Origin: Bradyrhizobium sp. dw_411
Lineage (GTDB): Bacteria > Pseudomonadota > Alphaproteobacteria > Rhizobiales > Xanthobacteraceae
Assembly: GCF_018449695.1 (NCBI RefSeq)
Contig: NZ_JAAVUY010000001.1
Location: 62,001-126,000 of the forward strand
Direction: 5' to 3'
DNA length: 64,000 bases
This document shows, one piece after another, positions 1 to 64,000 of the stretch (its first letter is position 1; every line of letters starts with the position of its first letter). Below the pieces are notes generated by a model. It had not been told where the DNA came from, ran no database searches, and worked only from the letters and a program-made list of their open reading frames with translations. The position numbers and the translations under genes are program-made.

Positions 1-49
1 GCGGTTAAGTTCCGGCTGCTAATCTAAGCAAAACTCGGCGCCGTCCTGC

Positions 50-2539
50 ATGTTGAAGGTCAACAAACCGATTTCTGCGGATTTTCTCTCCGGCGGCGGA
101 GAGATGGGCGCGTTGACGCGCGCGCATGACTGGTCGGCCAGTCCGCTTGGAAAGCCCGAGACCTGGCCGCAGAGTTTGCGGACCGCACTGCGGATCCTGC
201 TGAACACCAACCACCCGATGTTCATCTGGTGGGGCGAAGACCTCATCCAGTTCTACAATGATGCCTATCGCCAGACGATGGGACCCGAGCGGCATCCCAG
301 CGCGCTCGGCCAGCGCGGACGGGAATGTTGGGCCGAGATCTGGCCCATTATCGGCCCGCAGATCGAACAGGTAATGAGCGGCGGCGGCCCGACCTGGAAC
401 GAGAACCAGCTCGTTCCCGTCACCCGCAACGGCAAGCTCGAACAAGTCTACTGGACCTATGGCTACAGCCCGATCGACGACGACGACGGGATCGGCGGCG
501 TACTCGTGGTCTGCCGTGATGTCACCAAAGACTATCTTGCCTCCGTCGCGTTGCGGGAACGCGAAGCTGAACTCGCGCGCGTGCAGCAGATCGGCCGCAT
601 CGGCGGCCTTGAAGTCGATCTGACCACCGGCTTTCGCAATCGCCGCTCGCCGGAATATCTGCTGATCCACGGATTGCCGCCGGAGGCGGCCAACGAGTCG
701 CACGAAGACTGGGTCCGCCGCATTCATCCCGAGGATCGCGAGGCCACTGAAAGAAAATTCCGCGACGCCGTTGCCAACGGCGTCCGTGACTACACGGTGC
801 AATACCGGATCATCCGCCCCAGCGATGGTGAGACGCGCTGGATTTCCGTCAAGTCCACGATCGAACGCGACGCAAGCGGAAAACCCATCCGCCTGATCGG
901 CGCCCATACCGATGTCACCGAACAGGTCGCGGCAGAGCAGGCGCTGCGGCAGAGCGAGGAGCTCTACCGCAAGCTTGCAGACCAGCTCGCCGAGTTGAAT
1001 GCGACGCTGGCGCAGCGCGTCGAGGAGAAGACACGGGAGCGCGACCGGATCTGGAACGTGTCGCAGGACTTGCTGATGGTCTCCGATCGCGCCGGCGTCT
1101 GGCAGACGGTCAATCCGGCCTGGACCACAACCCTGGGCTGGAGCGAAGCCGAGTTGCTGAACAGGACTTCGGAATGGCTGGAGCATCCCGACGACAACGG
1201 TCTTACCCGCGCCAAGATGAAGGAGCTAGGCGCGCGCGAGACCACCGTCCGTTTTGAGAGCCGTTTTCGCCATAAGGACGGCACCTATCGCTGGCTGTCA
1301 TGGACCGGCGTCTCCGACAAGGACTGCAATTATGCGGTGGCCCGCGACGTCACCGCCGAAAAGGCCGCGGCGGAGCGGTTGAAGGCCGCCGAAGAGGCGC
1401 TGCTGCAATCCCAGAAGATGGAAGCGGTGGGGCAATTGACCGGCGGCATCGCGCACGACTTCAATAATTTGCTGACCGGCATCGTGGGATCGCTGGATTT
1501 GCTGCAGACCCGTCTCAACCAGGGACGCACCGACAATGTCACGCGCTACATCCATGCGGCGATGACATCGGCCAACCGCGCCGCCGCCCTCACCCACCGC
1601 CTGCTGGCTTTTGCGCGGCGCCAACCGCTGGTTCCGAAGGTCGTCGACGTCAACCAGCTCGTGGTATCGCTGGAGGACTTGCTGCGCCGGACAATCGGCG
1701 AAGCCATCGATCTCGAGATCACAGCATTGAACGGGTTGTGGAATACGCTGTGCGATCCCAACCAGTTGGAGAGCGCACTGCTCAATCTCGCTATCAACGC
1801 CCGCGATGCGATGCCGAATGGCGGCAAGCTCATCATCGCGACTGCCAATGCACGGCTCGACGACACGACCGCCGATCCGTCGGCGCTATCGCCCGGCGAT
1901 TACATCTGCATCAGCGTCACCGATACCGGAACCGGCATGAGCGCCGAGGTCGCCGCGCGCGCCTTCGATCCGTTCTTCACCACCAAGCCGATCGGCCAAG
2001 GCACCGGGCTCGGGCTTTCGATGATCTATGGCTTTGCGCGGCAATCGAACGGCCATGCCACGATCGACAGCAAGCTGGACCGGGGAACGTCGGTCAAACT
2101 TTACCTGCCGCGGCATCTCGGCAGCAGCATTATCGAGCAAGCCGCAGGCGTCCACACGAGCCGGCACGCCGCCACCGGCGAGACCGTGCTGGTGGTTGAG
2201 GACGAACCGGTGGTCCGCTCGGTCATTCTGGAAATGCTGGCCGATCAGGGGTACCGGACGCTCGAAGCCGGCGACGGCCCCGCCGGCTTGCACCTGCTGC
2301 GCGACAACAAGCAGATCGATCTGTTGATCACTGACGTCGGCCTGCCCGGCATGAACGGCCGCCAGCTCGCCGATCAGGCCCGGGAAACCCGGCCCGACCT
2401 GAAGATTCTCTTCATCACCGGCTATGCCGAAAGCGTTGCGATCGCCGACGGCTTCCTGCAGCCGGGCATGGAGATGATCACCAAGCCGTTCGATCTCGAC
2501 AACCTGTCCCGCCGAATTCGCGCGATGGTTTCGCGGTAG
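50..2539 (+). CDS. Hybrid sensor histidine kinase (PAS-PAS-PAS-HisKA-HATPase-REC)
   Basis: 829-residue signalling protein without clear membrane segments, so probably a cytoplasmic sensor. The N-terminal part (about 10-165) looks PAS-like and carries the GGGEMG and WSASPLG signature typical of a large rhizobial kinase family. Two further PAS/PAC blocks lie at about 175-300 and 335-445. The HisKA H box AHDFNN places the phospho-acceptor at H469, followed by N, G1 and G2 ATPase motifs (NLAINARDAM, TGTGMS, GTGLGLS). A receiver domain fills about 705-829 with phospho-acceptor D762 (TDVGLPGMNG). An internal Met at residue 19 has a closer Shine-Dalgarno sequence, but the GGGEMG motif supports the upstream start. 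The stimulus is unknown; no partner regulator is adjacent. Confidence 0.93.
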   Translation: MLKVNKPISADFLSGGGEMGALTRAHDWSASPLGKPETWPQSLRTALRILLNTNHPMFIWWGEDLIQFYNDAYRQTMGPERHPSALGQRGRECWAEIWPIIGPQIEQVMSGGGPTWNENQLVPVTRNGKLEQVYWTYGYSPIDDDDGIGGVLVVCRDVTKDYLASVALREREAELARVQQIGRIGGLEVDLTTGFRNRRSPEYLLIHGLPPEAANESHEDWVRRIHPEDREATERKFRDAVANGVRDYTVQYRIIRPSDGETRWISVKSTIERDASGKPIRLIGAHTDVTEQVAAEQALRQSEELYRKLADQLAELNATLAQRVEEKTRERDRIWNVSQDLLMVSDRAGVWQTVNPAWTTTLGWSEAELLNRTSEWLEHPDDNGLTRAKMKELGARETTVRFESRFRHKDGTYRWLSWTGVSDKDCNYAVARDVTAEKAAAERLKAAEEALLQSQKMEAVGQLTGGIAHDFNNLLTGIVGSLDLLQTRLNQGRTDNVTRYIHAAMTSANRAAALTHRLLAFARRQPLVPKVVDVNQLVVSLEDLLRRTIGEAIDLEITALNGLWNTLCDPNQLESALLNLAINARDAMPNGGKLIIATANARLDDTTADPSALSPGDYICISVTDTGTGMSAEVAARAFDPFFTTKPIGQGTGLGLSMIYGFARQSNGHATIDSKLDRGTSVKLYLPRHLGSSIIEQAAGVHTSRHAATGETVLVVEDEPVVRSVILEMLADQGYRTLEAGDGPAGLHLLRDNKQIDLLITDVGLPGMNGRQLADQARETRPDLKILFITGYAESVAIADGFLQPGMEMITKPFDLDNLSRRIRAMVSR

Positions 2540-2553
2540 TTCCACTTCCGCAT

Positions 2554-2746
2554 CATCCTTCGAGACGCCGTGCAAGTGCGCAGCTCCTCCGGATGAGGAC
2601 GAACTGTAGCCCGGATGAGCGCAGCGATATCCGGGAGCAACTGTCATGTCCGCGCTGATGCTCATTCCTCATGGTGAGGAGCGCGGCGGAGTTTATCATC
2701 GGGCCGCGCTTCGCGCGGACCCGTTGGCGCGTCTTGAACCATGAGG
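2554..2746. repeat. Stack of three intergenic palindromic repeats
   Basis: The gap between the kinase and the MBL gene is filled by repeat DNA. At 2554-2599 an inverted repeat runs from ATCCTTCGAGAC to GGATGAGG. At 2607-2636 lies a half-element CCCGGATGAGCGCAGCGATA, whose complete mirror-image form occurs at 27783-27858. At 2667-2746 a palindrome runs from CCTCATGGTGAGGAGC to CTTGAACCATGAGG and contains GAGTTTATCATCGGGC, a motif also seen (inverted) at about 45921 and 48258. No reading frame here is credible as a gene. Confidence 0.85.
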
Positions 2747-2772
2747 CCACAGCAGAAGACACGGCCGCCTGA

Positions 2773-3453
2773 TCACACCGTCCCCGTCAGGAACGGATTC
2801 GTCATCCGCTCATGGCCGATGGTGGAGCGGGCGCCGTGGCCGCAGAAGAATCCGACATCGTCGCCGAGCGGCAGCAGCTTGTCCTTGATCGACTTGATCA
2901 GCGTGTCGTGATTGCCGCCGGGAATGTCGCTGCGTCCGACCGAGCCGTTGAACAGCACGTCACCGACATGGGCAAAACGCATTTCCTTTTGGAAAAACAC
3001 CACGCTGCCGGGCGAATGGCCCGGGCAATGCAGGATGTCGAGGGTCAATTCGCCGATCGAGACCTGATCGCCCTCATCAAGCCAGCGATCCGGCGTGAAG
3101 TTACGCACGCCGCTCATGCCGAACCGCGCGCCGCTGTTGACGACATTGTCGAGCAGGAATTTGTCGGCGATATGCGGGCCTTCGATAGGCACTTTCAATT
3201 CTTCGCGCAGCTTGTCCGCGCCGCCGACATGGTCGATATGGCCATGGGTCAGCCAGATCTTTTCGACCGTTACATTGGACTGCTTGATCGCAGCCAGAAT
3301 TTTCGGAACGTCCCCGCCGGGATCGATCACAACCGCCTTTTTGGTGGTCAGGCACCAAAACAATGTGCAGTTCTGCTCGAACAGCGTCACCGGGATAATG
3401 AGCGCACCGGCGCGCGCCTGTTCCTTGGCCTGATTTTCGGATTGCTTTGCCAT
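2773..3453 (-). CDS. MBL-fold metallo-hydrolase (glyoxalase II-like)
   Basis: 226-residue cytoplasmic metallo-beta-lactamase-fold hydrolase of the small glyoxalase II-like group. The metal-binding motif THGHIDHVGG gives H70, H72, D74 and H75. CPGHSPGSVVF and HVGDVLF supply the later His and the bridging Asp, and FCGHG the last His. The frame stays open to 3585, but MAKQSEN at 3453 is the first Met compatible with the fold and has AGGA about 10 bases upstream. Thioester or hydroxyacyl-glutathione hydrolysis is inferred from family only; the substrate is not evident. Confidence 0.9.
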   Translation of the reverse strand: MAKQSENQAKEQARAGALIIPVTLFEQNCTLFWCLTTKKAVVIDPGGDVPKILAAIKQSNVTVEKIWLTHGHIDHVGGADKLREELKVPIEGPHIADKFLLDNVVNSGARFGMSGVRNFTPDRWLDEGDQVSIGELTLDILHCPGHSPGSVVFFQKEMRFAHVGDVLFNGSVGRSDIPGGNHDTLIKSIKDKLLPLGDDVGFFCGHGARSTIGHERMTNPFLTGTV

Positions 3454-3598
3454 GTGTTCCTGTCCTTTGGCCGCACATTGCCGATTTTTAGCGACCCGCC
3501 AAGGAGAAAATTCGCCGAAATTTCGGAAAATCCGTGCGTCGGGGCTGCCCTGACGTCGCGCACGCCGTTGGACGCGATCACGCAATCGGCTAGGCTGC

Positions 3599-4090
3599 GT
3601 GGCGATGGAATCACAAGCACGTCAGGTCAATCTCGTTCCCGCGCCGGACCGCCGTCAGTCCGAGACCGCGCTTGCGGTCGCGCGCGGCACCGCGCGCATG
3701 CTGCATACCCTGGGTTTCTCCTGCATCAGCGAATTATCGCTGCCGTCGGGACGCCGCGCCGATCTGGTGGCGCTGAACGAGCGCAGCGAGATCTGGATCG
3801 TCGAGATCAAATCGTCAATCGAGGATTTACGCGCCGACCAGAAATGGCCGGAATACCGATCGCATTGCGACCGGCTGTTTTTCGCCTTTACCCGGGAACT
3901 GTCGCACGAAATCTTCCCGCTCGATACCGGGCTGATCGTCGCCGATGCCTATGGCGCCCACCTGCACCGCGAGGCGCCCGAACATCGCCTGCCGGCGCCG
4001 ACCCGCAAGCTGATGACCGTGCGCTTCGGCATGGCTGCCGCCGGGCGGATCAACCGGCTGGTCGATCCGCAAGGGCATGCGGAGTTTTAA
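3599..4090 (+). CDS. mmcB: MmcB family DNA repair protein
   Basis: 163-residue protein matching the MmcB family, named after the Caulobacter mitomycin C resistance gene and formerly a domain of unknown function. It has a restriction-endonuclease-like core: RRADLVAL (acidic residue) followed by IWIVEIKSS, the E-x-K signature of PD-(D/E)XK nucleases, then a DQKWPEY segment. A role in mutagenic or translesion DNA repair follows from the family. A second Met at residue 3 is an alternative start. It is divergent from the MBL gene across a 145-bp gap and convergent with the MFS gene, one base apart. Confidence 0.88.
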   Translation: MAMESQARQVNLVPAPDRRQSETALAVARGTARMLHTLGFSCISELSLPSGRRADLVALNERSEIWIVEIKSSIEDLRADQKWPEYRSHCDRLFFAFTRELSHEIFPLDTGLIVADAYGAHLHREAPEHRLPAPTRKLMTVRFGMAAAGRINRLVDPQGHAEF

Positions 4091-4091
4091 T

Positions 4092-5342
4092 TCACTCCGC
4101 TGCCGGCTGCTTCGATCGTCCTGAAATCAACAGGATGACCACGCCCATCATCGCGATCAGCCCACCGGCCCAATAGGGCGCGGCGGCGCTGAATGGTGAC
4201 AGCACCGCGGCGAGCAGCGGTCCCAGCATCCGTGCCATCGCCTGCTGCGATTGGTTCGCACCCTGCACCAATCCCTGCGCGTCCGCGGGCGCCGCGTTGG
4301 AGATGATCGCGTTCATCGGCGGCTGGAACAGGCCATCGCCCAACGTGAAAACCACGATCGAAGCGAGCAGGAATTCGACCCGCGGCACGAACACCAGACA
4401 TGCGATCAGCCCGAAACCAATCGCATTGACGGCGAGTCCCACGCGCGTGAGCAGATCGGCGCCGAGGCGCGGCAACAGTATGCGCGTGAGAAGCCCCTGG
4501 GCGACGATGTCCATCACGCCGACGGTGAACAATATCCAGCCGATCCCGGTCGGACCGAATTGCAAAATATCTTTCAGATAGACCGCAAAATTACTCTGCA
4601 GCATGGCGCCGGAAAAGAAGAAGGCAAACGCGGCCGCAAAGGGAATGCGCAGCGCGGCGATGCCGAGCACCTGCGCGAGTTGTGCCAGCGGGTTAAGCTG
4701 CTGCCAGCGCCAAGCCGGACGCGCCGCATCGCGCGCGAGGCTTTCGGGCAACGCCAGATAAATCCAGGCGATGCTCACAAGCGTCAGCGCGGCCGCCGCA
4801 AACAATGGCGCGGCAGGATAAATCGCCCCCAGCAGTCCGCCGGCGACCGGCCCCAGCATAAAGCCAAGGCCGCCGACCGCGCCGAGCACGCCATAGATGC
4901 GTCCGCGTTCTTCCGGCGCGAACGTATCTGCCACGTAAGCATAGACGGTGCTGATATTCCCGGCGGTCAGGCCGTCGATGATGCGGCCAACGAACAGAAC
5001 CCACAATGCGCCGCCAAGGCCAAAGATCACATAGCCAATTGTGGAGCCAAACAGCGACAGCATCAGGATCGGCCGGCGGCCGTAGCGATCGCTGAGTGCG
5101 CCCATCACGGGTGCTGCACAAAACGCGCAGAGCGCAAACACCGAGACGATTAGCCCGACGTATAGGCCGACCTGCTCCGGCGGCACATATTGGCCGACCA
5201 GGAAAGGGATCACCGGCAGGATCAAGGTGAAGCCGGCGATATTCAGGAAAACCGATATCGCAAGCACGATCACCGAACCCTTTTGTTTGGGCGCGGCGTC
5301 GGACTGCGAAGCACGATCGGTATGTTGCGGAAGTTCTTGCAT
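4092..5342 (-). CDS. MFS transporter, tetracycline/multidrug exporter type
   Basis: 416-residue major facilitator with about 12 membrane segments. The motif-A loop between TM2 and TM3 reads GALSDRYGRRPIL, and the repeated loop in the second half is degenerate. N-terminal IAGFTLILPVIPFLVGQYV and central GPVAGGLLG resemble the TetA-like drug:H+ antiporter branch. Export of a small molecule is inferred; the substrate is unknown. The ATG at 5342 has GGAGAGAG six bases upstream, and this ribosome binding site sits in the 3' arm of a CTCCGG/CCGGAG hairpin. The leader is therefore unusually structured (see 5343-5540). Confidence 0.9.
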   Translation of the reverse strand: MQELPQHTDRASQSDAAPKQKGSVIVLAISVFLNIAGFTLILPVIPFLVGQYVPPEQVGLYVGLIVSVFALCAFCAAPVMGALSDRYGRRPILMLSLFGSTIGYVIFGLGGALWVLFVGRIIDGLTAGNISTVYAYVADTFAPEERGRIYGVLGAVGGLGFMLGPVAGGLLGAIYPAAPLFAAAALTLVSIAWIYLALPESLARDAARPAWRWQQLNPLAQLAQVLGIAALRIPFAAAFAFFFSGAMLQSNFAVYLKDILQFGPTGIGWILFTVGVMDIVAQGLLTRILLPRLGADLLTRVGLAVNAIGFGLIACLVFVPRVEFLLASIVVFTLGDGLFQPPMNAIISNAAPADAQGLVQGANQSQQAMARMLGPLLAAVLSPFSAAAPYWAGGLIAMMGVVILLISGRSKQPAAE

Positions 5343-5540
5343 GGCTCTCTCCGGATCAAGGATTCACCCGGAGCAGTGTGTCGGCTGACAACCACACGGA
5401 CGAATCCTGTGGCGCGGCTTGCGCCGCACCAGGAATTCGTCGAGGGATCTCAGGCGCTGCCATTGGCAGCGATGCAAGGAACAGAGCTTCCGTGGAACGG
5501 AAGGGCTTGGGCCTACCCAGACCAAGCCTGCCTTTTTCGA
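5343..5540. ncRNA. Hairpin-rich leader or candidate small RNA
   Basis: At least five strong stem-loops follow each other: CTCCGG/CCGGAG at 5350-5374; a long stem pairing ACGAAT with ATTCGT around GGCGC/GCGCC at about 5399-5440; CGCTGCC/GGCAGCG at 5455-5471; CTTCCGT/ACGGAAG at 5487-5503; and GGCTTGG/CCAAGCC at 5504-5528. On the minus strand this is the leader of the MFS gene, and the first hairpin covers its Shine-Dalgarno sequence. On the plus strand the last stem is followed by TGCCTTTTT, like an intrinsic terminator. The sequence does not decide which strand is used. No known riboswitch consensus was recognised. Confidence 0.45.
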
Positions 5541-5717
5541 CGGAGGCCAAATAGCCCATCAGGCCGGATTGGGCAACCTGAATTTATTGGGTTCCGGCGC
5601 GTAAGGTGGACAACGCGCCAGCGTTCCCACCATTCCGGAAAGCGGTTTGTCGATAGATGGTGGGCACGGCGCGAAGGGCGCCTTTGCCCACCCTACAAAT
5701 TAGCGTCGCGTCCGGCG
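5541..5717. repeat. Intergenic tail with GTGGGCA palindrome
   Basis: The rest of the gap before the amidohydrolase holds an inverted pair GGCGCGT / ACGCGCC near 5597-5619. At 5658-5697 there is a palindrome from TGGTGGGCACGGCGCGAAGG to GCCCACCCTAC. The same family appears in full at 20145-20229. No gene was seen. Confidence 0.7.
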
Positions 5718-6557
5718 CTACTTCTTCGGTGACCAACCATAGGCCTTGGCGCAGGCACCGCCCATCAGCATGGCGCGTTCGCTCTCACTCAGCCGATCGG
5801 TTTTCAAAAAAGGCGTGACGGCCTGCTCGTAATTGACGACCGCAAACGCGCGCGTCCAGTCGGTGCCCCACAGGCAGCGCTCAAAACCCCAGGCATCGAA
5901 CACGCGCGCCAGCGGATCCCAGATATCGGGGAACGGATACGGCTCGCGCGACAGCGTGCAGGCGCCGCTGACCTTGATCACGACATTGGGGCGCTTGGCG
6001 AGCGCCAGCACTTTCGGAAGCTCGGCCCAGGGCTGCGCCGGCGCGGGCGGCACGCGCGGCTGCAGAAGACCGAGATGGTCGAGTATGAATCGTGTGTCGG
6101 GATGGCGATCGATCAGCGCGATGCCGGCGTCCAGATTGTCCCAGCACAAAACGTTGACCGGAAAATCGTAACGAACCGCCGCACGGGCGATCCGCTCAAG
6201 GCCGGGATCGCTGGGATCGCGCTTGGATTCCTTTGTCAGCATGATGCGGATGCCGACCGTGCCTGGTGTCTTCTTCCAGTCGGCGACGACATCGGCGACC
6301 TCGGGATTATCAGGATCGACCGGCTTGACGATGGCTAGCCGGCCCGGATGGGCCCGTTGCGCTTCGACAGCATAGCTGGCGTCGTATTTGTACAGCGAAA
6401 AAGCCGAGATGAAGATCGCGCCGTCGACGCCGACCTTGTCCATCGCGGCCACCATCTCGTCACCGGTGACGTGGTCGGGCCAGTTCGGAACATTGTGCCA
6501 GGGCCGCTTCGGCGTGTTCGCCTCATAGGCATGAACCTGGGAATCGATAATGGCCAT
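5718..6557 (-). CDS. Amidohydrolase family protein (amidohydrolase 2 / TIM-barrel)
   Basis: 279-residue TIM-barrel metal-dependent hydrolase of the amidohydrolase-2 group, which includes 2-pyrone-4,6-dicarboxylate lactonase-like and decarboxylase-like enzymes. The N-terminal strand reads IIDSQVHAYE, with Q in place of the usual first metal-binding His of HxH. Later strands give ILDHLGL (His) and LWGTDWTRA (catalytic Asp). The family breaks C-C or C-O bonds in carboxylated or lactone substrates; the specific reaction cannot be read. Followed downstream by the structured intergenic region, it seems to be a single gene. Confidence 0.85.
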   Translation of the reverse strand: MAIIDSQVHAYEANTPKRPWHNVPNWPDHVTGDEMVAAMDKVGVDGAIFISAFSLYKYDASYAVEAQRAHPGRLAIVKPVDPDNPEVADVVADWKKTPGTVGIRIMLTKESKRDPSDPGLERIARAAVRYDFPVNVLCWDNLDAGIALIDRHPDTRFILDHLGLLQPRVPPAPAQPWAELPKVLALAKRPNVVIKVSGACTLSREPYPFPDIWDPLARVFDAWGFERCLWGTDWTRAFAVVNYEQAVTPFLKTDRLSESERAMLMGGACAKAYGWSPKK

Positions 6558-6654
6558 TGGGGCGTTCCTCTATGTCGGGCGAGTTTGACAAGGCCGCGGC
6601 GCGTTCGCGCGACTGTGCTCGCTTCTGTTGCTGTTACTTACACAATTGCCGATT

Positions 6655-6882
6655 TCAGATCGAGCCGGCCTGACGGGGTGGGCTCGGCCAATCCGACCGC
6701 AGATTGTTGGGATTATTTCGGTCGTACAGATCCTGCCTTAAAACGCCACCCCAGGCATCCCACACCGGTGCGGGCCGCTTGACCTCGCGGGATGGCGCGG
6801 CTTTGTTTGAAGCGGTCTGCGCGAAAGCAATCGCGGGAAATGCCAAGGCACCCATCGCGATTAATATTATTGCCTTCTTCAT
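6655..6882 (-). CDS. Small secreted hypothetical protein
   Basis: 75 residues with a clear Sec signal peptide (MKKAIILIAMGALAFPAIAF, cleavage after AFA) and a mature part of about 53 residues, rich in Pro, Asn and Trp (PVWDAWGG, LYDRNNPNN, SDWPSPP). The start at 6882 is chosen because GAGGTGAGGAGC lies just upstream; an in-frame Met five codons earlier lacks a site. No domain is recognised. Similar very short exported proteins are common in bradyrhizobia, and 39977-40228 is another in this window. Confidence 0.7.
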   Translation of the reverse strand: MKKAIILIAMGALAFPAIAFAQTASNKAAPSREVKRPAPVWDAWGGVLRQDLYDRNNPNNLRSDWPSPPRQAGSI

Positions 6883-7002
6883 GGGGAAGCTCCTCACCTC
6901 ATGCTCATCTGAGCGTGGCGCAGTTAAGCGCGCCCTTTGACCTCAATCAAGTGAGACCGCGGGCATGTCTCGCATGTGCGATAAGCGGACTGGGCTTCGC
7001 CC

Positions 7003-8040
7003 TTACTCGGCGATGTCTGGATCAAGCTTCCTGGCAGCGGCGACATCCGCATCGCCGCCTGATTTGTCTCCGTTCAACCGCTTGACGATGCCACGTCGGA
7101 ACAGCGCTGCAGCATAATCGGGATCGAGCCGGAACGCCTCGCTGTAGTCGGCGATCGCGCGCGCATAGTCTTTCTTTCGAACGAAAGTCGTGCCGCGGTT
7201 ATTGAAGGCAACCGCAAATTTGGGATTGAGCCTGATCGCCTCGTTGTAATCCGCCATGGCATGGTCGGGATCGTTCTTGCCCATATAGGCCATCCCGCGA
7301 TTGCTCCATGCCAGAATCAATCCGGGCTGGAGCCGGATCGCCTGATCGTAATCTGCAATCGCGCGGTCGTAGTCCTTCTTGAGGGAATAGGCGACGCCAC
7401 GGTCATAATAGGATTGCACGGAATTGGGATCGAGGCTGATCGCCTTGTCCAGATCCGCGATCGCATGGTCGTAATCATTCTTGTCCGCATAGGCGCTGCC
7501 GCGATTCGAATAAGCGTGGGCCAGTCCGGGATCGAGCCGGATCGCCTGATCGTAGTCGGCAATGGCTCGGTCAATGTCGCCCTTGTTGCCGTAAACGCTG
7601 CCGCGGTTATCATAGGCACGCGCATAATTCGGATCGACCTTGATCGCGGCGTCGTAATCGGTCAGCGCCCGGTCGTTGTCCCCCTTGATCTGATACGCTT
7701 GGCCGCGGTTGCTATGCGCCATCGCATAACCGGGATCGATGTTGATCGCCTGGCCATAGTCGGCAATGGCACGGTCAATGTCGCCCTTGGCCTGATAAGC
7801 CACACCGCGGTTGTTGAACGCGGCAGCGAGATCTTTGCCGGTGAAGCGACCCGACGCGATCGCCTCGTTGCATCCGCTGATTTGCTGGTCGCCCGGGATG
7901 TCGAATTTACCAGTGCAGTTGCTGTCCTTCAGGGATTGCGCCGACGCGGACGACAGGAGCGCCAATGACATCACCGCCGCAACAACCAGCTTGCCGAAAC
8001 CCAAACGCGCGCTCGATTGATCCGTCAAAGGCCTACTCAC
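7003..8040 (-). CDS. Exported TPR repeat protein, eight tandem TPRs
   Basis: Signal peptide-like N terminus (LVVAAVMSLALLSSASAQS), then a short cysteine-bearing segment (SNCTGKFDIPGDQQISGCN), then eight 34-residue tetratricopeptide repeats, nearly all with the pattern NRGxAYxxKxDxDRAIADYxxAIxLDP. TPR arrays bind protein partners; a periplasmic scaffold role is inferred. The GTG at 8040 is preferred because an upstream ATG at 8097 would overlap the preceding gene by 47 bases. The total is about 345 residues from that GTG. The repeats leave a long open frame on the opposite strand, which is an artefact. Confidence 0.82.
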   Translation of the reverse strand: MSRPLTDQSSARLGFGKLVVAAVMSLALLSSASAQSLKDSNCTGKFDIPGDQQISGCNEAIASGRFTGKDLAAAFNNRGVAYQAKGDIDRAIADYGQAINIDPGYAMAHSNRGQAYQIKGDNDRALTDYDAAIKVDPNYARAYDNRGSVYGNKGDIDRAIADYDQAIRLDPGLAHAYSNRGSAYADKNDYDHAIADLDKAISLDPNSVQSYYDRGVAYSLKKDYDRAIADYDQAIRLQPGLILAWSNRGMAYMGKNDPDHAMADYNEAIRLNPKFAVAFNNRGTTFVRKKDYARAIADYSEAFRLDPDYAAALFRRGIVKRLNGDKSGGDADVAAARKLDPDIAE

Positions 8041-8050
8041 TCCCGGGAAA

Positions 8051-8350
8051 TTATTTTTTGGGAAATTCCGCCAGCAATTGCATCCAGACCACCGCAAAGG
8101 CGATCAGCCCTGCTATTCCCAACGCAATCGTCAGGCGCGGCCAGCGGCCGATCGCGACCAGCAACCACGCAGGCAGGAAGAAGATCGCAAAGATGCCGCC
8201 AAGCGGAAACACGGCGAGCCACTGAAATCCCGATCCGTCACCCAGCGGCACGTGATCGATCGCGTAAAAAGTATACAGCCAGAACAGCGTGCCTACAGCA
8301 GCGATGACCGCCGCCATTTGCCGGAAACTCAGATTACGAAGCGAGACCAT
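8051..8350 (-). CDS. Small membrane protein, unknown function
   Basis: 99 residues with three predicted membrane segments (MAAVIAAVGTLFWLYTFYAI; FQWLAVFPLGGIFAIFFLPAW; LTIALGIAGLIAFAVVWM) and a basic C terminus. No family is recognised. It lies 10 bases upstream of the preferred start of the TPR gene on the same strand, so the two are probably cotranscribed. Confidence 0.68.
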   Translation of the reverse strand: MVSLRNLSFRQMAAVIAAVGTLFWLYTFYAIDHVPLGDGSGFQWLAVFPLGGIFAIFFLPAWLLVAIGRWPRLTIALGIAGLIAFAVVWMQLLAEFPKK

Positions 8351-8409
8351 GTGATCACCGTCGCGATTTAGTCACGCGACGGTGCACCAAGGTTCATCCC
8401 ATGACTGGC

Positions 8410-8964
8410 CTAGCGCGGTGCGCGTTTGGCGAGAATGCGCTGCAGGGTGCGGCGGTGCATGTTCAGCCGCCGCGCAGTTTCCGAGACGTTGCGGTTGCAC
8501 ATCTCATAGATGCGCTGGATGTGCTCCCAGCGCACGCGATCCGCCGACATCGGGTTGTTCGGCGGCTCCGACTTCTCGGTGCCGCTCGCGAGCAGCGCTG
8601 CGACGACATCGTCAGCGTCGGCGGGTTTCGAGAGATAATCCACCGCGCCCATCTTCACCGCGGTCACGGCAGTGGCGATGTTGCCATAGCCGGTCAGCAC
8701 GATCGTGCGGGCTTCGGGGCGCTTGCGCTTGAGCGCCGACACAACGTCAAGCCCGTTGCCGTCGCCAAGCCGCAAATCGACGACTGCAAAAGCCGGCGCG
8801 GCCTTGCCGATTTGCACCAGACCGTCGGAAACGCTGTCGCAGGAGGTCACCGTGAAGCCGCGGGTTTCCATCGCGCGCGAAAGGCGTTCCAGAAACGGCT
8901 TGTCGTCTTCCACGATCAACAACGAGCGATCAGCATGATCAGTCAGTTCGACGATGGCGTTCAT
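8410..8964 (-). CDS. regR: Redox response regulator RegR/ActR/PrrA family
   Basis: 184-residue two-component regulator of the RegA/PrrA/ActR/RegR family. The receiver has the acidic pair E19 D20, phospho-acceptor D63 (VVDLRLGDGNG), T/S switch LTGYGN and K in YLSKPADADD. The C terminus is a Fis-type helix-turn-helix (NVSETARRLNMHRRTLQRIL) that is nearly invariant in this family. The start at 8964 matches the family N terminus; an open frame further upstream is not conserved. In Bradyrhizobium RegR activates nifA and other low-oxygen genes. The cognate kinase gene lies upstream on the same strand, 192 bases away. Confidence 0.95.
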   Translation of the reverse strand: MNAIVELTDHADRSLLIVEDDKPFLERLSRAMETRGFTVTSCDSVSDGLVQIGKAAPAFAVVDLRLGDGNGLDVVSALKRKRPEARTIVLTGYGNIATAVTAVKMGAVDYLSKPADADDVVAALLASGTEKSEPPNNPMSADRVRWEHIQRIYEMCNRNVSETARRLNMHRRTLQRILAKRAPR

Positions 8965-9156
8965 GTTCGGGTACCCCCTGATGTCGCACCTTACAACATA
9001 TGGCGCGCCAACCGGTGCTGCCAAGACCGCCAAAGGTCGATGACACGACAGCGTTAACCTTGGAACCATTCTAGTTTCATGTCCGTGAGGCGTTGTCCTC
9101 ATGTGCACCGTACGTCCGCCCCGGATCGCATCCGGGACCATTCGGTCGAAAACGCC

Positions 9157-10482
9157 CTAGAAAGCCGGTTCCACCACGCTTTCGGAGGTTTCGAAGCGGT
9201 CGCGCGGCCAGACGACATGAACGACAGCGCCATGATCCGGGAAAATACGGTTGCTGAAGGAAACCTTGGCGCCGGTACGTTCCAATAGCGTGCGGGCGAT
9301 GAATATCCCGAGACCGAGCCCGCTGTGCTCGCTTTGAATCTCATCCGCGCTGCGCCGCCGCGACAGATATGGCTCGCCGATGCGCTTCAACATGTCGGGC
9401 GCGATCCCCGGGCCGTCATCGGAAATGATGATCTCGACGGTGTCGGTATTCCACCACGCATTCACCTCGACCGTCGCCCGCGCAAAGTCGACCGCGTTTT
9501 CCAGGATGTTGCCGACGCCATATAGAATCGCCGGGTTGCGGGTTCCCACCGGCTCGGCCGTGCCGGCGACCGCGATGCGAACCTTGATCGCGACGCCGAA
9601 GTCGCGATGCGGCGCCACGGTTTCCTCGATCAGCGCCGACAGCGGCATGCGATCGAACGGCGCCCCGCTCGAGGAGAGCTGGGTGATCTTGGCCAGAATA
9701 TCGCGGCAGCGTTGCGCCTGTTCGCGCAGGGTTTTGATGTCTCCGGATATCGCGCTGTTGTCCTGCAAGGTGCGCTCCAACTCGCGCGAAATCAGGAAGA
9801 TGGTCGAAAGCGGCGTGCCAAGTTCGTGAGCCGCGGCGGCCGCCAGGCCATCGAGCTGGGTGAGATGCTGTTCCCGCGTCAGCACAAGTTCGGTCGCGGC
9901 CAGCGCGTCCGACAGCTTGCGGGCTTCTTCCGCGACCTGGAACGCGTAAAGACTGGTAACGCCAATCGCGACCACGATCGAGAGCCAGACGCCGAACAGG
10001 TAGATCGGCGGCAATACCAGCGGATCGTCGCCGTCCCACGGCAACGGCAGGTGAAAAAATACCAGCACCGAGGCGCAGGCGACCGCCAGCATACCCAGCG
10101 CGATCGTCAACCGGATCGGCAACGCCGTTGCCGAAATCAGCACCGGGGCGAGAAACAGAAACGAGAACGGGTTCTCCAGACCACCGGTTAAAAACAGCAG
10201 GCCGGCGAGTTCGACGATGTTCAGGGCCAGCAACGCGGCCGCATAGGCCGGCTCCAGCCGCTGCATCGGGTTGAAGCTGACCTGCAAGACAAGATTGAGC
10301 AGCGCCGAGAGGCCGACGATGGTCAGACAGGGAACGACCTCGACGTCGAATTCGAGCCCCTGCACCACGATGAAGATCGCCGCGAGCTGGCCGAGCACCG
10401 CGAGCCAGCGCAGCCGCAGGATCGTATCCAGACGGACATAGCGGCGCGGCTGGCGAAAATCGGAGGCGGCAATATCGGTCAT
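9157..10482 (-). CDS. regS: Redox sensor histidine kinase RegS/ActS/PrrB family
   Basis: 441-residue membrane kinase. About six hydrophobic segments occupy residues 25-185. Between two of them lies GGLENPF (100-106), the GGxxNPF motif linked to ubiquinone sensing in RegB. The H box AAAAHELGTPLS gives phospho-acceptor H219. The linker QAQRCRDIL carries C259, in the position of the redox-active cysteine of Rhodobacter RegB. N, G1 and G2 boxes follow (NILENAVDFA, DDGPGIA, GLGLGIFIA). It should phosphorylate RegR in response to quinone and oxygen state. Both redox-sensing features are kept, so it is probably functional. Confidence 0.95.
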   Translation of the reverse strand: MTDIAASDFRQPRRYVRLDTILRLRWLAVLGQLAAIFIVVQGLEFDVEVVPCLTIVGLSALLNLVLQVSFNPMQRLEPAYAAALLALNIVELAGLLFLTGGLENPFSFLFLAPVLISATALPIRLTIALGMLAVACASVLVFFHLPLPWDGDDPLVLPPIYLFGVWLSIVVAIGVTSLYAFQVAEEARKLSDALAATELVLTREQHLTQLDGLAAAAAHELGTPLSTIFLISRELERTLQDNSAISGDIKTLREQAQRCRDILAKITQLSSSGAPFDRMPLSALIEETVAPHRDFGVAIKVRIAVAGTAEPVGTRNPAILYGVGNILENAVDFARATVEVNAWWNTDTVEIIISDDGPGIAPDMLKRIGEPYLSRRRSADEIQSEHSGLGLGIFIARTLLERTGAKVSFSNRIFPDHGAVVHVVWPRDRFETSESVVEPAF

Positions 10483-10565
10483 GCGGCAAGTCTAGCCGCG
10501 CACGGCGTCGACCACAAATTCAACGGCTGGGGCTTTGCGCCGCACGGTCGCAAATGATTGCCGAA

Positions 10566-10635
10566 CTTGTTATTGCGAGGTCTTGTTATTGGGAAGTCTT
10601 GTGATTGGAAAGTCTTGTAATTGGAAAGTCTTGCG
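10566..10635. repeat. 16-bp tandem repeat, four units plus a partial fifth
   Basis: Four consecutive 16-base units each begin with CTTGTTATTG, CTTGTTATTG, CTTGTGATTG or CTTGTAATTG and end with GAGGT, GAAGT or AAAGT; a fifth unit is broken after CTTGCG. The array sits in the 186-bp gap between the divergent regS and ABC exporter genes, where operators would be expected. It is AT-richer than its surroundings. It could be a cluster of factor-binding sites or a slippage product. Confidence 0.85.
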
Positions 10636-10668
10636 CTCACGCTCCCGATGGCCCAATGAACGGCCCGC

Positions 10669-11463
10669 ATGGTGAATAGCGAAGCAATTGCCCCCCCATT
10701 TGCGGCAGCCGACCTCTCGGAAACGGCGGCCATCGAGGTCGCGCATCTCGTCAAGCTCTACAAGACCACCCGCGCGGTCGACGATATTTCGTTTCGCATC
10801 GCACGCGGCAGCATTACCGGATTGCTCGGCGGCAATGGCGCCGGCAAGACCACGACCATCGCAATGATCATGGGGCTGGTGTTACCGACCTCAGGACGCA
10901 TCCAGGTGCTGGGCTGTTCGATTCCCGACCAAAGCGCCGATGTGCTGGGCCGGATCAATTTCGAAAGTCCCTATGTCGATATGCCGATGCGGCTCACGGT
11001 GCGGCAGAACCTGACCATATTCGGCCGCCTCTATGCGGTCGCGAATTTGTGCGAGCGCATCGAAAAACTCGCCGCCGATCTGGATTTGGGCGACTTCCTC
11101 GACCGCGCCAATGGCAAGCTCTCCGCCGGCCAGAAGACGCGGGTGGCACTGGCAAAGGCGCTGATCAACCAGCCGGAGCTGTTGCTGCTGGATGAGCCGA
11201 CCGCATCGCTCGATCCCGATACCGCCGACTGGATCAGGCAGCACCTTGAGACCTATCGCAAGCAAAACGGCGCGACCATACTGCTGGCGTCGCACAACAT
11301 GCTCGAAGTGGAGCGGCTGTGCGACCGGGTCATCATCATGAAGCGCGGTCGCATCGAAGACGATGACAGCCCGGACAAGATCATGGCGCGCTATAACCGG
11401 ACCACGCTGGAAGACGTGTTTCTCGATGTCGCACGCGGCCGGGTTCAGGAGGGCACATCGTGA
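10669..11463 (+). CDS. ABC transporter ATP-binding protein (ABC-2 exporter type)
   Basis: 264-residue nucleotide-binding subunit. Walker A is GGNGAGKTT, the signature is the variant LSAGQKTRVALAKAL, Walker B is LLLLDEPTASLDP and the switch His is in LLASHNM. The sequence resembles exporter ATPases of the CcmA/NatA branch (ABC-2), which pair with a six-helix permease. The permease gene overlaps it by four bases (ATGA-type, here with a GTG start), so the two are translationally coupled. The substrate is unknown. Confidence 0.92.
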   Translation: MVNSEAIAPPFAAADLSETAAIEVAHLVKLYKTTRAVDDISFRIARGSITGLLGGNGAGKTTTIAMIMGLVLPTSGRIQVLGCSIPDQSADVLGRINFESPYVDMPMRLTVRQNLTIFGRLYAVANLCERIEKLAADLDLGDFLDRANGKLSAGQKTRVALAKALINQPELLLLDEPTASLDPDTADWIRQHLETYRKQNGATILLASHNMLEVERLCDRVIIMKRGRIEDDDSPDKIMARYNRTTLEDVFLDVARGRVQEGTS

Positions 11464-12278
11464 GCGCGCCCGTCACCCCCCGAGGCATCGCGCCGCATCG
11501 CATCGCGGCAATGATCCTGCGCTATTGGTACCTGCTGGTCTCGTCATGGCCGCGGCTGCTGGAGCTGCTATATTGGCCCGCTTTGCAGATCATCACCTGG
11601 GGATTCCTGCAGAGCTACATCTCGCAGAATGACGGATTTTTCGCGCGCGCCGGCGGCACGCTGGTCGGTGCCGTGATCCTGTGGGACATCCTGTTTCGCG
11701 GGCAGCTCGGCTTTTCGATCTCGTTTCTCGAGGAAATGTGGGCGCGCAATCTCGGCAACCTGATGATGAGCCCGCTCAAGCCGATCGAGTTTCTGATCTC
11801 GCTGATGATCATGAGCCTGATCCGGCTTGCGATCGGCGTCATTCCGATGACGCTGCTGGCGATCATCTTCTTCAATTTCAATCTCTATAGTTTCGGGCTG
11901 CCGCTGATCGCCTTCTTCTGCAACCTGATTTTCACCAGCTGGTCGGTCGGGATTTTCGTTTCGGGGCTGGTGCTGCGCAACGGGCTCGGCGCCGAAAGTA
12001 TCGCCTGGACCTTGATGTTCGCGCTGATGCCGCTGGCCTGCGTCTACTATCCGGTGACGGTGCTGCCGCACTGGCTGCAATATATCGCCTGGGCCTTGCC
12101 GCCGACTTACGTGTTCGAGGGCATGCGGGCATTGTTGATCGATCACGTGTTTCGTCCCGATCTGATGGCCTCGGCGCTGGCGATCAATGTCGTGCTGTTT
12201 ATCGCGTCATTCGCGTCGTTTCTTGCCCTTTTGCGCAGCGCGCGGCGGCACGGGTCGCTGATCCAGGGCGGCGAATAA
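11460..12278 (+). CDS. ABC-2 type exporter permease
   Basis: 272 residues with about six membrane segments, as in ABC-2 permeases. Recognisable parts are the N-terminal amphipathic region before LLELLYWPALQIITWGFLQSYI, the conserved EEMWARNLGNLMMSPLKPIEFL loop, and a final helix followed by a basic tail. The GTG start overlaps the ATPase stop. The pair would export a hydrophobic or polysaccharide-like molecule or a drug; nothing nearby defines which. Confidence 0.9.
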   Translation: MSAPVTPRGIAPHRIAAMILRYWYLLVSSWPRLLELLYWPALQIITWGFLQSYISQNDGFFARAGGTLVGAVILWDILFRGQLGFSISFLEEMWARNLGNLMMSPLKPIEFLISLMIMSLIRLAIGVIPMTLLAIIFFNFNLYSFGLPLIAFFCNLIFTSWSVGIFVSGLVLRNGLGAESIAWTLMFALMPLACVYYPVTVLPHWLQYIAWALPPTYVFEGMRALLIDHVFRPDLMASALAINVVLFIASFASFLALLRSARRHGSLIQGGE

Positions 12279-12417
12279 AACAGCGGAAAACGCCAGTTAT
12301 CCCGAGATTTTGAGGGATTTTCGGCTTGCGGGGCCAGTAGTTATACCGATCTGTGCATTGACGCATTATTACGCATTCGGCACTATGCTGCGATGCAAAA
12401 GCGACTTGAGGGACTAA

Positions 12418-13746
12418 ATGCCGATAGGTGAATTTGGCCGCCCGCCGGCACTGCCGTCGGAAGTCAGTCCGGCGATGACGACGCCGATGTACTGGATGTA
12501 CGAGATGGCGCAGGCGTCGCTCAACCCGGCGCGCGCCGTGACCGACGCCACCAAAATCCTGTTTCAGAATCCGCTTAATCCGTGGGCGCACACCGAGTTC
12601 GGCAAATCCGTCGCCGCCGGCTGCGAATTGTTCGAGCGCACCACGCGCCGCTACGGCAAGCCGGAATGGGGCCTCAACGATACCGAGGTCAACGGCGTGC
12701 GCACGCCGATCGAGATTCGCCCGGTCTGGGAAAAGCCGTTCTGCCGCCTGTTGTACTTCGATCGCAAATTGACCCGTCCATTACGCGCGCCACAGCCGCG
12801 GGTGCTGCTCGTGGCGCCGATGTCGGGTCACTACGCGACCCTGCTGCGCGGCACCGTCGAAGCGTTTCTGCCGACCCATGAAGTCTATATCACCGACTGG
12901 GCCGATGCCCGGATGGTGCCGATGGCCGCGGGGCGTTTCGATCTCGAAGACTATGTCGATTACCTGATCGAGATGCTGCACGTGCTCGGCGGCAACATGC
13001 ACATCATCGCCGTCTGCCAGCCCTCGGTGCCGGTGCTGGCGGCAGTTTCCGTGATGGAAGCCGAGCATGATCCCTATGTGCCGCTGTCGATGACGCTGAT
13101 GGGCGGCCCGATCGATACCCGCCGCAACCCGACCGCCGTCAACAACCTCGCCGCCGAGAAGGGCATCGACTGGTTTCGCAGCAACGTCATCACCAAAGTG
13201 CCGTTCCCGCATCCGGGCGTCATGCGCGATGTCTATCCGGGCTTCCTGCAGCTCAACGGCTTCATCAGCATGAATCTCGACCGCCACATGGACGCGCACA
13301 AGAACCTGTTCAAGAACCTAGTGAAGGGCGACGGCGACCTGGTCGACAAGCATCGCGACTTCTACGACGAATATCTCGCGGTGATGGATCTTTCCGCGGA
13401 GTATTATTTGCAGACGGTCGACACCGTCTTCGTCAAGCACGCGCTGCCCAAGGGCGAGATGACCCATCGCGGCAAGCCGGTCGATCCTTCGAAGATCACC
13501 CGCGTCGCGCTGATGACGGTGGAGGGCGAGAACGACGACATTTCCGGACTGGGACAGACCGAGGCGACGCACGGACTGTGCACTTCGATCCCCAATGAGC
13601 GCCGGGTGCATTACGTGCAAAAGGGCGTCGGGCATTACGGGGTGTTCAACGGTTCCCGTTTCAAATCGGAAATCGTGCCGCGCATTTCCGATTTCATGGT
13701 GTCGTCGGCGAATTTGAAGCCGGCCTTGGCCGCCGCCGCCGAATAA
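12418..13746 (+). CDS. phaZ: Intracellular polyhydroxyalkanoate depolymerase
   Basis: 442-residue cytoplasmic PHB depolymerase that mobilises granule polyester. The N terminus MYWMYEMAQASLNPARA and the WxLN-like YGKPEWGLN segment are family hallmarks. The lipase-box-like motif AVCQPSVP gives a cysteine nucleophile, C200, as in Ralstonia PhaZ1. The C terminus HYVQKGVGHYGVFNGSRF carries the catalytic His, with Asp probably in ENDDISG. The start has GAGGG seven bases upstream. The gene appears monocistronic; a TTGACG-containing stretch at 12358 could be its promoter. Confidence 0.93.
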   Translation: MPIGEFGRPPALPSEVSPAMTTPMYWMYEMAQASLNPARAVTDATKILFQNPLNPWAHTEFGKSVAAGCELFERTTRRYGKPEWGLNDTEVNGVRTPIEIRPVWEKPFCRLLYFDRKLTRPLRAPQPRVLLVAPMSGHYATLLRGTVEAFLPTHEVYITDWADARMVPMAAGRFDLEDYVDYLIEMLHVLGGNMHIIAVCQPSVPVLAAVSVMEAEHDPYVPLSMTLMGGPIDTRRNPTAVNNLAAEKGIDWFRSNVITKVPFPHPGVMRDVYPGFLQLNGFISMNLDRHMDAHKNLFKNLVKGDGDLVDKHRDFYDEYLAVMDLSAEYYLQTVDTVFVKHALPKGEMTHRGKPVDPSKITRVALMTVEGENDDISGLGQTEATHGLCTSIPNERRVHYVQKGVGHYGVFNGSRFKSEIVPRISDFMVSSANLKPALAAAAE

Positions 13747-14068
13747 GCGTCGAACACACGGTTTTGGACGCTATCGGGCATTCGGGACCAAATACCCTGA
13801 CGATTCGATGCTGCCGGTAACCCTCTGAATTAGCCTAAAAAAATCGAAATTTCCGGGCCCCCAAGGAGTGAATTCAAAATCAATCTTTGGGGTACCCGGC
13901 GGTGCCTGTTTTTACTCAAAAAATTTTGTTCCAGGCCCATCCTGTAGAGGCGGACAGCCGGTACTCCCCCTGTATATTGGGCAAATGATTTGTTTTTGCG
14001 CCGACCGATTTCGCTGGCGGCAGATATGGCAGAATCCGGGCGAGTTTCTCCTCCCCGGACTGACAGAC
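13747..14068. other. Intergenic region with a hairpin, no gene
   Basis: 322 bases between phaZ and the metallopeptidase. An imperfect inverted repeat pairs CCGGGCCCCCAA (13853-13864) with TTGGGGTACCCGG (13887-13899), followed 10 bases later by CTGTTTTTAC; this may be a transcription terminator for phaZ. The metallopeptidase frame stays open back to 13868, but the encoded stretch looks non-coding (Cys-rich, no family similarity). Confidence 0.5.
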
Positions 14069-14824
14069 ATGGCCACTCGCGCCCTCCTTTATCGGCGTCC
14101 TGCCGAACCTTCTCGACTTCTGGTCAAGCACGGCTCGCAAATCTATTCGGTGAGGCTGCGCCGCCACCGGCGCGCGCGGCGTTACACGTTGCGCATCCAT
14201 CCGAGCGACCGCGAAGCCATCCTGACCATGCCGCCGCGCGGCACCATCATCGAGGCCAAGGACTTTGCGCAGCGCCACGGCGCCTGGATCGCCGCGCGTC
14301 TTGGCCGGTTGCCGAAGGCTGCACCGTTTCTTCCGGGCACGTCGGTACCGTTGCGTGGCGTTCCGCACCGGATCGTGCATCGTGCGGCGATGCGCGGCAC
14401 CGTATGGACCGAAATACGCGACAGCGGCGAGCGAATTCTCTGCGTGGCCGGCGCCAGCGAACACATCGAGCGGCGGGTGCTGGATTATCTGAAGCGCGAA
14501 GCGCGCAAGGATCTGCAGAAGGCGTCAATTTCCTACGCGCAGGAACTCGCCGTCAAAGTCCGGCGGCTGTCGATCCGCGATCAGTCGAGCCGCTGGGGCT
14601 CCTGCACTTCGGCAGGATCGCTGTCCTTTTCGTGGCGGCTGATCCTGGCGCCACCCTATGTGCTGGATTATCTGGCCGCCCACGAAGTGGCGCATCTGGT
14701 CGAGATGAACCATTCGGCACGGTTCTGGCGGGTGGTCGCTAAAGTGTGCAGCCATGTCGAGCGCGCCAAGACCTGGCTCGACACCCACGGCAACGATCTG
14801 CACCGCTACGGCATTTCGGATTAG
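14069..14824 (+). CDS. YgjP/SprT-like zinc metallopeptidase domain protein (DUF45)
   Basis: 251 residues of the YgjP-like family. The N-terminal half has the typical RRHRRARRYTLRIHPSDREAILTMP beta-rich segment. The active site is HEVAHLVEMNH with H205, E206, H209 and a third ligand H215, preceded by RWGSCTSAGSLSFSWRL, the other family signature. Zinc-dependent hydrolysis is expected from the HExxH motif. The physiological role is unsettled across the family. The start at 14069 is the first Met where family similarity begins. Confidence 0.88.
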   Translation: MATRALLYRRPAEPSRLLVKHGSQIYSVRLRRHRRARRYTLRIHPSDREAILTMPPRGTIIEAKDFAQRHGAWIAARLGRLPKAAPFLPGTSVPLRGVPHRIVHRAAMRGTVWTEIRDSGERILCVAGASEHIERRVLDYLKREARKDLQKASISYAQELAVKVRRLSIRDQSSRWGSCTSAGSLSFSWRLILAPPYVLDYLAAHEVAHLVEMNHSARFWRVVAKVCSHVERAKTWLDTHGNDLHRYGISD

Positions 14825-14847
14825 CGCGGCTGTTTGTTCGCCGGTGG

Positions 14848-14891
14848 CCTCATGGTTCGAGACGCGCGAAGACGCGCTCCTCACCATGAGG
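14848..14891. repeat. CCTCATGG palindrome
   Basis: Inverted repeat from CCTCATGGTTCGAGACGCGC to GCGCTCCTCACCATGAGG. Same family as 2667-2746, 32116-32160 and 39891-39934. It lies just after the metallopeptidase stop codon. Confidence 0.8.
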
Positions 14892-14917
14892 GTTTGGAAA
14901 CCTGATCCTGGTTCGGA

Positions 14918-15147
14918 CCTCATCCTGAGAGCCTGACTGATAATTCGCAGGAGCCACCGTGTGTGGCTTTAAGTACCGGTTCCCGCGCAACTTTAGAATC
15001 GATTGGCGTGTGGTTCTGAAATTTTAGAATCAAGAGAAGCGAAGCCAAATCGACTGCCGCAGGACAAAAATGCCAAAGTGCGGCCGTCCTGCGAATTATG
15101 AGTCAGACTCTGAGGAGCATCGCAAAGCGATGCGTCTCGAAGGATGA
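14918..15147. repeat. CCTCATCCTGAG palindrome interrupted by an insertion
   Basis: Left part CCTCATCCTGAG at 14918-14929; right part GAGCATCGCAAAGCGATGCG onward to GTCTCGAAGGATGA ending at 15147. Joined, they form the same palindrome as the unbroken copy at 32062-32105 (CCTCATCCTGAGGAGC to CGTCTCGAAGGATGA). The break is the element at 14930-15109. Confidence 0.85.
14930..15109. mobile_element. 180-bp non-autonomous element (MITE) with 23-bp inverted repeats
   Basis: The ends are inverted repeats matching at 21 of 23 positions: AGCCTGACTGATAATTCGCA at 14930 (continuing GGA to 14952) against the reverse complement of 15087-15109. It is flanked by the direct repeat CTGAG at 14925-14929 and 15110-15114, a 5-base target duplication. 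It has no coding capacity and AT-richer interior DNA (TTTAGAATC occurs twice). The host palindrome has an intact relative at 32062, which shows the empty site. Mobilisation in trans by a transposase elsewhere is inferred; the IS family was not identified. Confidence 0.85.
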
Positions 15148-15171
15148 AGCCGTGGATTGCGCTGCCGATTT

Positions 15172-17448
15172 CTATCGTCCGCCGAACAAGCGATCCACCA
15201 GCCAGCCGTCCAAGCCGCTCGCCGCCTCTGGTCGTACTGAGGCCGAGGCGCGTGTCGGCGCCGGTCGGACGGCAGAGCTCGCTGACACCGGCGCATTGAT
15301 CGGCTGCGAATTTGCAGGCGGATAGGCCGGTGAAGGCGGATAGACCTGCGGCGCATAAACCTGTGGCGCGTTTGACGGCGCGACGGCCTGCGCGATGTTC
15401 GCCAATAGACCGCCCGAGGGGGCCGGCGGCACCGGCAGCGGCACAGGTGTGATGCCTTGGTGGGCTGATTTCATGAACCGGGTCCAGATCTCCACTGGCA
15501 AGCCGCCACCGGTGGCTTTCTTGGTCGGCGAGCTGTCGTCATTGCCGAGCCAGACGCCGGTCACGAGATTGGCCGTGTAGCCGATGAACCAGGCGTCGCG
15601 GAAATCCTGGCTGGTGCCGGTTTTGCCGGCGGCCATCCAGCCCGGCAGTTCCGCCTTGTGCGCGGTGCCGCTAAGTAGCGTCTCCTGCATCATCGTGTTC
15701 ATCATGGCGACGTTACGCGGCTCGATCACTTGGCCGAGCTGGTCGGGCTGGCGCGCATAGAGCACCTTGTTGCCCTCGGTGGTGCGGATTTTGTTGACGA
15801 CATGGGGCGAAACGCCGAGGCCGCCATTGGCGAACGGCACATAGGCGCCAACCAGTTCGACCACCGAAACTTCCGAGGTGCCGAGCGCAATCGACGCATT
15901 GGCGTCGAGCTTCGAGGAGATGCCAAGCCGGTGCGCCGTGCGCACGACGTTTTTCGGTCCAACTTCCAGCCCGAGCCGCACCGCGACCGTGTTGAGCGAC
16001 ATCGCCAGCGCCTGCGTCAGGGTCACCGAGCCGAAATATTCATGGCTGTAATTTTCGGGCTTCCATCCCTTGACGTCGAGCGGCGCATCCTGCCGGATCG
16101 TTTCGGGTGTGAGGCCGGCCTCGATGGCGGTGAGATAGACAAAAGGCTTGAATGCGGAACCCGGCTGGCGCCTCGCGGTGACCGCGCGGTTGTACTGGCT
16201 CTCGGTATAGTTACGCCCGCCGACCATCGCGCGCACCGCTCCGTCAGGCGTCATCGCGACCAGCGCGCCCTGCGTAACATTGAATTTCACGCTTTTGGCC
16301 GCGAGTTCGTCGATCACGGAGGCTTCGGCGATGCTCTGGAGTTTCGGGTCGATCGAGGTTTCGACCACGACGCTCTGGTCGATCTGGCCCACGAGATCGT
16401 CGAGCACTTCGCCGATCCAGTCCGCGACATAATTGACGGTACCGGCGCCGACCGGTTTCACATTGTAAGAAGGATGCCCGATCGTGGCCTGCGCCTGCGC
16501 GTCCGTGATGAATTTGGAATCCGCCATCGCGGCCAACACGATCTGGGCGCGCTGCTCGGCGCCTTCCGGATTACGATTGGGCGCCAGCCGCGACGGCGAT
16601 TTGACCAGGCCCGCCAGCATCGCAGCTTCCGCGATCGTGACGTTCTTGGCGGACTTGCCGAAATAGCGCTGCGCGGCAGCTTCGACGCCGTAGGCGCCGG
16701 AACCGAAATAGACCCGGTTGAGATAGAGTTCGAGAATCTCGGCCTTGGAATGCTTGCGCTCCAGCCACAGCGCCAGTTCGACTTCCTGCAGTTTGCGCTG
16801 GAACGTGCGCTCCTGCGTCAGGAACAAATTCTTGGCGAGCTGTTGCGTCAGCGTCGAGCCACCCTGCGATACCCCGTGATGCAGGACATTGGTTACCGCC
16901 GCGCGCGCGATGCCAAGGGGATCGACGCCGTAATGCGAATAGAACCGGCGATCCTCGATGGCGATGAAGGCATTCGGCAAATAGGGCGGCAGGTCCTTCA
17001 GCGCGACATTGGTGCCGGCCATTTCGCCGCGCGTCGCCAGCACGCTGCCATCGAGGCCGACGATCTGGATCGTCGGCGGCCGTTTTGGAATTTCCAGCGA
17101 CTGGATCGCCGGCAGATGCGCGCCGACCCAGACGACGACGCCGATCACCGCAATCGCGGCCCACAGGCCGAGCACCGCTCCCCAATAGAACAGGCGCGAG
17201 ATGAAGCCGCCGCGTGATTTCGAGCGGCGCTTGCTGCCGCTGCGGCCCGGCTGCGGCTTGCGCTCGCGCGGCGGCTCGTCGCCGGAATCATCGGTTTCAC
17301 GCTTGGGGGGTTTTTTGGCGGACTTCTTGGGCTTGTCGTCTGCGACGGAGATGCGGTCCTGCGGAGTGAGGCGCAATTCGCCGAGCGCAGCGGCGAGCCC
17401 GAATTGCGGCTCCTTGCGTCCGCCGCTCTTTTTCCGTGCCCACGCCAT
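15172..17448 (-). CDS. PBP1A-family bifunctional penicillin-binding protein
   Basis: 758-residue class A PBP: cytoplasmic basic N terminus, one membrane helix (LGLWAAIAVIGVVVWVGAHL), a GT51 glycosyltransferase domain (IEDRRFYSHYG with catalytic E165; QGGSTLTQQLAKN; RKLQEVELALWLERK) and a transpeptidase domain (active-site S431 and K434 in GSAFKPF, SLNT, GKTGTSQDF). The C-terminal 100 residues are Pro/Ala-rich. It polymerises and cross-links peptidoglycan in the periplasm. ATG at 17448 is preferred over an in-frame TTG two codons earlier. The gene stands alone. Confidence 0.94.
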   Translation of the reverse strand: MAWARKKSGGRKEPQFGLAAALGELRLTPQDRISVADDKPKKSAKKPPKRETDDSGDEPPRERKPQPGRSGSKRRSKSRGGFISRLFYWGAVLGLWAAIAVIGVVVWVGAHLPAIQSLEIPKRPPTIQIVGLDGSVLATRGEMAGTNVALKDLPPYLPNAFIAIEDRRFYSHYGVDPLGIARAAVTNVLHHGVSQGGSTLTQQLAKNLFLTQERTFQRKLQEVELALWLERKHSKAEILELYLNRVYFGSGAYGVEAAAQRYFGKSAKNVTIAEAAMLAGLVKSPSRLAPNRNPEGAEQRAQIVLAAMADSKFITDAQAQATIGHPSYNVKPVGAGTVNYVADWIGEVLDDLVGQIDQSVVVETSIDPKLQSIAEASVIDELAAKSVKFNVTQGALVAMTPDGAVRAMVGGRNYTESQYNRAVTARRQPGSAFKPFVYLTAIEAGLTPETIRQDAPLDVKGWKPENYSHEYFGSVTLTQALAMSLNTVAVRLGLEVGPKNVVRTAHRLGISSKLDANASIALGTSEVSVVELVGAYVPFANGGLGVSPHVVNKIRTTEGNKVLYARQPDQLGQVIEPRNVAMMNTMMQETLLSGTAHKAELPGWMAAGKTGTSQDFRDAWFIGYTANLVTGVWLGNDDSSPTKKATGGGLPVEIWTRFMKSAHQGITPVPLPVPPAPSGGLLANIAQAVAPSNAPQVYAPQVYPPSPAYPPANSQPINAPVSASSAVRPAPTRASASVRPEAASGLDGWLVDRLFGGR

Positions 17449-17634
17449 ACGCAAACGCGCCCATCACCCGATGCGGCACACTAGCGAGCGGGATTTAAAG
17501 CCGCGTTAAGCGATGATTAATGCTGAGACGATGACTGGCCTGCAAGTACCTCAAAAACAAGGCGTTCAGGCCCTCTTAACCCTACCGGACGGCTGCCGAT
17601 GGCGGGCTGCCGAGAGAGGGCGGGACAATTCGAG
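17449..17634. other. Upstream region of the PBP gene, no gene seen
   Basis: Non-coding gap before the palindrome at 17635. It presumably holds the PBP promoter on the minus strand. No element was recognised. A 66-codon plus-strand frame starting here runs into the repeat and is not credible. Confidence 0.5.
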
Positions 17635-17716
17635 CCGTCATTGCGAGCGAAGCGAAGCAATCCATGCAACAAGGAAGTGTGGATTGCTTCGTCGCTTACG
17701 CTCCTCGCAATGACGG
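17635..17716. repeat. Palindromic repeat, CCGTCATTGCGAG family, copy 1
   Basis: Inverted repeat from CCGTCATTGCGAGCGAAGCG through GCAATCCA to TGGATTGCTTCG and CTCGCAATGACGG. Other copies: 27658-27770 and 59071-59155. It lies between the upstream region of the PBP gene and the end of the binding-protein gene. Confidence 0.9.
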
Positions 17717-17759
17717 CCCGCGCTGATCCGGCCGTCGATACTGTTGATAGACAATCGCG

Positions 17760-18986
17760 CTAACCCGCCGGGCCGGCGTCCTCGATGATCGGCCCGAACA
17801 GTACCCAGCGCTCGCCGTTGAATTTCATCATCTGCAACTGCTTGTTGACCCGGTAATCGTTCGGCGTGGTGTTGCCGACAATTCCCGGCAGCGACAGATC
17901 GAGCTGGACGTTTTTCAAATTGGTCGCCTGCTTGAGCACGTTCTCCCGCGTAAGGTCGTCGCCGCACTGCTTGAGCACATGGACCATCAACTGCGCGGTG
18001 CTGTAGCCGTAGGCGTTGAAGCCTGAATTCTTGTCGCCGTCAGGAAAATATTTCGCCATGAAGTCGAAATAGCGCTTCATGCCGGCATCGTCCTTCCAGG
18101 TCGGATCCAGCGGATCCTTGCCATAATTGACGCTGATCACACCCTTGGAGGCCTCAAGACCCGCCGGCTGCATCACCGCGCCGACCGACGTGGCGTTGAT
18201 GTCGAGGATATGAATTGGTTTCCAGCCGAGCTCGGCATTCTTCTTGATGGCCTGCGCCGCGAATTTCGGCGTCGATGCGCTGAAGAAAAGATCGGTGCCG
18301 GCGGCCTTCAGCTTGAGGATCTGCGAATCGATGGTGGGATCGGAAACCTCATAGGAGGCTTCCGCGACGATCATCGTCGCCGCCTTGTCGCCGAGTCCGG
18401 ACTTGATGCCGTTCAGATAGTCCTTGCCGAGATCATCGTTCTGGTAGAGCACGCCGATCCTGGCGTTCGGATACTCCTTCAGAATGTACTGGCCGTAGAT
18501 GCGCCCTTCGACGAAGTAGTTGGGATTGAAGCCCAGCGTCCATGGAAAGTTCTTCGGATCGGTGAATTTGGAAGCCCCGGTGGCGGCGAACAGTTGCGGC
18601 ACTTTCTTCACGTTCAGATATTTCTGCACCGCTGCGTTCGATGGCGTGCCGATGATCTGAAAGGTCAGCAGCACTTCGTCGCTCTCGACCAGTTTGCGCA
18701 CCTGCTCGACGGCCTTGGGCGGGCTATAGGCATCGTCATACTGGATCAGGTTGATCTTGCGGCCATTCACGCCGCCCTGCTCGTTGATCATGTTGAAATA
18801 GGCTGCTTGCGTCTTGCCGATGGTGGCGTAAGCCGAAGCAGGCCCGCTGAACGGCACGGTCTGGCCGATCTTGATTTCGGTATCGGTCGCGCCGGGATCG
18901 TATTTCTTTTGCGCATAGGCGGACGATGCCGATAGCGCGATGGCCATCGCGGTCCCAGTCACGAAATGAAAGAACCTGTTCCTCAT
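17760..18986 (-). CDS. Branched-chain amino acid-type ABC substrate-binding protein (LivK-like)
   Basis: 408-residue periplasmic binding protein of the type-1 (Leu/Ile/Val, Peripla_BP_6) family. Signal peptide: FFHFVTGTAMAIALSASSAYA. The mature start YDPGATDTEIKIGQTVPFSGPASAY is the typical first strand and ligand loop. GGVNGRKINLIQYDDAY and GVLYQNDDLGKDYLNG are family motifs. No permease or ATPase genes lie nearby, so it is an orphan or serves a transporter encoded elsewhere; bradyrhizobial genomes hold many such proteins, often for aromatic acids, amides or urea. The ligand is unknown. Confidence 0.9.
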   Translation of the reverse strand: MRNRFFHFVTGTAMAIALSASSAYAQKKYDPGATDTEIKIGQTVPFSGPASAYATIGKTQAAYFNMINEQGGVNGRKINLIQYDDAYSPPKAVEQVRKLVESDEVLLTFQIIGTPSNAAVQKYLNVKKVPQLFAATGASKFTDPKNFPWTLGFNPNYFVEGRIYGQYILKEYPNARIGVLYQNDDLGKDYLNGIKSGLGDKAATMIVAEASYEVSDPTIDSQILKLKAAGTDLFFSASTPKFAAQAIKKNAELGWKPIHILDINATSVGAVMQPAGLEASKGVISVNYGKDPLDPTWKDDAGMKRYFDFMAKYFPDGDKNSGFNAYGYSTAQLMVHVLKQCGDDLTRENVLKQATNLKNVQLDLSLPGIVGNTTPNDYRVNKQLQMMKFNGERWVLFGPIIEDAGPAG

Positions 18987-19116
18987 GTCGCTACCTCACC
19001 TGAATGTCTGATTTTGCCGATGATCTGGTCCGACTGGTGCGGATGCCATCGCTCGCAAGATACTGGCGGAACGAATCCGGCAATGCAAGGCAATGGCAGC
19101 CTGAGGTTGACCCGTT

Positions 19117-19479
19117 TCACGCCAGCCAGAGCAGGATCAATGCGAGCGCGGCAGGAGCGGCCTGCACGAACAGGATTCGGCGGCTGACGGTCGCCGCGCC
19201 ATAAACGCCGGCGACAATGACGCAGAGCAAAAAGAATATTTTGATCTGGAACGCGAAGGCCGGGACACCCTGAACGAGCCCCCAGAGCAGCCCGGCCGCG
19301 AGGAAGCCGTTATAAAGCCCCTGATTGGCGGCCAGCACCGCGGAATCCGCGGCCTTCTCTGGCGAATTTCGAAATGTCTTCAGGCCCAGCGGCTTGGTCC
19401 AGAGGAACATCTCCAATGTCAGGAAATAGACGTGCAGTGCAGCGACCAGCGCCACCAGAACATTCGCAATCCAGATCAT
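19117..19479 (-). CDS. DUF1304 membrane protein
   Basis: 120 residues with four membrane helices. It matches the DUF1304 family: the LVALVAALHVYFLTLEMFLW first helix, FRNSPEKAADSAVLAANQGLYNGFLAAGL, and a final helix LFVQAAPAALALILLWLA. The function is unknown. It is divergent from the DNA methyltransferase gene with 122 bases between starts. Confidence 0.88.
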   Translation of the reverse strand: MIWIANVLVALVAALHVYFLTLEMFLWTKPLGLKTFRNSPEKAADSAVLAANQGLYNGFLAAGLLWGLVQGVPAFAFQIKIFFLLCVIVAGVYGAATVSRRILFVQAAPAALALILLWLA

Positions 19480-19601
19480 GTGACGTTCCCCCGAACCTGT
19501 TAGCCAGATTTCGGGTGGACGCTAGCACGCGGCCTGTGAAAAGTACGCGGATCGAATCCGCCATTCACTGGAATGATAAGCTCGAAACCTTGGGCAAGAC
19601 C

Positions 19602-20123
19602 ATGAGCGCAAAGCCGCCTGAAACATTCAACCTCGACCGGCTGGACACGCCGATCGGCGTGGCCTTGCTGGCCACCGATGCGGAAGGCTTTCTCCGCGCG
19701 CTCGACTGGGAAGATCATGTACCGCGCTTGCAGGAATTGCTGCGCCGGCAATATGGCACGGTTGAATTAAACGAAGCGCGAGCGCCCGGCGACATGCGCA
19801 AGGCGCTGACGGCTTATTTCAAGGGCGATCTCGATCGCCTCGGCAGCATCGAATGGCGCGTCGCGGGCACGCCGTTTCAGCAGAAGGTCTGGCACGCGCT
19901 TCCGAAGGTAGCGGCGGGCACCACGATGAGCTATGGCGCGATGGCGGCAAAGCTTGACGCGCCCAACGCGATGCGCGCGGTCGGTCATGCCAATGGCTCC
20001 AACCCGATCAGCGTCGTGCTGCCCTGCCATCGCCTGATCGGCGCCAACGGTTCACTGGTCAAATATGGCGGCGGGCTTTCGCGGAAAAAATGGCTGCTCG
20101 AGCACGAAGGCGTGGTGCTTTAG
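19602..20123 (+). CDS. Methylated-DNA--[protein]-cysteine S-methyltransferase
   Basis: 173-residue suicide repair protein that takes the methyl group from O6-methylguanine in DNA. The active site VLPCHRLIG gives acceptor C142. The recognition helix and the Asn hinge appear in TTMSYGAMAAKLDAPNAMRAVGHANGSNPI, and GGLSRKKWLLEHE is the conserved C terminus. There is no AraC-like Ada domain, so this is the Ogt-type single-function protein. The frame is open far upstream, but the ATG at 19602 fits family length. Confidence 0.92.
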   Translation: MSAKPPETFNLDRLDTPIGVALLATDAEGFLRALDWEDHVPRLQELLRRQYGTVELNEARAPGDMRKALTAYFKGDLDRLGSIEWRVAGTPFQQKVWHALPKVAAGTTMSYGAMAAKLDAPNAMRAVGHANGSNPISVVLPCHRLIGANGSLVKYGGGLSRKKWLLEHEGVVL

Positions 20124-20144
20124 CGCGCACGCGCCGCGCAGGAC

Positions 20145-20229
20145 GTAGGGTGGGCAAAGGCGCCCTTGCGCCGTGCCCACCGTCTTTGTTTCGAAATGGT
20201 GGGCACGCTAACGCTTTGCCCACCCTACG
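20145..20229. repeat. GTAGGGTGGGCA palindrome, full copy
   Basis: Inverted repeat from GTAGGGTGGGCAAAGGCGCC to CGCTTTGCCCACCCTACG, located between the convergent methyltransferase and glnD genes. A related half-copy is at 5658-5697. It can form a long hairpin on either strand and may act as a bidirectional terminator. Confidence 0.85.
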
Positions 20230-20249
20230 TACTACGCCTTACGCCCCGG

Positions 20250-23036
20250 CTACGCCGCGGCCTCGTCATTGGCGAGCAGATGGGTTAACGCGCTGCGGAT
20301 TGCGGCCTGCCGCGTCGGCGCGGTGATCTGCGCACCGAGCAAATCCGTCACATAGAACACGTCACGGGCGCGCTCGCCGAAGGTCGCGACATGGGCGGAG
20401 GCGATGTTGAGATTGAGCTTTGAGATCGCCGTGGTCAATTGATACAGCAAGCCCGGTCGATCGAGGCCGGACACCTCGATCACGGTATAGCGCTCCGACC
20501 ACTGATTGTTGACGGCGACTTCCGGCTCGACCACGAAGGGCCGTGTCTTGTGGCCACGGCCATTGGCGCGGCGCGCCATTGCCTCGGGCAGGCGCAGCTT
20601 GCCTTCCAACACGTCCTCGATCATCTCGCCGATGCGCGTGGCGCGCCGTCCCTCGTCCTCGTCGCGGTCGTATTCCCGCGATATTGCGATGGTATCGAGC
20701 GCACGCCCGTCGGTGGTGGTGTAGATCTGTGCGTCGACGATGTTGGCGCCGGCTGACGCGCAGGCGCCGGCGATAATCGACAGCAGCCAGGGATGGTCGA
20801 CGGCGAGAATCGTCAGTTCGGTGACGCCGCGCGCCTCGTCGAAACCGACATTGATCGCAAGCTTGTGGCCGGCCTGTTCGCTGGCGCGCAGGAAACGGGC
20901 GTGACGGATCTTGCGCGCCAGTTCGACCTTGAGCCAGTACGCCGGATAATGCCGCGCGACATAGGAATTGAGTTCATGCTCCGGCCATTCGGTGAACGCC
21001 GCGCGAAACTCCGACTGCGCCACCGCGATACGCTGTGCGCGATTGACCTCGGAGAAGCCGCCGGTCAGCACCGGCTCGGTCTCATAATACAGCGTGCGCA
21101 GCAATTGCGCCTTCCAGCCGTTCCAGACGCCGGGACCGACGCCGCGGATGTCGGCGGTGGTCAAGATGGTCAATAGCTTCATCTGCTCGACCGACTGCAC
21201 CACCGCGGCAAAATTCTCGATGGTCTTGCGATCCGACAGATCGCGCGACTGCGCCACCGTCGACATGGTCAAATGCTGCTCGATCAGCCACGCCACCAAT
21301 TCGGTATCGGCGGCGTTGAAGCCGAGCCGCGGGCACAGCCGCCGCGCGACCTTGGCGCCGGCAATCGAGTGATCCTCGGGGCGACCTTTCGCGATGTCGT
21401 GCAGCAGCACGGTGATGTAGATCACCGCGCGATGTTCGGGGCGAATTTTGCGCATCAGATCGCTGGCGACGATGAACTCGTCATTGCCGCCGCGCTCGAT
21501 CTCCTGCAGATAGCCGACGCAGCGCAGCAGATGCTCGTCCACCGTATAGTGGTGATACATGTTGAACTGCATCATCGACACGATCTTGCCGAAGGCGCGA
21601 ATGAAGTGGCCGAGCACGCCGGCTTCGTTCATCCGCCGCAGCACGATCTCCGCACCGTTCGAGGTCAGGATTTCCATGAACAGCCGGTTGGCCTCGGGAT
21701 CCTCGCGCAGTTGGGTGTTGACGAGTTTCAGCGAACGCGTCGCGGTGCGCATGGCATCCGGATGGAATGCGAGATTGTTCTTCTGCGCGAGCCGGAATAT
21801 CCGGATCAGGTTGACCGGATCGTGCTTGAAGACATCGGGGGTCGCGAGGTTGATGCGGTTGTTGTCGATGATGAAGTCGTCGCTGTCGGGCACCCGCCGC
21901 CTTGTGGCCGTGGGCCGGAACTTTGCCATCATCCGCGAAAGCACGGGCGCCGGCTTGGCCTGCTGATCTTCCAGCTTGGCGCACAGGATCGCGGTGAGAT
22001 CGCCGACTTCCTTCGCAATCAGGAAGTAGTGCTTCATGAAGCGTTCGACGTCCTGCATGCCCGGATGCGAGGTATAGCCGAGCCGGATCGCGATCTCGCG
22101 CTGCATATCGAACGACAGCCGCTCCTCGGCGCGGCCCGAGAAGAAATGGATGTTGCAGCGAACCGACCAGAGAAAATCGGCGCAGCGGCGGAAGGTGCGG
22201 TATTCCTGCGCATCGAACACGCCGCGCTCGAGCAGCTCATCGGTCTCGCGCACGCGGTAAACATATTTCGCGATCCAGAACAGCGTATGCAGGTCGCGCA
22301 ACCCGCCCTTGCCGTCCTTGACGTTGGGCTCGACCAGATAGCGCGACTGTCCGGCGCGGCGATGCCGTTCTTCGCGCTCGGCCAATTTGGCGGTGACGAA
22401 TTCGGCGGCGGTGCCCTGCACCACTTCCTTGTCGAACCGCGCCACCAGCTCGTTGTAGAGCGGCTGGTCCCCCGCCAGGAACCGGGTCTCGAGGATCGCG
22501 GTGCGGATGGTCATGTCGCCGCGGGCCTGGCGGATCGATTCATCGACCGACCGCGTGGCGTGGCCGACCTTCAGGCCCATGTCCCATAGGCAATACAAAA
22601 TCGCTTCGGCGACCTGCTCGCCCCAGGCGGTCTGCTTGTAGGGCAGGATGAACAACAGATCGATGTCGGATTCCGGCGCCATCAGGCCACGGCCATAGCC
22701 GCCGGTCGCGACCACGGCCATGCGCTCGGCGCCCGAGGGGATCGGCGAATGATAGAGATGGCGCGTCGCCGCCGAGAACAGGATGCGGATGATTTCATCC
22801 TGCATGAAACACAGCCGTTCGGCGCAACGCCGGCCGTGACGATCCTTCAGGAGGATCGCCTGCGCGATTTCGCGGGCCGCGATCATCTCGGCCTTCAGCA
22901 ATTTCGCCACGGCGGAACGGAACAAATCCTCGCGTCCGGCATGCTCCTCGGCCAGCGCATCGACCGCGGCGGTGATCCGCGCGGTATCGAAACGATCGTC
23001 GGCCTCGGGCCGGGCCAGTGTCACAACGCTATCCAT
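20250..23036 (-). CDS. glnD: [Protein-PII] uridylyltransferase / uridylyl-removing enzyme
   Basis: 928-residue master nitrogen sensor that uridylylates PII when glutamine is low and removes UMP when it is high. The nucleotidyltransferase motif GGYGRGLMAPESDIDLLF gives D124 and D126. The HD hydrolase domain has LLHDIAKGRPEDHS. Two C-terminal ACT domains (about 735-815 and 850-920) bind glutamine. The length is normal for the family. It stands alone on the minus strand and is divergent from the sulfonate importer genes. Confidence 0.95.
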   Translation of the reverse strand: MDSVVTLARPEADDRFDTARITAAVDALAEEHAGREDLFRSAVAKLLKAEMIAAREIAQAILLKDRHGRRCAERLCFMQDEIIRILFSAATRHLYHSPIPSGAERMAVVATGGYGRGLMAPESDIDLLFILPYKQTAWGEQVAEAILYCLWDMGLKVGHATRSVDESIRQARGDMTIRTAILETRFLAGDQPLYNELVARFDKEVVQGTAAEFVTAKLAEREERHRRAGQSRYLVEPNVKDGKGGLRDLHTLFWIAKYVYRVRETDELLERGVFDAQEYRTFRRCADFLWSVRCNIHFFSGRAEERLSFDMQREIAIRLGYTSHPGMQDVERFMKHYFLIAKEVGDLTAILCAKLEDQQAKPAPVLSRMMAKFRPTATRRRVPDSDDFIIDNNRINLATPDVFKHDPVNLIRIFRLAQKNNLAFHPDAMRTATRSLKLVNTQLREDPEANRLFMEILTSNGAEIVLRRMNEAGVLGHFIRAFGKIVSMMQFNMYHHYTVDEHLLRCVGYLQEIERGGNDEFIVASDLMRKIRPEHRAVIYITVLLHDIAKGRPEDHSIAGAKVARRLCPRLGFNAADTELVAWLIEQHLTMSTVAQSRDLSDRKTIENFAAVVQSVEQMKLLTILTTADIRGVGPGVWNGWKAQLLRTLYYETEPVLTGGFSEVNRAQRIAVAQSEFRAAFTEWPEHELNSYVARHYPAYWLKVELARKIRHARFLRASEQAGHKLAINVGFDEARGVTELTILAVDHPWLLSIIAGACASAGANIVDAQIYTTTDGRALDTIAISREYDRDEDEGRRATRIGEMIEDVLEGKLRLPEAMARRANGRGHKTRPFVVEPEVAVNNQWSERYTVIEVSGLDRPGLLYQLTTAISKLNLNIASAHVATFGERARDVFYVTDLLGAQITAPTRQAAIRSALTHLLANDEAAA

Positions 23037-23271
23037 GCTCTCACCCGATATCGGACGGCGCCGACCCTGTCACGGGACATTGCAAAGATACAGCGGGTCC
23101 ATGCTGCATACCTCTCAATTTGAGCAACATCGTTCTCATCGCGCCGTCTTGCCGAACCATATTTTCTCGTTGACTTCTGACATAACTAATTGAAATAAAA
23201 GGATGTTTTTAAGGTCAGGCGACTGCCCGCCAATTGGCTTTGATCATCCCACTTCCTTGGAGAACTCGACG

Positions 23272-24246
23272 ATGCCCCAAATTTCCCGGCGCGCTTTCAC
23301 CGCGGCTGTCGTCGCATCGGCATTAATGTCAGGCGGGTCCTACGCCGCCGACGCGCCCAAGGAGATTCATCTGGACTGGGCGACATATAATCCGGTCTCG
23401 ATGATCCTCAAGCAAAAGGGATTGCTCGAAAAGGAATTCGCCAAGGACGGCATCAGCATTGTCTGGGTGCAATCGGCTGGTTCCAACAAGGCGCTCGAAT
23501 TCCTCAACGCCGGGTCGATCGATTTCGGCTCGACCGCGGGTTCCGCCGCTTTGGTCGCCAAGATCAATGGCAATCCGATCAAATCGATTTACGTGTTTTC
23601 GCGCCCCGAATGGACCGCGCTGGTCACTACCAAGGATTCCAAGATCGCCAATGTGGCCGACCTTAAAGGCAAGCGTGTCGCGGTGACCCGTGGGACCGAT
23701 CCGCATATCTTCCTGGTGCGCGCGCTGCTCGACGCGGGCTTAAGCGAAAAAGACATCACGCCGGTACTGTTGCAGCATGCCGACGGCAAGACCGCGCTTA
23801 TTCGCGGTGATGTCGATGCCTGGGCGGGTCTCGATCCGATGATGGCGCAGGCGGAAATCGAGGATGGCGCCAAGCTGTTCTTCCGCAAGCCCGACGCCAA
23901 CACCTGGGGCATCCTCAATGTGCGCGAGCAGTTCCTCAAGGACTACCCGGATATCGTCCGCCGCGTGCTCGCGACCTACGAAGAGGCGCGCAAATATTCA
24001 CTCGCGAATTACGATGACCTGAAGAAGACCTTCATCGCCGTGACCAAATTGCCGGACGCCGTGGTCGACAAGCAGCTCAAGGAACGCACGGAACTCACCC
24101 ATAGCCGGATCGGCGCGCCGCAACGCGATTCCATTCTGGCCGCCGGCCTCGCGCTGCAGCAGGCCGGCGTGATCGACGCCAAGACCGACGTCAAGGCCAC
24201 GCTGGACGCACTGATCGACGACCAGGTTCCGCTGCCGACGAATTGA
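23272..24246 (+). CDS. Aliphatic sulfonate/taurine-type ABC substrate-binding protein
   Basis: 324-residue periplasmic binding protein of the SsuA/NitT/TauA type. The N terminus RRAFTAAVVASALMSGGSYA is a signal peptide with an RR pair. IHLDWATYNPVSMILKQKG, SAGSNKALEFLNAGSIDFGS and KRVAVTRGTDPHIFLVRAL are family segments. The start at 23272 has GGAG nine bases upstream; an upstream in-frame ATG at 23203 gives a leader with no signal. It is the first gene of an importer set with permease and ATPase downstream. The real ligand (sulfonate, nitrate-like ion or small organic) is not determined. Confidence 0.9.
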   Translation: MPQISRRAFTAAVVASALMSGGSYAADAPKEIHLDWATYNPVSMILKQKGLLEKEFAKDGISIVWVQSAGSNKALEFLNAGSIDFGSTAGSAALVAKINGNPIKSIYVFSRPEWTALVTTKDSKIANVADLKGKRVAVTRGTDPHIFLVRALLDAGLSEKDITPVLLQHADGKTALIRGDVDAWAGLDPMMAQAEIEDGAKLFFRKPDANTWGILNVREQFLKDYPDIVRRVLATYEEARKYSLANYDDLKKTFIAVTKLPDAVVDKQLKERTELTHSRIGAPQRDSILAAGLALQQAGVIDAKTDVKATLDALIDDQVPLPTN

Positions 24247-24257
24247 GGGATTCTCTT

Positions 24258-24403
24258 TCTTCCCCTCTCCCCTTGTTGTGGGAGAGGGTGGACGCGATGC
24301 CCCGGGCATCGCGGACGGGTGAGGGGTTGTCTCCGCGGATGCAGACCCCTCATCCGGCACGGACTTCGTCCGCGCCACCTTCTCCCACAAGGGGAGAAGG
24401 GAA
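24258..24403. repeat. CCCTCTCCCCTTG palindromic repeat between importer genes
   Basis: A 146-base inverted repeat runs from CTTCCCCTCTCCCCTTGTTG to CCCACAAGGGGAGAAGGGAA, with an inner pair around GGGTGAGGGG / CCCCTCATCC. It begins 12 bases after the stop of the binding-protein gene and separates it from the permease. It keeps the permease frame open, so automated starts may be misplaced upstream. Confidence 0.85.
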
Positions 24404-24482
24404 GGCAGAACCGCTGCCGCCGAGAGCTTCGCGCGCAGCGCGACCTTGCAATCCCGATCAAGACGCGGTTCTTGCTATCGTC

Positions 24483-25325
24483 ATGACCGTTGAACTACCC
24501 GCGCTTGAACGAGCCGACCTGGTGGAAAGCCACACCCCCAACCGCCTGCGGCGTTACGCGCGGCCGGCGCTGGGATTGCTGCTGCCGGTGGGTATCGCGC
24601 TGGTGTGGGAGCTCGTGGTTTGGCTCGGCCTGTCCAACGGACGGCTGGTGCCGCCGCCAACCAAAATATTCGCGACCATCATGGAGCTTGCGCGCAGCGG
24701 CGAACTCGCACGCCACATCACGGCGACGCTGACGCGGGTCGTGCTGGGATTCGGCCTTGGCGTCATCGCCGGGACTGTGCTCGGCGCCGTCTCCGGCTAT
24801 TGGGGGGTGGCGCGGCGGCTGCTCGATCCCACCGTGCAGGCGCTGCGCGCGATCCCCTCGATTGCCTGGGTGCCGCTGTTCATCCTGTGGCTCGGCATTT
24901 TCGAGACCTCGAAAATCGCGCTGATCGCGGTCGGAGTTTTCTTCCCGGTCTATCTCGGCGTGATGGGCGCGATCCTGTCGGTCGATCGCAAAATCGTCGA
25001 AGTCGGCCGCACTTTCCGTCTCAGTGGACCCGCAATGATCCGCCGCATTCTGCTGCCCGCGGTGTTGCCGGCCTATGTGGTGTCGCTGCGGGTCGGCCTC
25101 GGGCTCGGCTGGATGTTCGTGGTCGCCGCCGAATTCATGGGCGCGTCCGAAGGCCTGGGTTATCTCCTGATCGACGGCCAGCAGCTCGGCAAACCGGCGC
25201 AGATCCTGGCCGCGATCGTGATCTTCGCGATCCTCGGCAAGACCACCGACTGGCTGATCGAAATCGCCTCGGCGCCATTGTTGCGCTGGCAGGATGCGTT
25301 CAGCCGCCCAGGTGGAGGCGCCTGA
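24483..25325 (+). CDS. Sulfonate-type ABC transporter permease (SsuC-like)
   Basis: 280-residue permease with about six helices. The EAA loop characteristic of BPD permeases reads EVGRTFRLSGPAMIRRILLPAVLPAY, and the C terminus GLGYLLIDGQQLGKPAQILAAIV is typical of the SsuC/TauC group. MTVELPALE at 24483 is the first Met after the intergenic palindrome, and the frame stays open back through the repeat. The stop overlaps the ATPase ATG by one base. Confidence 0.9.
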   Translation: MTVELPALERADLVESHTPNRLRRYARPALGLLLPVGIALVWELVVWLGLSNGRLVPPPTKIFATIMELARSGELARHITATLTRVVLGFGLGVIAGTVLGAVSGYWGVARRLLDPTVQALRAIPSIAWVPLFILWLGIFETSKIALIAVGVFFPVYLGVMGAILSVDRKIVEVGRTFRLSGPAMIRRILLPAVLPAYVVSLRVGLGLGWMFVVAAEFMGASEGLGYLLIDGQQLGKPAQILAAIVIFAILGKTTDWLIEIASAPLLRWQDAFSRPGGGA

Positions 25326-26110
25326 TGCTGGTGCTCAACACAGTCGGAAAAACCTATCCCAATGGCGTCCACGCGCTGGAGCGCTTCTCGGCCGACATCG
25401 GCATCGGCGAGATCATCGCGATCATCGGCGGCTCCGGCTGCGGAAAGTCGACACTGTTGCGCGCCATCGCCGGGCTTGATAGGGCCACCTCCGGCACCGT
25501 GACGCTCGACGGTGAGGCGATCACGGCGCCGCATCCCAAGATCGGCATCATCTTTCAGGAACCGCGGCTGCTGCCCTGGCTCAGCGTCGCCGACAATATT
25601 GGCTTCGGCCTGTCGGAGCTGCCGCCGGCCCTTCGCCGCGAGAAGGTCGCGCTCGCGCTGGCGCGGGTCGGGCTCACCGAAAAAGCCAGCGCATGGCCGC
25701 GCGAATTGTCCGGCGGACAGGCGCAACGTGTCGCGATCGCACGCGCGCTGGTGCCACAGCCGGAAGTGCTGCTGCTGGACGAGCCATTCTCGGCGCTGGA
25801 TGCCTTCACGCGGCGAGATTTGCAGGACCATCTACTCGACCTCTGGGCCGATACACGGCCGACATTGGTGCTGGTCACCCATGATGTCGACGAGGCCGTG
25901 GTGCTGGCCGACCGCGTGCTGGTGATGCGGCCGCGGCCGGGACGTCTGTTCGAGGAGATCAAGATCAATCTGGCGCGGCCGCGCGACCGACAATCGCCGC
26001 TATTCGACAATTTCAAGCGCCGCGTGCTGACCGCACTGGACCGCTCGCTCGACCGCAGCGTGCCGGATGCCGACCCGAAATCGACCGCGGGCGAAGCGAT
26101 GTGGTGGTGA
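25325..26110 (+). CDS. Sulfonate-type ABC transporter ATP-binding protein (SsuB-like)
   Basis: 261-residue importer ATPase. Walker A GGSGCGKST, Q loop IIFQEPRLLPWL, signature LSGGQAQRVAIARAL, Walker B VLLLDEPFSALD and switch VTHDVDEAV are all canonical for the SsuB/TauB/NrtD group. Translation is coupled to the permease (TGATG overlap). Together with the two upstream genes it forms a complete high-affinity importer. Confidence 0.93.
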   Translation: MLVLNTVGKTYPNGVHALERFSADIGIGEIIAIIGGSGCGKSTLLRAIAGLDRATSGTVTLDGEAITAPHPKIGIIFQEPRLLPWLSVADNIGFGLSELPPALRREKVALALARVGLTEKASAWPRELSGGQAQRVAIARALVPQPEVLLLDEPFSALDAFTRRDLQDHLLDLWADTRPTLVLVTHDVDEAVVLADRVLVMRPRPGRLFEEIKINLARPRDRQSPLFDNFKRRVLTALDRSLDRSVPDADPKSTAGEAMWW

Positions 26111-26177
26111 CATCTGAGCTGCGACCCATTACATCCCAAACGAATTAAACGACGTGAATTAAATCCGGGAGAGAACA

Positions 26178-26687
26178 ATGGACGCCGCCGAACTCCGCGC
26201 CACGCAGGCCCCGATCAAGGACAAGTACAAGACCGACCCCAAGGCTGCGTTCATCACGCTGAAAGCCAAAGGCTCGATCGACAGCGAAGGCATCGCCTGC
26301 AAGGTCGAAACCGGCCGCGCGCTGGCGGTCGCCGGCCTGCATCCGGCCACCGGCGGCTCCGGGCTTGAACTGTGCTCCGGCGACATGCTGCTGGAAGCGC
26401 TGGTCGCCTGCGCCGGCGTCACCCTCAAATCGGTCGCGACCGCGATCGAAGTGCCGCTCAAAACAGGTATCGTCACCGCCGAAGGCGATCTGGATTTCCG
26501 CGGCACGCTCGGCGTCGACAAGGAAGCGCCAGTCGGCTTTGCTGAAATCCGACTGCGCTTCGACGTCGACACGGAAGCGCCGCAGGACAAGCTCGATCTG
26601 TTGCTGAAACTCACCGAGCGTTACTGCGTAGTCTACCAGACCATCAAGAACGGCCCGAAGGTTTCGGTGACGATGCAAAGGGTGTGA
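26178..26687 (+). CDS. OsmC family peroxiredoxin-like protein
   Basis: 169 residues with the OsmC/Ohr fold. The two conserved cysteines are C78 (ALVACAGVT) and C150 (ERYCVVYQT), as expected for thiol-dependent reduction of hydroperoxides. It lies 67 bases after the ATPase gene on the same strand, so it may be cotranscribed with the importer. That would suggest a link between sulfur-compound uptake and thiol redox, but this is inference. Confidence 0.88.
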   Translation: MDAAELRATQAPIKDKYKTDPKAAFITLKAKGSIDSEGIACKVETGRALAVAGLHPATGGSGLELCSGDMLLEALVACAGVTLKSVATAIEVPLKTGIVTAEGDLDFRGTLGVDKEAPVGFAEIRLRFDVDTEAPQDKLDLLLKLTERYCVVYQTIKNGPKVSVTMQRV

Positions 26688-26811
26688 GGACGCAGCTCGT
26701 CGTCCCGGCCCAGTGCGCAATTGCGCACAAGGAGCCGGAACCCATACGCCGTGTCATCTCGATTAGAAAGAACTGTTTGCGGACTTTCGCACACCACGGA
26801 CAGTTGTGGTT

Positions 26812-26842
26812 ATGGGTCCCTGCGTTCGCAGGGACGACAGCT
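26812..26842. repeat. Short GTCCCTGCG inverted repeat
   Basis: GTCCCTGCG / CGCAGGGAC perfect inverted repeat just upstream of the membrane protein gene. The surrounding 26690-26850 has no gene. I saw no second copy of this element in the window. Confidence 0.5.
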
Positions 26843-26859
26843 TGGCTAGTCACGCCTCC

Positions 26860-27654
26860 ATGTCCCCCGAACTCACCCTCATTCTGACGCTCGGGCTGCG
26901 CATGGCCTTCACTGCCGCGTTGGTCGTGACGGCGGCGTTCATCACCGAACGGTCGGGTCCGGTGATCGGCGCGCTGATTGCGACGTTGCCGTTTTCGGCC
27001 GGGCCTTCTTACGTTTTTCTGTCGCTCGACCATGACTCAGCCTTCATCGCGCAGGGCGCGCTGGCGAGCCTGCCGATCAATGCCGCGACGATGTTCATGG
27101 GACTCACTTATGTTGTGCTGGCGCAGCGCTGGAATGCGCTGGTCAGTACCGGCGGCGGCGTCGCGGTCTGGATCGGGCTCGCCGCGCTGATGCGCCTGGT
27201 CCCGTGGACGCTGGCGACGGGTCTTCTCGCCAATGCGATCGCGTTTGCGATCTGCCTGCCGCTGCTGCGGCGCTTTCGTCACGCCAAAATGCCGCTGATC
27301 ACCCGACGCTGGTACGACATCCCGCTGCGCGCCGGGCTGGTCGCAACGCTGGTGGCCATCGTCACGACGCTCTCTGGCTGGGTCGGCCCCGGCGTCAGCG
27401 GAACCATCGCGCTGTTTCCGGTGGTGTTCAGCAGCATCATGCTGATCCTGCACCCGCGCATCGGCGGACCGGCCACCGCGGCGGTGGTCGCCAATTCCGG
27501 CTGGGGCCTGATGGGATTCGGCCTCGGGGTTGCGGTGCTGCAAGTCGCCGCGTTGCCGTTCGGCTCGGCGATTGCGCTGAGTCTCGCGCTGGCGACTTGC
27601 GTGATCTGGAATTTGGGATTGTGGTGGATCGGGCGAAGAGCGATCACTCGTTGA
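26860..27654 (+). CDS. Polytopic membrane protein, unknown function
   Basis: 264 residues with about eight hydrophobic segments (for example MAFTAALVVTAAFITERSGPVIGALIATLP, LVSTGGGVAVWIGLAALMRLV, GVSGTIALFPVVFSSIMLIL, ALSLALATCVIWNLGLWWIG). SGPVIGALIATLPFSAGPSYVFLSL near the N terminus looks conserved, but no family name can be given. The ATG at 26860 is chosen because the upstream part of the open frame lies in repeat DNA. It may be a small transporter or permease. Confidence 0.75.
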   Translation: MSPELTLILTLGLRMAFTAALVVTAAFITERSGPVIGALIATLPFSAGPSYVFLSLDHDSAFIAQGALASLPINAATMFMGLTYVVLAQRWNALVSTGGGVAVWIGLAALMRLVPWTLATGLLANAIAFAICLPLLRRFRHAKMPLITRRWYDIPLRAGLVATLVAIVTTLSGWVGPGVSGTIALFPVVFSSIMLILHPRIGGPATAAVVANSGWGLMGFGLGVAVLQVAALPFGSAIALSLALATCVIWNLGLWWIGRRAITR

Positions 27655-27657
27655 ACC

Positions 27658-27770
27658 CGTCATTGCCTGCGACAAACGCAAAGCGTTTGCGTAAGGGAGC
27701 GAAGCGACGAAGCAATCCATAGGGCCATTCGCTTCGAAAATGGATTGCTTCGCTACGCTCGCAATGACGG
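27658..27770. repeat. Palindromic repeat, CCGTCATTGCGAG family, copy 2
   Basis: Inverted repeat from CGTCATTGCCTGCGACAAAC through GAAGCAATCCA to ATGGATTGCTTCGC and CTCGCAATGACGG. It is longer than 17635-17716 because of an inner GCAAAGCGTTTGC insertion. Confidence 0.9.
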
Positions 27771-27782
27771 CCAAGTAACTTG

Positions 27783-27858
27783 TAGCCCGGATGAGCGCAG
27801 CGACATCCGGGATGAACGCGGCACCGACCCCGGATATCGCTGCGCTCATCCGGGTTAC
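27783..27858. repeat. TAGCCCGGATGAGCGCAGCG palindrome
   Basis: Full mirror-image element: TAGCCCGGATGAGCGCAGCG on the left, CGCTGCGCTCATCCGGGTTA on the right. Half of it also lies at 2607-2636. It directly follows the mutS stop and is a likely terminator hairpin between convergent genes. Confidence 0.85.
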
Positions 27859-27864
27859 GAAGCT

Positions 27865-30603
27865 TTATTGCTTCGGCAGCTTCGCCTTCAACGCATACAG
27901 CGCTTCCAACGCATCGCGCGGCGACATCTCGTCCGGATGCAGCGCGCGCAACGCTTCCATCAGCTTTTCAGCCTCGCTCGCAGGTGCAGGCTCGGCCGCG
28001 GCACGCGAGGGCACCGCGAACAGCGGCAGATCGTCGGCCAGCGCACGCGCGGTCTGGCCGCGGTCCTGCGCTTCCAGCTTGGCCAACACCGACTTGGCGC
28101 GCGCGATCACCGCCGGCGGCAGGCCTGCGAGTTTTGCCACTTGAATGCCATAGGAGCGATCCGCCGAACCGGGCAGCACCTCATGCAGGAACACCACGTC
28201 GCCCTGCCATTCCTTGACCCGCACGGTGGCGTTGAACAGCCGGGGCAGTTTGGCGGAGAGCGCGGTAAGTTCATGATAATGCGTCGCGAACAATGCGCGG
28301 CATCGATTGGCCTCGTGCAGATGTTCGATCGCGGCCCAGGCGATCGACAGCCCGTCGAAGGTCGCGGTGCCGCGGCCGATCTCGTCGAGGATCACCAGCG
28401 AGCGTTCGCTGGCCTGATTGAGGATGACGGCGGTTTCCACCATCTCCACCATGAAGGTGGAGCGTCCCCGCGCCAGATCGTCCGCCGCGCCGACGCGCGA
28501 GAACAGCCGGTCGACGATGCCGATCCGCGCTCGCGCCGCCGGCACGAAGCAGCCGGTCTGCGCCATCAGCGCAATCAGCGCGTTCTGACGGAGAAAGGTC
28601 GATTTACCCGCCATGTTGGGGCCGGTGATCAGCCAGATCTGGCCTGATTTCTGCGCCGGTCCGGGAGACAGATCGCAGGCATTGGCGATGAACGGCTGGC
28701 CGTCGCGCTTCAGCGCCTGCTCGACCACGGGATGACGGCCGCCTTCGATCGCGAAACCGAGCGAGCCATCGACCTCCGGCCGCACATAATTGTCATCGAC
28801 CGCGAGTTTTGCGAGCGCGGTTGCGACATCGAGCATCGCGAAGGCGTGCGCGGCGGCGCGCAGATCGTCGCTGGCCGCGATTGCCAGCGCACAGAGCCGC
28901 TCGAAAATTTCGAGCTCCAGCCCGAGCGCGCGGTCGCCGGCATTGGCAATTTTAGCCTCGATCTCGCCGAGTTCTGATGTCGTGAAGCGAACCTGCCCGG
29001 CCAGGGTCTGGCGATGGATGAAGGTCGCGTTCAACGGCGGCGCCATCAGCTTGTCGCCGTGCTGCGCGGTCACCTCGACGAAATAACCGAGCACATTGTT
29101 ATGGCGAATCTTGAGACCCTTGACGCCGGTATCATCGGCGTAGCGCGCCTGCATCGCGGCTACCACGAGACGCGAGGCGTCGCGCAGATTGCGGGTTTCA
29201 TCGAGCGCCAGCTCATAGCCCTCGCGCACGAAGCCGCCGTCGCGTTTGATCAAGGGCAATTGCTCAGCCAAGGCACGCTCGAATTCGCGCGCGAGGTCGC
29301 GCGACGGACGGCGCAACGCCGCCATGACCGCGGCGATCTCTTGCGGCGCATCGTCGAGCCCGGCAAGCTTTGCGAGCGCCTCATCCGCAGCGAGGATACC
29401 GTCGCGTAGCCCAGCGAGATCGCGCGGCCCGCCGCGCCCGACCGACAAGCGCGCCAGCGCGCGCGACATGTCCGGCGCCGCACGCAGCGTGCCGCGCACA
29501 TCATCGCGCACGGCGGAGGCCGCGACGAAAGCCGCGATGGCATCGAGCCGGCGCGCAATACCGTCGCTGTCGGTCAGCGGCGCCGCGAGTCTCTGTGCAA
29601 GTAGCCGCGATCCGGCGGGTGTCACCGTGCAGTCGATCGCATCGAGCAGCGATCCGCGCCGCTCGCCAGCCAACGTGCGCGTCAGTTCGAGATTGGCGCG
29701 CGTCGCCGGATCGATCGCCATGGTGGTGCCGGCAGCCTCGCGTGCCGGCGGCGACAGCGGCGGACGTTTGCCCACTTGGGTGCGGTCGATATAGGTGACG
29801 GCCGCAGCCGCGGCGGTCGCTTCCAGCCGCGACATCGCGCTGAGGCCGTCCATGGTGGCGACCGCGAAATAATCGCACAGCCGCCGCTCGGCGGTGGCGC
29901 TGTCGAAGACGTCACGGGTCAGCGGCGTCACCGCCGGCAATTCGCGCAGCAACTGCCCCAGATCCGCGTCGCCATAGAGCGCGTCGGTCACGATGACTTC
30001 GTTGGGATTGATGCGCGCCAGCGTCGCCGCGAGCTCGCCGGTCGAACATTCCGTAACAATGAATTCCGAAGTGGAGATATCGATCCAGGCGAGGCCAATG
30101 CGGTCGGCACCAACAGAGCCCCGCGCCCGCGCAATCGCCAGCAGATAATTGTTGGTGCGCGCATCCAGCAGATTGTCTTCGGTCAGCGTGCCCGGCGTGA
30201 CCAGCCGCACCACGTCGCGGCGCACCACGCTCTTGTTGCCGCGCGCCCGTGCCGCGGCGGGGTCTTCCATCTGTTCGCACACCGCGACGCGATGGCCCGA
30301 GGCGATCAGGCGATGCAGATAGTCCTCAGAGCGCTCCACCGGCACGCCGCACATCGGGATATCCATGCCCTGATGCTTGCCGCGCTTGGTCAGCATGATG
30401 CCGAGCGCGCGCGAGGCGATCTCGGCGTCGTCAAAGAACAGCTCGTAGAAATCGCCCATCCGGTAAAACAGCAGCAGCCCGGGATTGGCGGCCTTGATTT
30501 CGAGGTACTGCTCCATCATCGGCGTCACGCGCGCCTCGGCGGCGGGCGCGGCGTCTGGTGGCACGGGTTCTGATGGCACGGGGATGGGCTGCTGGATGGT
30601 CAT
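27865..30603 (-). CDS. mutS: DNA mismatch repair protein MutS
   Basis: 912-residue mismatch-recognition ATPase. The N-terminal wedge [15 protein letters not shown] contains the Phe-x-Glu contact with the mismatch. The connector, lever and clamp follow. The C-terminal ATPase has Walker [14 protein letters not shown], then [12 protein letters not shown], Walker [17 protein letters not shown] and the ATHYHELT switch. The length is normal. It acts with MutL, which is not in the window. Confidence 0.96.
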
Positions 30604-30842
30604 GAAGCTGAGAAACTACAAAATTTCGGTCACCGATCCTATTGCTTTGCCGCGATTGTCCGCGTTTTCCACTCTCTCGATGGCCTCCTTGCGGGACACC
30701 CCCGACGTGGCGGCATAACCGACCTCCCGCCAAAGCGCCGCTGGCGCTAAAGCCTCAATTGACCTGTCTCCAAGCCACTCCTAAAACTCGCCATCAATTC
30801 GAGCCTGTCAGCGCGGAACCGCGGCATTGAGGGAGAGATTCA

Positions 30843-32054
<1,212 letters not shown>

Positions 32055-32061
32055 GTTTCAA

Positions 32062-32160
32062 CCTCATCCTGAGGAGCGGCCACTTGGCCGCGTCTCGAAG
32101 GATGACAGGATTAACCTGATGGTTCGAGACGGCGCTGAAGTAGCGCCTCCTCACCATGAG
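32062..32160. repeat. Two adjacent palindromic repeats between pcaF and pcaH
   Basis: At 32062-32105 an intact palindrome CCTCATCCTGAGGAGC...CGTCTCGAAGGATGA, which is the empty-site form of the element broken at 14918-15147. At 32116-32160 a second palindrome, CTGATGGTTCGAGACGGCGC to CTCACCATGAG. Their hairpins could attenuate readthrough from pcaF into pcaHG. Confidence 0.85.
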
Positions 32161-32180
32161 GGAGACGGTAGGAGCAAATC

Positions 32181-32882
32181 ATGACCCTCGCCTATCCCAT
32201 CACCAGCCTTGCCGCGCATCCGCCGCGGCTGTCGCCGGGCTATAAGAGCACCGTGAAGCGCTCGCCGCAGAAGCCGCTGATCATCATGCGGCATACGCTG
32301 TCGGAATTGACCGGACCGGTCTACGGCCACGAGACCGTGCGCGAGAACGATCACGATCTCACCATCCAGCATAAATCCGAGCCGCTCGGCGAGCGCATCA
32401 TCGTGCACGGCCATGTGCTCGATGAAGACGGCCGCGGCGTGCCGAATGCATTGGTAGAGCTGTGGCAGGCCAATGCCTGCGGCCGCTACATCCATGTGGT
32501 CGACCAGCATCCGGCTCCGCTCGATCCGAACTTTACCGGCGCGGGCCGCGCCCAGACCGATGCGCAGGGCTATTACAAATTCATCACCATCAAGCCCGGC
32601 GCCTATCCGTGGGGTAATCACCACAATGCCTGGCGGCCGGCGCACATCCATTTCTCGGTGTTCGGCCATGCCTTCGTCTCGCGGCTGGTGACGCAGATGT
32701 ATTTTCCCGGCGATCCCCTGTTCGAGTTTGATCCGATCTTCAATTCGGTCCCGGACGAAAACGCGCGGCTGCGGATGGTGTCATCGTTCGATCTCGACAA
32801 CACCCAGCCCGGATGGGCGCTGTGCTACCGCTTCAACATTGTCTTGCGCGGGCGCAGCGCGACGCCGATGGAGACGAAATAG
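32181..32882 (+). CDS. pcaH: Protocatechuate 3,4-dioxygenase beta subunit
   Basis: 233-residue iron(III)-bearing subunit of the intradiol dioxygenase that opens protocatechuate to beta-carboxy-cis,cis-muconate. The non-heme iron ligands lie in NACGRYIHVVDQH (Tyr), GAYPWGNHHNAWRPAHIHF (Tyr, His-x-His). The N terminus contains the expected beta-subunit extension. It is transcribed with pcaG, whose GTG overlaps its stop codon by one base. Confidence 0.94.
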   Translation: MTLAYPITSLAAHPPRLSPGYKSTVKRSPQKPLIIMRHTLSELTGPVYGHETVRENDHDLTIQHKSEPLGERIIVHGHVLDEDGRGVPNALVELWQANACGRYIHVVDQHPAPLDPNFTGAGRAQTDAQGYYKFITIKPGAYPWGNHHNAWRPAHIHFSVFGHAFVSRLVTQMYFPGDPLFEFDPIFNSVPDENARLRMVSSFDLDNTQPGWALCYRFNIVLRGRSATPMETK

Positions 32883-33490
32883 TGCAAGGGAATACCAAGC
32901 CACACGGCGTGACGCCGTCGCAGACCGTCGGCCCGTTCTTCAAATACGGGCTGACGCCAAACGGCGCCTATGAATGGAATGACGCCTTCACCAACAACCT
33001 CGTCACCCCTGATACGTCGGGCGATCGCATCCGGGTCGAGGGACGGGTGTTCGACGGTGATGGCCAACCCGTGCCGGACGCGATGCTGGAGATCTGGCAG
33101 GCCGATGCGCAGGGACGTTTCTCCGATCCGCAGGACAAGCGCGCGCTGCCGAATTCAAGCTTCAAGGGTTTCGGGCGCTGCGGCACCGATCCAAATGGCG
33201 GCTTTGTTTTCGACACCATCAAACCGGGCACGGTGCCCGATCCCGACGGCAAGCCGCAGGCGCCGCATCTCGTGCTGGCGATCTTCGCGCGCGGCATGTT
33301 GCTGCAGCTTTACACGCGGATTTATCTCGGCGGCGAAGCGGCCAATGCCGCCGACCCCGTACTGGCGCTGATACCGGCCGATCGCCGCAACACGCTGATC
33401 GCAGCGCGCGAGCCGGGCGCGGGAAAGGCCGTCTATCGTTTCGATATCCATCTGCAGGGCGACAACGAAACGGTGTTCTTCGATATCTGA
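32882..33490 (+). CDS. pcaG: Protocatechuate 3,4-dioxygenase alpha subunit
   Basis: 202-residue alpha subunit. GVTPSQTVGPFFKYGL at the N terminus, RVEGRVFDGDGQPVPDAMLEIWQADAQGRF and HLVLAIFARGMLLQLYTRIY mark the intradiol fold. It lacks the iron ligands, as usual for alpha chains. The start is a GTG that overlaps the pcaH TAG (TAGTG), indicating translational coupling; longer frames starting inside pcaH are not used. Confidence 0.93.
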   Translation: MQGNTKPHGVTPSQTVGPFFKYGLTPNGAYEWNDAFTNNLVTPDTSGDRIRVEGRVFDGDGQPVPDAMLEIWQADAQGRFSDPQDKRALPNSSFKGFGRCGTDPNGGFVFDTIKPGTVPDPDGKPQAPHLVLAIFARGMLLQLYTRIYLGGEAANAADPVLALIPADRRNTLIAAREPGAGKAVYRFDIHLQGDNETVFFDI

Positions 33491-33492
33491 AG

Positions 33493-33582
33493 CTCGTCAT
33501 GGCCGGGCTTGACCCGGCCATCCATTCCCTCACATGACTTTGAAGATTGATGGATACGCGGGTCAAGCCCGCGTATGACGAG
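33493..33582. repeat. CTCGTCATGGCCGGG palindrome, copy 1
   Basis: Inverted repeat CTCGTCATGGCCGGGCTTGA (continuing CCCGGCCA) to GCGGGTCAAGCCCGCGTATG (continuing ACGAG), directly after the pcaG stop. Copy 2 at 61514-61607. A probable terminator between the convergent pcaG and efflux genes. Confidence 0.85.
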
Positions 33583-33601
33583 TAGCGCGCCGCGCGGGCA
33601 C

Positions 33602-35158
33602 CTACTCCAGCACCGCATGTTCCGGCGCCGCCGACTGCTTGCGCAGCGCGACCTTGCTGGAGCCGATCATGATCGCGAGCGGGATCGCGCACAGCGTGAT
33701 GATCATGACCATCTGATAGTCCAGCGAAAACGCGATGATCTGCGACTGGATGCCGACCACTGCATCCGCCAGCGCGCGACCGCCGTCGGAATTCAGGTCG
33801 ATCATGCCGCGCACGTCCGGCATCTGCAGCGCGTGATTGAACGGGTTGATGTGTTCCGACAGGATTGCGTAGACCCGGCGTCCACCCTCGGTCAGTTGCG
33901 CGATCACAACTGATATACCGATCGAACTCGCGACATTGCGCATCAGGGTCAGCATTGCGGTGCCGTCGGTGCGCAGATGATTGGGCAGCGTCAGGAACGC
34001 CACCGTCGAGAGCGGCACGAACACCAGCCCGAGCCCGAAACCCTGCGCGATGCTGACAACGATGATTTCAGGCACACCGGTCTGGTCGGTCCAGCCGGTC
34101 ATGAAGAACAGCGACAGCGACATCAGCGCCAACCCGCCGATGATCAGGGTGCGCGCCTCGATAAATTTCATGAAGCGGCCGACCAGCATCATCGCGAAAA
34201 ACGTACCGCAGCCGCGGGTCGCCAGCAGCAACCCAGCAGTGATGATGGGATAGCCGATCACATTCTGCAGATAAGGCGACGACAGCGCCATGGTGGAGAA
34301 CAGCACCAGCCCCATCACCGCCATGAATACGCAGCCGCCGACGAAGTTGCGATCCTTGAAGATGGCAAACTGGATGAAAGGCTTTGCGGTCGTCAGCGAA
34401 TGCGCAAAGAAATAATAAAAGCCGACGATGGCGACGATGATCTCGACGATGATCTCGTTGGATTCCAGCCAGCCGAGCTGTTCGCCGCGGTCGAGCGCCA
34501 CCTGCATCGAGCCGATGCCGATCGCGAGCGCGGCAAACCCGAACCAGTCGAACCGCAATTCCGTGTTCTGCTTGGTCTCGTCCATGAAGACCAGCAGACC
34601 GAGCACGGTTACGATCCCGAACGGGAGATTGACGAAAAACACCCAGTGCCAGGAATAGGTTTCGGTTAGCCACGCGCCCAGCGACGGGCCCATGATCGGC
34701 CCCATCATCACGCCCATGCCCCAGATCGACATCGCCTTGGCGCGTTCATGCAGCGCATAGGAGTCCAGCATGACCGCCTGCGACAGCGGCACCAGCGCCG
34801 CGCCGAACACGCCCTGCAGCAGGCGAAACAGCACCATCTGGTTGATGTCCTGCGCCACGCCGCACAGCAGGGATGCGATCGTGAATCCGGCGGAGCAGAC
34901 GATGAAAATCCGCTTGCGGCCGAAGCGATTGGCGATCCAGCCGACCGGCGCAGTCATGATCGCGGCGGCGACGATGTAGGAGGTCAACACCCAGTTGATC
35001 TGATCTTGGGAAGCCGACAGGCTGCCCTGCATATAGGGCAGCGCGACGTTGGCGATCGTGGTGTCCAGCGCCTGCATGATGGTCGCGGTCATGGCGCAGA
35101 TCGTCACCATGTTCCGGCGCAGGCCGGGCACCGCGATCGGGGCAGCGGCGGTGCTCAT
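33602..35158 (-). CDS. DHA2-family multidrug MFS efflux pump (EmrB type)
   Basis: 518 residues with 14 membrane helices. LDTTIANVALPYMQGSLSAS in TM1 is the DHA2 signature, WIANRFGRKRIFI the motif A loop, and GPSLGAWLTETYSWHWVFFVNLPFG the motif C region. It pairs with the HlyD-type adaptor encoded five bases upstream and an outer-membrane channel to export drugs or toxins across both membranes. It is the third gene of the MarR-adaptor-pump operon. Confidence 0.93.
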   Translation of the reverse strand: MSTAAAPIAVPGLRRNMVTICAMTATIMQALDTTIANVALPYMQGSLSASQDQINWVLTSYIVAAAIMTAPVGWIANRFGRKRIFIVCSAGFTIASLLCGVAQDINQMVLFRLLQGVFGAALVPLSQAVMLDSYALHERAKAMSIWGMGVMMGPIMGPSLGAWLTETYSWHWVFFVNLPFGIVTVLGLLVFMDETKQNTELRFDWFGFAALAIGIGSMQVALDRGEQLGWLESNEIIVEIIVAIVGFYYFFAHSLTTAKPFIQFAIFKDRNFVGGCVFMAVMGLVLFSTMALSSPYLQNVIGYPIITAGLLLATRGCGTFFAMMLVGRFMKFIEARTLIIGGLALMSLSLFFMTGWTDQTGVPEIIVVSIAQGFGLGLVFVPLSTVAFLTLPNHLRTDGTAMLTLMRNVASSIGISVVIAQLTEGGRRVYAILSEHINPFNHALQMPDVRGMIDLNSDGGRALADAVVGIQSQIIAFSLDYQMVMIITLCAIPLAIMIGSSKVALRKQSAAPEHAVLE

Positions 35159-35163
35159 GGCGA

Positions 35164-36333
35164 TCAGTTCTGCCTGGTCGCGGCGGCCGCCGGCGAGAAG
35201 CCGAGCATGGAAGCCAGTGAGCGGCGATGACCGGTATCGATCGTGGTGTAGGCACTCATGCCGGCTTTCAGCCGCTGCACATCGGCGTCATGGCTGTCGA
35301 AATAGATTCGCACCGGCACGCGCTGCACGACCTTGACGAAATTTCCGGTCGCGTTCTGCGGCGGCAGGATCGCGAATTGCGCGCCGGTGCCGGGGCTGAG
35401 CGACCCGATGGTGCCCTTGAAGACATGATCCGGGAACGCATCGACGTCGATGCTGACCGGCTGACCTTCGGTAATATAGGTGAAATCCGATTCCTTCAGA
35501 TTGGCATCGACCCATGGCTTCGACGTGTCGATCACCGAGAACACCGGCGTGCCCGCGACCACGAAGCGGCCGAGCTGGATCTGGTCCACTTGAGTTGCAA
35601 TGCCGCCCATCGGCGCGCGCAAAACCGTGTGGTCGAGATTGCGCTCGGCCTGCGCCAGCGCCGCCTTGGCCTGGACATAGGGCGGAAACTGCTCGAGCGG
35701 CAGATTGGGATCGCCGAGCAACTGGGTTTTCGAGCTGGATAGCTGTTGCTGCACGAACGCCGCTTCCGCGCGCACGGTCAAAGCCGAGTTCGACGAATTG
35801 TCGAGGTCGAGCTGCGAGCCGAAATTGCTCTTGGCGAGCGCGGTCTTGCGCTCGACATCGCGTTGCTTCAGGTCGGCCGACTGCTGCATCAGATCGGCCA
35901 TCTGGCCGTATATCTTGATATTGGCGTTCAGATTCTCATAGCTGGTCTTGGCCTGCGCGAGCGTCGCCCTGGCCTGATCGACCGCCAACTGAAACGGCAC
36001 CGGATCGATCTCGAACAGCGCATCGCCAGCGTTGACGCGCTGGCCTTCACGGACCACGACCTTGTCGACCTTGCCGGAAATATCCGGCGTGATCAGGACC
36101 TTTTGCGCGCCGACATAGGCGTCATCGGTGGTCACGTAGCGGCCGCCATTGAGATAGAACACCAGCCCCGCGATCACGGCGACCAGCGGCAACACCACCA
36201 GCAACAGCGTGCGGCGATGGCGCCGCAAGCCGGCTGCGAGGCTGCGCCGCGATGGCGCGGAAACCGCGTTCGGTGATGTCTGCGACGGAGTGCCCTTTTG
36301 CTCGGGCGGAAATTTCAGGACGGGATCAGCCAT
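35164..36333 (-). CDS. HlyD/EmrA-family membrane fusion protein
   Basis: 389 residues with a cytoplasmic N terminus, one membrane helix (TLLLVVLPLVAVIAGLVFYL), a barrel-sandwich (lipoyl-like) part beginning YVTTDDAYVGAQKVLITPDISG, a coiled-coil hairpin (about 120-220) and a beta-barrel. The short tail ends with TIDTGHRR. The ATG at 36333 overlaps the marR stop by eight bases (ATGGCTGA), so the adaptor is translationally coupled to the regulator. Confidence 0.92.
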   Translation of the reverse strand: MADPVLKFPPEQKGTPSQTSPNAVSAPSRRSLAAGLRRHRRTLLLVVLPLVAVIAGLVFYLNGGRYVTTDDAYVGAQKVLITPDISGKVDKVVVREGQRVNAGDALFEIDPVPFQLAVDQARATLAQAKTSYENLNANIKIYGQMADLMQQSADLKQRDVERKTALAKSNFGSQLDLDNSSNSALTVRAEAAFVQQQLSSSKTQLLGDPNLPLEQFPPYVQAKAALAQAERNLDHTVLRAPMGGIATQVDQIQLGRFVVAGTPVFSVIDTSKPWVDANLKESDFTYITEGQPVSIDVDAFPDHVFKGTIGSLSPGTGAQFAILPPQNATGNFVKVVQRVPVRIYFDSHDADVQRLKAGMSAYTTIDTGHRRSLASMLGFSPAAAATRQN

Positions 36334-36826
36334 ACCGCTGCTCCTTTTTGTTGGGCGGCACGTCCGCCGGATTCTGAATAGCGTTGCGCACGTTTTCCTT
36401 GATCGTTTCCAGTTGTGACAGCAGGCGATGCGCATCGGCCGGGCTGATGCCCTCGAGCGCAGTCGCGGTGAGTTCGGAACGCAAGCCCCCCAGTTTGCCA
36501 AGCAGCGGCCGCGCCGCCTTGCGCAGATAGAGCCGGTTGACGCGCCGGTCGGTGTCGTCGTTGCGGCGCTCGATCCAGCCATTGTCACAGAGCTTGTCGA
36601 TCAGCCGCGTCAGCGTGATCGGCTGCATCTCCATCTGCTCGGCAAGTTCCGACTGCTTGAGGCCCTCGGTGCGTTCTACCTTGGCCAGCACAGCCCATTG
36701 CGCGCGGGTAATGCCGTGGCGCGCCGCCTGCTTGTCGGCATAGGCACGCACCAGCCGGTTCAATTCGCCGAGCGCGAACAGGAAGTTCATGTCCACGGAA
36801 CCGCGGGGCATTCCGATCATCTCCAT
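36326..36826 (-). CDS. MarR-family transcriptional repressor
   Basis: 166 residues with a winged helix-turn-helix: LKQSELAEQMEMQPITLTRLIDKLCDNGWIERR followed by the wing NDDTDRRVNRLYLR. It heads the operon of efflux genes and probably represses it until a toxic ligand is bound. GGAG is six bases upstream of the ATG. The promoter region carries a palindromic operator (36841-36854). Confidence 0.92.
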   Translation of the reverse strand: MEMIGMPRGSVDMNFLFALGELNRLVRAYADKQAARHGITRAQWAVLAKVERTEGLKQSELAEQMEMQPITLTRLIDKLCDNGWIERRNDDTDRRVNRLYLRKAARPLLGKLGGLRSELTATALEGISPADAHRLLSQLETIKENVRNAIQNPADVPPNKKEQRYG

Positions 36827-36840
36827 AAGCTTTGGATATA

Positions 36841-36854
36841 ATAAGCTAGCTTAT
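36841..36854. promoter_or_regulatory. MarR operator candidate
   Basis: Perfect 14-base palindrome ATAAGCTAGCTTAT, 15 bases upstream of the marR start, with an additional half-site ATAAGCT at 36825-36831. The AT-rich TTATTATA between them on the minus strand can serve as a -10 element. The layout suits autorepression of the operon. It is clearly AT-richer than its surroundings. Confidence 0.72.
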
Positions 36855-36971
36855 GAATTTTTCATGGCCGCGCCCCGAAGGGCTGCCCTGCCGAACGCAC
36901 ATGGCTCATCGCTGCTTGCCCTCGGGAACTCCGGGAAAGCGGCCTGATGGCATTGGGGATTAGCTGCCGGA

Positions 36972-37475
36972 ATGCTACATTCCGCCATAATGACGCTGAC
37001 AAAACCGACCTTTCCCGCCCCCGACCATGATCACGGACGCTGCACCGCGGATGCGATGCGGCATGCGGAACAGGTCTGCGAACGGCGGGCGCAGAAATTC
37101 ACCCCGATTCGCCGCCACGTGCTGCAGGCGCTCTTGTCCAGCCACCGGCCGCTCGGCGCCTATGAGGTGATCGACGAACTCGCCAAATCGATGCCGCGGC
37201 CGGCGCCGATCACGGTGTATCGTGCGCTGGATTTCCTGATGGAGAACGGCCTCGTCCACCGCATCGAAAGCCGCAACGCCTTTCTGGCCTGCGCGCACGA
37301 CCATGACGCCGCGGCAATGGTGGCGTTCCTGATTTGCGAGCATTGCGGCTCGGTCGGCGAAATTCCCGCAGCACCCGTCGCCCAGAGCCTCAATGACGCG
37401 GCGCGCGCGACCGGTTTTGCGCCGAAATTGTCGGTGGTCGAAATCACCGGCACCTGCGCGCACTGCCAGAAATAA
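36972..37475 (+). CDS. zur: Fur-family regulator, Zur-like
   Basis: 167 residues: a Fur/Zur winged helix (TPIRRHVLQALLSSHRPLGAYEVIDEL; PAPITVYRALDFLMENGLVHRIES) and a dimerisation part with the structural zinc motifs CEHCGSVGE and CAHCQ at the C terminus. The N-terminal His/Cys-rich stretch (DHDHGRCTADAMRHAEQVCERR) suits Zur rather than Fur or Irr. A second start at 36990 is possible; neither has a convincing ribosome site. Zinc-dependent repression of zinc uptake is inferred from family. Confidence 0.85.
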   Translation: MLHSAIMTLTKPTFPAPDHDHGRCTADAMRHAEQVCERRAQKFTPIRRHVLQALLSSHRPLGAYEVIDELAKSMPRPAPITVYRALDFLMENGLVHRIESRNAFLACAHDHDAAAMVAFLICEHCGSVGEIPAAPVAQSLNDAARATGFAPKLSVVEITGTCAHCQK

Positions 37476-37504
37476 ACAAGACCGCGATAAGCCGGCGAGG
37501 ATTC

Positions 37505-38491
37505 ATGCCCCCAAACGACACGCCGACAAACGCGGCCGAGCGCCCGCTCAGCCCCGGCGCTATCGCGCTGATGCTGATGCTTTGCCTGAGCTGGGGGTTC
37601 AACCAGATCGCGGTCAAGCTGGCTCTCCCCGATATCCCGCCGATGCTGCAAGGCATGATCCGCTCCGCCGGCGCCTTGCCCGTACTGCTGTTGATCGCGC
37701 GCTTTCGCGGCGTGAAAATGTTTGCCGCCGACGGCACGCTTGGCGTCGGGTTGTTCGCTGGCCTGTTGTTCGGCGTCGAATTCGCGCTGATCTTTCGCGG
37801 CATCGCGCTGACCTCGGCGTCGCGCGCGGTGGTGTTTCTCTACACCGCGCCGTTTTTTGTCGCGCTCGGCTCCTATCAGTTCCTCGGCGAGCGGCTGAGG
37901 GCATCGCAATGGAGCGGCCTCGGCTTAAGCTTTGCCGGGGTGGCGCTGGCGATCGGCGTGCCTCAGGCCGATGTCGATGCCAGTGTATTACTGGGCGACC
38001 TCATGATCGTCGGCGGCGGCTCGCTGTGGGCGGCCACCACCCTGCTGGTGAAGGCCTCGCCCCTGCGCCGGGCCCCGCCCGAAAAGGCCCTCGGCTATCA
38101 GGTCGCGGTATCGATCCCGATTCTGGGCCTGGCGGCGTGGTTTTGGGGCGAAACCGTGACCCGGGTTCCCGGCCCTCTGGCGCTATCGTTAATGGCCTAT
38201 CAGGCGCTTTGGGTGGTCGGATTGACGTTTTTGATATGGGTTGGGCTGATCAAGACCTATTCCGCCAGCAAATTGTCGGCTTTTACCTTCATCACCCCTT
38301 TGTTTGGCGTCGTGGCTAGCTATCTCATCCTGCACGATACCCCGACCCCGGTATTCGGCGCCGCGGCGATACTCGTGATTGCGGGGCTTTATCTGGTTAA
38401 TCGGCCGGGTCCGGCGGGACCAAGTCCTATACACCCAAGTCCTGCTACCCCGGCGGCGATTGATCCATTGCTGAATGTCACCAAAACCTGA
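37505..38491 (+). CDS. DMT superfamily (EamA) transporter
   Basis: 328-residue drug/metabolite transporter of ten helices in two EamA repeats. The first repeat includes MLMLCLSWGFNQIAVKLALPDIPP; in the second half, LGDLMIVGGGSLWAATTLLVKASPL. GAGG stands five bases before ATG. It is 29 bases downstream of zur and 13 bases upstream of ispG on the same strand, so the three may be cotranscribed. The substrate is unknown. Confidence 0.9.
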   Translation: MPPNDTPTNAAERPLSPGAIALMLMLCLSWGFNQIAVKLALPDIPPMLQGMIRSAGALPVLLLIARFRGVKMFAADGTLGVGLFAGLLFGVEFALIFRGIALTSASRAVVFLYTAPFFVALGSYQFLGERLRASQWSGLGLSFAGVALAIGVPQADVDASVLLGDLMIVGGGSLWAATTLLVKASPLRRAPPEKALGYQVAVSIPILGLAAWFWGETVTRVPGPLALSLMAYQALWVVGLTFLIWVGLIKTYSASKLSAFTFITPLFGVVASYLILHDTPTPVFGAAAILVIAGLYLVNRPGPAGPSPIHPSPATPAAIDPLLNVTKT

Positions 38492-38504
38492 TATTTGAGC
38501 CCCC

Positions 38505-39797
<1,293 letters not shown>

Positions 39798-39825
39798 TCG
39801 CGTTAGCGGGATTTAGCCTCAATCG

Positions 39826-39934
39826 CATCCTTCGAGACGGCGCTTCGCGCCTCCTCAGGATGAGGCCGGAGCCTGGACGATCTCTCGATCCCTCATGGTG
39901 AGGAGCGCGGCTTCGCGCGTCTCGAACCATGAGG
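39826..39934. repeat. Two adjacent palindromic repeats after ispG
   Basis: At 39826-39865 CATCCTTCGAGACGGCGCTT to CTCCTCAGGATGAGG; at 39891-39934 CCTCATGGTGAGGAGCGCGG to GCGCGTCTCGAACCATGAGG. Same families as 2554-2746, 14848-15147 and 32062-32160. Confidence 0.85.
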
Positions 39935-39976
39935 CCACGCCACTGAGACAGCTTCTCACACTACAATTGCTGAACG

Positions 39977-40228
39977 TCAGTTTCCATTGCCGCCGTTGAA
40001 GCAGGATGGGTCTCTCCAGCCGCCAACATGCGACAGGTCTCCCTGCTGTAGCGCTCCCAGCGGCCCGTTATAGGCCCTGCGGAAATTCGCTTCGTGATGG
40101 GCCCGCCTGTAGCTGTGCGACCATGACGTTCCGGCGTCTCGCGCCAGCGCGGGAGCAGCGAAAACGGAGGAAAGCACCAGCGCTGCGCTGCGCCTAACGT
40201 TTTGATGTTTGTCATCGTCATCGGGCAT
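39977..40228 (-). CDS. Small secreted hypothetical protein
   Basis: 83 residues with a likely signal peptide (RRSAALVLSSVFAAPALA, cleaved before RDAG), preceded by an unusual acidic MPDDDDK. The mature part is rich in Gly, His, Asn and Trp (SWSHSYRRAHHEANFRRAYNGP; GGWRDPSCFNGGNGN). GAG directly before the ATG is a weak ribosome site. The frame is kept without a domain match, so the gene is probable, not proven. A different, overlapping frame is open over 39961-40383 but shows no signal peptide. Confidence 0.55.
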   Translation of the reverse strand: MPDDDDKHQNVRRSAALVLSSVFAAPALARDAGTSWSHSYRRAHHEANFRRAYNGPLGALQQGDLSHVGGWRDPSCFNGGNGN

Positions 40229-40292
40229 CTCTTGTCTCTGTAGATAAGATAGGTCGCAGACGCGGTCCTGTATCTCAAATGGGTGTGATCGC

Positions 40293-41981
40293 TCACCCCT
40301 CCGCCGTCAGAACCACATCGTCCATGAACAACGCATCGATGCCGGACTTGCGGAAGGTGACGATCGCATCGGTGGGCGTGCACACGATCGGTTCGCTGTC
40401 ATTGAACGAGGTATTGACGACGATCGGCACGCCGGTTTTGGCATGGAAAGCGGATATCAATTCGTGAAAGCGCGGATTCAGTTCGCGGCTCACGAGTTGC
40501 ACGCGGGCGCTGCCGTCGAGATGCACGACGGACGGAATGCGATCGCGCAGCTCGGGCTTGACGTCGCAGGCAAACAGCATGAAGCCGTGGCTGATCGCAT
40601 GCGCGCCGCCAAGCTCGAACCATTCGTCGGCGTGTTCCGCCATCACGCTCGGCGCGAACGGCCGGAAATCCTCGCGGTGTTTGACCTTCTGATTGAGGAT
40701 AGTGCGCATATCCGGCCGGCGCGGGTCGGCAAGCAGCGAACGGTTGCCGAGCGCGCGCGGCCCGAATTCCATCCGGCCCTGAAACCACGCGACGATCTTG
40801 CCATCGGCGATCATGTCAGCCGCATCGCGCCCGGGAGACTTGCTGCGGCGCGCCTCAAGACCTGATGACTTCACCGCGGCCAGAATTTCGCGCCGCTCGA
40901 ACGCGGGACCGAGATAGGGCGAAGACATGCCGCGTTCAGGAGAGCTTTTTTGTTTCGAACAATGCACGATCTGCGCAGCGCCGATCGCGGTGCCGGCATC
41001 GTGCGGCGCGGAAGGGATGAACACATCCGAAAATTCGCCGGATTTCCGCACGATCTCATTGGTCACGCAATTGAGCGCGACGCCGCCGGCCATGCATAAT
41101 TTGTCTGATGGCACTTGGCGCTTGAGGCGCCGGACCAGCGCCAGCACCGCCTCATTGGTCGCTTCCTGAAGTGCTGCCGCGATATCGGCGTGGCGCGGCA
41201 GAATCTGCGCATTTTCGCCCTCCTCATAGCGCGCCGGGCCGAACGCGGCTTCCAGTTTGGCGTATTGATTCGGATTGGCGCTGAGAAACTCCGGCGATAC
41301 CGCGTAATCCTCCTTGCCGACGCGCAGCGCCGCCTGGATTTTGCGCCGGAAGATTTCGGGATTACCGTAGGCAGCGAGACCCATCACCTTCGACGCGTCG
41401 TAATGCGAGAAACCAAGGTGACTGCTGAGCACTTCCCACAGGAAGCCGAGCGAGTTCGGATAGTCGATCGATTCAACAGCCTGGATACGTGTGCCCTCGG
41501 CCTTCGCCAGAAAAGAACCCGCCACTTCGCCGATCCCGTCGAGGGTGAGGATCGCGGCATGATCGAAGCCCGACGGGAAATAGGCCGAGGCGGCATGCGC
41601 CATATGATGGGGCACGAAGTGAAAGCTTTGCTTGAGCGGACGATCGAGATACTCCTCGACCGCGCCTTGCACCTGACCCAGCCGCAGCCGCAGCGTTTCC
41701 TCGAGCCGCGGGTTCCACCATTCCTTGCGGTATTGCGCCTGGCGCATCTTGGGACTGAACGAATAGGCGACGTGATCGATATCACCGGCAGTGAGCCCGG
41801 CATGCTTGAGACAATAACGGATCGCGCGTTCGGGCAATTGATGGGGGTTGTCGAATTCCGCCGTCTTGCCATGCTTGATGCGATTGAACCGTTCTTCCTC
41901 GACGGCGGCGACCAGCTTGCCGTCGACCAGCAGCGCGGCGGACGACTCGTGATACACTGAATTAATTCCAAGAATATTCAA
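40293..41981 (-). CDS. NodU/CmcH-family carbamoyltransferase
   Basis: 562-residue carbamoyltransferase. The N-terminal ASKHA-like domain begins NILGINSVYHESSAALLVDG and carries EEERFNRIKHGK. The metal/Fe site is in HHMAHAASAYFPSGF. The second domain has EFGPRALGNRSLLADPR and KHREDFRPFAPSVM, the carbamoyladenylate-handling motifs. It transfers carbamoyl to a hydroxyl (NodU on Nod factor, CmcH on cephem). The start is taken as TTG at 41981, seven bases after GGAGG and exactly at the family N terminus; the open upstream frame (to 42086) has no family similarity. No other nod gene or nod box was seen. Confidence 0.88.
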   Translation of the reverse strand: MNILGINSVYHESSAALLVDGKLVAAVEEERFNRIKHGKTAEFDNPHQLPERAIRYCLKHAGLTAGDIDHVAYSFSPKMRQAQYRKEWWNPRLEETLRLRLGQVQGAVEEYLDRPLKQSFHFVPHHMAHAASAYFPSGFDHAAILTLDGIGEVAGSFLAKAEGTRIQAVESIDYPNSLGFLWEVLSSHLGFSHYDASKVMGLAAYGNPEIFRRKIQAALRVGKEDYAVSPEFLSANPNQYAKLEAAFGPARYEEGENAQILPRHADIAAALQEATNEAVLALVRRLKRQVPSDKLCMAGGVALNCVTNEIVRKSGEFSDVFIPSAPHDAGTAIGAAQIVHCSKQKSSPERGMSSPYLGPAFERREILAAVKSSGLEARRSKSPGRDAADMIADGKIVAWFQGRMEFGPRALGNRSLLADPRRPDMRTILNQKVKHREDFRPFAPSVMAEHADEWFELGGAHAISHGFMLFACDVKPELRDRIPSVVHLDGSARVQLVSRELNPRFHELISAFHAKTGVPIVVNTSFNDSEPIVCTPTDAIVTFRKSGIDALFMDDVVLTAEG

Positions 41982-42531
41982 CTGCCTGCCTCCAGCCGTT
42001 GTCTTTTCCGATCCCTGTTCGTCGTTTTTACCGCCATGAACGTTCACCGTGGCGAAATTGGCGGCCGTCCTCATGCCGCGACCCATTTGTATCGAACCTG
42101 CAGGGATCAGTCAGCCGCGTCGATGCGATCTTAAGACGCATTGATATTGCTGCGGTACAGCATCGCCCTCCGAGCAGCGGACCAAGTCGGCATTCGTAAA
42201 TGCTGTCGTACCGACAATACCGCTGGAAGTCGGATCTCGACGAGGCGCGCCAAGTCCACCGTTTCATTTTGCAGAGAATTCGAACGATGCGTTACCGCTC
42301 GGCCACACAGGAAGAGAATTAACTCGCGGTCTGGTTGTTGCCACAAATAAAGCCATCGCGGCACGTAAAGATTGACGATTCGATCAGAGACAGGATCGAC
42401 GCGCCAGAGATGACAAACATTTCCGCGCTCGCAAAACTGACTGCAGGATAGTCGTTTCGGCCTCGTGCCTGCGTTACGCACGAATTTTTGGTTACAGACT
42501 CGACAAGCAATGCTCGATCAGGAGACCAGCG
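41982..42531. other. Divergent intergenic region, no gene
   Basis: 550 bases between the carbamoyltransferase and the autotransporter, AT-richer than the average of the window. It must hold both promoters. A minus-strand frame of 116 codons (42131-42481) has no signal or family. No nod box pattern or palindromic operator was recognised. Confidence 0.5.
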
Positions 42532-45500
42532 ATGGCTCTTCGATGTGCGATGTCGCGCGCTTGCAACGCAAGGCGGGGCTCGAAGCTTAGTTCGACAAAT
42601 TCAAACGCTCTGGTGCTTGCCGGAATCATCGTCATTGCCGCGATTCCGAGCCGGGTTAGATCGCAGACGGTCGGCCCAAGCCCGCCTACAGTTACAACGA
42701 CCGTCAATGTAACATCCGGGACCACGACCGTGGTCGGCGGCACCGTGGTTTCCGTGACAGGCGCGACGAATGCAAGCAACGTCACGGGCGGAACCCTGGT
42801 ATGGGATGCGGCGGCCGGGCCGTTACCGGGACTGATCACGGTGCAGAGTCAAAACGGCAACGCGTTGCAGGCGGCCGGCGGTACGATTCTTGTTCCCAAC
42901 GACAACCTCAGCATCACCTCGGGAGGCGGTCACGCGGTGCTGGCGAACGGCGCCGCCAGCACCGTCACCATTGCAAACGGGGCGTCGGTCACGCTGACCG
43001 GTGTGGGCGAGGGGTTGGCCGCGATCGGCGGCACGATCAATGCCTCGGGAGTCATCATCAACGGTACGGCAGCTTCCCGCGGTCACGGCGCGGTGGCGGA
43101 AAGCGGTGGAACCATCAACCTCCACGCCGGGACCTCGATATCTACCGGCGGCGCCTTCAATGCTGTCGCGCTTGGCGCTTCCGGTGCCGGCAGCCGCGTC
43201 AATGCCGACGTGCTCATCCCGGTCACGACCACAGGCCGAGGCGCAATGGGCATCTATCTCCACGATGGAGGCCAGGTTTCGCTGCTTCCGGGATCGACGC
43301 TTAATATAAACGGCACCAGCAGTGTCGGCGTTGCGGCAGACAACACGACGGTTGCCCTCGGCACGATCGGCAGCGGCTTGACCGTTAATCTCAATGGCGT
43401 CGGGGTTGCGGGGCAGGCAGGGAGCACCGGCGTCGTGGCATTCAATGGTGGGAACGTCTCCCTCCAGAATCTCACAGTGACGGGCTCCAACGGTGCCGCA
43501 GGCGTTTGGGCGGCGCCCAACAGCACCGTCACGCTGACGGGCACCAACACGATCAACATCAACTCGGCGCAGAATCCGACGTTCTATACGCTTCAGACCG
43601 CGACCCTCGTCACTTCGAATGGCCCGGTAGGTTCGATTTTTGGCGTGAACGGCGGGAGTCCGATCAGCGGGCTGTTCTCCACGGGAGGAACGATCAACAG
43701 CACGGGCACGACCATCAACGTGACGACCGGCAACGGTGCGGCGGGGGCGGATATTCAAGCCAACGGCCTCATCAACATCGACCGCAACACCATCACCACG
43801 ACGGGTACGAATTCGTTCGGTGTCAGGGTGGATAACGGGACGCTGATAGGCACCGGTTCGAGCGTAACGACATCCGGCGGCGGAGCCGCGCTGTTCTTCA
43901 ATGCCGGCCCGGGGCTCATCGATCTGACCAACAGCACAGTGCTGGCGACGGGGGCAAATACCGTCGGGCTGTCTTCGTTGAACCTTTCCACCAATGGGAT
44001 CGACACCGTTCGCCTCACCAGCGGCAGTCTGATCAGCAACGCCTCTACGGCGGTGGAGGCCCAGGGCCCCCTCAATCTGACCACCAGCGGAACTGTGGTG
44101 ACGGGCGGCGGCGGTACATTGCTGGAAACCTTCGCGAATAATCCCGCCTTCCAACCGACCGTCGTCAATTTCACGGCATCGCAGGGCAGCCAACTCATGG
44201 GCGACGCCATTGTCGATGTTGGAAGCACAGCGAACATCAGTCTTTTGACCGGGTCACGATGGGAAGGCGCAGCCTTTAACGTCACCAATGTCAACGTTGA
44301 TCCGACCAGCGTCTGGACCGTAACGGCGAACTCGACTGTCTCGCAGACAGTGAACAATTCGGGCCTGATCCAATTCACGCCGCCGACCGGCGATCCGACG
44401 CAGCTCGCAAATTTCAAGACGCTCACGACTGCGAACTATATTGGCAGCGGCGGTACTATCGGGCTCAATACGTTTCTCGGAACCGACGGCTCGCCCTCTG
44501 ACCGTCTCGTCATCAACGGCGGTACGGCAAATGGCAATTCGCTGCTGCGGATTACAAATGCCGGCGGCCCCGGTGCGTTGACGACCGGCAACGGCATTCT
44601 CGTGGTCGACACCATCAATGGGGGCACTACGGTGCCGGGCACCTTCGCGTTGGCACGGCCGGTGGCCGAGGGGCCTTACGACTACACGCTGTTCCGCAGC
44701 AGCGTCGATGCCAGTAACGCTCAAGCGTGGTATTTGCGCTCGACGATCAACTGCACGCTTGCTTCAACCGATCCGATTTGCGCCGTACCTGGAGTTGGTC
44801 CGACGCTGCCGGACTTCAGACCGGAGACTTCGCTCTATGCGGCCATTCCTTCGATGGCCCTGATCTATGGCCGCACACTGCTCGATACCTTGCATGAGCG
44901 TGTCGGCGACGAGGAGGATTTGCGCAATCAGTTGCGCCAGAATGGCGTCGCCCCCGGCGCGTGGGCGCGCGTGATCGGCCAGCACGGCAATAATCAGGGC
45001 GATCCGCTGGGGATCTTCGGCAGCGGCCCTAAATTCGACTATGACATCGGCGCATTCCAGGGCGGTCAGGATTTACTTCGGCGCGAAGGTGCGGACAGCA
45101 GCCGCGACCACGCCGGGCTTTATACCGCCATCGGTTTGCTTACCGGCAACGTGACCCACTTTGATCAAACCTTCGCCGGAGCCAACAACCTCAGCGCCTA
45201 TAGTCTCGGCGGCTATTGGACCCATTTCGGGGCGCGGGGGTGGTATCTCGACGCAATCCTGCAAGGCACCTGGTATAATGCCAGAGGTGTCTCGAACAGT
45301 CTGCCGGCGCTGGCGACCAATGGCTGGGGTTTGGCCAGTTCATTGGAGGGCGGCTATCCTATCAAGCTCGGGGGCGGCTTCATCATCGAGCCGCAGGCGC
45401 AGATCGTCTACCAGAACGTCAGCTTGAGCGATGGCAACGATACCGCAGCGACCGTTCAATTCCGCAATGTCGACTCGCTTGTGGCGCGCATCGGCGCGCG

Positions 45501-45792
45501 AGTGGCGCGAACGTGGTTGCTCGACGACAGCGCCCAGCGTTCGATCACCGCCTGGATCCGGCCAAGCCTCTGGAATGAATTCCGCGGCAACCCGCAAACG
45601 CTGTTCTCATCGGCGGCCGGCCCCGTCCCCTTTCAGTCGGATATCGGTGGCGCCTGGGTCGAGATAAACGCCGGCCTGGACGCTCAAATCACCAAAGCCA
45701 CATCGCTGTTCGCGAGCGTCGGCTACCAGGTCAGCACTAACGGAAACATGACGGCCTATAACGGCAAGGGCGGCTTGCGCGTGGCGTGGTGA
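42532..45792 (+). CDS. Autotransporter (type Va) with beta-helix passenger and beta-barrel
   Basis: 1086 residues. The start has CAGGAGA eight bases upstream. An extended signal (NALVLAGIIVIAAIPSRVRS, cut near QTVG) precedes a passenger of about 700 residues of Thr/Asn/Ser/Gly-rich beta-strands with repeated GG-x-I and TxTN-like turns (beta-helix). A linker with two Cys (CTLASTDPICAVPG) leads to the autotransporter domain from about 800, beginning YAAIPSMALIYGRTLLDTLHERVG. The C-terminal 12-strand barrel ends GKGGLRVAW, with the terminal aromatic expected for BAM assembly. Surface adhesion or host contact is the usual role. Confidence 0.93.
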   Translation: MALRCAMSRACNARRGSKLSSTNSNALVLAGIIVIAAIPSRVRSQTVGPSPPTVTTTVNVTSGTTTVVGGTVVSVTGATNASNVTGGTLVWDAAAGPLPGLITVQSQNGNALQAAGGTILVPNDNLSITSGGGHAVLANGAASTVTIANGASVTLTGVGEGLAAIGGTINASGVIINGTAASRGHGAVAESGGTINLHAGTSISTGGAFNAVALGASGAGSRVNADVLIPVTTTGRGAMGIYLHDGGQVSLLPGSTLNINGTSSVGVAADNTTVALGTIGSGLTVNLNGVGVAGQAGSTGVVAFNGGNVSLQNLTVTGSNGAAGVWAAPNSTVTLTGTNTININSAQNPTFYTLQTATLVTSNGPVGSIFGVNGGSPISGLFSTGGTINSTGTTINVTTGNGAAGADIQANGLINIDRNTITTTGTNSFGVRVDNGTLIGTGSSVTTSGGGAALFFNAGPGLIDLTNSTVLATGANTVGLSSLNLSTNGIDTVRLTSGSLISNASTAVEAQGPLNLTTSGTVVTGGGGTLLETFANNPAFQPTVVNFTASQGSQLMGDAIVDVGSTANISLLTGSRWEGAAFNVTNVNVDPTSVWTVTANSTVSQTVNNSGLIQFTPPTGDPTQLANFKTLTTANYIGSGGTIGLNTFLGTDGSPSDRLVINGGTANGNSLLRITNAGGPGALTTGNGILVVDTINGGTTVPGTFALARPVAEGPYDYTLFRSSVDASNAQAWYLRSTINCTLASTDPICAVPGVGPTLPDFRPETSLYAAIPSMALIYGRTLLDTLHERVGDEEDLRNQLRQNGVAPGAWARVIGQHGNNQGDPLGIFGSGPKFDYDIGAFQGGQDLLRREGADSSRDHAGLYTAIGLLTGNVTHFDQTFAGANNLSAYSLGGYWTHFGARGWYLDAILQGTWYNARGVSNSLPALATNGWGLASSLEGGYPIKLGGGFIIEPQAQIVYQNVSLSDGNDTAATVQFRNVDSLVARIGARVARTWLLDDSAQRSITAWIRPSLWNEFRGNPQTLFSSAAGPVPFQSDIGGAWVEINAGLDAQITKATSLFASVGYQVSTNGNMTAYNGKGGLRVAW

Positions 45793-45904
45793 TACGTCGG
45801 TCGCTGCGGCAGACCTCGAAGGTACTGCTCGCTGATTTGCCGTCCAGGCAGATCAGCGCTCATTTTCTCGATGCCGCTTCTCAGGACCGAGTGGAGCCAA
45901 CAGG

Positions 45905-46003
45905 TCGCGCGAATGCGCGCCGATGATAAACTCCGCGATACCCATCAATGGGGGTCTGCGCAGAGGATTGGGTTCCGCGAAGGCTCAACCCGTTTCGCAG
46001 GAC
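45905..46003. repeat. Intergenic repeat with CGATGATAAACTC motif
   Basis: GCGCCGATGATAAACTCCGC near 45917-45936 matches parts of 48253-48275 and (reversed) 2684-2705. It is followed by ATACCCATCAATGG and GGGTTCCGCGAAGGCTCAAC, related to the repeat at 47020-47102. No gene was found in 45793-46007. Confidence 0.7.
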
Positions 46004-46007
46004 TTCG

Positions 46008-46883
46008 CTACGCCGTCTGATGCCGCTTCAGGAAGGTGCGCGCGCGGTTGATGGTGCGCGCCTTCAACTCCGGCACTTCTTTCCAGGGGAATACCGTGAC
46101 CTCGGCATTCGGGCAGAGCGAGGCGACATCGATCGAAGTCACCAGCGGATGCGCGTCGACGTCATCCGGCAGCACCAGCATCGACGTCTGGCATGATTTC
46201 GCGAAATCGCGCGATACGCTGTACACGAAATCGGGCCGCACGCGATAAAGGTTGTGCAGATATTTCTCGATGGTTTCCATCGAGACGTCGGACCGGCGTT
46301 CGCGCAGCTCCCTGGCCCAGACCGTCTTGCCAGCGTCGTACATGTAATCCGGCTTCGCCGGGTTGTGCCCGACTGGCTGGCTCAATATCGCCGCGGCGAC
46401 GCGCTGCGGCGCCCGCTCCATCAACTTCATCGCGAACGGGCCGCCGATGCAGTTGCCGAAGAACACGAACTTGTCGATGCCGAGATGGTCCATCACGCCC
46501 AACTGGTCGTCGGCGAATGCGCTCCAGGGATCGTCTGATGGCACCGGCCCGGTGGATTCGCCGCCGGTGGCGTTGCGCTGGTCCATGGTGATCACGCGGA
46601 AGTCGCTCTTGAACTCTTCGGGAATGTTGATCACCGCCCGCGCCCACACGGCCATACAAGAGTTCAAGCCGCCGCCGGGCGTCGCCAGCAACGGGAAGCC
46701 TGAGCCGATCTCGGCGTAACGGATGCGGACATTGCCCTTTTCGTAGAAACCGACCTTGGCGCCCGCGGGCAATCCCGGAACCGCCCCCGCCGGCTGGGCC
46801 TGGGCGAACACTTGCGGCACGGCACTCGCCGCTGCAGCGGCAACGCCGCTTGCAAGAACGGTGCGTCGGTTCGAATCGATCAT
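46008..46883 (-). CDS. Exported alpha/beta hydrolase with Cys nucleophile
   Basis: 291 residues. The N terminus MIDSNRRTVLASGVAAAAAS looks like a Tat signal with an RR pair. The core has ATPGGGLNS (oxyanion loop), VITMDQRNATGGES, and the nucleophile elbow FFGNCIGGPFAM, where the usual Ser is C145 (GNCIGG). Acid and His candidates are in DDVDAHPL and the end region. The nucleophilic Cys (codon TGC) recalls dienelactone hydrolases and related fold members, but no family can be pinned down. It acts in the periplasm if the signal works. Confidence 0.85.
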   Translation of the reverse strand: MIDSNRRTVLASGVAAAAASAVPQVFAQAQPAGAVPGLPAGAKVGFYEKGNVRIRYAEIGSGFPLLATPGGGLNSCMAVWARAVINIPEEFKSDFRVITMDQRNATGGESTGPVPSDDPWSAFADDQLGVMDHLGIDKFVFFGNCIGGPFAMKLMERAPQRVAAAILSQPVGHNPAKPDYMYDAGKTVWARELRERRSDVSMETIEKYLHNLYRVRPDFVYSVSRDFAKSCQTSMLVLPDDVDAHPLVTSIDVASLCPNAEVTVFPWKEVPELKARTINRARTFLKRHQTA

Positions 46884-47019
46884 CGGCTCCTCCCTACGTG
46901 GTGACCATTGATTGGCACCTTTTTCAATTTTCAGGGTGACATCAGAACCATAAACAGGCCGTGAATCAATTCATTGTGGTGATGAGGATCCTGATTGGAA
47001 TGCCATTGCGGACCAGCGC

Positions 47020-47102
47020 GTAGGATGGGTGGAGCGAAGCGATACCCATCGATTGCAGCTTGCACAGATGATGGGTTTCGCGAAGGGCTCAACCCATCCT
47101 AC
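47020..47102. repeat. GTAGGATGGGT palindrome
   Basis: Inverted repeat from GTAGGATGGGTGGAGCGAAG to GGGCTCAACCCATCCTAC. It lies between the binding-protein stop and the hydrolase gene on the same strand. Related to 5658-5697, 20145-20229 and 45905-46003. Confidence 0.82.
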
Positions 47103-47126
47103 AGGCGACTGAAACACGGAATTGAC

Positions 47127-48101
47127 CTATTCGATGATATCGTCAGCCCGAGCTAACACGGTCGGAGGAATCGTGATACCCAATGCTTTCGCGGTCTTCA
47201 GGTTGACCACCATCACGTATTTGGACGCTTGCTCCACCGGCAGGTCGGCCGGCTTGGCCCCCTTGAGTATTTTGTCGATATAGACTGCGGCACGCCGGTA
47301 TAGGTCGTCCAGATCCGCGCCATAACTCATAAGACCTCCGGCGCTCACGTTTCCCTTATTTGCGAATATCTCGGGCAGCCGGTGCTTCATTTGACATTCC
47401 GCCAGGAGTTCGCTGCGTGCGTTGTAGAGCGGCGATGACAAGACAAGCACGCCACTGACCCGCTCCCGCGACATCGTCTCGAAAGCTTCCTGAATTTCGG
47501 CGGCAGTTCCAGCTCGAGCCAACACCACGCGAACTCCGAGCTTTTCGCTGGCAGCCTCAATCGCAGTCAAGGCGGTCGGGTGCGAAGGCGTCGTCGGATT
47601 CCAGAGAATACCGATCCGCGCCGCGTTCGGAAAAGTTTCCTTGAAAATCTCCAACTCCTTGACGGAGAGCTCGGTGAGAAGCATCGACATTCCGGTGATA
47701 TTCCCGCCGGGATGCGAAAGGCTTTTCACATCTCCCAATCCAACCGGATCGGCATGTTGCGCAAAGACAATGGGAATTGCATTCGTCGCACGTCGGGCCG
47801 GCTCTACCTGCGTAGATGCTGGGGCAAAGATCACATCGACATTCATTTGAACAAGCTGGGCCGCGAGGTCAAAAGTTTGATCAGCCCGCTCCGCCCATCG
47901 ATATTCGATGGTGATATCTTTACCCTCGACATAGCCCAGATTGCGCAGGCCGCCGCGCAGAGCCTCTATCTCACTGGTCCAACTGGATGCAGGGCCGAAC
48001 CCCAAATATCCGATCCGCCGCATCTTGATCGATTGCGCGCGTGCCGGCATCGACAGCACAACCGTACAGCCCAGAAGCGTGAAGAAATCGCGTCGTCTCA
48101 T
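47127..48101 (-). CDS. ABC-type substrate-binding protein (PF04392 family)
   Basis: 324 residues with the typical start MRRRDFFTLLGCTVVLSMPA and signal cleaved near ARAQS. It matches the ABC_sub_bind (TrpX-like) family: RRIGYLGFGPASSWTSEIEALRGGLRNLGYVEGKDITIEYRWAE is the signature N-terminal block and GGNITGMSM a second. Such proteins are very numerous in bradyrhizobia and often lack linked permeases, as here. The ligand is unknown. ATG at 48101 is preferred over 48116 because it begins the RRxDF motif. Confidence 0.9.
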   Translation of the reverse strand: MRRRDFFTLLGCTVVLSMPARAQSIKMRRIGYLGFGPASSWTSEIEALRGGLRNLGYVEGKDITIEYRWAERADQTFDLAAQLVQMNVDVIFAPASTQVEPARRATNAIPIVFAQHADPVGLGDVKSLSHPGGNITGMSMLLTELSVKELEIFKETFPNAARIGILWNPTTPSHPTALTAIEAASEKLGVRVVLARAGTAAEIQEAFETMSRERVSGVLVLSSPLYNARSELLAECQMKHRLPEIFANKGNVSAGGLMSYGADLDDLYRRAAVYIDKILKGAKPADLPVEQASKYVMVVNLKTAKALGITIPPTVLARADDIIE

Positions 48102-48219
48102 ATCCAGCACCCACACAAAATCTGCTGCAGGAATTGGCCGCCTGTTTGGCGTTTTGCGACCGGAATAGTATCTCTCCGGCGCAAGAAAGCGACCAAGCCC
48201 GATGTCGCAGTCGGACCGC

Positions 48220-48330
48220 GTAGGGCGGATTAGCCAACGGATCGCACGAACGCGCGTCCGATGATAAACTCAGCGTAATCCGCCGCCGGTTTGCAACGAA
48301 ATGGTGGGTTACGCTTCGCTAACTCACCCC
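48220..48330. repeat. GTAGGGCGGATTAGC palindrome
   Basis: GTAGGGCGGATTAGCCAACG on the left; GGTGGGTTACGCTTCGCTAA with CTCACCCC on the right. It includes the GCGTCCGATGATAAACTCAG motif shared with 45905-46003 and 2667-2746. Part of an 836-base gap between the binding-protein gene and pirin that holds no gene. Confidence 0.75.
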
Positions 48331-48385
48331 ACGGAACGCGAACGTTCAGCCTGATTTCTCGAACCCGATCAACGCGATTCCACCT

Positions 48386-48787
48386 GTCCAGATGGATCGC
48401 CAAAAATAAATCCCTTCGCGCTTCCACCCAAATCAAATCATAATCCGCGCATCCCGTCCCACTTGAGGGGCGCTCGCGATCGTCACGGACGTTGGAACGG
48501 GATGCGGTGGACGCAGATGCGCCTTTGACGAACGGTGCGAAAGCGGACGGCAAAGTCGTGTGGTCCTGACGCCTCGACGCCGGCGTCAAGTTTCGCGGAC
48601 GTTTTGCGAAGCGACGGTGACAAAAGAGCCCGATCACCGGGGAGAGCACGAAGGAAACCGTTAACACCACCGCGTGCGGGAATGCCGGGTGATCCCGGTG
48701 TACTCGTGGTGACTAACGCGCGTGCTACCTACCAATACACGCGCGGCTGCGGGTGCACGGGCACCCGGCATTCCCCACGCCCTCCAA
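48386..48787 (-). repeat. About 400-bp dispersed repeat, copy 1 (reverse orientation)
   Basis: Reverse-complement partner of 59231-59629. Matching blocks include GTCCAGATGGATCGC, CGATCGTCACGGACG, GTCGTGTGGTCCTGACGCC, AGAGCCCGATCACCGGGGAG and the end CGGGTGCACGGGCACCCGGC. A 146-codon frame runs through this copy on the minus strand (48230-48670), but the other copy breaks it by a two-base indel and a stop codon, so coding is unlikely. Confidence 0.85.
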
Positions 48788-48937
48788 GGGGCGGAAATTC
48801 CTGCCACACTCGGGCGTTTCGCGCCGCGAGATCGCGAAGTCGCGTCTTTTGACGCTCGAAAGCCCTCTTGAATGCCCTCTTGGACGGCATCGCCTGTTTG
48901 CTGTTATGATAGCCGCGAAGAACGATGGAAAAATCCC

Positions 48938-49855
48938 ATGAGCTGGCATCCCTCCAACGACCCCATATCAGGCGATCCACAATCCTGCGACGCGCTGGAA
49001 CTGGTGATTGTGCCGCGCACCCGCGACCTCGGCGACGGATTTGAGGTGCGCCGGGCGCTGCCGCATGGCCACCGGCAGATGGTCGGCCCCTTTATCTTTT
49101 TCGATCATTTCGGGCCGGTCCAGTTCATGGCCGGCAAGGGCATGGACGTGCGGCCGCATCCGCATATCGGGCTCGCGACCGTCACTTATCTGTTCGACGG
49201 CAGCATCATGCACCGCGACAGCGAGGGCAACATCCGGGAAATCCAACCCGGCGCCATGAACCTGATGACCGCGGGCCGCGGCATCGCGCATTCCGAGCGC
49301 ACGCCTGATGTGCAGCGCAGGAACGGCCAGAAGATGCTGGGCCTGCAAAGCTGGATCGCGCTGCCCAAGGGTTCCGAGGAAATCGCGCCATCGTTCCAGC
49401 ATTATGCCGCGGCCGACCTTCCGATCGTGCGCGATACCGGCTTCACCGCGCGCATCATCGCCGGCAGTTCGTTCGGCGTGAAATCGCCGGTCACGATGGT
49501 TTCGCCGTGGTTTTATACGGAAGTGAGCGTCAATGAAGGCGTCAGCGTCCCGCTTGATCCCGATCACGAGGAACGCGCGATCTATGTGGTCGACGGCGAG
49601 GTCGAGATCGCCAATGAGCGCTATGAGGCTCCGCGCCTGCTGATCTTCCGGCCCGGCGACCGCATCACCGTCAAGGCACTCAAGCCGACCCGGATGATGT
49701 TTCTCGGTGGCGATGCGCTGGAAGGCCCGCGCCATATCTGGTGGAACTTCGTTTCCTCCAGCCAGGAGCGGATCGAACAGGCCAAGCAGGACTGGAAAAG
49801 CGGCCGCTTCGCCCATGTCCCCAACGAACATGAGTTCATTCCGCTGCCGGAGTGA
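48938..49855 (+). CDS. Pirin family protein
   Basis: 305-residue bicupin. The N-terminal cupin holds the metal site HPHIGLATVTYLFDGSIMHRDSEG and GRGIAHSERT (His, His, His, Glu). ALPHGHRQMVGPFIFFDHFGPV is the pirin family start. Bacterial pirins include quercetin dioxygenase-like enzymes and regulators of metabolism; the reaction is not settled. ATG at 48938 is used because the upstream frame lies next to repeat DNA. Confidence 0.92.
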   Translation: MSWHPSNDPISGDPQSCDALELVIVPRTRDLGDGFEVRRALPHGHRQMVGPFIFFDHFGPVQFMAGKGMDVRPHPHIGLATVTYLFDGSIMHRDSEGNIREIQPGAMNLMTAGRGIAHSERTPDVQRRNGQKMLGLQSWIALPKGSEEIAPSFQHYAAADLPIVRDTGFTARIIAGSSFGVKSPVTMVSPWFYTEVSVNEGVSVPLDPDHEERAIYVVDGEVEIANERYEAPRLLIFRPGDRITVKALKPTRMMFLGGDALEGPRHIWWNFVSSSQERIEQAKQDWKSGRFAHVPNEHEFIPLPE

Positions 49856-49920
49856 GCTACTCCCATTTGCCTTTTTGCCTCGCGCCTTCGCGCGCGATAG
49901 CTATTTCGAAAGTTTGATCC

Positions 49921-50838
49921 ATGACCACGATGCTCGCCAGCGACCTGCCCCTTCCCCGGATCGGGCGCGGCAAGGTGCGCGATATCTATGCCGTCGGCGA
50001 AGACCGCGTGCTGCTCCTGACCACCGATCGTATCAGCGCCTTCGACATCGTGATGGCCGAGACCATTCCGATGAAGGGCGCGGTGCTGACCCAGATCAGC
50101 GCCTGGTGGTTCGAACAGCTCGAAGGTGTGGTGCCGCATCACATGATCAGTGCCGACGCGGACACCATCATCCGCGAAGTACCTGAACTCAGGGATCATC
50201 GCGCTTCGCTGCTCGGGCGCGCGATGCTGTGCCGGCGCACCACAGTGTTTCCGATCGAATGCGTAATCCGCGGCTATCTCTCCGGGTCGGCGTGGAAGGA
50301 ATATGCCGCGCAGGGCACGCTGGCGGGCGAGAAGCTTCCGGCTGGCCTTTTGGAAAGCGGCAGGCTGGAGCCCGCGATCTTCAGCCCGGCGACCAAGGCC
50401 GAGACCGGCCATGACGAAAACATTCCGGTGAGCCGGATGCGCGAAATTGTCGGCGACGAGGTCGCCTACACGCTGGAGAGCATGACCCGCGCGATCTATA
50501 CGCTCGGCGAAAAAATCAGCCGCGACCAGGGCATCATCATTGCCGACACCAAATTCGAATTCGGCCGGGATGCCGATGGGCGCATTATCCTGATCGACGA
50601 GGTGATGACCCCCGACAGTTCGCGGTTCTGGGCTACCGATGTCTACAAACCCGGCCAGCCGCAGCCGAGTTTCGACAAGCAACCGCTGCGCGATTATCTC
50701 GATGTGGAGCGCCACGCCGGCCGCTGGAATGGCGAAGCGCCCGCTCCCGCTTTGCCCGCCAGCGTGGTGGAGGCCACCAGCAAGCGTTACCTCGAAGCTT
50801 TCCGCCGCGTCACCGGCGCCGATCTGAAGATCGCGTAG
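49921..50838 (+). CDS. purC: Phosphoribosylaminoimidazole-succinocarboxamide synthase
   Basis: 305-residue SAICAR synthetase of purine synthesis, joining CAIR and aspartate with ATP. Motifs: [28 protein letters not shown] at the N terminus, [15 protein letters not shown] and [32 protein letters not shown]. It is the longer (about 300-residue) form. It is not beside other pur genes. Confidence 0.94.
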
Positions 50839-50966
50839 CCCCAGGAAATGAGAGCGGCGCAGGTTCCACCACAGGTTACTACCGCAGCACGCTGTCACAA
50901 AAAACCGTTGTCCTTGCGCAGCGCAGTCGTCTACCACTGACCGGGTTTTTAGGGGCAAGCGCGCGC

Positions 50967-53207
50967 GTGGTCAGTCAATCCAACAATCCCGCCAACAATC
51001 TCGCCAGCAGCCTCGCCATCGGTCCCGGCCGCAAACTGCGGTTGCGCACGGCGCTCAACGACGTGCTCGGCGGCGGCACCGCCAGCGTTCTGACCATCAC
51101 TTTCGGATTGTCCTACGCGCTGTTGATCTTCGCGGGTCCGCTGGCGCCCTATTTGTCCTATGGCGTCGCCGCGACTTTCATTGCATCGGCGGTCCTCGCC
51201 GCCGTTATCGGTCTCGGCAGTTCCTTGCCGTTTGCGATCGCGGGGCCGGAGAGTTCCACCGCGGCGATGACCGGCATATTGGCCTCATCGATGGTCGAAC
51301 GAATAACGGCCGCCGATCCATCGGCGCCGCTGCTCGCGCCGGTCATGATCACGCTGGCGCTCACCACCATCGCCACAGGAATCGTACTCTGTTGTTTCGG
51401 TTTGACGCGACTGGGCCGCGCGATCCGCTATGTGCCCTATCCGGTGGTCGGCGGCTTTCTGGGCGCGACCGCCTGGCTGGTCGTGCTCGGTGCGATCCGC
51501 GTCATCACCGGCCAGCGCCTGCAACTCGCCACGCTCGACCGGTTTCAGAATGCGCTGACGCTGTCCGAGCTGTCGGCGGCGCTTGCGATGGCGATCATCC
51601 TCTATCTGACCTGGCATCGCTCCCGCACGCCTTTCGCGTTGCCAGCTATTCTGATTGGCGGCGTGATCGCGGCGCACATCGTGTTCTGGCTGGCCGGCAT
51701 CTCACCCGCCGACGCCCAGGCCTCGGGATGGACCTTCAAGCCGCCGCCGAGCGTGACCCTGATGTTGCCCTGGGACATCGGAGAGATGGGCCGCTATCCC
51801 TGGTCCTTTCTGCCGGAGATTTCGGGCAATTTGATCGCCGTCGTCTTCGTCACGGCGTCGAGCGCCTTGTTCAATACCACCGGCATCGAAGTCGCCGCGC
51901 ATCGCGAAGCCAATCTCGAACAGGAATTGAACGTCACGGGCGTGGCCAATATCCTGTCGGGCATGTTCGGCGGCTATACCGGCTGCATTTCCGTCAGCCG
52001 CACCATCCTCAACTTCAATGCCGGCGGGACCGGCCGGCTGTCCGGGCTGACCGTCGCCACAATCTCGCTGCTGATGCTGGCCTTTGCTCCCACATTGCTC
52101 GGCTACATGCCGAAATTCGTGCTGGGCGGCCTCCTGATCTATCTCGGCGCGGATCAGCTCCACCGATGGATCGTGCAGTCGCGGCGGCGGCTTTCGTTCA
52201 CCGAATATCTGTCGCTGGTGGCGATCATCATCATCATCGTGCAATGGGGCTTCGTCGCCGGCATCCTGATCGGCGTGGTGATCGGTTGCGCGACCTTTGC
52301 CTTGAGCGCGTCGCGCATCGATTCCATCAAATACAGTTTCGATGGCACGGAATACCGCAGCTCACTCGATCGCTCGCGCGACGATCTGACGGTACTGGCC
52401 GCCCATGGCAGCAAGATCCAGGGGTTGAACCTGCAGAGCTACCTGTTCTTCGGCTCCGCCAACCGGCTTTACCAGCACGTCAAAGGGCTGCTGGCCCATC
52501 ACGTGGACTGCCGCTTCCTGGTGTTCGACTTCAAGCAGGTCACCGGCATCGATTCCTCGGCGGCGTATAGTTTTGCCCAGATCAAGCGGACGGCGCATGA
52601 CCGCGGCATCAAGCTGGTGCTGGTGCATCTTCCGCCCATGGCCGAGAAGGCGTTGCGTTCGAGCGATTTTATCTCGCAGGACATCCGCATCCTGCCCGAA
52701 CTGGATCATGCGCTGGAGTGGTGCGAGAACGAGCTGATCGCGCAGCATCAGGACTTCGAGCAGGAAGAAGCTTCCTTACGCGACTGGTTCACCCAGATTC
52801 TCGATGACCCGGACGAGGCCAGCGAGTTGATCCAGCGCTGCGAGCGCCTCGAAGTCGACGCCGGCGAGATCATCGTCAATGCCGGCGACGCCGCCGATTC
52901 CATGCACTTCATTCTGGAAGGGCGGGTCGGGATCATGATCCCGAAAAGCGACGGCGGCACCACGCGGGTGCGAAGCCTCGGCCGCTACACCACGATCGGC
53001 GAAATGGGTCTGGTCTCGCATGCGCCGCGCAACGCCACGATCCAGGCCGAGATCGCCAGCGTGCTGTATGTCCTGAACACCGAGCAGTTCGAGGCGATCA
53101 AGGACGAAAATCCGCTGCTCAGCCAGAAGCTACTGACTTATTTCGTTTCCGTGATGGCCGAACGGCTGACCTTCGCCAACCGCCTGATCGCGGTATTGCG
53201 GCGATAG
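50967..53207 (+). CDS. SulP-type anion transporter with STAS and cyclic-nucleotide domains
   Basis: 746 residues. The first about 430 form the SulP/SLC26 membrane domain (AGPLAPYLSYGVAATFIASAVLAAVIGLGSSLPFAIAGPESSTAAM, then NILSGMFGGYTGCISVSRTILN). A STAS domain follows at about 470-590 (FLVFDFKQVTGIDSSAAYSFAQIK). The C terminus (about 600-746) is a cyclic-nucleotide-binding-type domain with phosphate-binding cassette GEMGLVSHAPRNATI; E679 and R688 are kept. The GTG start follows AGGGGC. Sulfate, bicarbonate or another anion is the likely cargo, with regulation by a nucleotide. Confidence 0.92.
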   Translation: MVSQSNNPANNLASSLAIGPGRKLRLRTALNDVLGGGTASVLTITFGLSYALLIFAGPLAPYLSYGVAATFIASAVLAAVIGLGSSLPFAIAGPESSTAAMTGILASSMVERITAADPSAPLLAPVMITLALTTIATGIVLCCFGLTRLGRAIRYVPYPVVGGFLGATAWLVVLGAIRVITGQRLQLATLDRFQNALTLSELSAALAMAIILYLTWHRSRTPFALPAILIGGVIAAHIVFWLAGISPADAQASGWTFKPPPSVTLMLPWDIGEMGRYPWSFLPEISGNLIAVVFVTASSALFNTTGIEVAAHREANLEQELNVTGVANILSGMFGGYTGCISVSRTILNFNAGGTGRLSGLTVATISLLMLAFAPTLLGYMPKFVLGGLLIYLGADQLHRWIVQSRRRLSFTEYLSLVAIIIIIVQWGFVAGILIGVVIGCATFALSASRIDSIKYSFDGTEYRSSLDRSRDDLTVLAAHGSKIQGLNLQSYLFFGSANRLYQHVKGLLAHHVDCRFLVFDFKQVTGIDSSAAYSFAQIKRTAHDRGIKLVLVHLPPMAEKALRSSDFISQDIRILPELDHALEWCENELIAQHQDFEQEEASLRDWFTQILDDPDEASELIQRCERLEVDAGEIIVNAGDAADSMHFILEGRVGIMIPKSDGGTTRVRSLGRYTTIGEMGLVSHAPRNATIQAEIASVLYVLNTEQFEAIKDENPLLSQKLLTYFVSVMAERLTFANRLIAVLRR

Positions 53208-53292
53208 ACCGGCCCGGCGCGACCGCGTTGAGTCGATCGCCATAAAAGTCTATGATCGACGTCATCCTTGCCGTCGGGACCGGGAGAAAGTC

Positions 53293-54891
53293 ATGCGTGA
53301 ATTGCTGTTGGCAGTAACCGTCGCGGCCGTGACAACGCTGGCGCCTTGCGCCCCGGGCATTGCCCAGGACAATGCAAAAGACGATGCCGACCAGAAGTTC
53401 GGCACGGTCCATTTCGCGACTTCGTGCAACGAAACCGCCCAGCGCCGGTTCGATCGCGCGATGCGTTATCAGCATTCGTTCTGGTACACGGAATCCGGGG
53501 AGATTTACCGGGAAGCCCTCAAGGCCGACCCCGAATGTGCCATCGCCTATTGGGGTGTCGCGCTATCGCTGCTGAACAATCCACACAGCCCAATCCCGGC
53601 GCCCAATCTTCCGCTCGGCCTCGCCGCGATCGAAAAAGCCAAGGCAACCGGCGCCAAGACCGCGCGCGAGCGCGATTACATCGACGCGCTGGCGGTGATG
53701 TATGTCGATTACGACAAGACTCCGCATCAGGCCCGTGTGCAATCCTACCTGAAGGCGATGGAGGCGCTGGCGGCGAAATATCCCGACGATGACGAGGCGC
53801 AGATCTTCTATGCGATCACCCTCAACGTCGCGGCGTCACCGGCGGACAAGACCTACGCCAACCAGCTCAAGGGCGCCGCCATTCTCGAGCCGATCTGGCA
53901 GCGGCAACCTCAACACCCAGGCGTCGCCCATTATCTGATCCATCTCTATGATTATCCAGCGATTGCCGCCAAGGGCCTGCCGGCCGCGTTGCGCTACTCC
54001 AAGATCGCGCCGAACGCGCCGCATGCGCAGCACATGCCGTCGCACATTTTCACCCGCGTCGGCTATTGGAAGGAATCGATCACGGCGAACACCGCGTCCG
54101 TGGTGGCCGCTAAGGCCGGCAATGAACTCGGCGATCAACTGCATGGGCAGGACTACATGGTCTATGCTTGTCTGCAGCTCGGCCGGGACAAGGAGGCACG
54201 TGCGCTGGTCGATGAGATCGCGACGTTACAGCCTGATCCCGATGCCTACGGCGCGGCATTTTCGCAGGCGGCCTCGCCGGCGCGTTACGCGGTGGAACGT
54301 GGCGACTGGGCGGGTGCGGCAAATCTTCAGGTCAAGCCGAGCAAGTTTCCGCACGTGATGGCGATCACCTATTTTGCGCGCGCGGTGGGCGAGGCTCGCT
54401 CCGGCAATCCTGCCGCAGCAAGGGTTGACGCCGCTAAACTCGCCGAGCTTCGCGACAAATTGCGTGAGGCGAAAAATGATTACTGGGCCGGGCAAGTCGA
54501 CGTGCAGGAACAGGTGGCGAGCGCCTGGATACTCTATGCTGATGGCAAATATGACGACGCGCTCAAGGCGATGAGTGCCGCGGCCGACGCCGAGGACAAG
54601 ACTGAAAAGGCGCCGGTCACGCCCGGACCGCTGGCGCCGGCGCGCGAATTATACGGCTTCATGCTGCTGGACCGCGGCATGGCCAAGGAGGCCCTTGCGG
54701 CGTTCGAGGCCACGATGGCGAAGGAGCCCAACCGGTTCAATGGCTATGTCGGCGCCGCCAAAGCCGCGCAGGCGCTCGGCGACACCGCGAAGGCGAAAGC
54801 GACGTATGAAAAACTGGTCGCGCTCACGGCGGACTCAAATTCGGAGCGGCCGACGCTGGCCGCGGCCCGTACTTTCATCGCGAGCAACTAG
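53293..54891 (+). CDS. Exported tetratricopeptide-repeat protein
   Basis: 532 residues with signal peptide LLLAVTVAAVTTLAPCAPGIA cut before QDN. The body consists of degenerate helical repeats: FATSCNETAQRRFDRAMRYQHSFWYTESGEIYREALKADPECAIAYWG and YLIHLYDYPAIA, then HAQHMPSHIFTRVGYWKESI. The C-terminal part has canonical TPRs (LYGFMLLDRGMAKEALAAFEATMAKEPNRFNGY). Function unknown; periplasmic scaffold or lipoprotein-like role. It is followed 11 bases later by the next gene on the same strand, so they are one operon. Confidence 0.85.
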   Translation: MRELLLAVTVAAVTTLAPCAPGIAQDNAKDDADQKFGTVHFATSCNETAQRRFDRAMRYQHSFWYTESGEIYREALKADPECAIAYWGVALSLLNNPHSPIPAPNLPLGLAAIEKAKATGAKTARERDYIDALAVMYVDYDKTPHQARVQSYLKAMEALAAKYPDDDEAQIFYAITLNVAASPADKTYANQLKGAAILEPIWQRQPQHPGVAHYLIHLYDYPAIAAKGLPAALRYSKIAPNAPHAQHMPSHIFTRVGYWKESITANTASVVAAKAGNELGDQLHGQDYMVYACLQLGRDKEARALVDEIATLQPDPDAYGAAFSQAASPARYAVERGDWAGAANLQVKPSKFPHVMAITYFARAVGEARSGNPAAARVDAAKLAELRDKLREAKNDYWAGQVDVQEQVASAWILYADGKYDDALKAMSAAADAEDKTEKAPVTPGPLAPARELYGFMLLDRGMAKEALAAFEATMAKEPNRFNGYVGAAKAAQALGDTAKAKATYEKLVALTADSNSERPTLAAARTFIASN

Positions 54892-54902
54892 GCAGCGGCC
54901 GG

Positions 54903-55478
54903 ATGAAAAGAACCGCCATCATCGCTGCGGTTGTCGGCTTCGGACTGGGCGGGCTCGCTGGAGCCTCGATGTTCTTCGGCTGGCCGATGCCGGGTCACAG
55001 CAAAGCTGTGGTTACGCCGAGCCATCCGAAATTCTCCGAAGTGCAATGGCCGTATCCGACCGACGAGTGGGGCAAGGGCAAAGCCTTCCGCTGCGAGGCT
55101 TCGGACTGTGGAGTCGAAGTGAATCTCTTTGTCCGGGCCAAGATCGGTTTTTGCAACTGCAAGACCGGCGTCTCCGACGACACCGAACTCGATCGCCTCA
55201 GCGACTTCGGGCTGATGGGCGACAGGCTTTCGGGATTGGGTCCCGGCCGCCAGATCAACGTCGCCTGGATGAAGGGCCGCAGCCGGGCCTTTGCAATCGC
55301 CGATCCCTACCGCGCGGGGACTTCCGCGCTGGCAGTCGCTTTCAACGACCGCTGCGACGCGATCGTCGCCACCACGCTGGTCGCGCATAACAGCCCTGAT
55401 ACGATCGAGCCCAGTGTCATCGAATTCCTCAACAGCGAGGTCATCGTGCACTGGGCCGAGGTAACGCTTGGTCTCTAA
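54903..55478 (+). CDS. Exported Cys-rich hypothetical protein
   Basis: 191 residues. The N-terminal helix IIAAVVGFGLGGLAGASMFF is a membrane anchor or signal. Five cysteines are arranged RC-x4-C (C64, C69), C-x-C (C84, C86 in GFCNCKTG) and C151. The pattern suits a metal or disulfide site. No family was recognised. It lies immediately downstream of the TPR gene, so the pair probably acts together outside the cytoplasm. Confidence 0.75.
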   Translation: MKRTAIIAAVVGFGLGGLAGASMFFGWPMPGHSKAVVTPSHPKFSEVQWPYPTDEWGKGKAFRCEASDCGVEVNLFVRAKIGFCNCKTGVSDDTELDRLSDFGLMGDRLSGLGPGRQINVAWMKGRSRAFAIADPYRAGTSALAVAFNDRCDAIVATTLVAHNSPDTIEPSVIEFLNSEVIVHWAEVTLGL

Positions 55479-55500
55479 CCCAGCACTGACGACGCGGAGC

Positions 55501-56997
55501 CTAAATCCCCGACATCATCACATATTTGATCTCGACATATTCTTCCATGCCGTGATGCGAGCCTTCGCGGCCGAGCCCCGATTCCTTGACGCCACCGAAC
55601 GGCGCCACTTCGGTGGTGATCAGACCGGTGTTGACCCCGACCATGCCCGACTCCAGCGCTTCCGCCACCCGCCAGACCCGGCCGAGATCGCGCGAATAGA
55701 AATACGCGGCCAGTCCAAACGGCGACTTGTTGCACATCGCGACCACGTCGGCCTCGTCCTTGAAACGAAACACCGGCGCCAGCGGCCCAAACGTTTCCTC
55801 GCGCGACACCAGCGCATCGGGCGCGACGTTGGAAAGCACGGTCGGTTCGAAGAACGTACCGCCGAGCGAATGGCGCTTGCCGCCGGTGACGATCCTGGCG
55901 CCGCCCTTGACCGCGTCGGCGATGTGCTTCTCGACCTTGTCGATCGCTTCCATGTTGATCAGCGGGCCCTGCGTCACGCCTTGCTCGGTGCCGTCGCCGA
56001 TCTTCATCGCGGCGACTTTCTTCGAGAGCTTTTCCACGAACTGATCGTAAATCTTGTCCTGGGCGTAGATCCGGTTGGCGCAGACGCAGGTCTGGCCCAT
56101 GTTGCGATATTTCGAGACCATGGCGCCTTCCACCGCGGCATCGATATCGGCGTCGTCGAACACCACGAACGGCGCGTTGCCGCCGAGCTCCAGTCCGAGC
56201 TTCTTCACGCCGACCGCCGCCTGCCGGTACAGGATCTTGCCGACCTCGGTCGAGCCGGTGAAGCCGACGAAGCGCACCGCGGGGTGTTCGCACAACACCT
56301 TGCCGATCGGCGGCGCATCGCCGGTGATGACATTGAACACGCCCCTGGGCACGCCGGCCTTTTCGGCGAGCGCGACCAGCGCCAGCGCGCTGAGCGGCGT
56401 CTCGTTGGCGGGCTTGAGCACCACGGTGCAGCCTGCGGCGAGCGCCGGCGAGACTTTGCGGGTGATCATCGAGTTCGGGAAGTTCCACGGCGTGATCGCG
56501 CCGCAAACGCCGATCGGCTGGCGGATCGCCAGCAGACGCGAGTCCGGCCGCTGCGTCGGGATGGTTTCGCCGTAGACGCGGCGGGCCTCCTCGGCAAAGA
56601 ACTCGACATAGGCGCCGCCGATATCGACTTCGCCCAGGGCTTCCGCGAGCGGCTTGCCCTGTTCGGAGGTCAGGATCAGCGCCAGATCTTGGCGGTTGGC
56701 GACGATCAGGTCGAACCATTTGCGTAAGGTATTGGAGCGCTGCTTGGCGGTGAGTTTGGCCCAGGCCGGAAATGCGCGCTCGGCGGCTTCGACCGCGTGG
56801 GTGGCATCTTCGGCCGTGAGCTGGGCAATCTTCGCCAGCTCAACGCCGTTGGCCGGATTGTTGACGGGATGGACCGGCGTGCCGACCCAGGCGCCGTCGA
56901 TGTAGCACTGCTCGCGCAACAGCGACGGATCTTTCAGGCGGTCGCGCAGCGTCGGCGCGGACGATTGCGAAGCGCGTGCGGCAGCAGTCGGGGTCAT
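55501..56997 (-). CDS. gabD: NAD(P)-dependent succinate-semialdehyde dehydrogenase
   Basis: 498-residue aldehyde dehydrogenase. Motifs: ITPWNFPNSM (cofactor loop), GFTGSTEVGK, LELGGNAPFVVFDDAD (E270, general base) and GQTCVCANRIY (nucleophile C304). It oxidises succinate semialdehyde from GABA or 4-hydroxybutyrate to succinate. The GabD call rests on overall similarity to that subgroup, including MVGVNTGLITTEVAPFGGVKESGLGREGSHHGMEEY. It is convergent with the Cys-rich gene. Confidence 0.9.
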   Translation of the reverse strand: MTPTAAARASQSSAPTLRDRLKDPSLLREQCYIDGAWVGTPVHPVNNPANGVELAKIAQLTAEDATHAVEAAERAFPAWAKLTAKQRSNTLRKWFDLIVANRQDLALILTSEQGKPLAEALGEVDIGGAYVEFFAEEARRVYGETIPTQRPDSRLLAIRQPIGVCGAITPWNFPNSMITRKVSPALAAGCTVVLKPANETPLSALALVALAEKAGVPRGVFNVITGDAPPIGKVLCEHPAVRFVGFTGSTEVGKILYRQAAVGVKKLGLELGGNAPFVVFDDADIDAAVEGAMVSKYRNMGQTCVCANRIYAQDKIYDQFVEKLSKKVAAMKIGDGTEQGVTQGPLINMEAIDKVEKHIADAVKGGARIVTGGKRHSLGGTFFEPTVLSNVAPDALVSREETFGPLAPVFRFKDEADVVAMCNKSPFGLAAYFYSRDLGRVWRVAEALESGMVGVNTGLITTEVAPFGGVKESGLGREGSHHGMEEYVEIKYVMMSGI

Positions 56998-57222
56998 GGC
57001 GTTACTCCTGGATCAGATTTCTCGGGATCGGATTCTCGGGCTCGGATTCCCTTGGGAATCAGATGTTCCCGCTCGTTGGACAACAATATAGGCGCAACCC
57101 GGCCGCAAGACACCGGCGGCAAAAGCACGGCTGCTTCAAGCAATTTCGAGGGCTTATGCCAGGATTTCAGGCAAGCTTAATCAACAGCGGTTGCGACCTC
57201 GGAAGACCTGACGTGGCACGGT

Positions 57223-57543
57223 TCAGGCCGCGCCGTTCATATAGGTGTCCCGGCGGCCGATCATGCGTTCCACCGCGGCCTTGGCATCGGCTTTCGACGA
57301 GGTCGCGCAGGTCCGGTATTCGAGGTCCGGCACGACTGCGGGGCTGCGCCGCCCGAACCATGATTTCGATGACACCGGCAACATCGCCAGCGCGCTCGCG
57401 ACGTTTTCGACCGCGTCGAACGAAAACAACGCCCCGGTCGCGGCATGGCGGACTTCGTAGATTCCGGGGCTGATCGGCGCCTCGATATTCTCGCCGCGCT
57501 CCGCGCGGGGATACCGCTTCCACTCGCTCCAGGTCGAAATCAT
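57223..57543 (-). CDS. Hypothetical protein, 106 residues
   Basis: Starts MISTWSEWKRYPRA with AAGGGGAC upstream. The protein has two acidic/basic stretches, no signal peptide and no recognised domain (SPGIYEVRHAATGALFSFDAVENVASALAML; LEYRTCATSSKADAKAAVERMIGRR). The frame stays open upstream to 57714, but the chosen Met has the best ribosome site. It could be a small nucleic-acid-associated or regulatory protein, but nothing decides it. Confidence 0.72.
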   Translation of the reverse strand: MISTWSEWKRYPRAERGENIEAPISPGIYEVRHAATGALFSFDAVENVASALAMLPVSSKSWFGRRSPAVVPDLEYRTCATSSKADAKAAVERMIGRRDTYMNGAA

Positions 57544-57868
57544 CGCCGTCCCCTTGCGGCACTCAAAGCCGCAATCATTTTCATCAAATTGTTCAGTCGA
57601 GAGCACCGTTTTGTGCTGCGATCTGAACGCCTTATTCCAAAATACGTTCCGATTAACGCTCCGGAAGATATCGCCCTCAGGCCGCAACGTCACCGATGTT
57701 GCAGCGCAAATCACCGTAAATTATGGCGGGTGTTGCAGTTCGGTCGCCTTTCCCTGCCGGGCTGGCGATCACAAGGCTGCGACCGAAACCAAAGCGAGTC
57801 CCGCTTGCGGGAAGCCGCCGCCGGGAGGAGGATTGCAGACTACAAAAAAATAAACCGGAGGTGACCCC
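57544..57868. other. Divergent intergenic region, no gene
   Basis: 325 bases between the hypothetical gene and the serine hydrolase. It contains the two promoters. Several short AT-rich patches but no clear box, hairpin or repeat. Confidence 0.5.
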
Positions 57869-59059
57869 ATGCATAGCAAAGCTCAGATTGATCAGATTCT
57901 GCGTGAGAAAAGCGACGCCAAGGAGATTCCCGGCGTTGTTGCGATGGCTGCCAACAGCAAGGAAGTGATCTATCAGGGCGCGTTCGGCAAACGCGACCTG
58001 TCCAAAGACGCCCCGATGACCGCCGACAGCGTGTTCTGGATTGCCTCGATGACCAAGGCGGTCACCTCGGCCGCGGGCATGCAACTGGTCGAGCAGGGCA
58101 AGCTCTCGCTCGATGCGCCGATCGGCAAGGTGTTGCCCGATCTCGCCGCGCCGCAAGTGCTCGAAGGTTTCGACGCCAAGGGCGAGCCGAAGCTGCGGCC
58201 CGCGAAGAACCCGATCACGTTGCGTCATCTCATGACCCACACCGCCGGCTTCTGCTACGATATGTGGAACGGCGACATGGTGAAATATCTGGAGAAGACC
58301 GGCACCCCCGGCATCACCTCCTGCAAGAACGCCGCGCTGAAGACCCCGATCATGTCCGAGCCCGGCACCCGCTGGGAATACGGCACCAATATCGATTTCA
58401 TCGGCAAGGCGATCGAGGCCATCAGCGGCCAGCGGCTCGATGCCTATCTGCGCGATCACATATTTGCGCCGCTCGGCATGACCGATACCGGATTCAAGAT
58501 CGGCGAGGCGCAACGCCAACGGCTGGTCGGCATGCATGCCCGCGGCGAGGACGGATCGCTGGCGGCGATCCCGTTCGAACTCGAGCAGGAGCCGGAATTC
58601 CACATGGGTGGCGGCGGCCTCTACGGCACCGCGGGCGATTACATCAAGTTCACCCAGATGATCCTCAACAAGGGACGCGGCAACGGAAATCAGGTGTTGA
58701 AGCCGGAAACGATTGCCACGATGGGGCAGAACCATATCGGCGAGATCAACATGACCAAGCTGACATCGGCGGTCGCCTTCGCCACCAACGATGTCGATCT
58801 CTATCCCGGCATGGTGAAGAAGTGGGGACTGTCGTTCCTGATCAACACCGCCAAGACCCCGGAGGGCCGCAGCCCCGGCAGCCTCGCCTGGGCCGGCCTC
58901 GCCAACACCTATTACTGGATCGATCCGTCGCGTGACGTCACCGGCGTGATCCTGATGCAGGTGCTGCCATTCGCCGACAAGAAATGCCTGGAAGCGTTCG
59001 CAGGCTTCGAGAAAGGCGTCTACGCCGGACTCGATGCGGCGGGTCAAAGAGCGGCGTGA
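57869..59059 (+). CDS. Class C beta-lactamase-like serine hydrolase (EstB/LovD type)
   Basis: 396 residues, cytoplasmic (no signal). S60-x-x-K63 in FWIASMTKAV and Y171 in WEYGTNIDFIGKA give the Ser-Lys-Tyr set of the class C fold. GGAGGTGA lies nine bases before the ATG. Members hydrolyse esters, D-amino peptides or lactams, or act as acyltransferases. The absence of a signal peptide argues against a periplasmic resistance beta-lactamase. Confidence 0.92.
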   Translation: MHSKAQIDQILREKSDAKEIPGVVAMAANSKEVIYQGAFGKRDLSKDAPMTADSVFWIASMTKAVTSAAGMQLVEQGKLSLDAPIGKVLPDLAAPQVLEGFDAKGEPKLRPAKNPITLRHLMTHTAGFCYDMWNGDMVKYLEKTGTPGITSCKNAALKTPIMSEPGTRWEYGTNIDFIGKAIEAISGQRLDAYLRDHIFAPLGMTDTGFKIGEAQRQRLVGMHARGEDGSLAAIPFELEQEPEFHMGGGGLYGTAGDYIKFTQMILNKGRGNGNQVLKPETIATMGQNHIGEINMTKLTSAVAFATNDVDLYPGMVKKWGLSFLINTAKTPEGRSPGSLAWAGLANTYYWIDPSRDVTGVILMQVLPFADKKCLEAFAGFEKGVYAGLDAAGQRAA

Positions 59060-59070
59060 GAGGCCAGCGA

Positions 59071-59155
59071 CCGTCATTGCGAGGAGCACTTGCGACGAAG
59101 CAATCCATTCTTCCTTGGTGTGGCCATGGATTGCTTCGCTTCGCTCGCAATGACG
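59071..59155. repeat. Palindromic repeat, CCGTCATTGCGAG family, copy 3
   Basis: Inverted repeat from CCGTCATTGCGAGGAGCACT through AAGCAATCCA to ATGGATTGCTTCG and CTCGCAATGACGA, just after the hydrolase stop. Same family as 17635-17716 and 27658-27770. Confidence 0.9.
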
Positions 59156-59230
59156 ATGATGGACATGAATTCTCGTTCCCGCGGCGCCATGCGCCCGGGT
59201 TTTGCGTAAAATTTCGCGCCTTGAAATCAG

Positions 59231-59629
59231 AGGGCGCAGGGAAGACCGGGTGCGCGCTGCACCCGCGGTCTCGCGTGCAAATGGGTGTAAAAAACGCACA
59301 CGAGCATACAGGTCAGCGGAGGCAATCCGGCCTTCCCTGCGCAATGGTTTTACGGCTTATTTCGCGCTCTCCCCGGTGACCGGGCTTTTTTGCCACCGTC
59401 GCTGCGCGGATAAATCCAACGCAACTTGACACCAGCGTCGGGGTGTCAGGACCACACGACTTCGCCGTCCGCCTCACGCGCCGTTCGTCAAAAGCGCATC
59501 CGCGTCCACCGCATCCCATCCCGCGTTAGTGACGATCGCGAACGCCCCTCTGGAGGGACGGGATGGCCGCAAGATGCCAATGATTTGGGGGCTGCGAAAA
59601 GCAGAATATTTTTTGCGATCCATCTGGAC
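59231..59629 (+). repeat. About 400-bp dispersed repeat, copy 2 (forward orientation)
   Basis: Partner of 48386-48787 in the other orientation. Conserved stretches: CGGGTGCGCGCTGCACCCGC, CTCTCCCCGGTGACCGGGCT, GTCAGGACCACACGACTTCG, GCGTCCACCGCATCCC, AGTGACGATCGCGAACGCCC and GCGATCCATCTGGAC. Frames are interrupted. It fills most of the gap 59060-59691, which holds no gene. Confidence 0.85.
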
Positions 59630-59691
59630 TGATGGGATCACGTTGAATTGGCTGAGGAAATTAGTTTTTAGGCGCAGCGGGAATTTCGTAT

Positions 59692-60096
59692 TCACGGCGC
59701 TTTTGTGAGAAATGGATTGACGATTGTGAGCCCGCCGATTTGGCGACCGTGCTGCATGTCCTCGCTGAACAGCGTGTCGCAACCGGCTTCGATCGCGGCG
59801 GCGGCGATCAGCGCATCATAGAACGACAGACCATGTTCGCGGGCAAGCAGCACAGCGCCGGTGTGGGTGTTCAGCGTGACGGGCACGATATCGTCGAGCG
59901 AGGCACGAAATAATCCGAGCGCGAATTCAATCTGCGGCCAGTCGTGGCGAAGTTTGCGGCGCGCGACATGCACGAACTCGTTCAGCACCTGAACGCTTGC
60001 GATGCCGCTACACGCTAGGCATTCGGCGGCCCGCTGCTTTTTTGGATCGGAGGTCGCGGTGTAGACCAGAATGTTGGTATCGAAAAAAGCCTTCAC
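59692..60096 (-). CDS. vapC: PIN-domain toxin, VapC type
   Basis: 134 residues of the PIN ribonuclease fold. Acidic metal ligands D6 (FFDTNILVY), E40 (LNEFV), D94 (SFYDALIAA) and D113 are all in place. It cuts RNA when freed from its antitoxin. The gene overlaps the antitoxin by four bases (ATGA) and is cotranscribed. Base composition here is lower in GC than the neighbours, as is common for acquired toxin modules. Confidence 0.9.
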   Translation of the reverse strand: MKAFFDTNILVYTATSDPKKQRAAECLACSGIASVQVLNEFVHVARRKLRHDWPQIEFALGLFRASLDDIVPVTLNTHTGAVLLAREHGLSFYDALIAAAAIEAGCDTLFSEDMQHGRQIGGLTIVNPFLTKAP

Positions 60097-60335
60097 CGCT
60101 CGTTCGCCTCGTCCCGATCGAATTTGTAATCGGGAGGAAGCGTCCAGTTGAGGGAAGTCAGACGCTCGAGCGCCGCCTTGCGCCGGTCTTCCTTCTGGAC
60201 GACCAGCGTTCGTTCGGCCACATCGACGATGTTGATTTCGTCGCCGGCGCGAAGGCCCATCTTTTCAACCAGCGCTTTGGGTAGCCTGACGGCCAAGCTA
60301 TCGCCCCATTTCGAAACCTGCATCGCAGCCTCCAT
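60093..60335 (-). CDS. AbrB/SpoVT-type antitoxin (VapB)
   Basis: 80 residues: swapped-hairpin AbrB DNA-binding domain (MQVSKWGDSLAVRLPKALVEKMGLRAGDEINIVDV) and a C-terminal toxin-binding tail (LERLTSLNWTLPPDYKFDRDEANER). CGGAG is seven bases before ATG. An inverted repeat at 60351-60370 lies upstream, in agreement with autoregulation by the complex. Confidence 0.9.
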   Translation of the reverse strand: MEAAMQVSKWGDSLAVRLPKALVEKMGLRAGDEINIVDVAERTLVVQKEDRRKAALERLTSLNWTLPPDYKFDRDEANER

Positions 60336-60350
60336 GGTGAACTCCGAGAT

Positions 60351-60370
60351 GATATCATTTCAATGATATC
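60351..60370. promoter_or_regulatory. Antitoxin operator candidate
   Basis: Perfect inverted repeat GATATCATT-TC-AATGATATC, 15 bases upstream of the antitoxin start. AbrB-type antitoxins bind such repeats to repress their own operon. Confidence 0.75.
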
Positions 60371-60695
60371 TTTGCAAGATCATCCATAAAGGCAGGCGTT
60401 TGGGGCTGCGCGGCAATCTCGACGGCGTATCTTTGCGAACTGATGTTTTTGATTTTGATATGTCCGGCACTGCATGGCGAACCGATTATTTCAGCGACAG
60501 TTCAAGGAAGGGTGGTAACGCGTCCCGCCGCTGCCATCGGCACCAAGAAGACTCTGATGTGAGTCTGAGTGTGAGTGGTCAATGCCTGCTGCTGCCGGGC
60601 TCGACGGGCGTACGGCAATTGCTTGCGGTAGTGCGGTGCGCGCTCCCCCGCGAACGCCAAAAATCAGAAATATTCTTGGAAAAGCACTCCGATCT
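60371..60695. other. AT-richer intergenic region, no convincing gene
   Basis: Between the TA operator and the small-gene cassette. A 139-codon plus-strand frame starts at 60400 and overlaps the cassette on the other strand; it has no ribosome site or domain and is not annotated. Composition is less GC-rich than flanking core genes. Confidence 0.5.
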
Positions 60696-60881
60696 TCATG
60701 GGTTTGTGCATAACCCGTTCAACCCGCTAGCTAGTCTGCCCCGATCGGGGAAACAAAAAACACCGAAGGCTGTCGAAGTCTTTATCAGCCGCTGGCAAGG
60801 CCGGCCCAAAGCATATTGAAGGCCTGCCTCGATCAGCACACCGAAAAGCGACAGACCGGCAACCATCAGAGATTGCATCAT
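60696..60881 (-). CDS. Small hydrophobic protein, third gene of overlapping cassette
   Basis: 61 residues starting MMQSLMVAGLSLFGVLIEAG, a hydrophobic or amphipathic N-terminal helix, then a polar Cys-bearing tail (GRPCQRLIK, FCFPDRGR). The ATGATG start overlaps the stop of the 113-residue gene (ATGA), and GGAAG is adjacent, so translation is probably coupled. No family was recognised. Being short, it could be a chance frame, but the overlap is notable. Confidence 0.45.
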   Translation of the reverse strand: MMQSLMVAGLSLFGVLIEAGLQYALGRPCQRLIKTSTAFGVFCFPDRGRLASGLNGLCTNP

Positions 60882-61219
60882 TCTTCCGCGCTTGCTTCTT
60901 CGTTAGAAAACATCTCGCGAACAAACGCCGGGGGTTCTGTCTTCGCTGGCGGGCGACTATGAGCGAAATAGCGCCCGGCATCCGGCCCCCAATCGAAATA
61001 CAACCCATGATCCGGTTGATTGAGTTGTCTATAATTCTCGGGCGTGATTTCAAGGCTCACTTTAAATACTGACCGAGCCTCCCGCGCTCCGATTTCTGTT
61101 ATGAAAACCTCTAAAACATATTGGCCCGGGGAAAAGTGAAAAGACGTGCCGTCTGCAGGCAGCAAAAAATGATGATTGGCTGCTAAACCGGTTTCCGGGA
61201 CAATCGTGGGCTGTGTCAT
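60878..61219 (-). CDS. Hypothetical protein, middle gene of overlapping cassette
   Basis: 113 residues, soluble, beginning MTQPTIVPETGLAANHHFLL. The middle has beta-strand character (SFHFSPGQYVLEVFITEIGAREARSVFKVSLEI), then YRQLNQPDHGLYFDWGPDAGRYFAHSRPP and an acidic C terminus. AAGGTGAGG precedes the ATG. Start and stop both overlap neighbouring small genes in ATGA style. No domain is known to me; the compact beta-rich part suggests a binding module. Confidence 0.75.
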   Translation of the reverse strand: MTQPTIVPETGLAANHHFLLPADGTSFHFSPGQYVLEVFITEIGAREARSVFKVSLEITPENYRQLNQPDHGLYFDWGPDAGRYFAHSRPPAKTEPPAFVREMFSNEEASAEE

Positions 61220-61335
61220 CCGAACCTCACCTTGCGCAACAAAGTGAGCCACGCCGTGAGCGCTGACACCGCTAGCGCGAGGATAGCGACTATGAGCGCC
61301 AATAGTGAGACGGTTGAGCTAGGCAAGTCCGCCAT
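61216..61335 (-). CDS. 39-residue single-pass membrane protein, first gene of overlapping cassette
   Basis: Short gene translated from ATG at 61335: MADLPSS, then a hydrophobic helix (TVSLLALIVAILALAVSALT, continuing AWLTLL), then a basic tail RKVRFG. The TGA at 61218 overlaps the ATG of the next gene. A single membrane span with a positive-inside C terminus is predicted. A TTGCAC-18-TACGAT promoter lies 42 bases upstream of the start codon. The ribosome site is weak (AGAAGACG). Confidence 0.7.
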   Translation of the reverse strand: MADLPSSTVSLLALIVAILALAVSALTAWLTLLRKVRFG

Positions 61336-61376
61336 CCGCGTCTTCTAGGGACCGGCCCAATGGATGAATACGTTTG

Positions 61377-61406
61377 ATCGTACGCTGACCCTTAGCGGTC
61401 GTGCAA
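61377..61406 (-). promoter_or_regulatory. Sigma-70-like promoter candidate for the small-gene cassette
   Basis: On the minus strand TTGCAC (61406-61401), an 18-base spacer and TACGAT (61382-61377). The leader to the first start codon would be about 35 bases. Both boxes deviate from consensus, so this is a prediction only. Confidence 0.35.
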
Positions 61407-61513
61407 TAGCGCTCCGTCTTCGATACAGCTACAGATTGTGGCGACGAAAGACCCCGAAGTTAACCCAAGTCGTAACCGCCAAGGTTAGTCCACAACAGAG
61501 TTCACGCTCATGA

Positions 61514-61607
61514 TTCGTTATGGCCGGGCTTGTCCCGGCCACCCACGTCTTTGGGGCAGTACGTTGGATTAAGACGTGGATGCCCGAGACAAGCTCGGAC
61601 ATGACGG
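61514..61607. repeat. GTTATGGCCGGGCTTG palindrome, copy 2
   Basis: Inverted repeat from TTCGTTATGGCCGGGCTTGT to GACAAGCTCGGACATGACGG. Same family as 33493-33582. It separates the accessory islet from adenosine kinase. Confidence 0.82.
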
Positions 61608-61638
61608 ATGATAGATCGCGCCTCGCGAAGACGTGCCC

Positions 61639-62640
61639 CTAAACCGGCAACCCATTCTCCTGCGCCAGTTCCTTCAGCGAGGTCTGCGGCCGCGCGCCGA
61701 TGTGCTGGATCACTTCGGCGGCGGCCAAAGCCCCCAAGCGTCCGGCCGCTTCATGGCCGGCGCCGCGCACGAGGCCGAACAGGAAACCGGCGGCGAACAG
61801 ATCGCCGGCGCCTGTGGTGTCGACGATCTTGCTGACCGGAAACGCCGGCACTGCAACCACGCCCTCTTTCGACGCCACCACGCAGCCTTTTTCGCTGCGC
61901 GTCACCACGCCGAGTTTGGTGTCGTTGCGCAATTGCTTCAAGGCTGCGTCGAAATCCGCGGTCTCGTACAGCGAGCCCAGTTCGGCTTCGTTGGCGAACA
62001 CCAGATCGACGGTGCCACCCCGCATCAGATCGAGAAATTCGCCGCGGTAGCGGCCGACGCAAAAGGCGTCCGACAGGGTCAGCGCGACCTGACGGCCGGC
62101 GTCATGCGCGATCTTCGAGGCCTTGACGAAGGCTTCCTTGGCGCTTGCCGGATCCCACAAATAGCCTTCGAGATAGACGATCGCGGACGCGGCGATTTGC
62201 GCCGCATCGATATCGGCGGGCATCAGTTCCTGCGCGGCACCGAGATAGGTGTTCATGGTGCGCTCGCCATCCGGCGTCACCAGAATGTAGGAGCAGCCGG
62301 TAGCCGGCCCATCCGCCGCCGGTTTGGTCTCGAACGCGACGCCGGCGGCGCGGATGTCATGTGTGTAGAGGCGGCCGATCTGGTCATCCCGGACTTTTCC
62401 GACATAGGCGGCGCGGGCGCCGAGATTGGCGATACCGACAATGGTGTTGGCGGCCGAGCCGCCGGACATTTCGGTGGCCGGGCCCATGTCCCGGTAGATC
62501 GATTCGGCGCGGGCCTCGTCGATCAGCGCCATGCCGCCCTTGGCCATGCCGTGCGCGGCCAAAAAACCCTCGTCGGCCTGCACCAGCACGTCGAAAATCG
62601 CATTGCCGATACCCAGAACGTCGTATTTTGCCTCAGCCAT
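61639..62640 (-). CDS. PfkB-family adenosine kinase-like sugar kinase
   Basis: 333 residues of the ribokinase (PfkB) fold. The sugar-site start YDVLGIGNAIFDVLVQADEGFL and GGSAANTIVGIANLGARAAYVGKVRDDQIG, and the ATP-site block VDTTGAGDLFAAGFLFG with catalytic D280, are present. Adenosine kinase is the best family match in this group; it salvages adenosine to AMP. The frame is open to 62796, but MAEAKYDVLG is the conserved N terminus. Confidence 0.9.
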   Translation of the reverse strand: MAEAKYDVLGIGNAIFDVLVQADEGFLAAHGMAKGGMALIDEARAESIYRDMGPATEMSGGSAANTIVGIANLGARAAYVGKVRDDQIGRLYTHDIRAAGVAFETKPAADGPATGCSYILVTPDGERTMNTYLGAAQELMPADIDAAQIAASAIVYLEGYLWDPASAKEAFVKASKIAHDAGRQVALTLSDAFCVGRYRGEFLDLMRGGTVDLVFANEAELGSLYETADFDAALKQLRNDTKLGVVTRSEKGCVVASKEGVVAVPAFPVSKIVDTTGAGDLFAAGFLFGLVRGAGHEAAGRLGALAAAEVIQHIGARPQTSLKELAQENGLPV

Positions 62641-62722
62641 TCGTTCAATCCGTTCCTCGACCGTCTCCGGCCACACCGAAAGGCTGCGGCCTATCACAGG
62701 CGCCGCTGATATAGAAGCCTCC

Positions 62723-64000
62723 ATGATCCGTTCCTTTCTCACCGTGTCCACGGGCACGCTGGCCTCACGGCTGCTGGGTTTCACGCGCGACGCCATGATC
62801 GCGGCGCTGCTTGGCGCCGGCCCGGTCGCGGATGCCTTTCTGGTCGCGTTTCAACTGGTCAATGTGGTGCGGCGGCTGTTGACCGAGGGGGCGCTGAACG
62901 CGGCCCTGGTGCCGGCCTGGCTGCGCGTGCGCGAAACCGAAGGCGCGGTCGCCGCAGCCGCTTTCGCCGGACGCGTACTCGGAACCATCAGCGCGGCGCT
63001 GATCGTGGTGACGGCCGCGATCGGGTTGCTGATGCCGTTCGTCATGTCAGCGCTCGCGCCGGGCTTTGCCGGACACGAGACATTGCAGCTTGCCGTCGAC
63101 GATGCGCGCCTGATGCTGCCTTATCTGGCCTTCGCCGGCCCGGCCACCGTGATGATGGCGCTGTTGAACGCGCAGGCGCGCTTTGCGCTGACCGCGTTCT
63201 CGCCGCTGTTGTTCAACATCGCGCTGATCGCGGTCATGATCGTGCTGTTTGGCTGGCGCGGCGATGCGGCGACGGCGGCGCTGGTGGTCGCGGCGACGGT
63301 CGGCATCGCCGGGCTCGCGCAATTGCTGATTCTCGTATTGCGCCCCGGCGGCGGCATCGCCACACCACTACGTATTGCGTTCGATCCGCACATGCGCGGC
63401 TTTCTTGGCAAGGCGATCCCCGGCATGGTCGCCAGCGCCGGACCGCAATTGTTGATTGTCGGCGGCGCGATTATCGCATCGTCGTCGCCCTCGGCGGTGT
63501 CGTGGCTGTATTTCGCCAATCGCCTGATCGAATTGCCGCTCGGCATTGTCGGCGTCGCGATGAGCACGGTGCTGGTGCCGGAAATGACCCGCGCGTTACG
63601 CATCGACGATCCGCAATCGACGGCTCATGCGCAGTCGCGCGGCCTTGAACTCGCGGTTGGTCTGGCATTGCCCGCGACGCTGGGACTGGCCGTGCTCAGC
63701 GAACCCGTGGTGCGGCTATTGTTCGAGCACGGCGTGTTCACGGCTGCCGACAGCATGGCCACCGCGAACGCGCTGATGTGGCTGGCGTTCGGCTTGCCCG
63801 CGCATGTGCTGGTCAAGGCGTTGTCGCCGGCCTTCTTCGCGCGCGGCAACACCATGACGCCGCTGTTCGCGACGTTGAAGGGATTTGTGGTCGCGATCGT
63901 GCTGGCGGTGATCCTAGGTCATGTGTATGGCGCTGGTGGTATTGCCGCCAGCATCGCGCTCGGCGCCTGGAGCAGCGCGACCAGCCTGATCCGGCATGGC
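62723..64000 (+). CDS. murJ: Lipid II flippase MurJ (partial, C terminus beyond window)
   Basis: The first 426 codons of the lipid II flippase; the gene runs past the right edge. The N terminus MIRSFLTVSTGTLASRLLGFTRDAMIAALLG is the MurJ (MviN) signature with the central-cavity Arg residues. About 12 of the expected 13-14 helices are present (for example WLYFANRLIELPLGIVGVAMSTVLVPEMTRAL). It moves lipid II across the inner membrane for peptidoglycan synthesis. It is divergent from the adenosine kinase gene. Confidence 0.95.
   Translation, partial: MIRSFLTVSTGTLASRLLGFTRDAMIAALLGAGPVADAFLVAFQLVNVVRRLLTEGALNAALVPAWLRVRETEGAVAAAAFAGRVLGTISAALIVVTAAIGLLMPFVMSALAPGFAGHETLQLAVDDARLMLPYLAFAGPATVMMALLNAQARFALTAFSPLLFNIALIAVMIVLFGWRGDAATAALVVAATVGIAGLAQLLILVLRPGGGIATPLRIAFDPHMRGFLGKAIPGMVASAGPQLLIVGGAIIASSSPSAVSWLYFANRLIELPLGIVGVAMSTVLVPEMTRALRIDDPQSTAHAQSRGLELAVGLALPATLGLAVLSEPVVRLLFEHGVFTAADSMATANALMWLAFGLPAHVLVKALSPAFFARGNTMTPLFATLKGFVVAIVLAVILGHVYGAGGIAASIALGAWSSATSLIRHG

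Follow-up and report, generated by a model that had tools for sequence, protein, structure and literature searches.

Our analyses identified eight copies of a short non-coding element which interrupts a dispersed palindrome of the form CATCCTNAGGA...CGAAGGATG always at the same base (8/8 copies), and this fixed palindrome position, common to all eight copies, is the main finding of the present study. The duplicated target bases agree on the two sides of each copy, and ISs of the IS5 family with matching ends likewise use a CTNAG target, often in the same palindrome arm. In the window, i.e. the whole 64,000-nucleotide stretch of DNA that was analysed, the features of the element support its description as a MITE that has entered a dispersed palindrome; very probably it constitutes a non-autonomous element of an IS5-family IS group that homes to REPs via a CTNAG/CCTNAGG target. 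Its classification as both an IS5-type MITE and a REP-targeting mobile element appears sound at the level of sequence comparison, with an unusually clean target specificity.

The window copy carries 23-bp terminal inverted repeats at 14930-15109 that match at 21 of 23 positions (22/24 when the flanking G/C is included), and CTGAG is present both to its left and to its right, all of which confirms the original prediction. The lack of coding capacity was confirmed as well: the longest complete frame inside the element comprises 32 aa, and a transposase must therefore act in trans. If the duplication is of 3 bp, the element measures 182 bp (14929-15110, forward strand) and has G...C ends, as do its IS5-type relatives with TNA duplications, its left terminal inverted repeat GAGCCTGACTGATAATTCGCAGGA occupying positions 14929-14952 on the forward strand (22/24 identical to the right end) and its right one, GAGTCTGACTCATAATTCGCAGGA in the minus-strand reading, positions 15087-15110; with a duplication of 5 bp the element would extend over 14930-15109. 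When the window was scanned with the end pattern, allowing up to three mismatches, two places were found, both of them element ends (shuffle expectation 0.00), and at the same threshold the element's own genome (7.32 Mb, 54 contigs) gave 16 matches (8 + 8), two per copy and none elsewhere. The eight copies lie on eight contigs, one on each, all of them 180 bp long, free of gaps and with an identity of 97.8-100% to the copy in the window. The proposed search of this genome for the ends with their duplications thus yielded seven copies besides that of the window. The element also shows a strong fold (z about -6), which is put down mainly to the terminal repeats; RNA function is not claimed, and a search of Rfam returned nothing in the element, its sub-threshold hit (E 0.55) lying only outside it.

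CTNAG is repeated on both sides in all eight copies, and its central base always agrees between the two sides, being, in the orientation of the element, G in four copies, C in three and A in one (at locus L004, CTAAG stands on both sides of the MITE). Because this base varies among copies but agrees on both sides, the repeat derives from the target. Excision in silico of 180 bp plus one CTNAG rebuilt a strict palindrome in 8/8 copies, so that what had been predicted for the window copy holds for every copy. In the window, the left part of the interrupted REP-like palindrome (CCTCATCCTGAG) lies at 14918-14929 and the right part (CTGAGGAGCATCGCAAAGCGATGCGTCTCGAAGGATG) at 15110-15146, both on the forward strand, and the rebuilt form (14921-15146) is by eye letter-for-letter identical to five intact palindromes elsewhere in the genome. 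The rebuilt forms of four copies (L001, L002, L005 and L007) were identical by eye to members of the 81 unfilled strict palindromes of the genome, and two of these four identities were recovered in a separate comparison over retrieved loci. With 81 unfilled palindromes and seven further copies in this genome, neither empty sites nor other copies are wanting within it, and 8/89 (about 9%) of the strict palindromes are filled. The palindrome at 32062-32105 (annotated by us as 32062-32104, forward strand; CATCCTGAGGAG...CGAAGGATG), which the original prediction had put forward as the empty site, is indeed an unfilled palindrome of this type, but it represents a paralogous and not an orthologous target, its stem being GGCCACTTGGCC versus ATCGCAAAGCGAT here; a second unfilled palindrome of the same type is found at 39826-39865 on the minus strand. 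The same type of palindrome in all copies would also be expected if a composite repeat, made up of palindrome and insert, had spread by duplication or recombination, its 180-bp part never transposing. However, the palindromes surrounding the eight copies differ in their stems and flanks, the insert is oriented one way relative to the palindrome in five copies and the other way in three, the central base of the duplication varies while agreeing on both sides, and 81 palindromes have no insert, all of which makes spread as a composite extremely improbable.

Other palindromes were noticed in the window and in the assembly. One at 2554-2598 is of the CATCCT type with CCGGAG instead of CTGAG as its target, which would be unusable under our model. 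CATCCT-type and CATGGT-type palindromes lie close to each other at three places of the window (14848-14891 with 14918-15146, 32062-32160 and 39826-39940), in an arrangement resembling a mosaic pair of two REP types. Several contigs of the assembly (L279, L287, L291, L323, L329, L332 and L337) begin or end inside palindromes of one or the other type, near the loop, as if hairpins broke the assembly.

The IS family, originally regarded as not recognisable from the ends, is IS5, as indicated by full-length ISs that share these ends in other species of the genus. These ISs were reached through locus L052 of a relative, one of 30 genus loci whose weak end matches had no inverted partner at the threshold used; its end match adjoins the edge of an IS5-type transposase frame. 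A similar IS is present in L078, and its transposase matches NF033580 (IS5 family; E 5.9e-53). Used as a query, the L078 transposase had matches at E 0.001, many of them weak, in 166 of 265 genus genomes and none in the MITE's own genome. Seventy loci were examined, comprising the 30 returned for this transposase and 40 picked by hand from its match list; two had no full pair of ends and four were duplicates, leaving 64 paired-end calls. Equal 3-bp flanks were found in 48 of the 64, from 20 genomes; the remaining 16, among them ends that had been paired wrongly and copies cut by the end of a contig, were excluded from the counts. All 48 equal-flank ISs, of 923-936 bp, have TNA as the repeated flank, and their insertion site is CTNAG in 47 and CCTNAGG in 36. 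In 33 of them (nine genomes, with many of the insertions supplied by copies in G238 and G239) the IS interrupts the arm CAYCCTNAGG at precisely the base used by the MITE. The 15 ISs outside the arm are mostly spread over other genomes, and 14 of these are still in CTNAG; they include L168, L169 and L195, whose best end matches that of the MITE at 17 of 18 positions.

The closest IS (L182, 935 bp, in G239, where five further copies exist) has ends beginning GAGCCTGACTGATAA and GAGTCTGACTCATAAT, which are identical to the outer 15/15 bases on the left and 16/16 on the right of the MITE, asymmetry included; the full 24-base comparison of the MITE with this nearest IS gives 18/24 at each end. This one genome supplied all six distinct copies of the L182 type, each of which occupies the REP arm and is flanked by a TNA duplication. 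Its transposase is encoded by one frame of 277 aa, matching NF033580 (E 7.7e-74) as well as PF01609 and PF13340. Because no convincing similarity between the MITE and the L182 IS was detected beyond the ends, the latter is a relative of the MITE's parent and not the parent itself. In G239, 935-bp and 933-bp IS5-type elements with different ends coexist, both using the REP arm, and the 933-bp element also occurs in G238 (loci L182 and L199-L206 belong to G239; L194 and L208-L216 to G238).

These ISs also bear on the size of the duplication. The IS at L168 is preceded by C-TAA and followed by TAA-A, and since its flanks have only TAA in common, 3 bp is favoured for the IS group; at L075, in G096, the flank of one IS end reads ATA in place of TNA. 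The flanks of the MITE fit TNA in 8/8 copies, but a 5-bp reading fits CTNAG equally: in the window, the duplicated bases would be TGA at 14926-14928 and 15111-15113 in the former reading, the one that agrees with the TNA of 48/48 equal-flank ISs, or CTGAG at 14925-14929 and 15110-15114 in the latter. Most simply, the MITE duplication would be of 3 bp (TNA) inside a CTNAG target, giving an element of 182 bp, and a 5-bp duplication stays a possible reading; of the original claim, the CTGAG repeat stands, but the 5-bp duplication and the 180-bp length would change under this simpler reading. Enzymes of the IS1634- and Tn3-like types make 5-bp duplications, and the presence of CTNAG on both sides in 8/8 copies would accord with a mover of this sort outside the IS5 family. 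Such a mover is nevertheless very unlikely, given the 3-bp TNA of those IS5-family elements whose ends match, with L168 duplicating TAA only; the ends of Tn3-type elements are, moreover, not known to resemble those of the MITE.

In order to evaluate the target preference, a genome sample of 1.26 Mb was used, consisting of 60 hand-picked stretches of 20 kb plus the window minus the insert and one repeat, in which the palindrome membership of sites was scored by a loose rule. In this sample, CTNAG sites lie in palindromes in 63 of 1394 cases, so that finding 8/8 by chance would have a probability of about 2e-11; the corresponding values are 25/93 and about 3e-5 for CCTNAGG, and 21/23 and 0.48 for TCCTNAGGA. 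The palindrome preference is therefore real, yet it can be explained by the 9-bp symmetric site TCCTNAGGA alone. The same genome contains a sister palindrome of the CATGGT type, CATGGTGAGGA...CGAACCATG, which has G for C at the first target base; in the window it is represented at 14848-14891 (forward strand), where GTGAG replaces CTGAG. The 1.26-Mb sample includes 13 strict sister palindromes versus 21 strict target palindromes; a first impression that the sister type was the commoner one (5 vs 2 in 464 kb) was reversed by this larger sample. The sister palindrome CATGGTGAGG contains no insertion from among the 8 MITEs or the 48 ISs, and under a blind choice between the two types the chance of 0/8 would be about 0.02.

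These counts also weigh upon the question of whether the REP might be recognised as a structure, hairpin or cruciform, with the CTNAG match being secondary. The rebuilding of a complete palindrome in 8/8 copies and the location of 33 of the 48 IS copies in the REP-like arm are in keeping with recognition of structure, as is the reported insertion of ISPsy8 on the axis of symmetry of a REP hairpin that was predicted (PMC1525189). The insertions, however, sit in one palindrome arm and not at the loop; sequence alone predicts 8/8, with 21 of 23 TCCTNAGGA sites being in palindromes (chance 0.48); of the 48 ISs, 15 have inserted elsewhere than in the arm, yet for 14 of these the site is still CTNAG; and the CATGGT sister palindrome is present yet holds 0/8, which at a chance of about 0.02 is moderate evidence only. 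We consider recognition of structure unlikely on balance, and retain homing through the CTNAG/CCTNAGG target as the preferred explanation.

The search for a helper and for further copies was extended to larger genome collections. With the whole element as a query, the 265 genus genomes gave a match in the MITE's own genome only (up to three candidates scored per genome). The end pattern was matched with two or three mismatches in at least 69 other genomes of this set, the reversed control also being matched in many, and among the matches listed none outside the own genome had 0 or 1 mismatch. ISs with the full 23-bp ends were found neither in the 265 genus genomes (up to three mismatches), nor in 198 family genomes, nor in a named genome collection (exact-pattern scan), and none with the MITE's ends was found in 385 class genomes (exact 18-base pattern). 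A plasmid search with the whole element returned no match, and one with its first 30 bases returned three weak 20-base matches (E 5). Several end matches were discarded: in the ORF lists of L025 and L026, which alone among the foreign genomes of the family search matched at 3 mismatches, we recognised no transposase; L059 and L061 show by eye a single end and were treated as chance; and eight matches in viral contigs were likewise treated as chance, having no facing second end (up to five mismatches) and no TNA flank. An uncultured Rhodospirillaceae MAG contains one full copy of a 143-bp element (L060, 3929-4071) with ends GAGCCTGACCCATAATTC and GAGCCTGACTCATAATTC in a CTAAG target with TAA duplicated, as well as one further single end (L058); its ends and target are like those of the window MITE but its interior is different, which hints at the existence of MITEs bearing ends of this kind beyond the genus.

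Within the own genome, no autonomous IS with the MITE's ends was detected, all 16 ends belonging to the eight MITEs, some of the smallest contigs reading as N. The end motif was absent from 42 stretches of this genome corresponding to contig starts, contig ends and small contigs (60 retrieved), and the L182 transposase had no tblastn match in 33 such stretches. The contigs that appear as N might conceivably conceal a collapsed helper copy. NF033580 matched only a fragment in L079 (G000:C5:176262-176417; 52 profile positions, below the cut-off, in a 167-aa frame), in a locus from which the end motif is absent; this fragment of an IS5_3-like transposase is a possible relic of a former IS. The sole PF01609 match of the genome, L057, is a frame of 461 aa, longer than the 277-aa L182 transposase, and was set aside as presumably another family. 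Since MITEs without a helper are known, the missing autonomous IS is not taken as excluding the MITE class.

The window copy is situated between two converging frames, 13868-14824 on the forward strand and 15172-17454 on the reverse strand, which we read as putatively metallopeptidase-like and penicillin-binding-protein-like, respectively. According to a mechanical ORF listing, frames of at least 100 aa extend into the element in 6/8 copies and span the rebuilt site in 5/8, so an intergenic location is not established for every single copy. Orthologous loci were compared over a collection with one genome per species. The upstream gene of the window locus was matched in 264 of 265 genus genomes, and the loci of 29 relatives were retrieved (best identity 85%), the downstream penicillin-binding-protein gene being kept in 17; no TCCTNAGGA site was found at the orthologous locus in these retrieved loci.

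Taken as a mechanism, our preferred explanation would involve a transposase of the IS5 group that binds ends beginning GAGNCTGACT and cuts and joins at TNA within the symmetric CTNAG/CCTNAGG target, duplicating 3 bp; because the target is symmetric, insertion could occur in either orientation. With the best target matches (TCCTNAGGA) almost confined to one REP-like palindrome arm, the element would home to REPs, recognition being by sequence and not by hairpin shape. The MITE would have been moved in trans by an IS5 transposase of this group, and the helper may then have been lost, or may have been present only for a time. It is possible, if somewhat doubtful, that the IS5-family elements and MITEs of the genus are specialised on REP-like palindromes, with a recognition reaching beyond CTNAG, and that the MITE has here outlived its helper. 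Were such a specialisation true, REPs would offer safe ports outside genes, of which about 9% (8/89 strict sites) are filled.

A single genome that offers one target in 8 filled and 81 empty instances provides a clean natural experiment on how ISs choose their targets, to which the sister palindrome adds a partial negative control and the related species add full-length relatives. Going by the literature found, as far as its available parts extend, the IS5 family joins those inserting inside REPs at a fixed base, and a MITE with REP specificity links two classes of intergenic repeats, REPs and MITEs. Judged by titles and the opening lines of abstracts, the literature searched contained no report of a REP-confined MITE; the words "mite" and "miniature" are absent from the main text of PMC1525189, and in the available portions of PMC3733652, where Bradyrhizobium REPs are described, and PMC5082802, which describes two more, we found no mention of the insertion of such an element in them.

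Among known systems, the nearest is the IS1031-like group of the IS5 family (NF033580, transpos_IS5_3), which shares the GAGNCTGACT... ends and the 3-bp TNA duplication, with lengths of 923-936 bp in the 48 relatives, and to which we assign the latter as a reading; the window element differs from the IS5 ISs sampled in having no transposase and in a match limited to the outer 15-18 bases. In PMC2516522, the members of the IS1031 group are described as having in common an insertion site of three nucleotides and one ORF. REP-specific ISs, as listed in the sections of PMC1525189 available, include ISPsy8, ISPa11, ISPpu9/10, ISRm22 and ISRm19, in addition to the earlier known IS1397, IS621 and ISKpn1; ISPsy8 interrupts the REP at one and the same position in five of five copies and duplicates 3 bp. 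In the same sections, the elements described are complete ISs belonging to the IS3, IS110 and IS4 families, whereas here the homing element is a MITE. ISNm1106, the only IS5 member treated there, prefers spaces that contain REPs (4/7 and 7/14); unlike it, the IS5 relatives of the MITE insert inside the REP arm. MITEAba12 (PMC6382973) and the bacterial MITEs named in PMC3733652, RUP and Nezha, are short, non-coding, bounded by terminal inverted repeats and presumed to move in trans, as here, but in the parts of these sources available no restriction to one REP position is described for them. Finally, according to PMC3733652, REP-type repeats from three bacteria are regularly found inside other palindromes, i.e. 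short repeats inside a palindrome as in our case, with the roles exchanged: there the REP is the insert, and here it is the target of the MITE.
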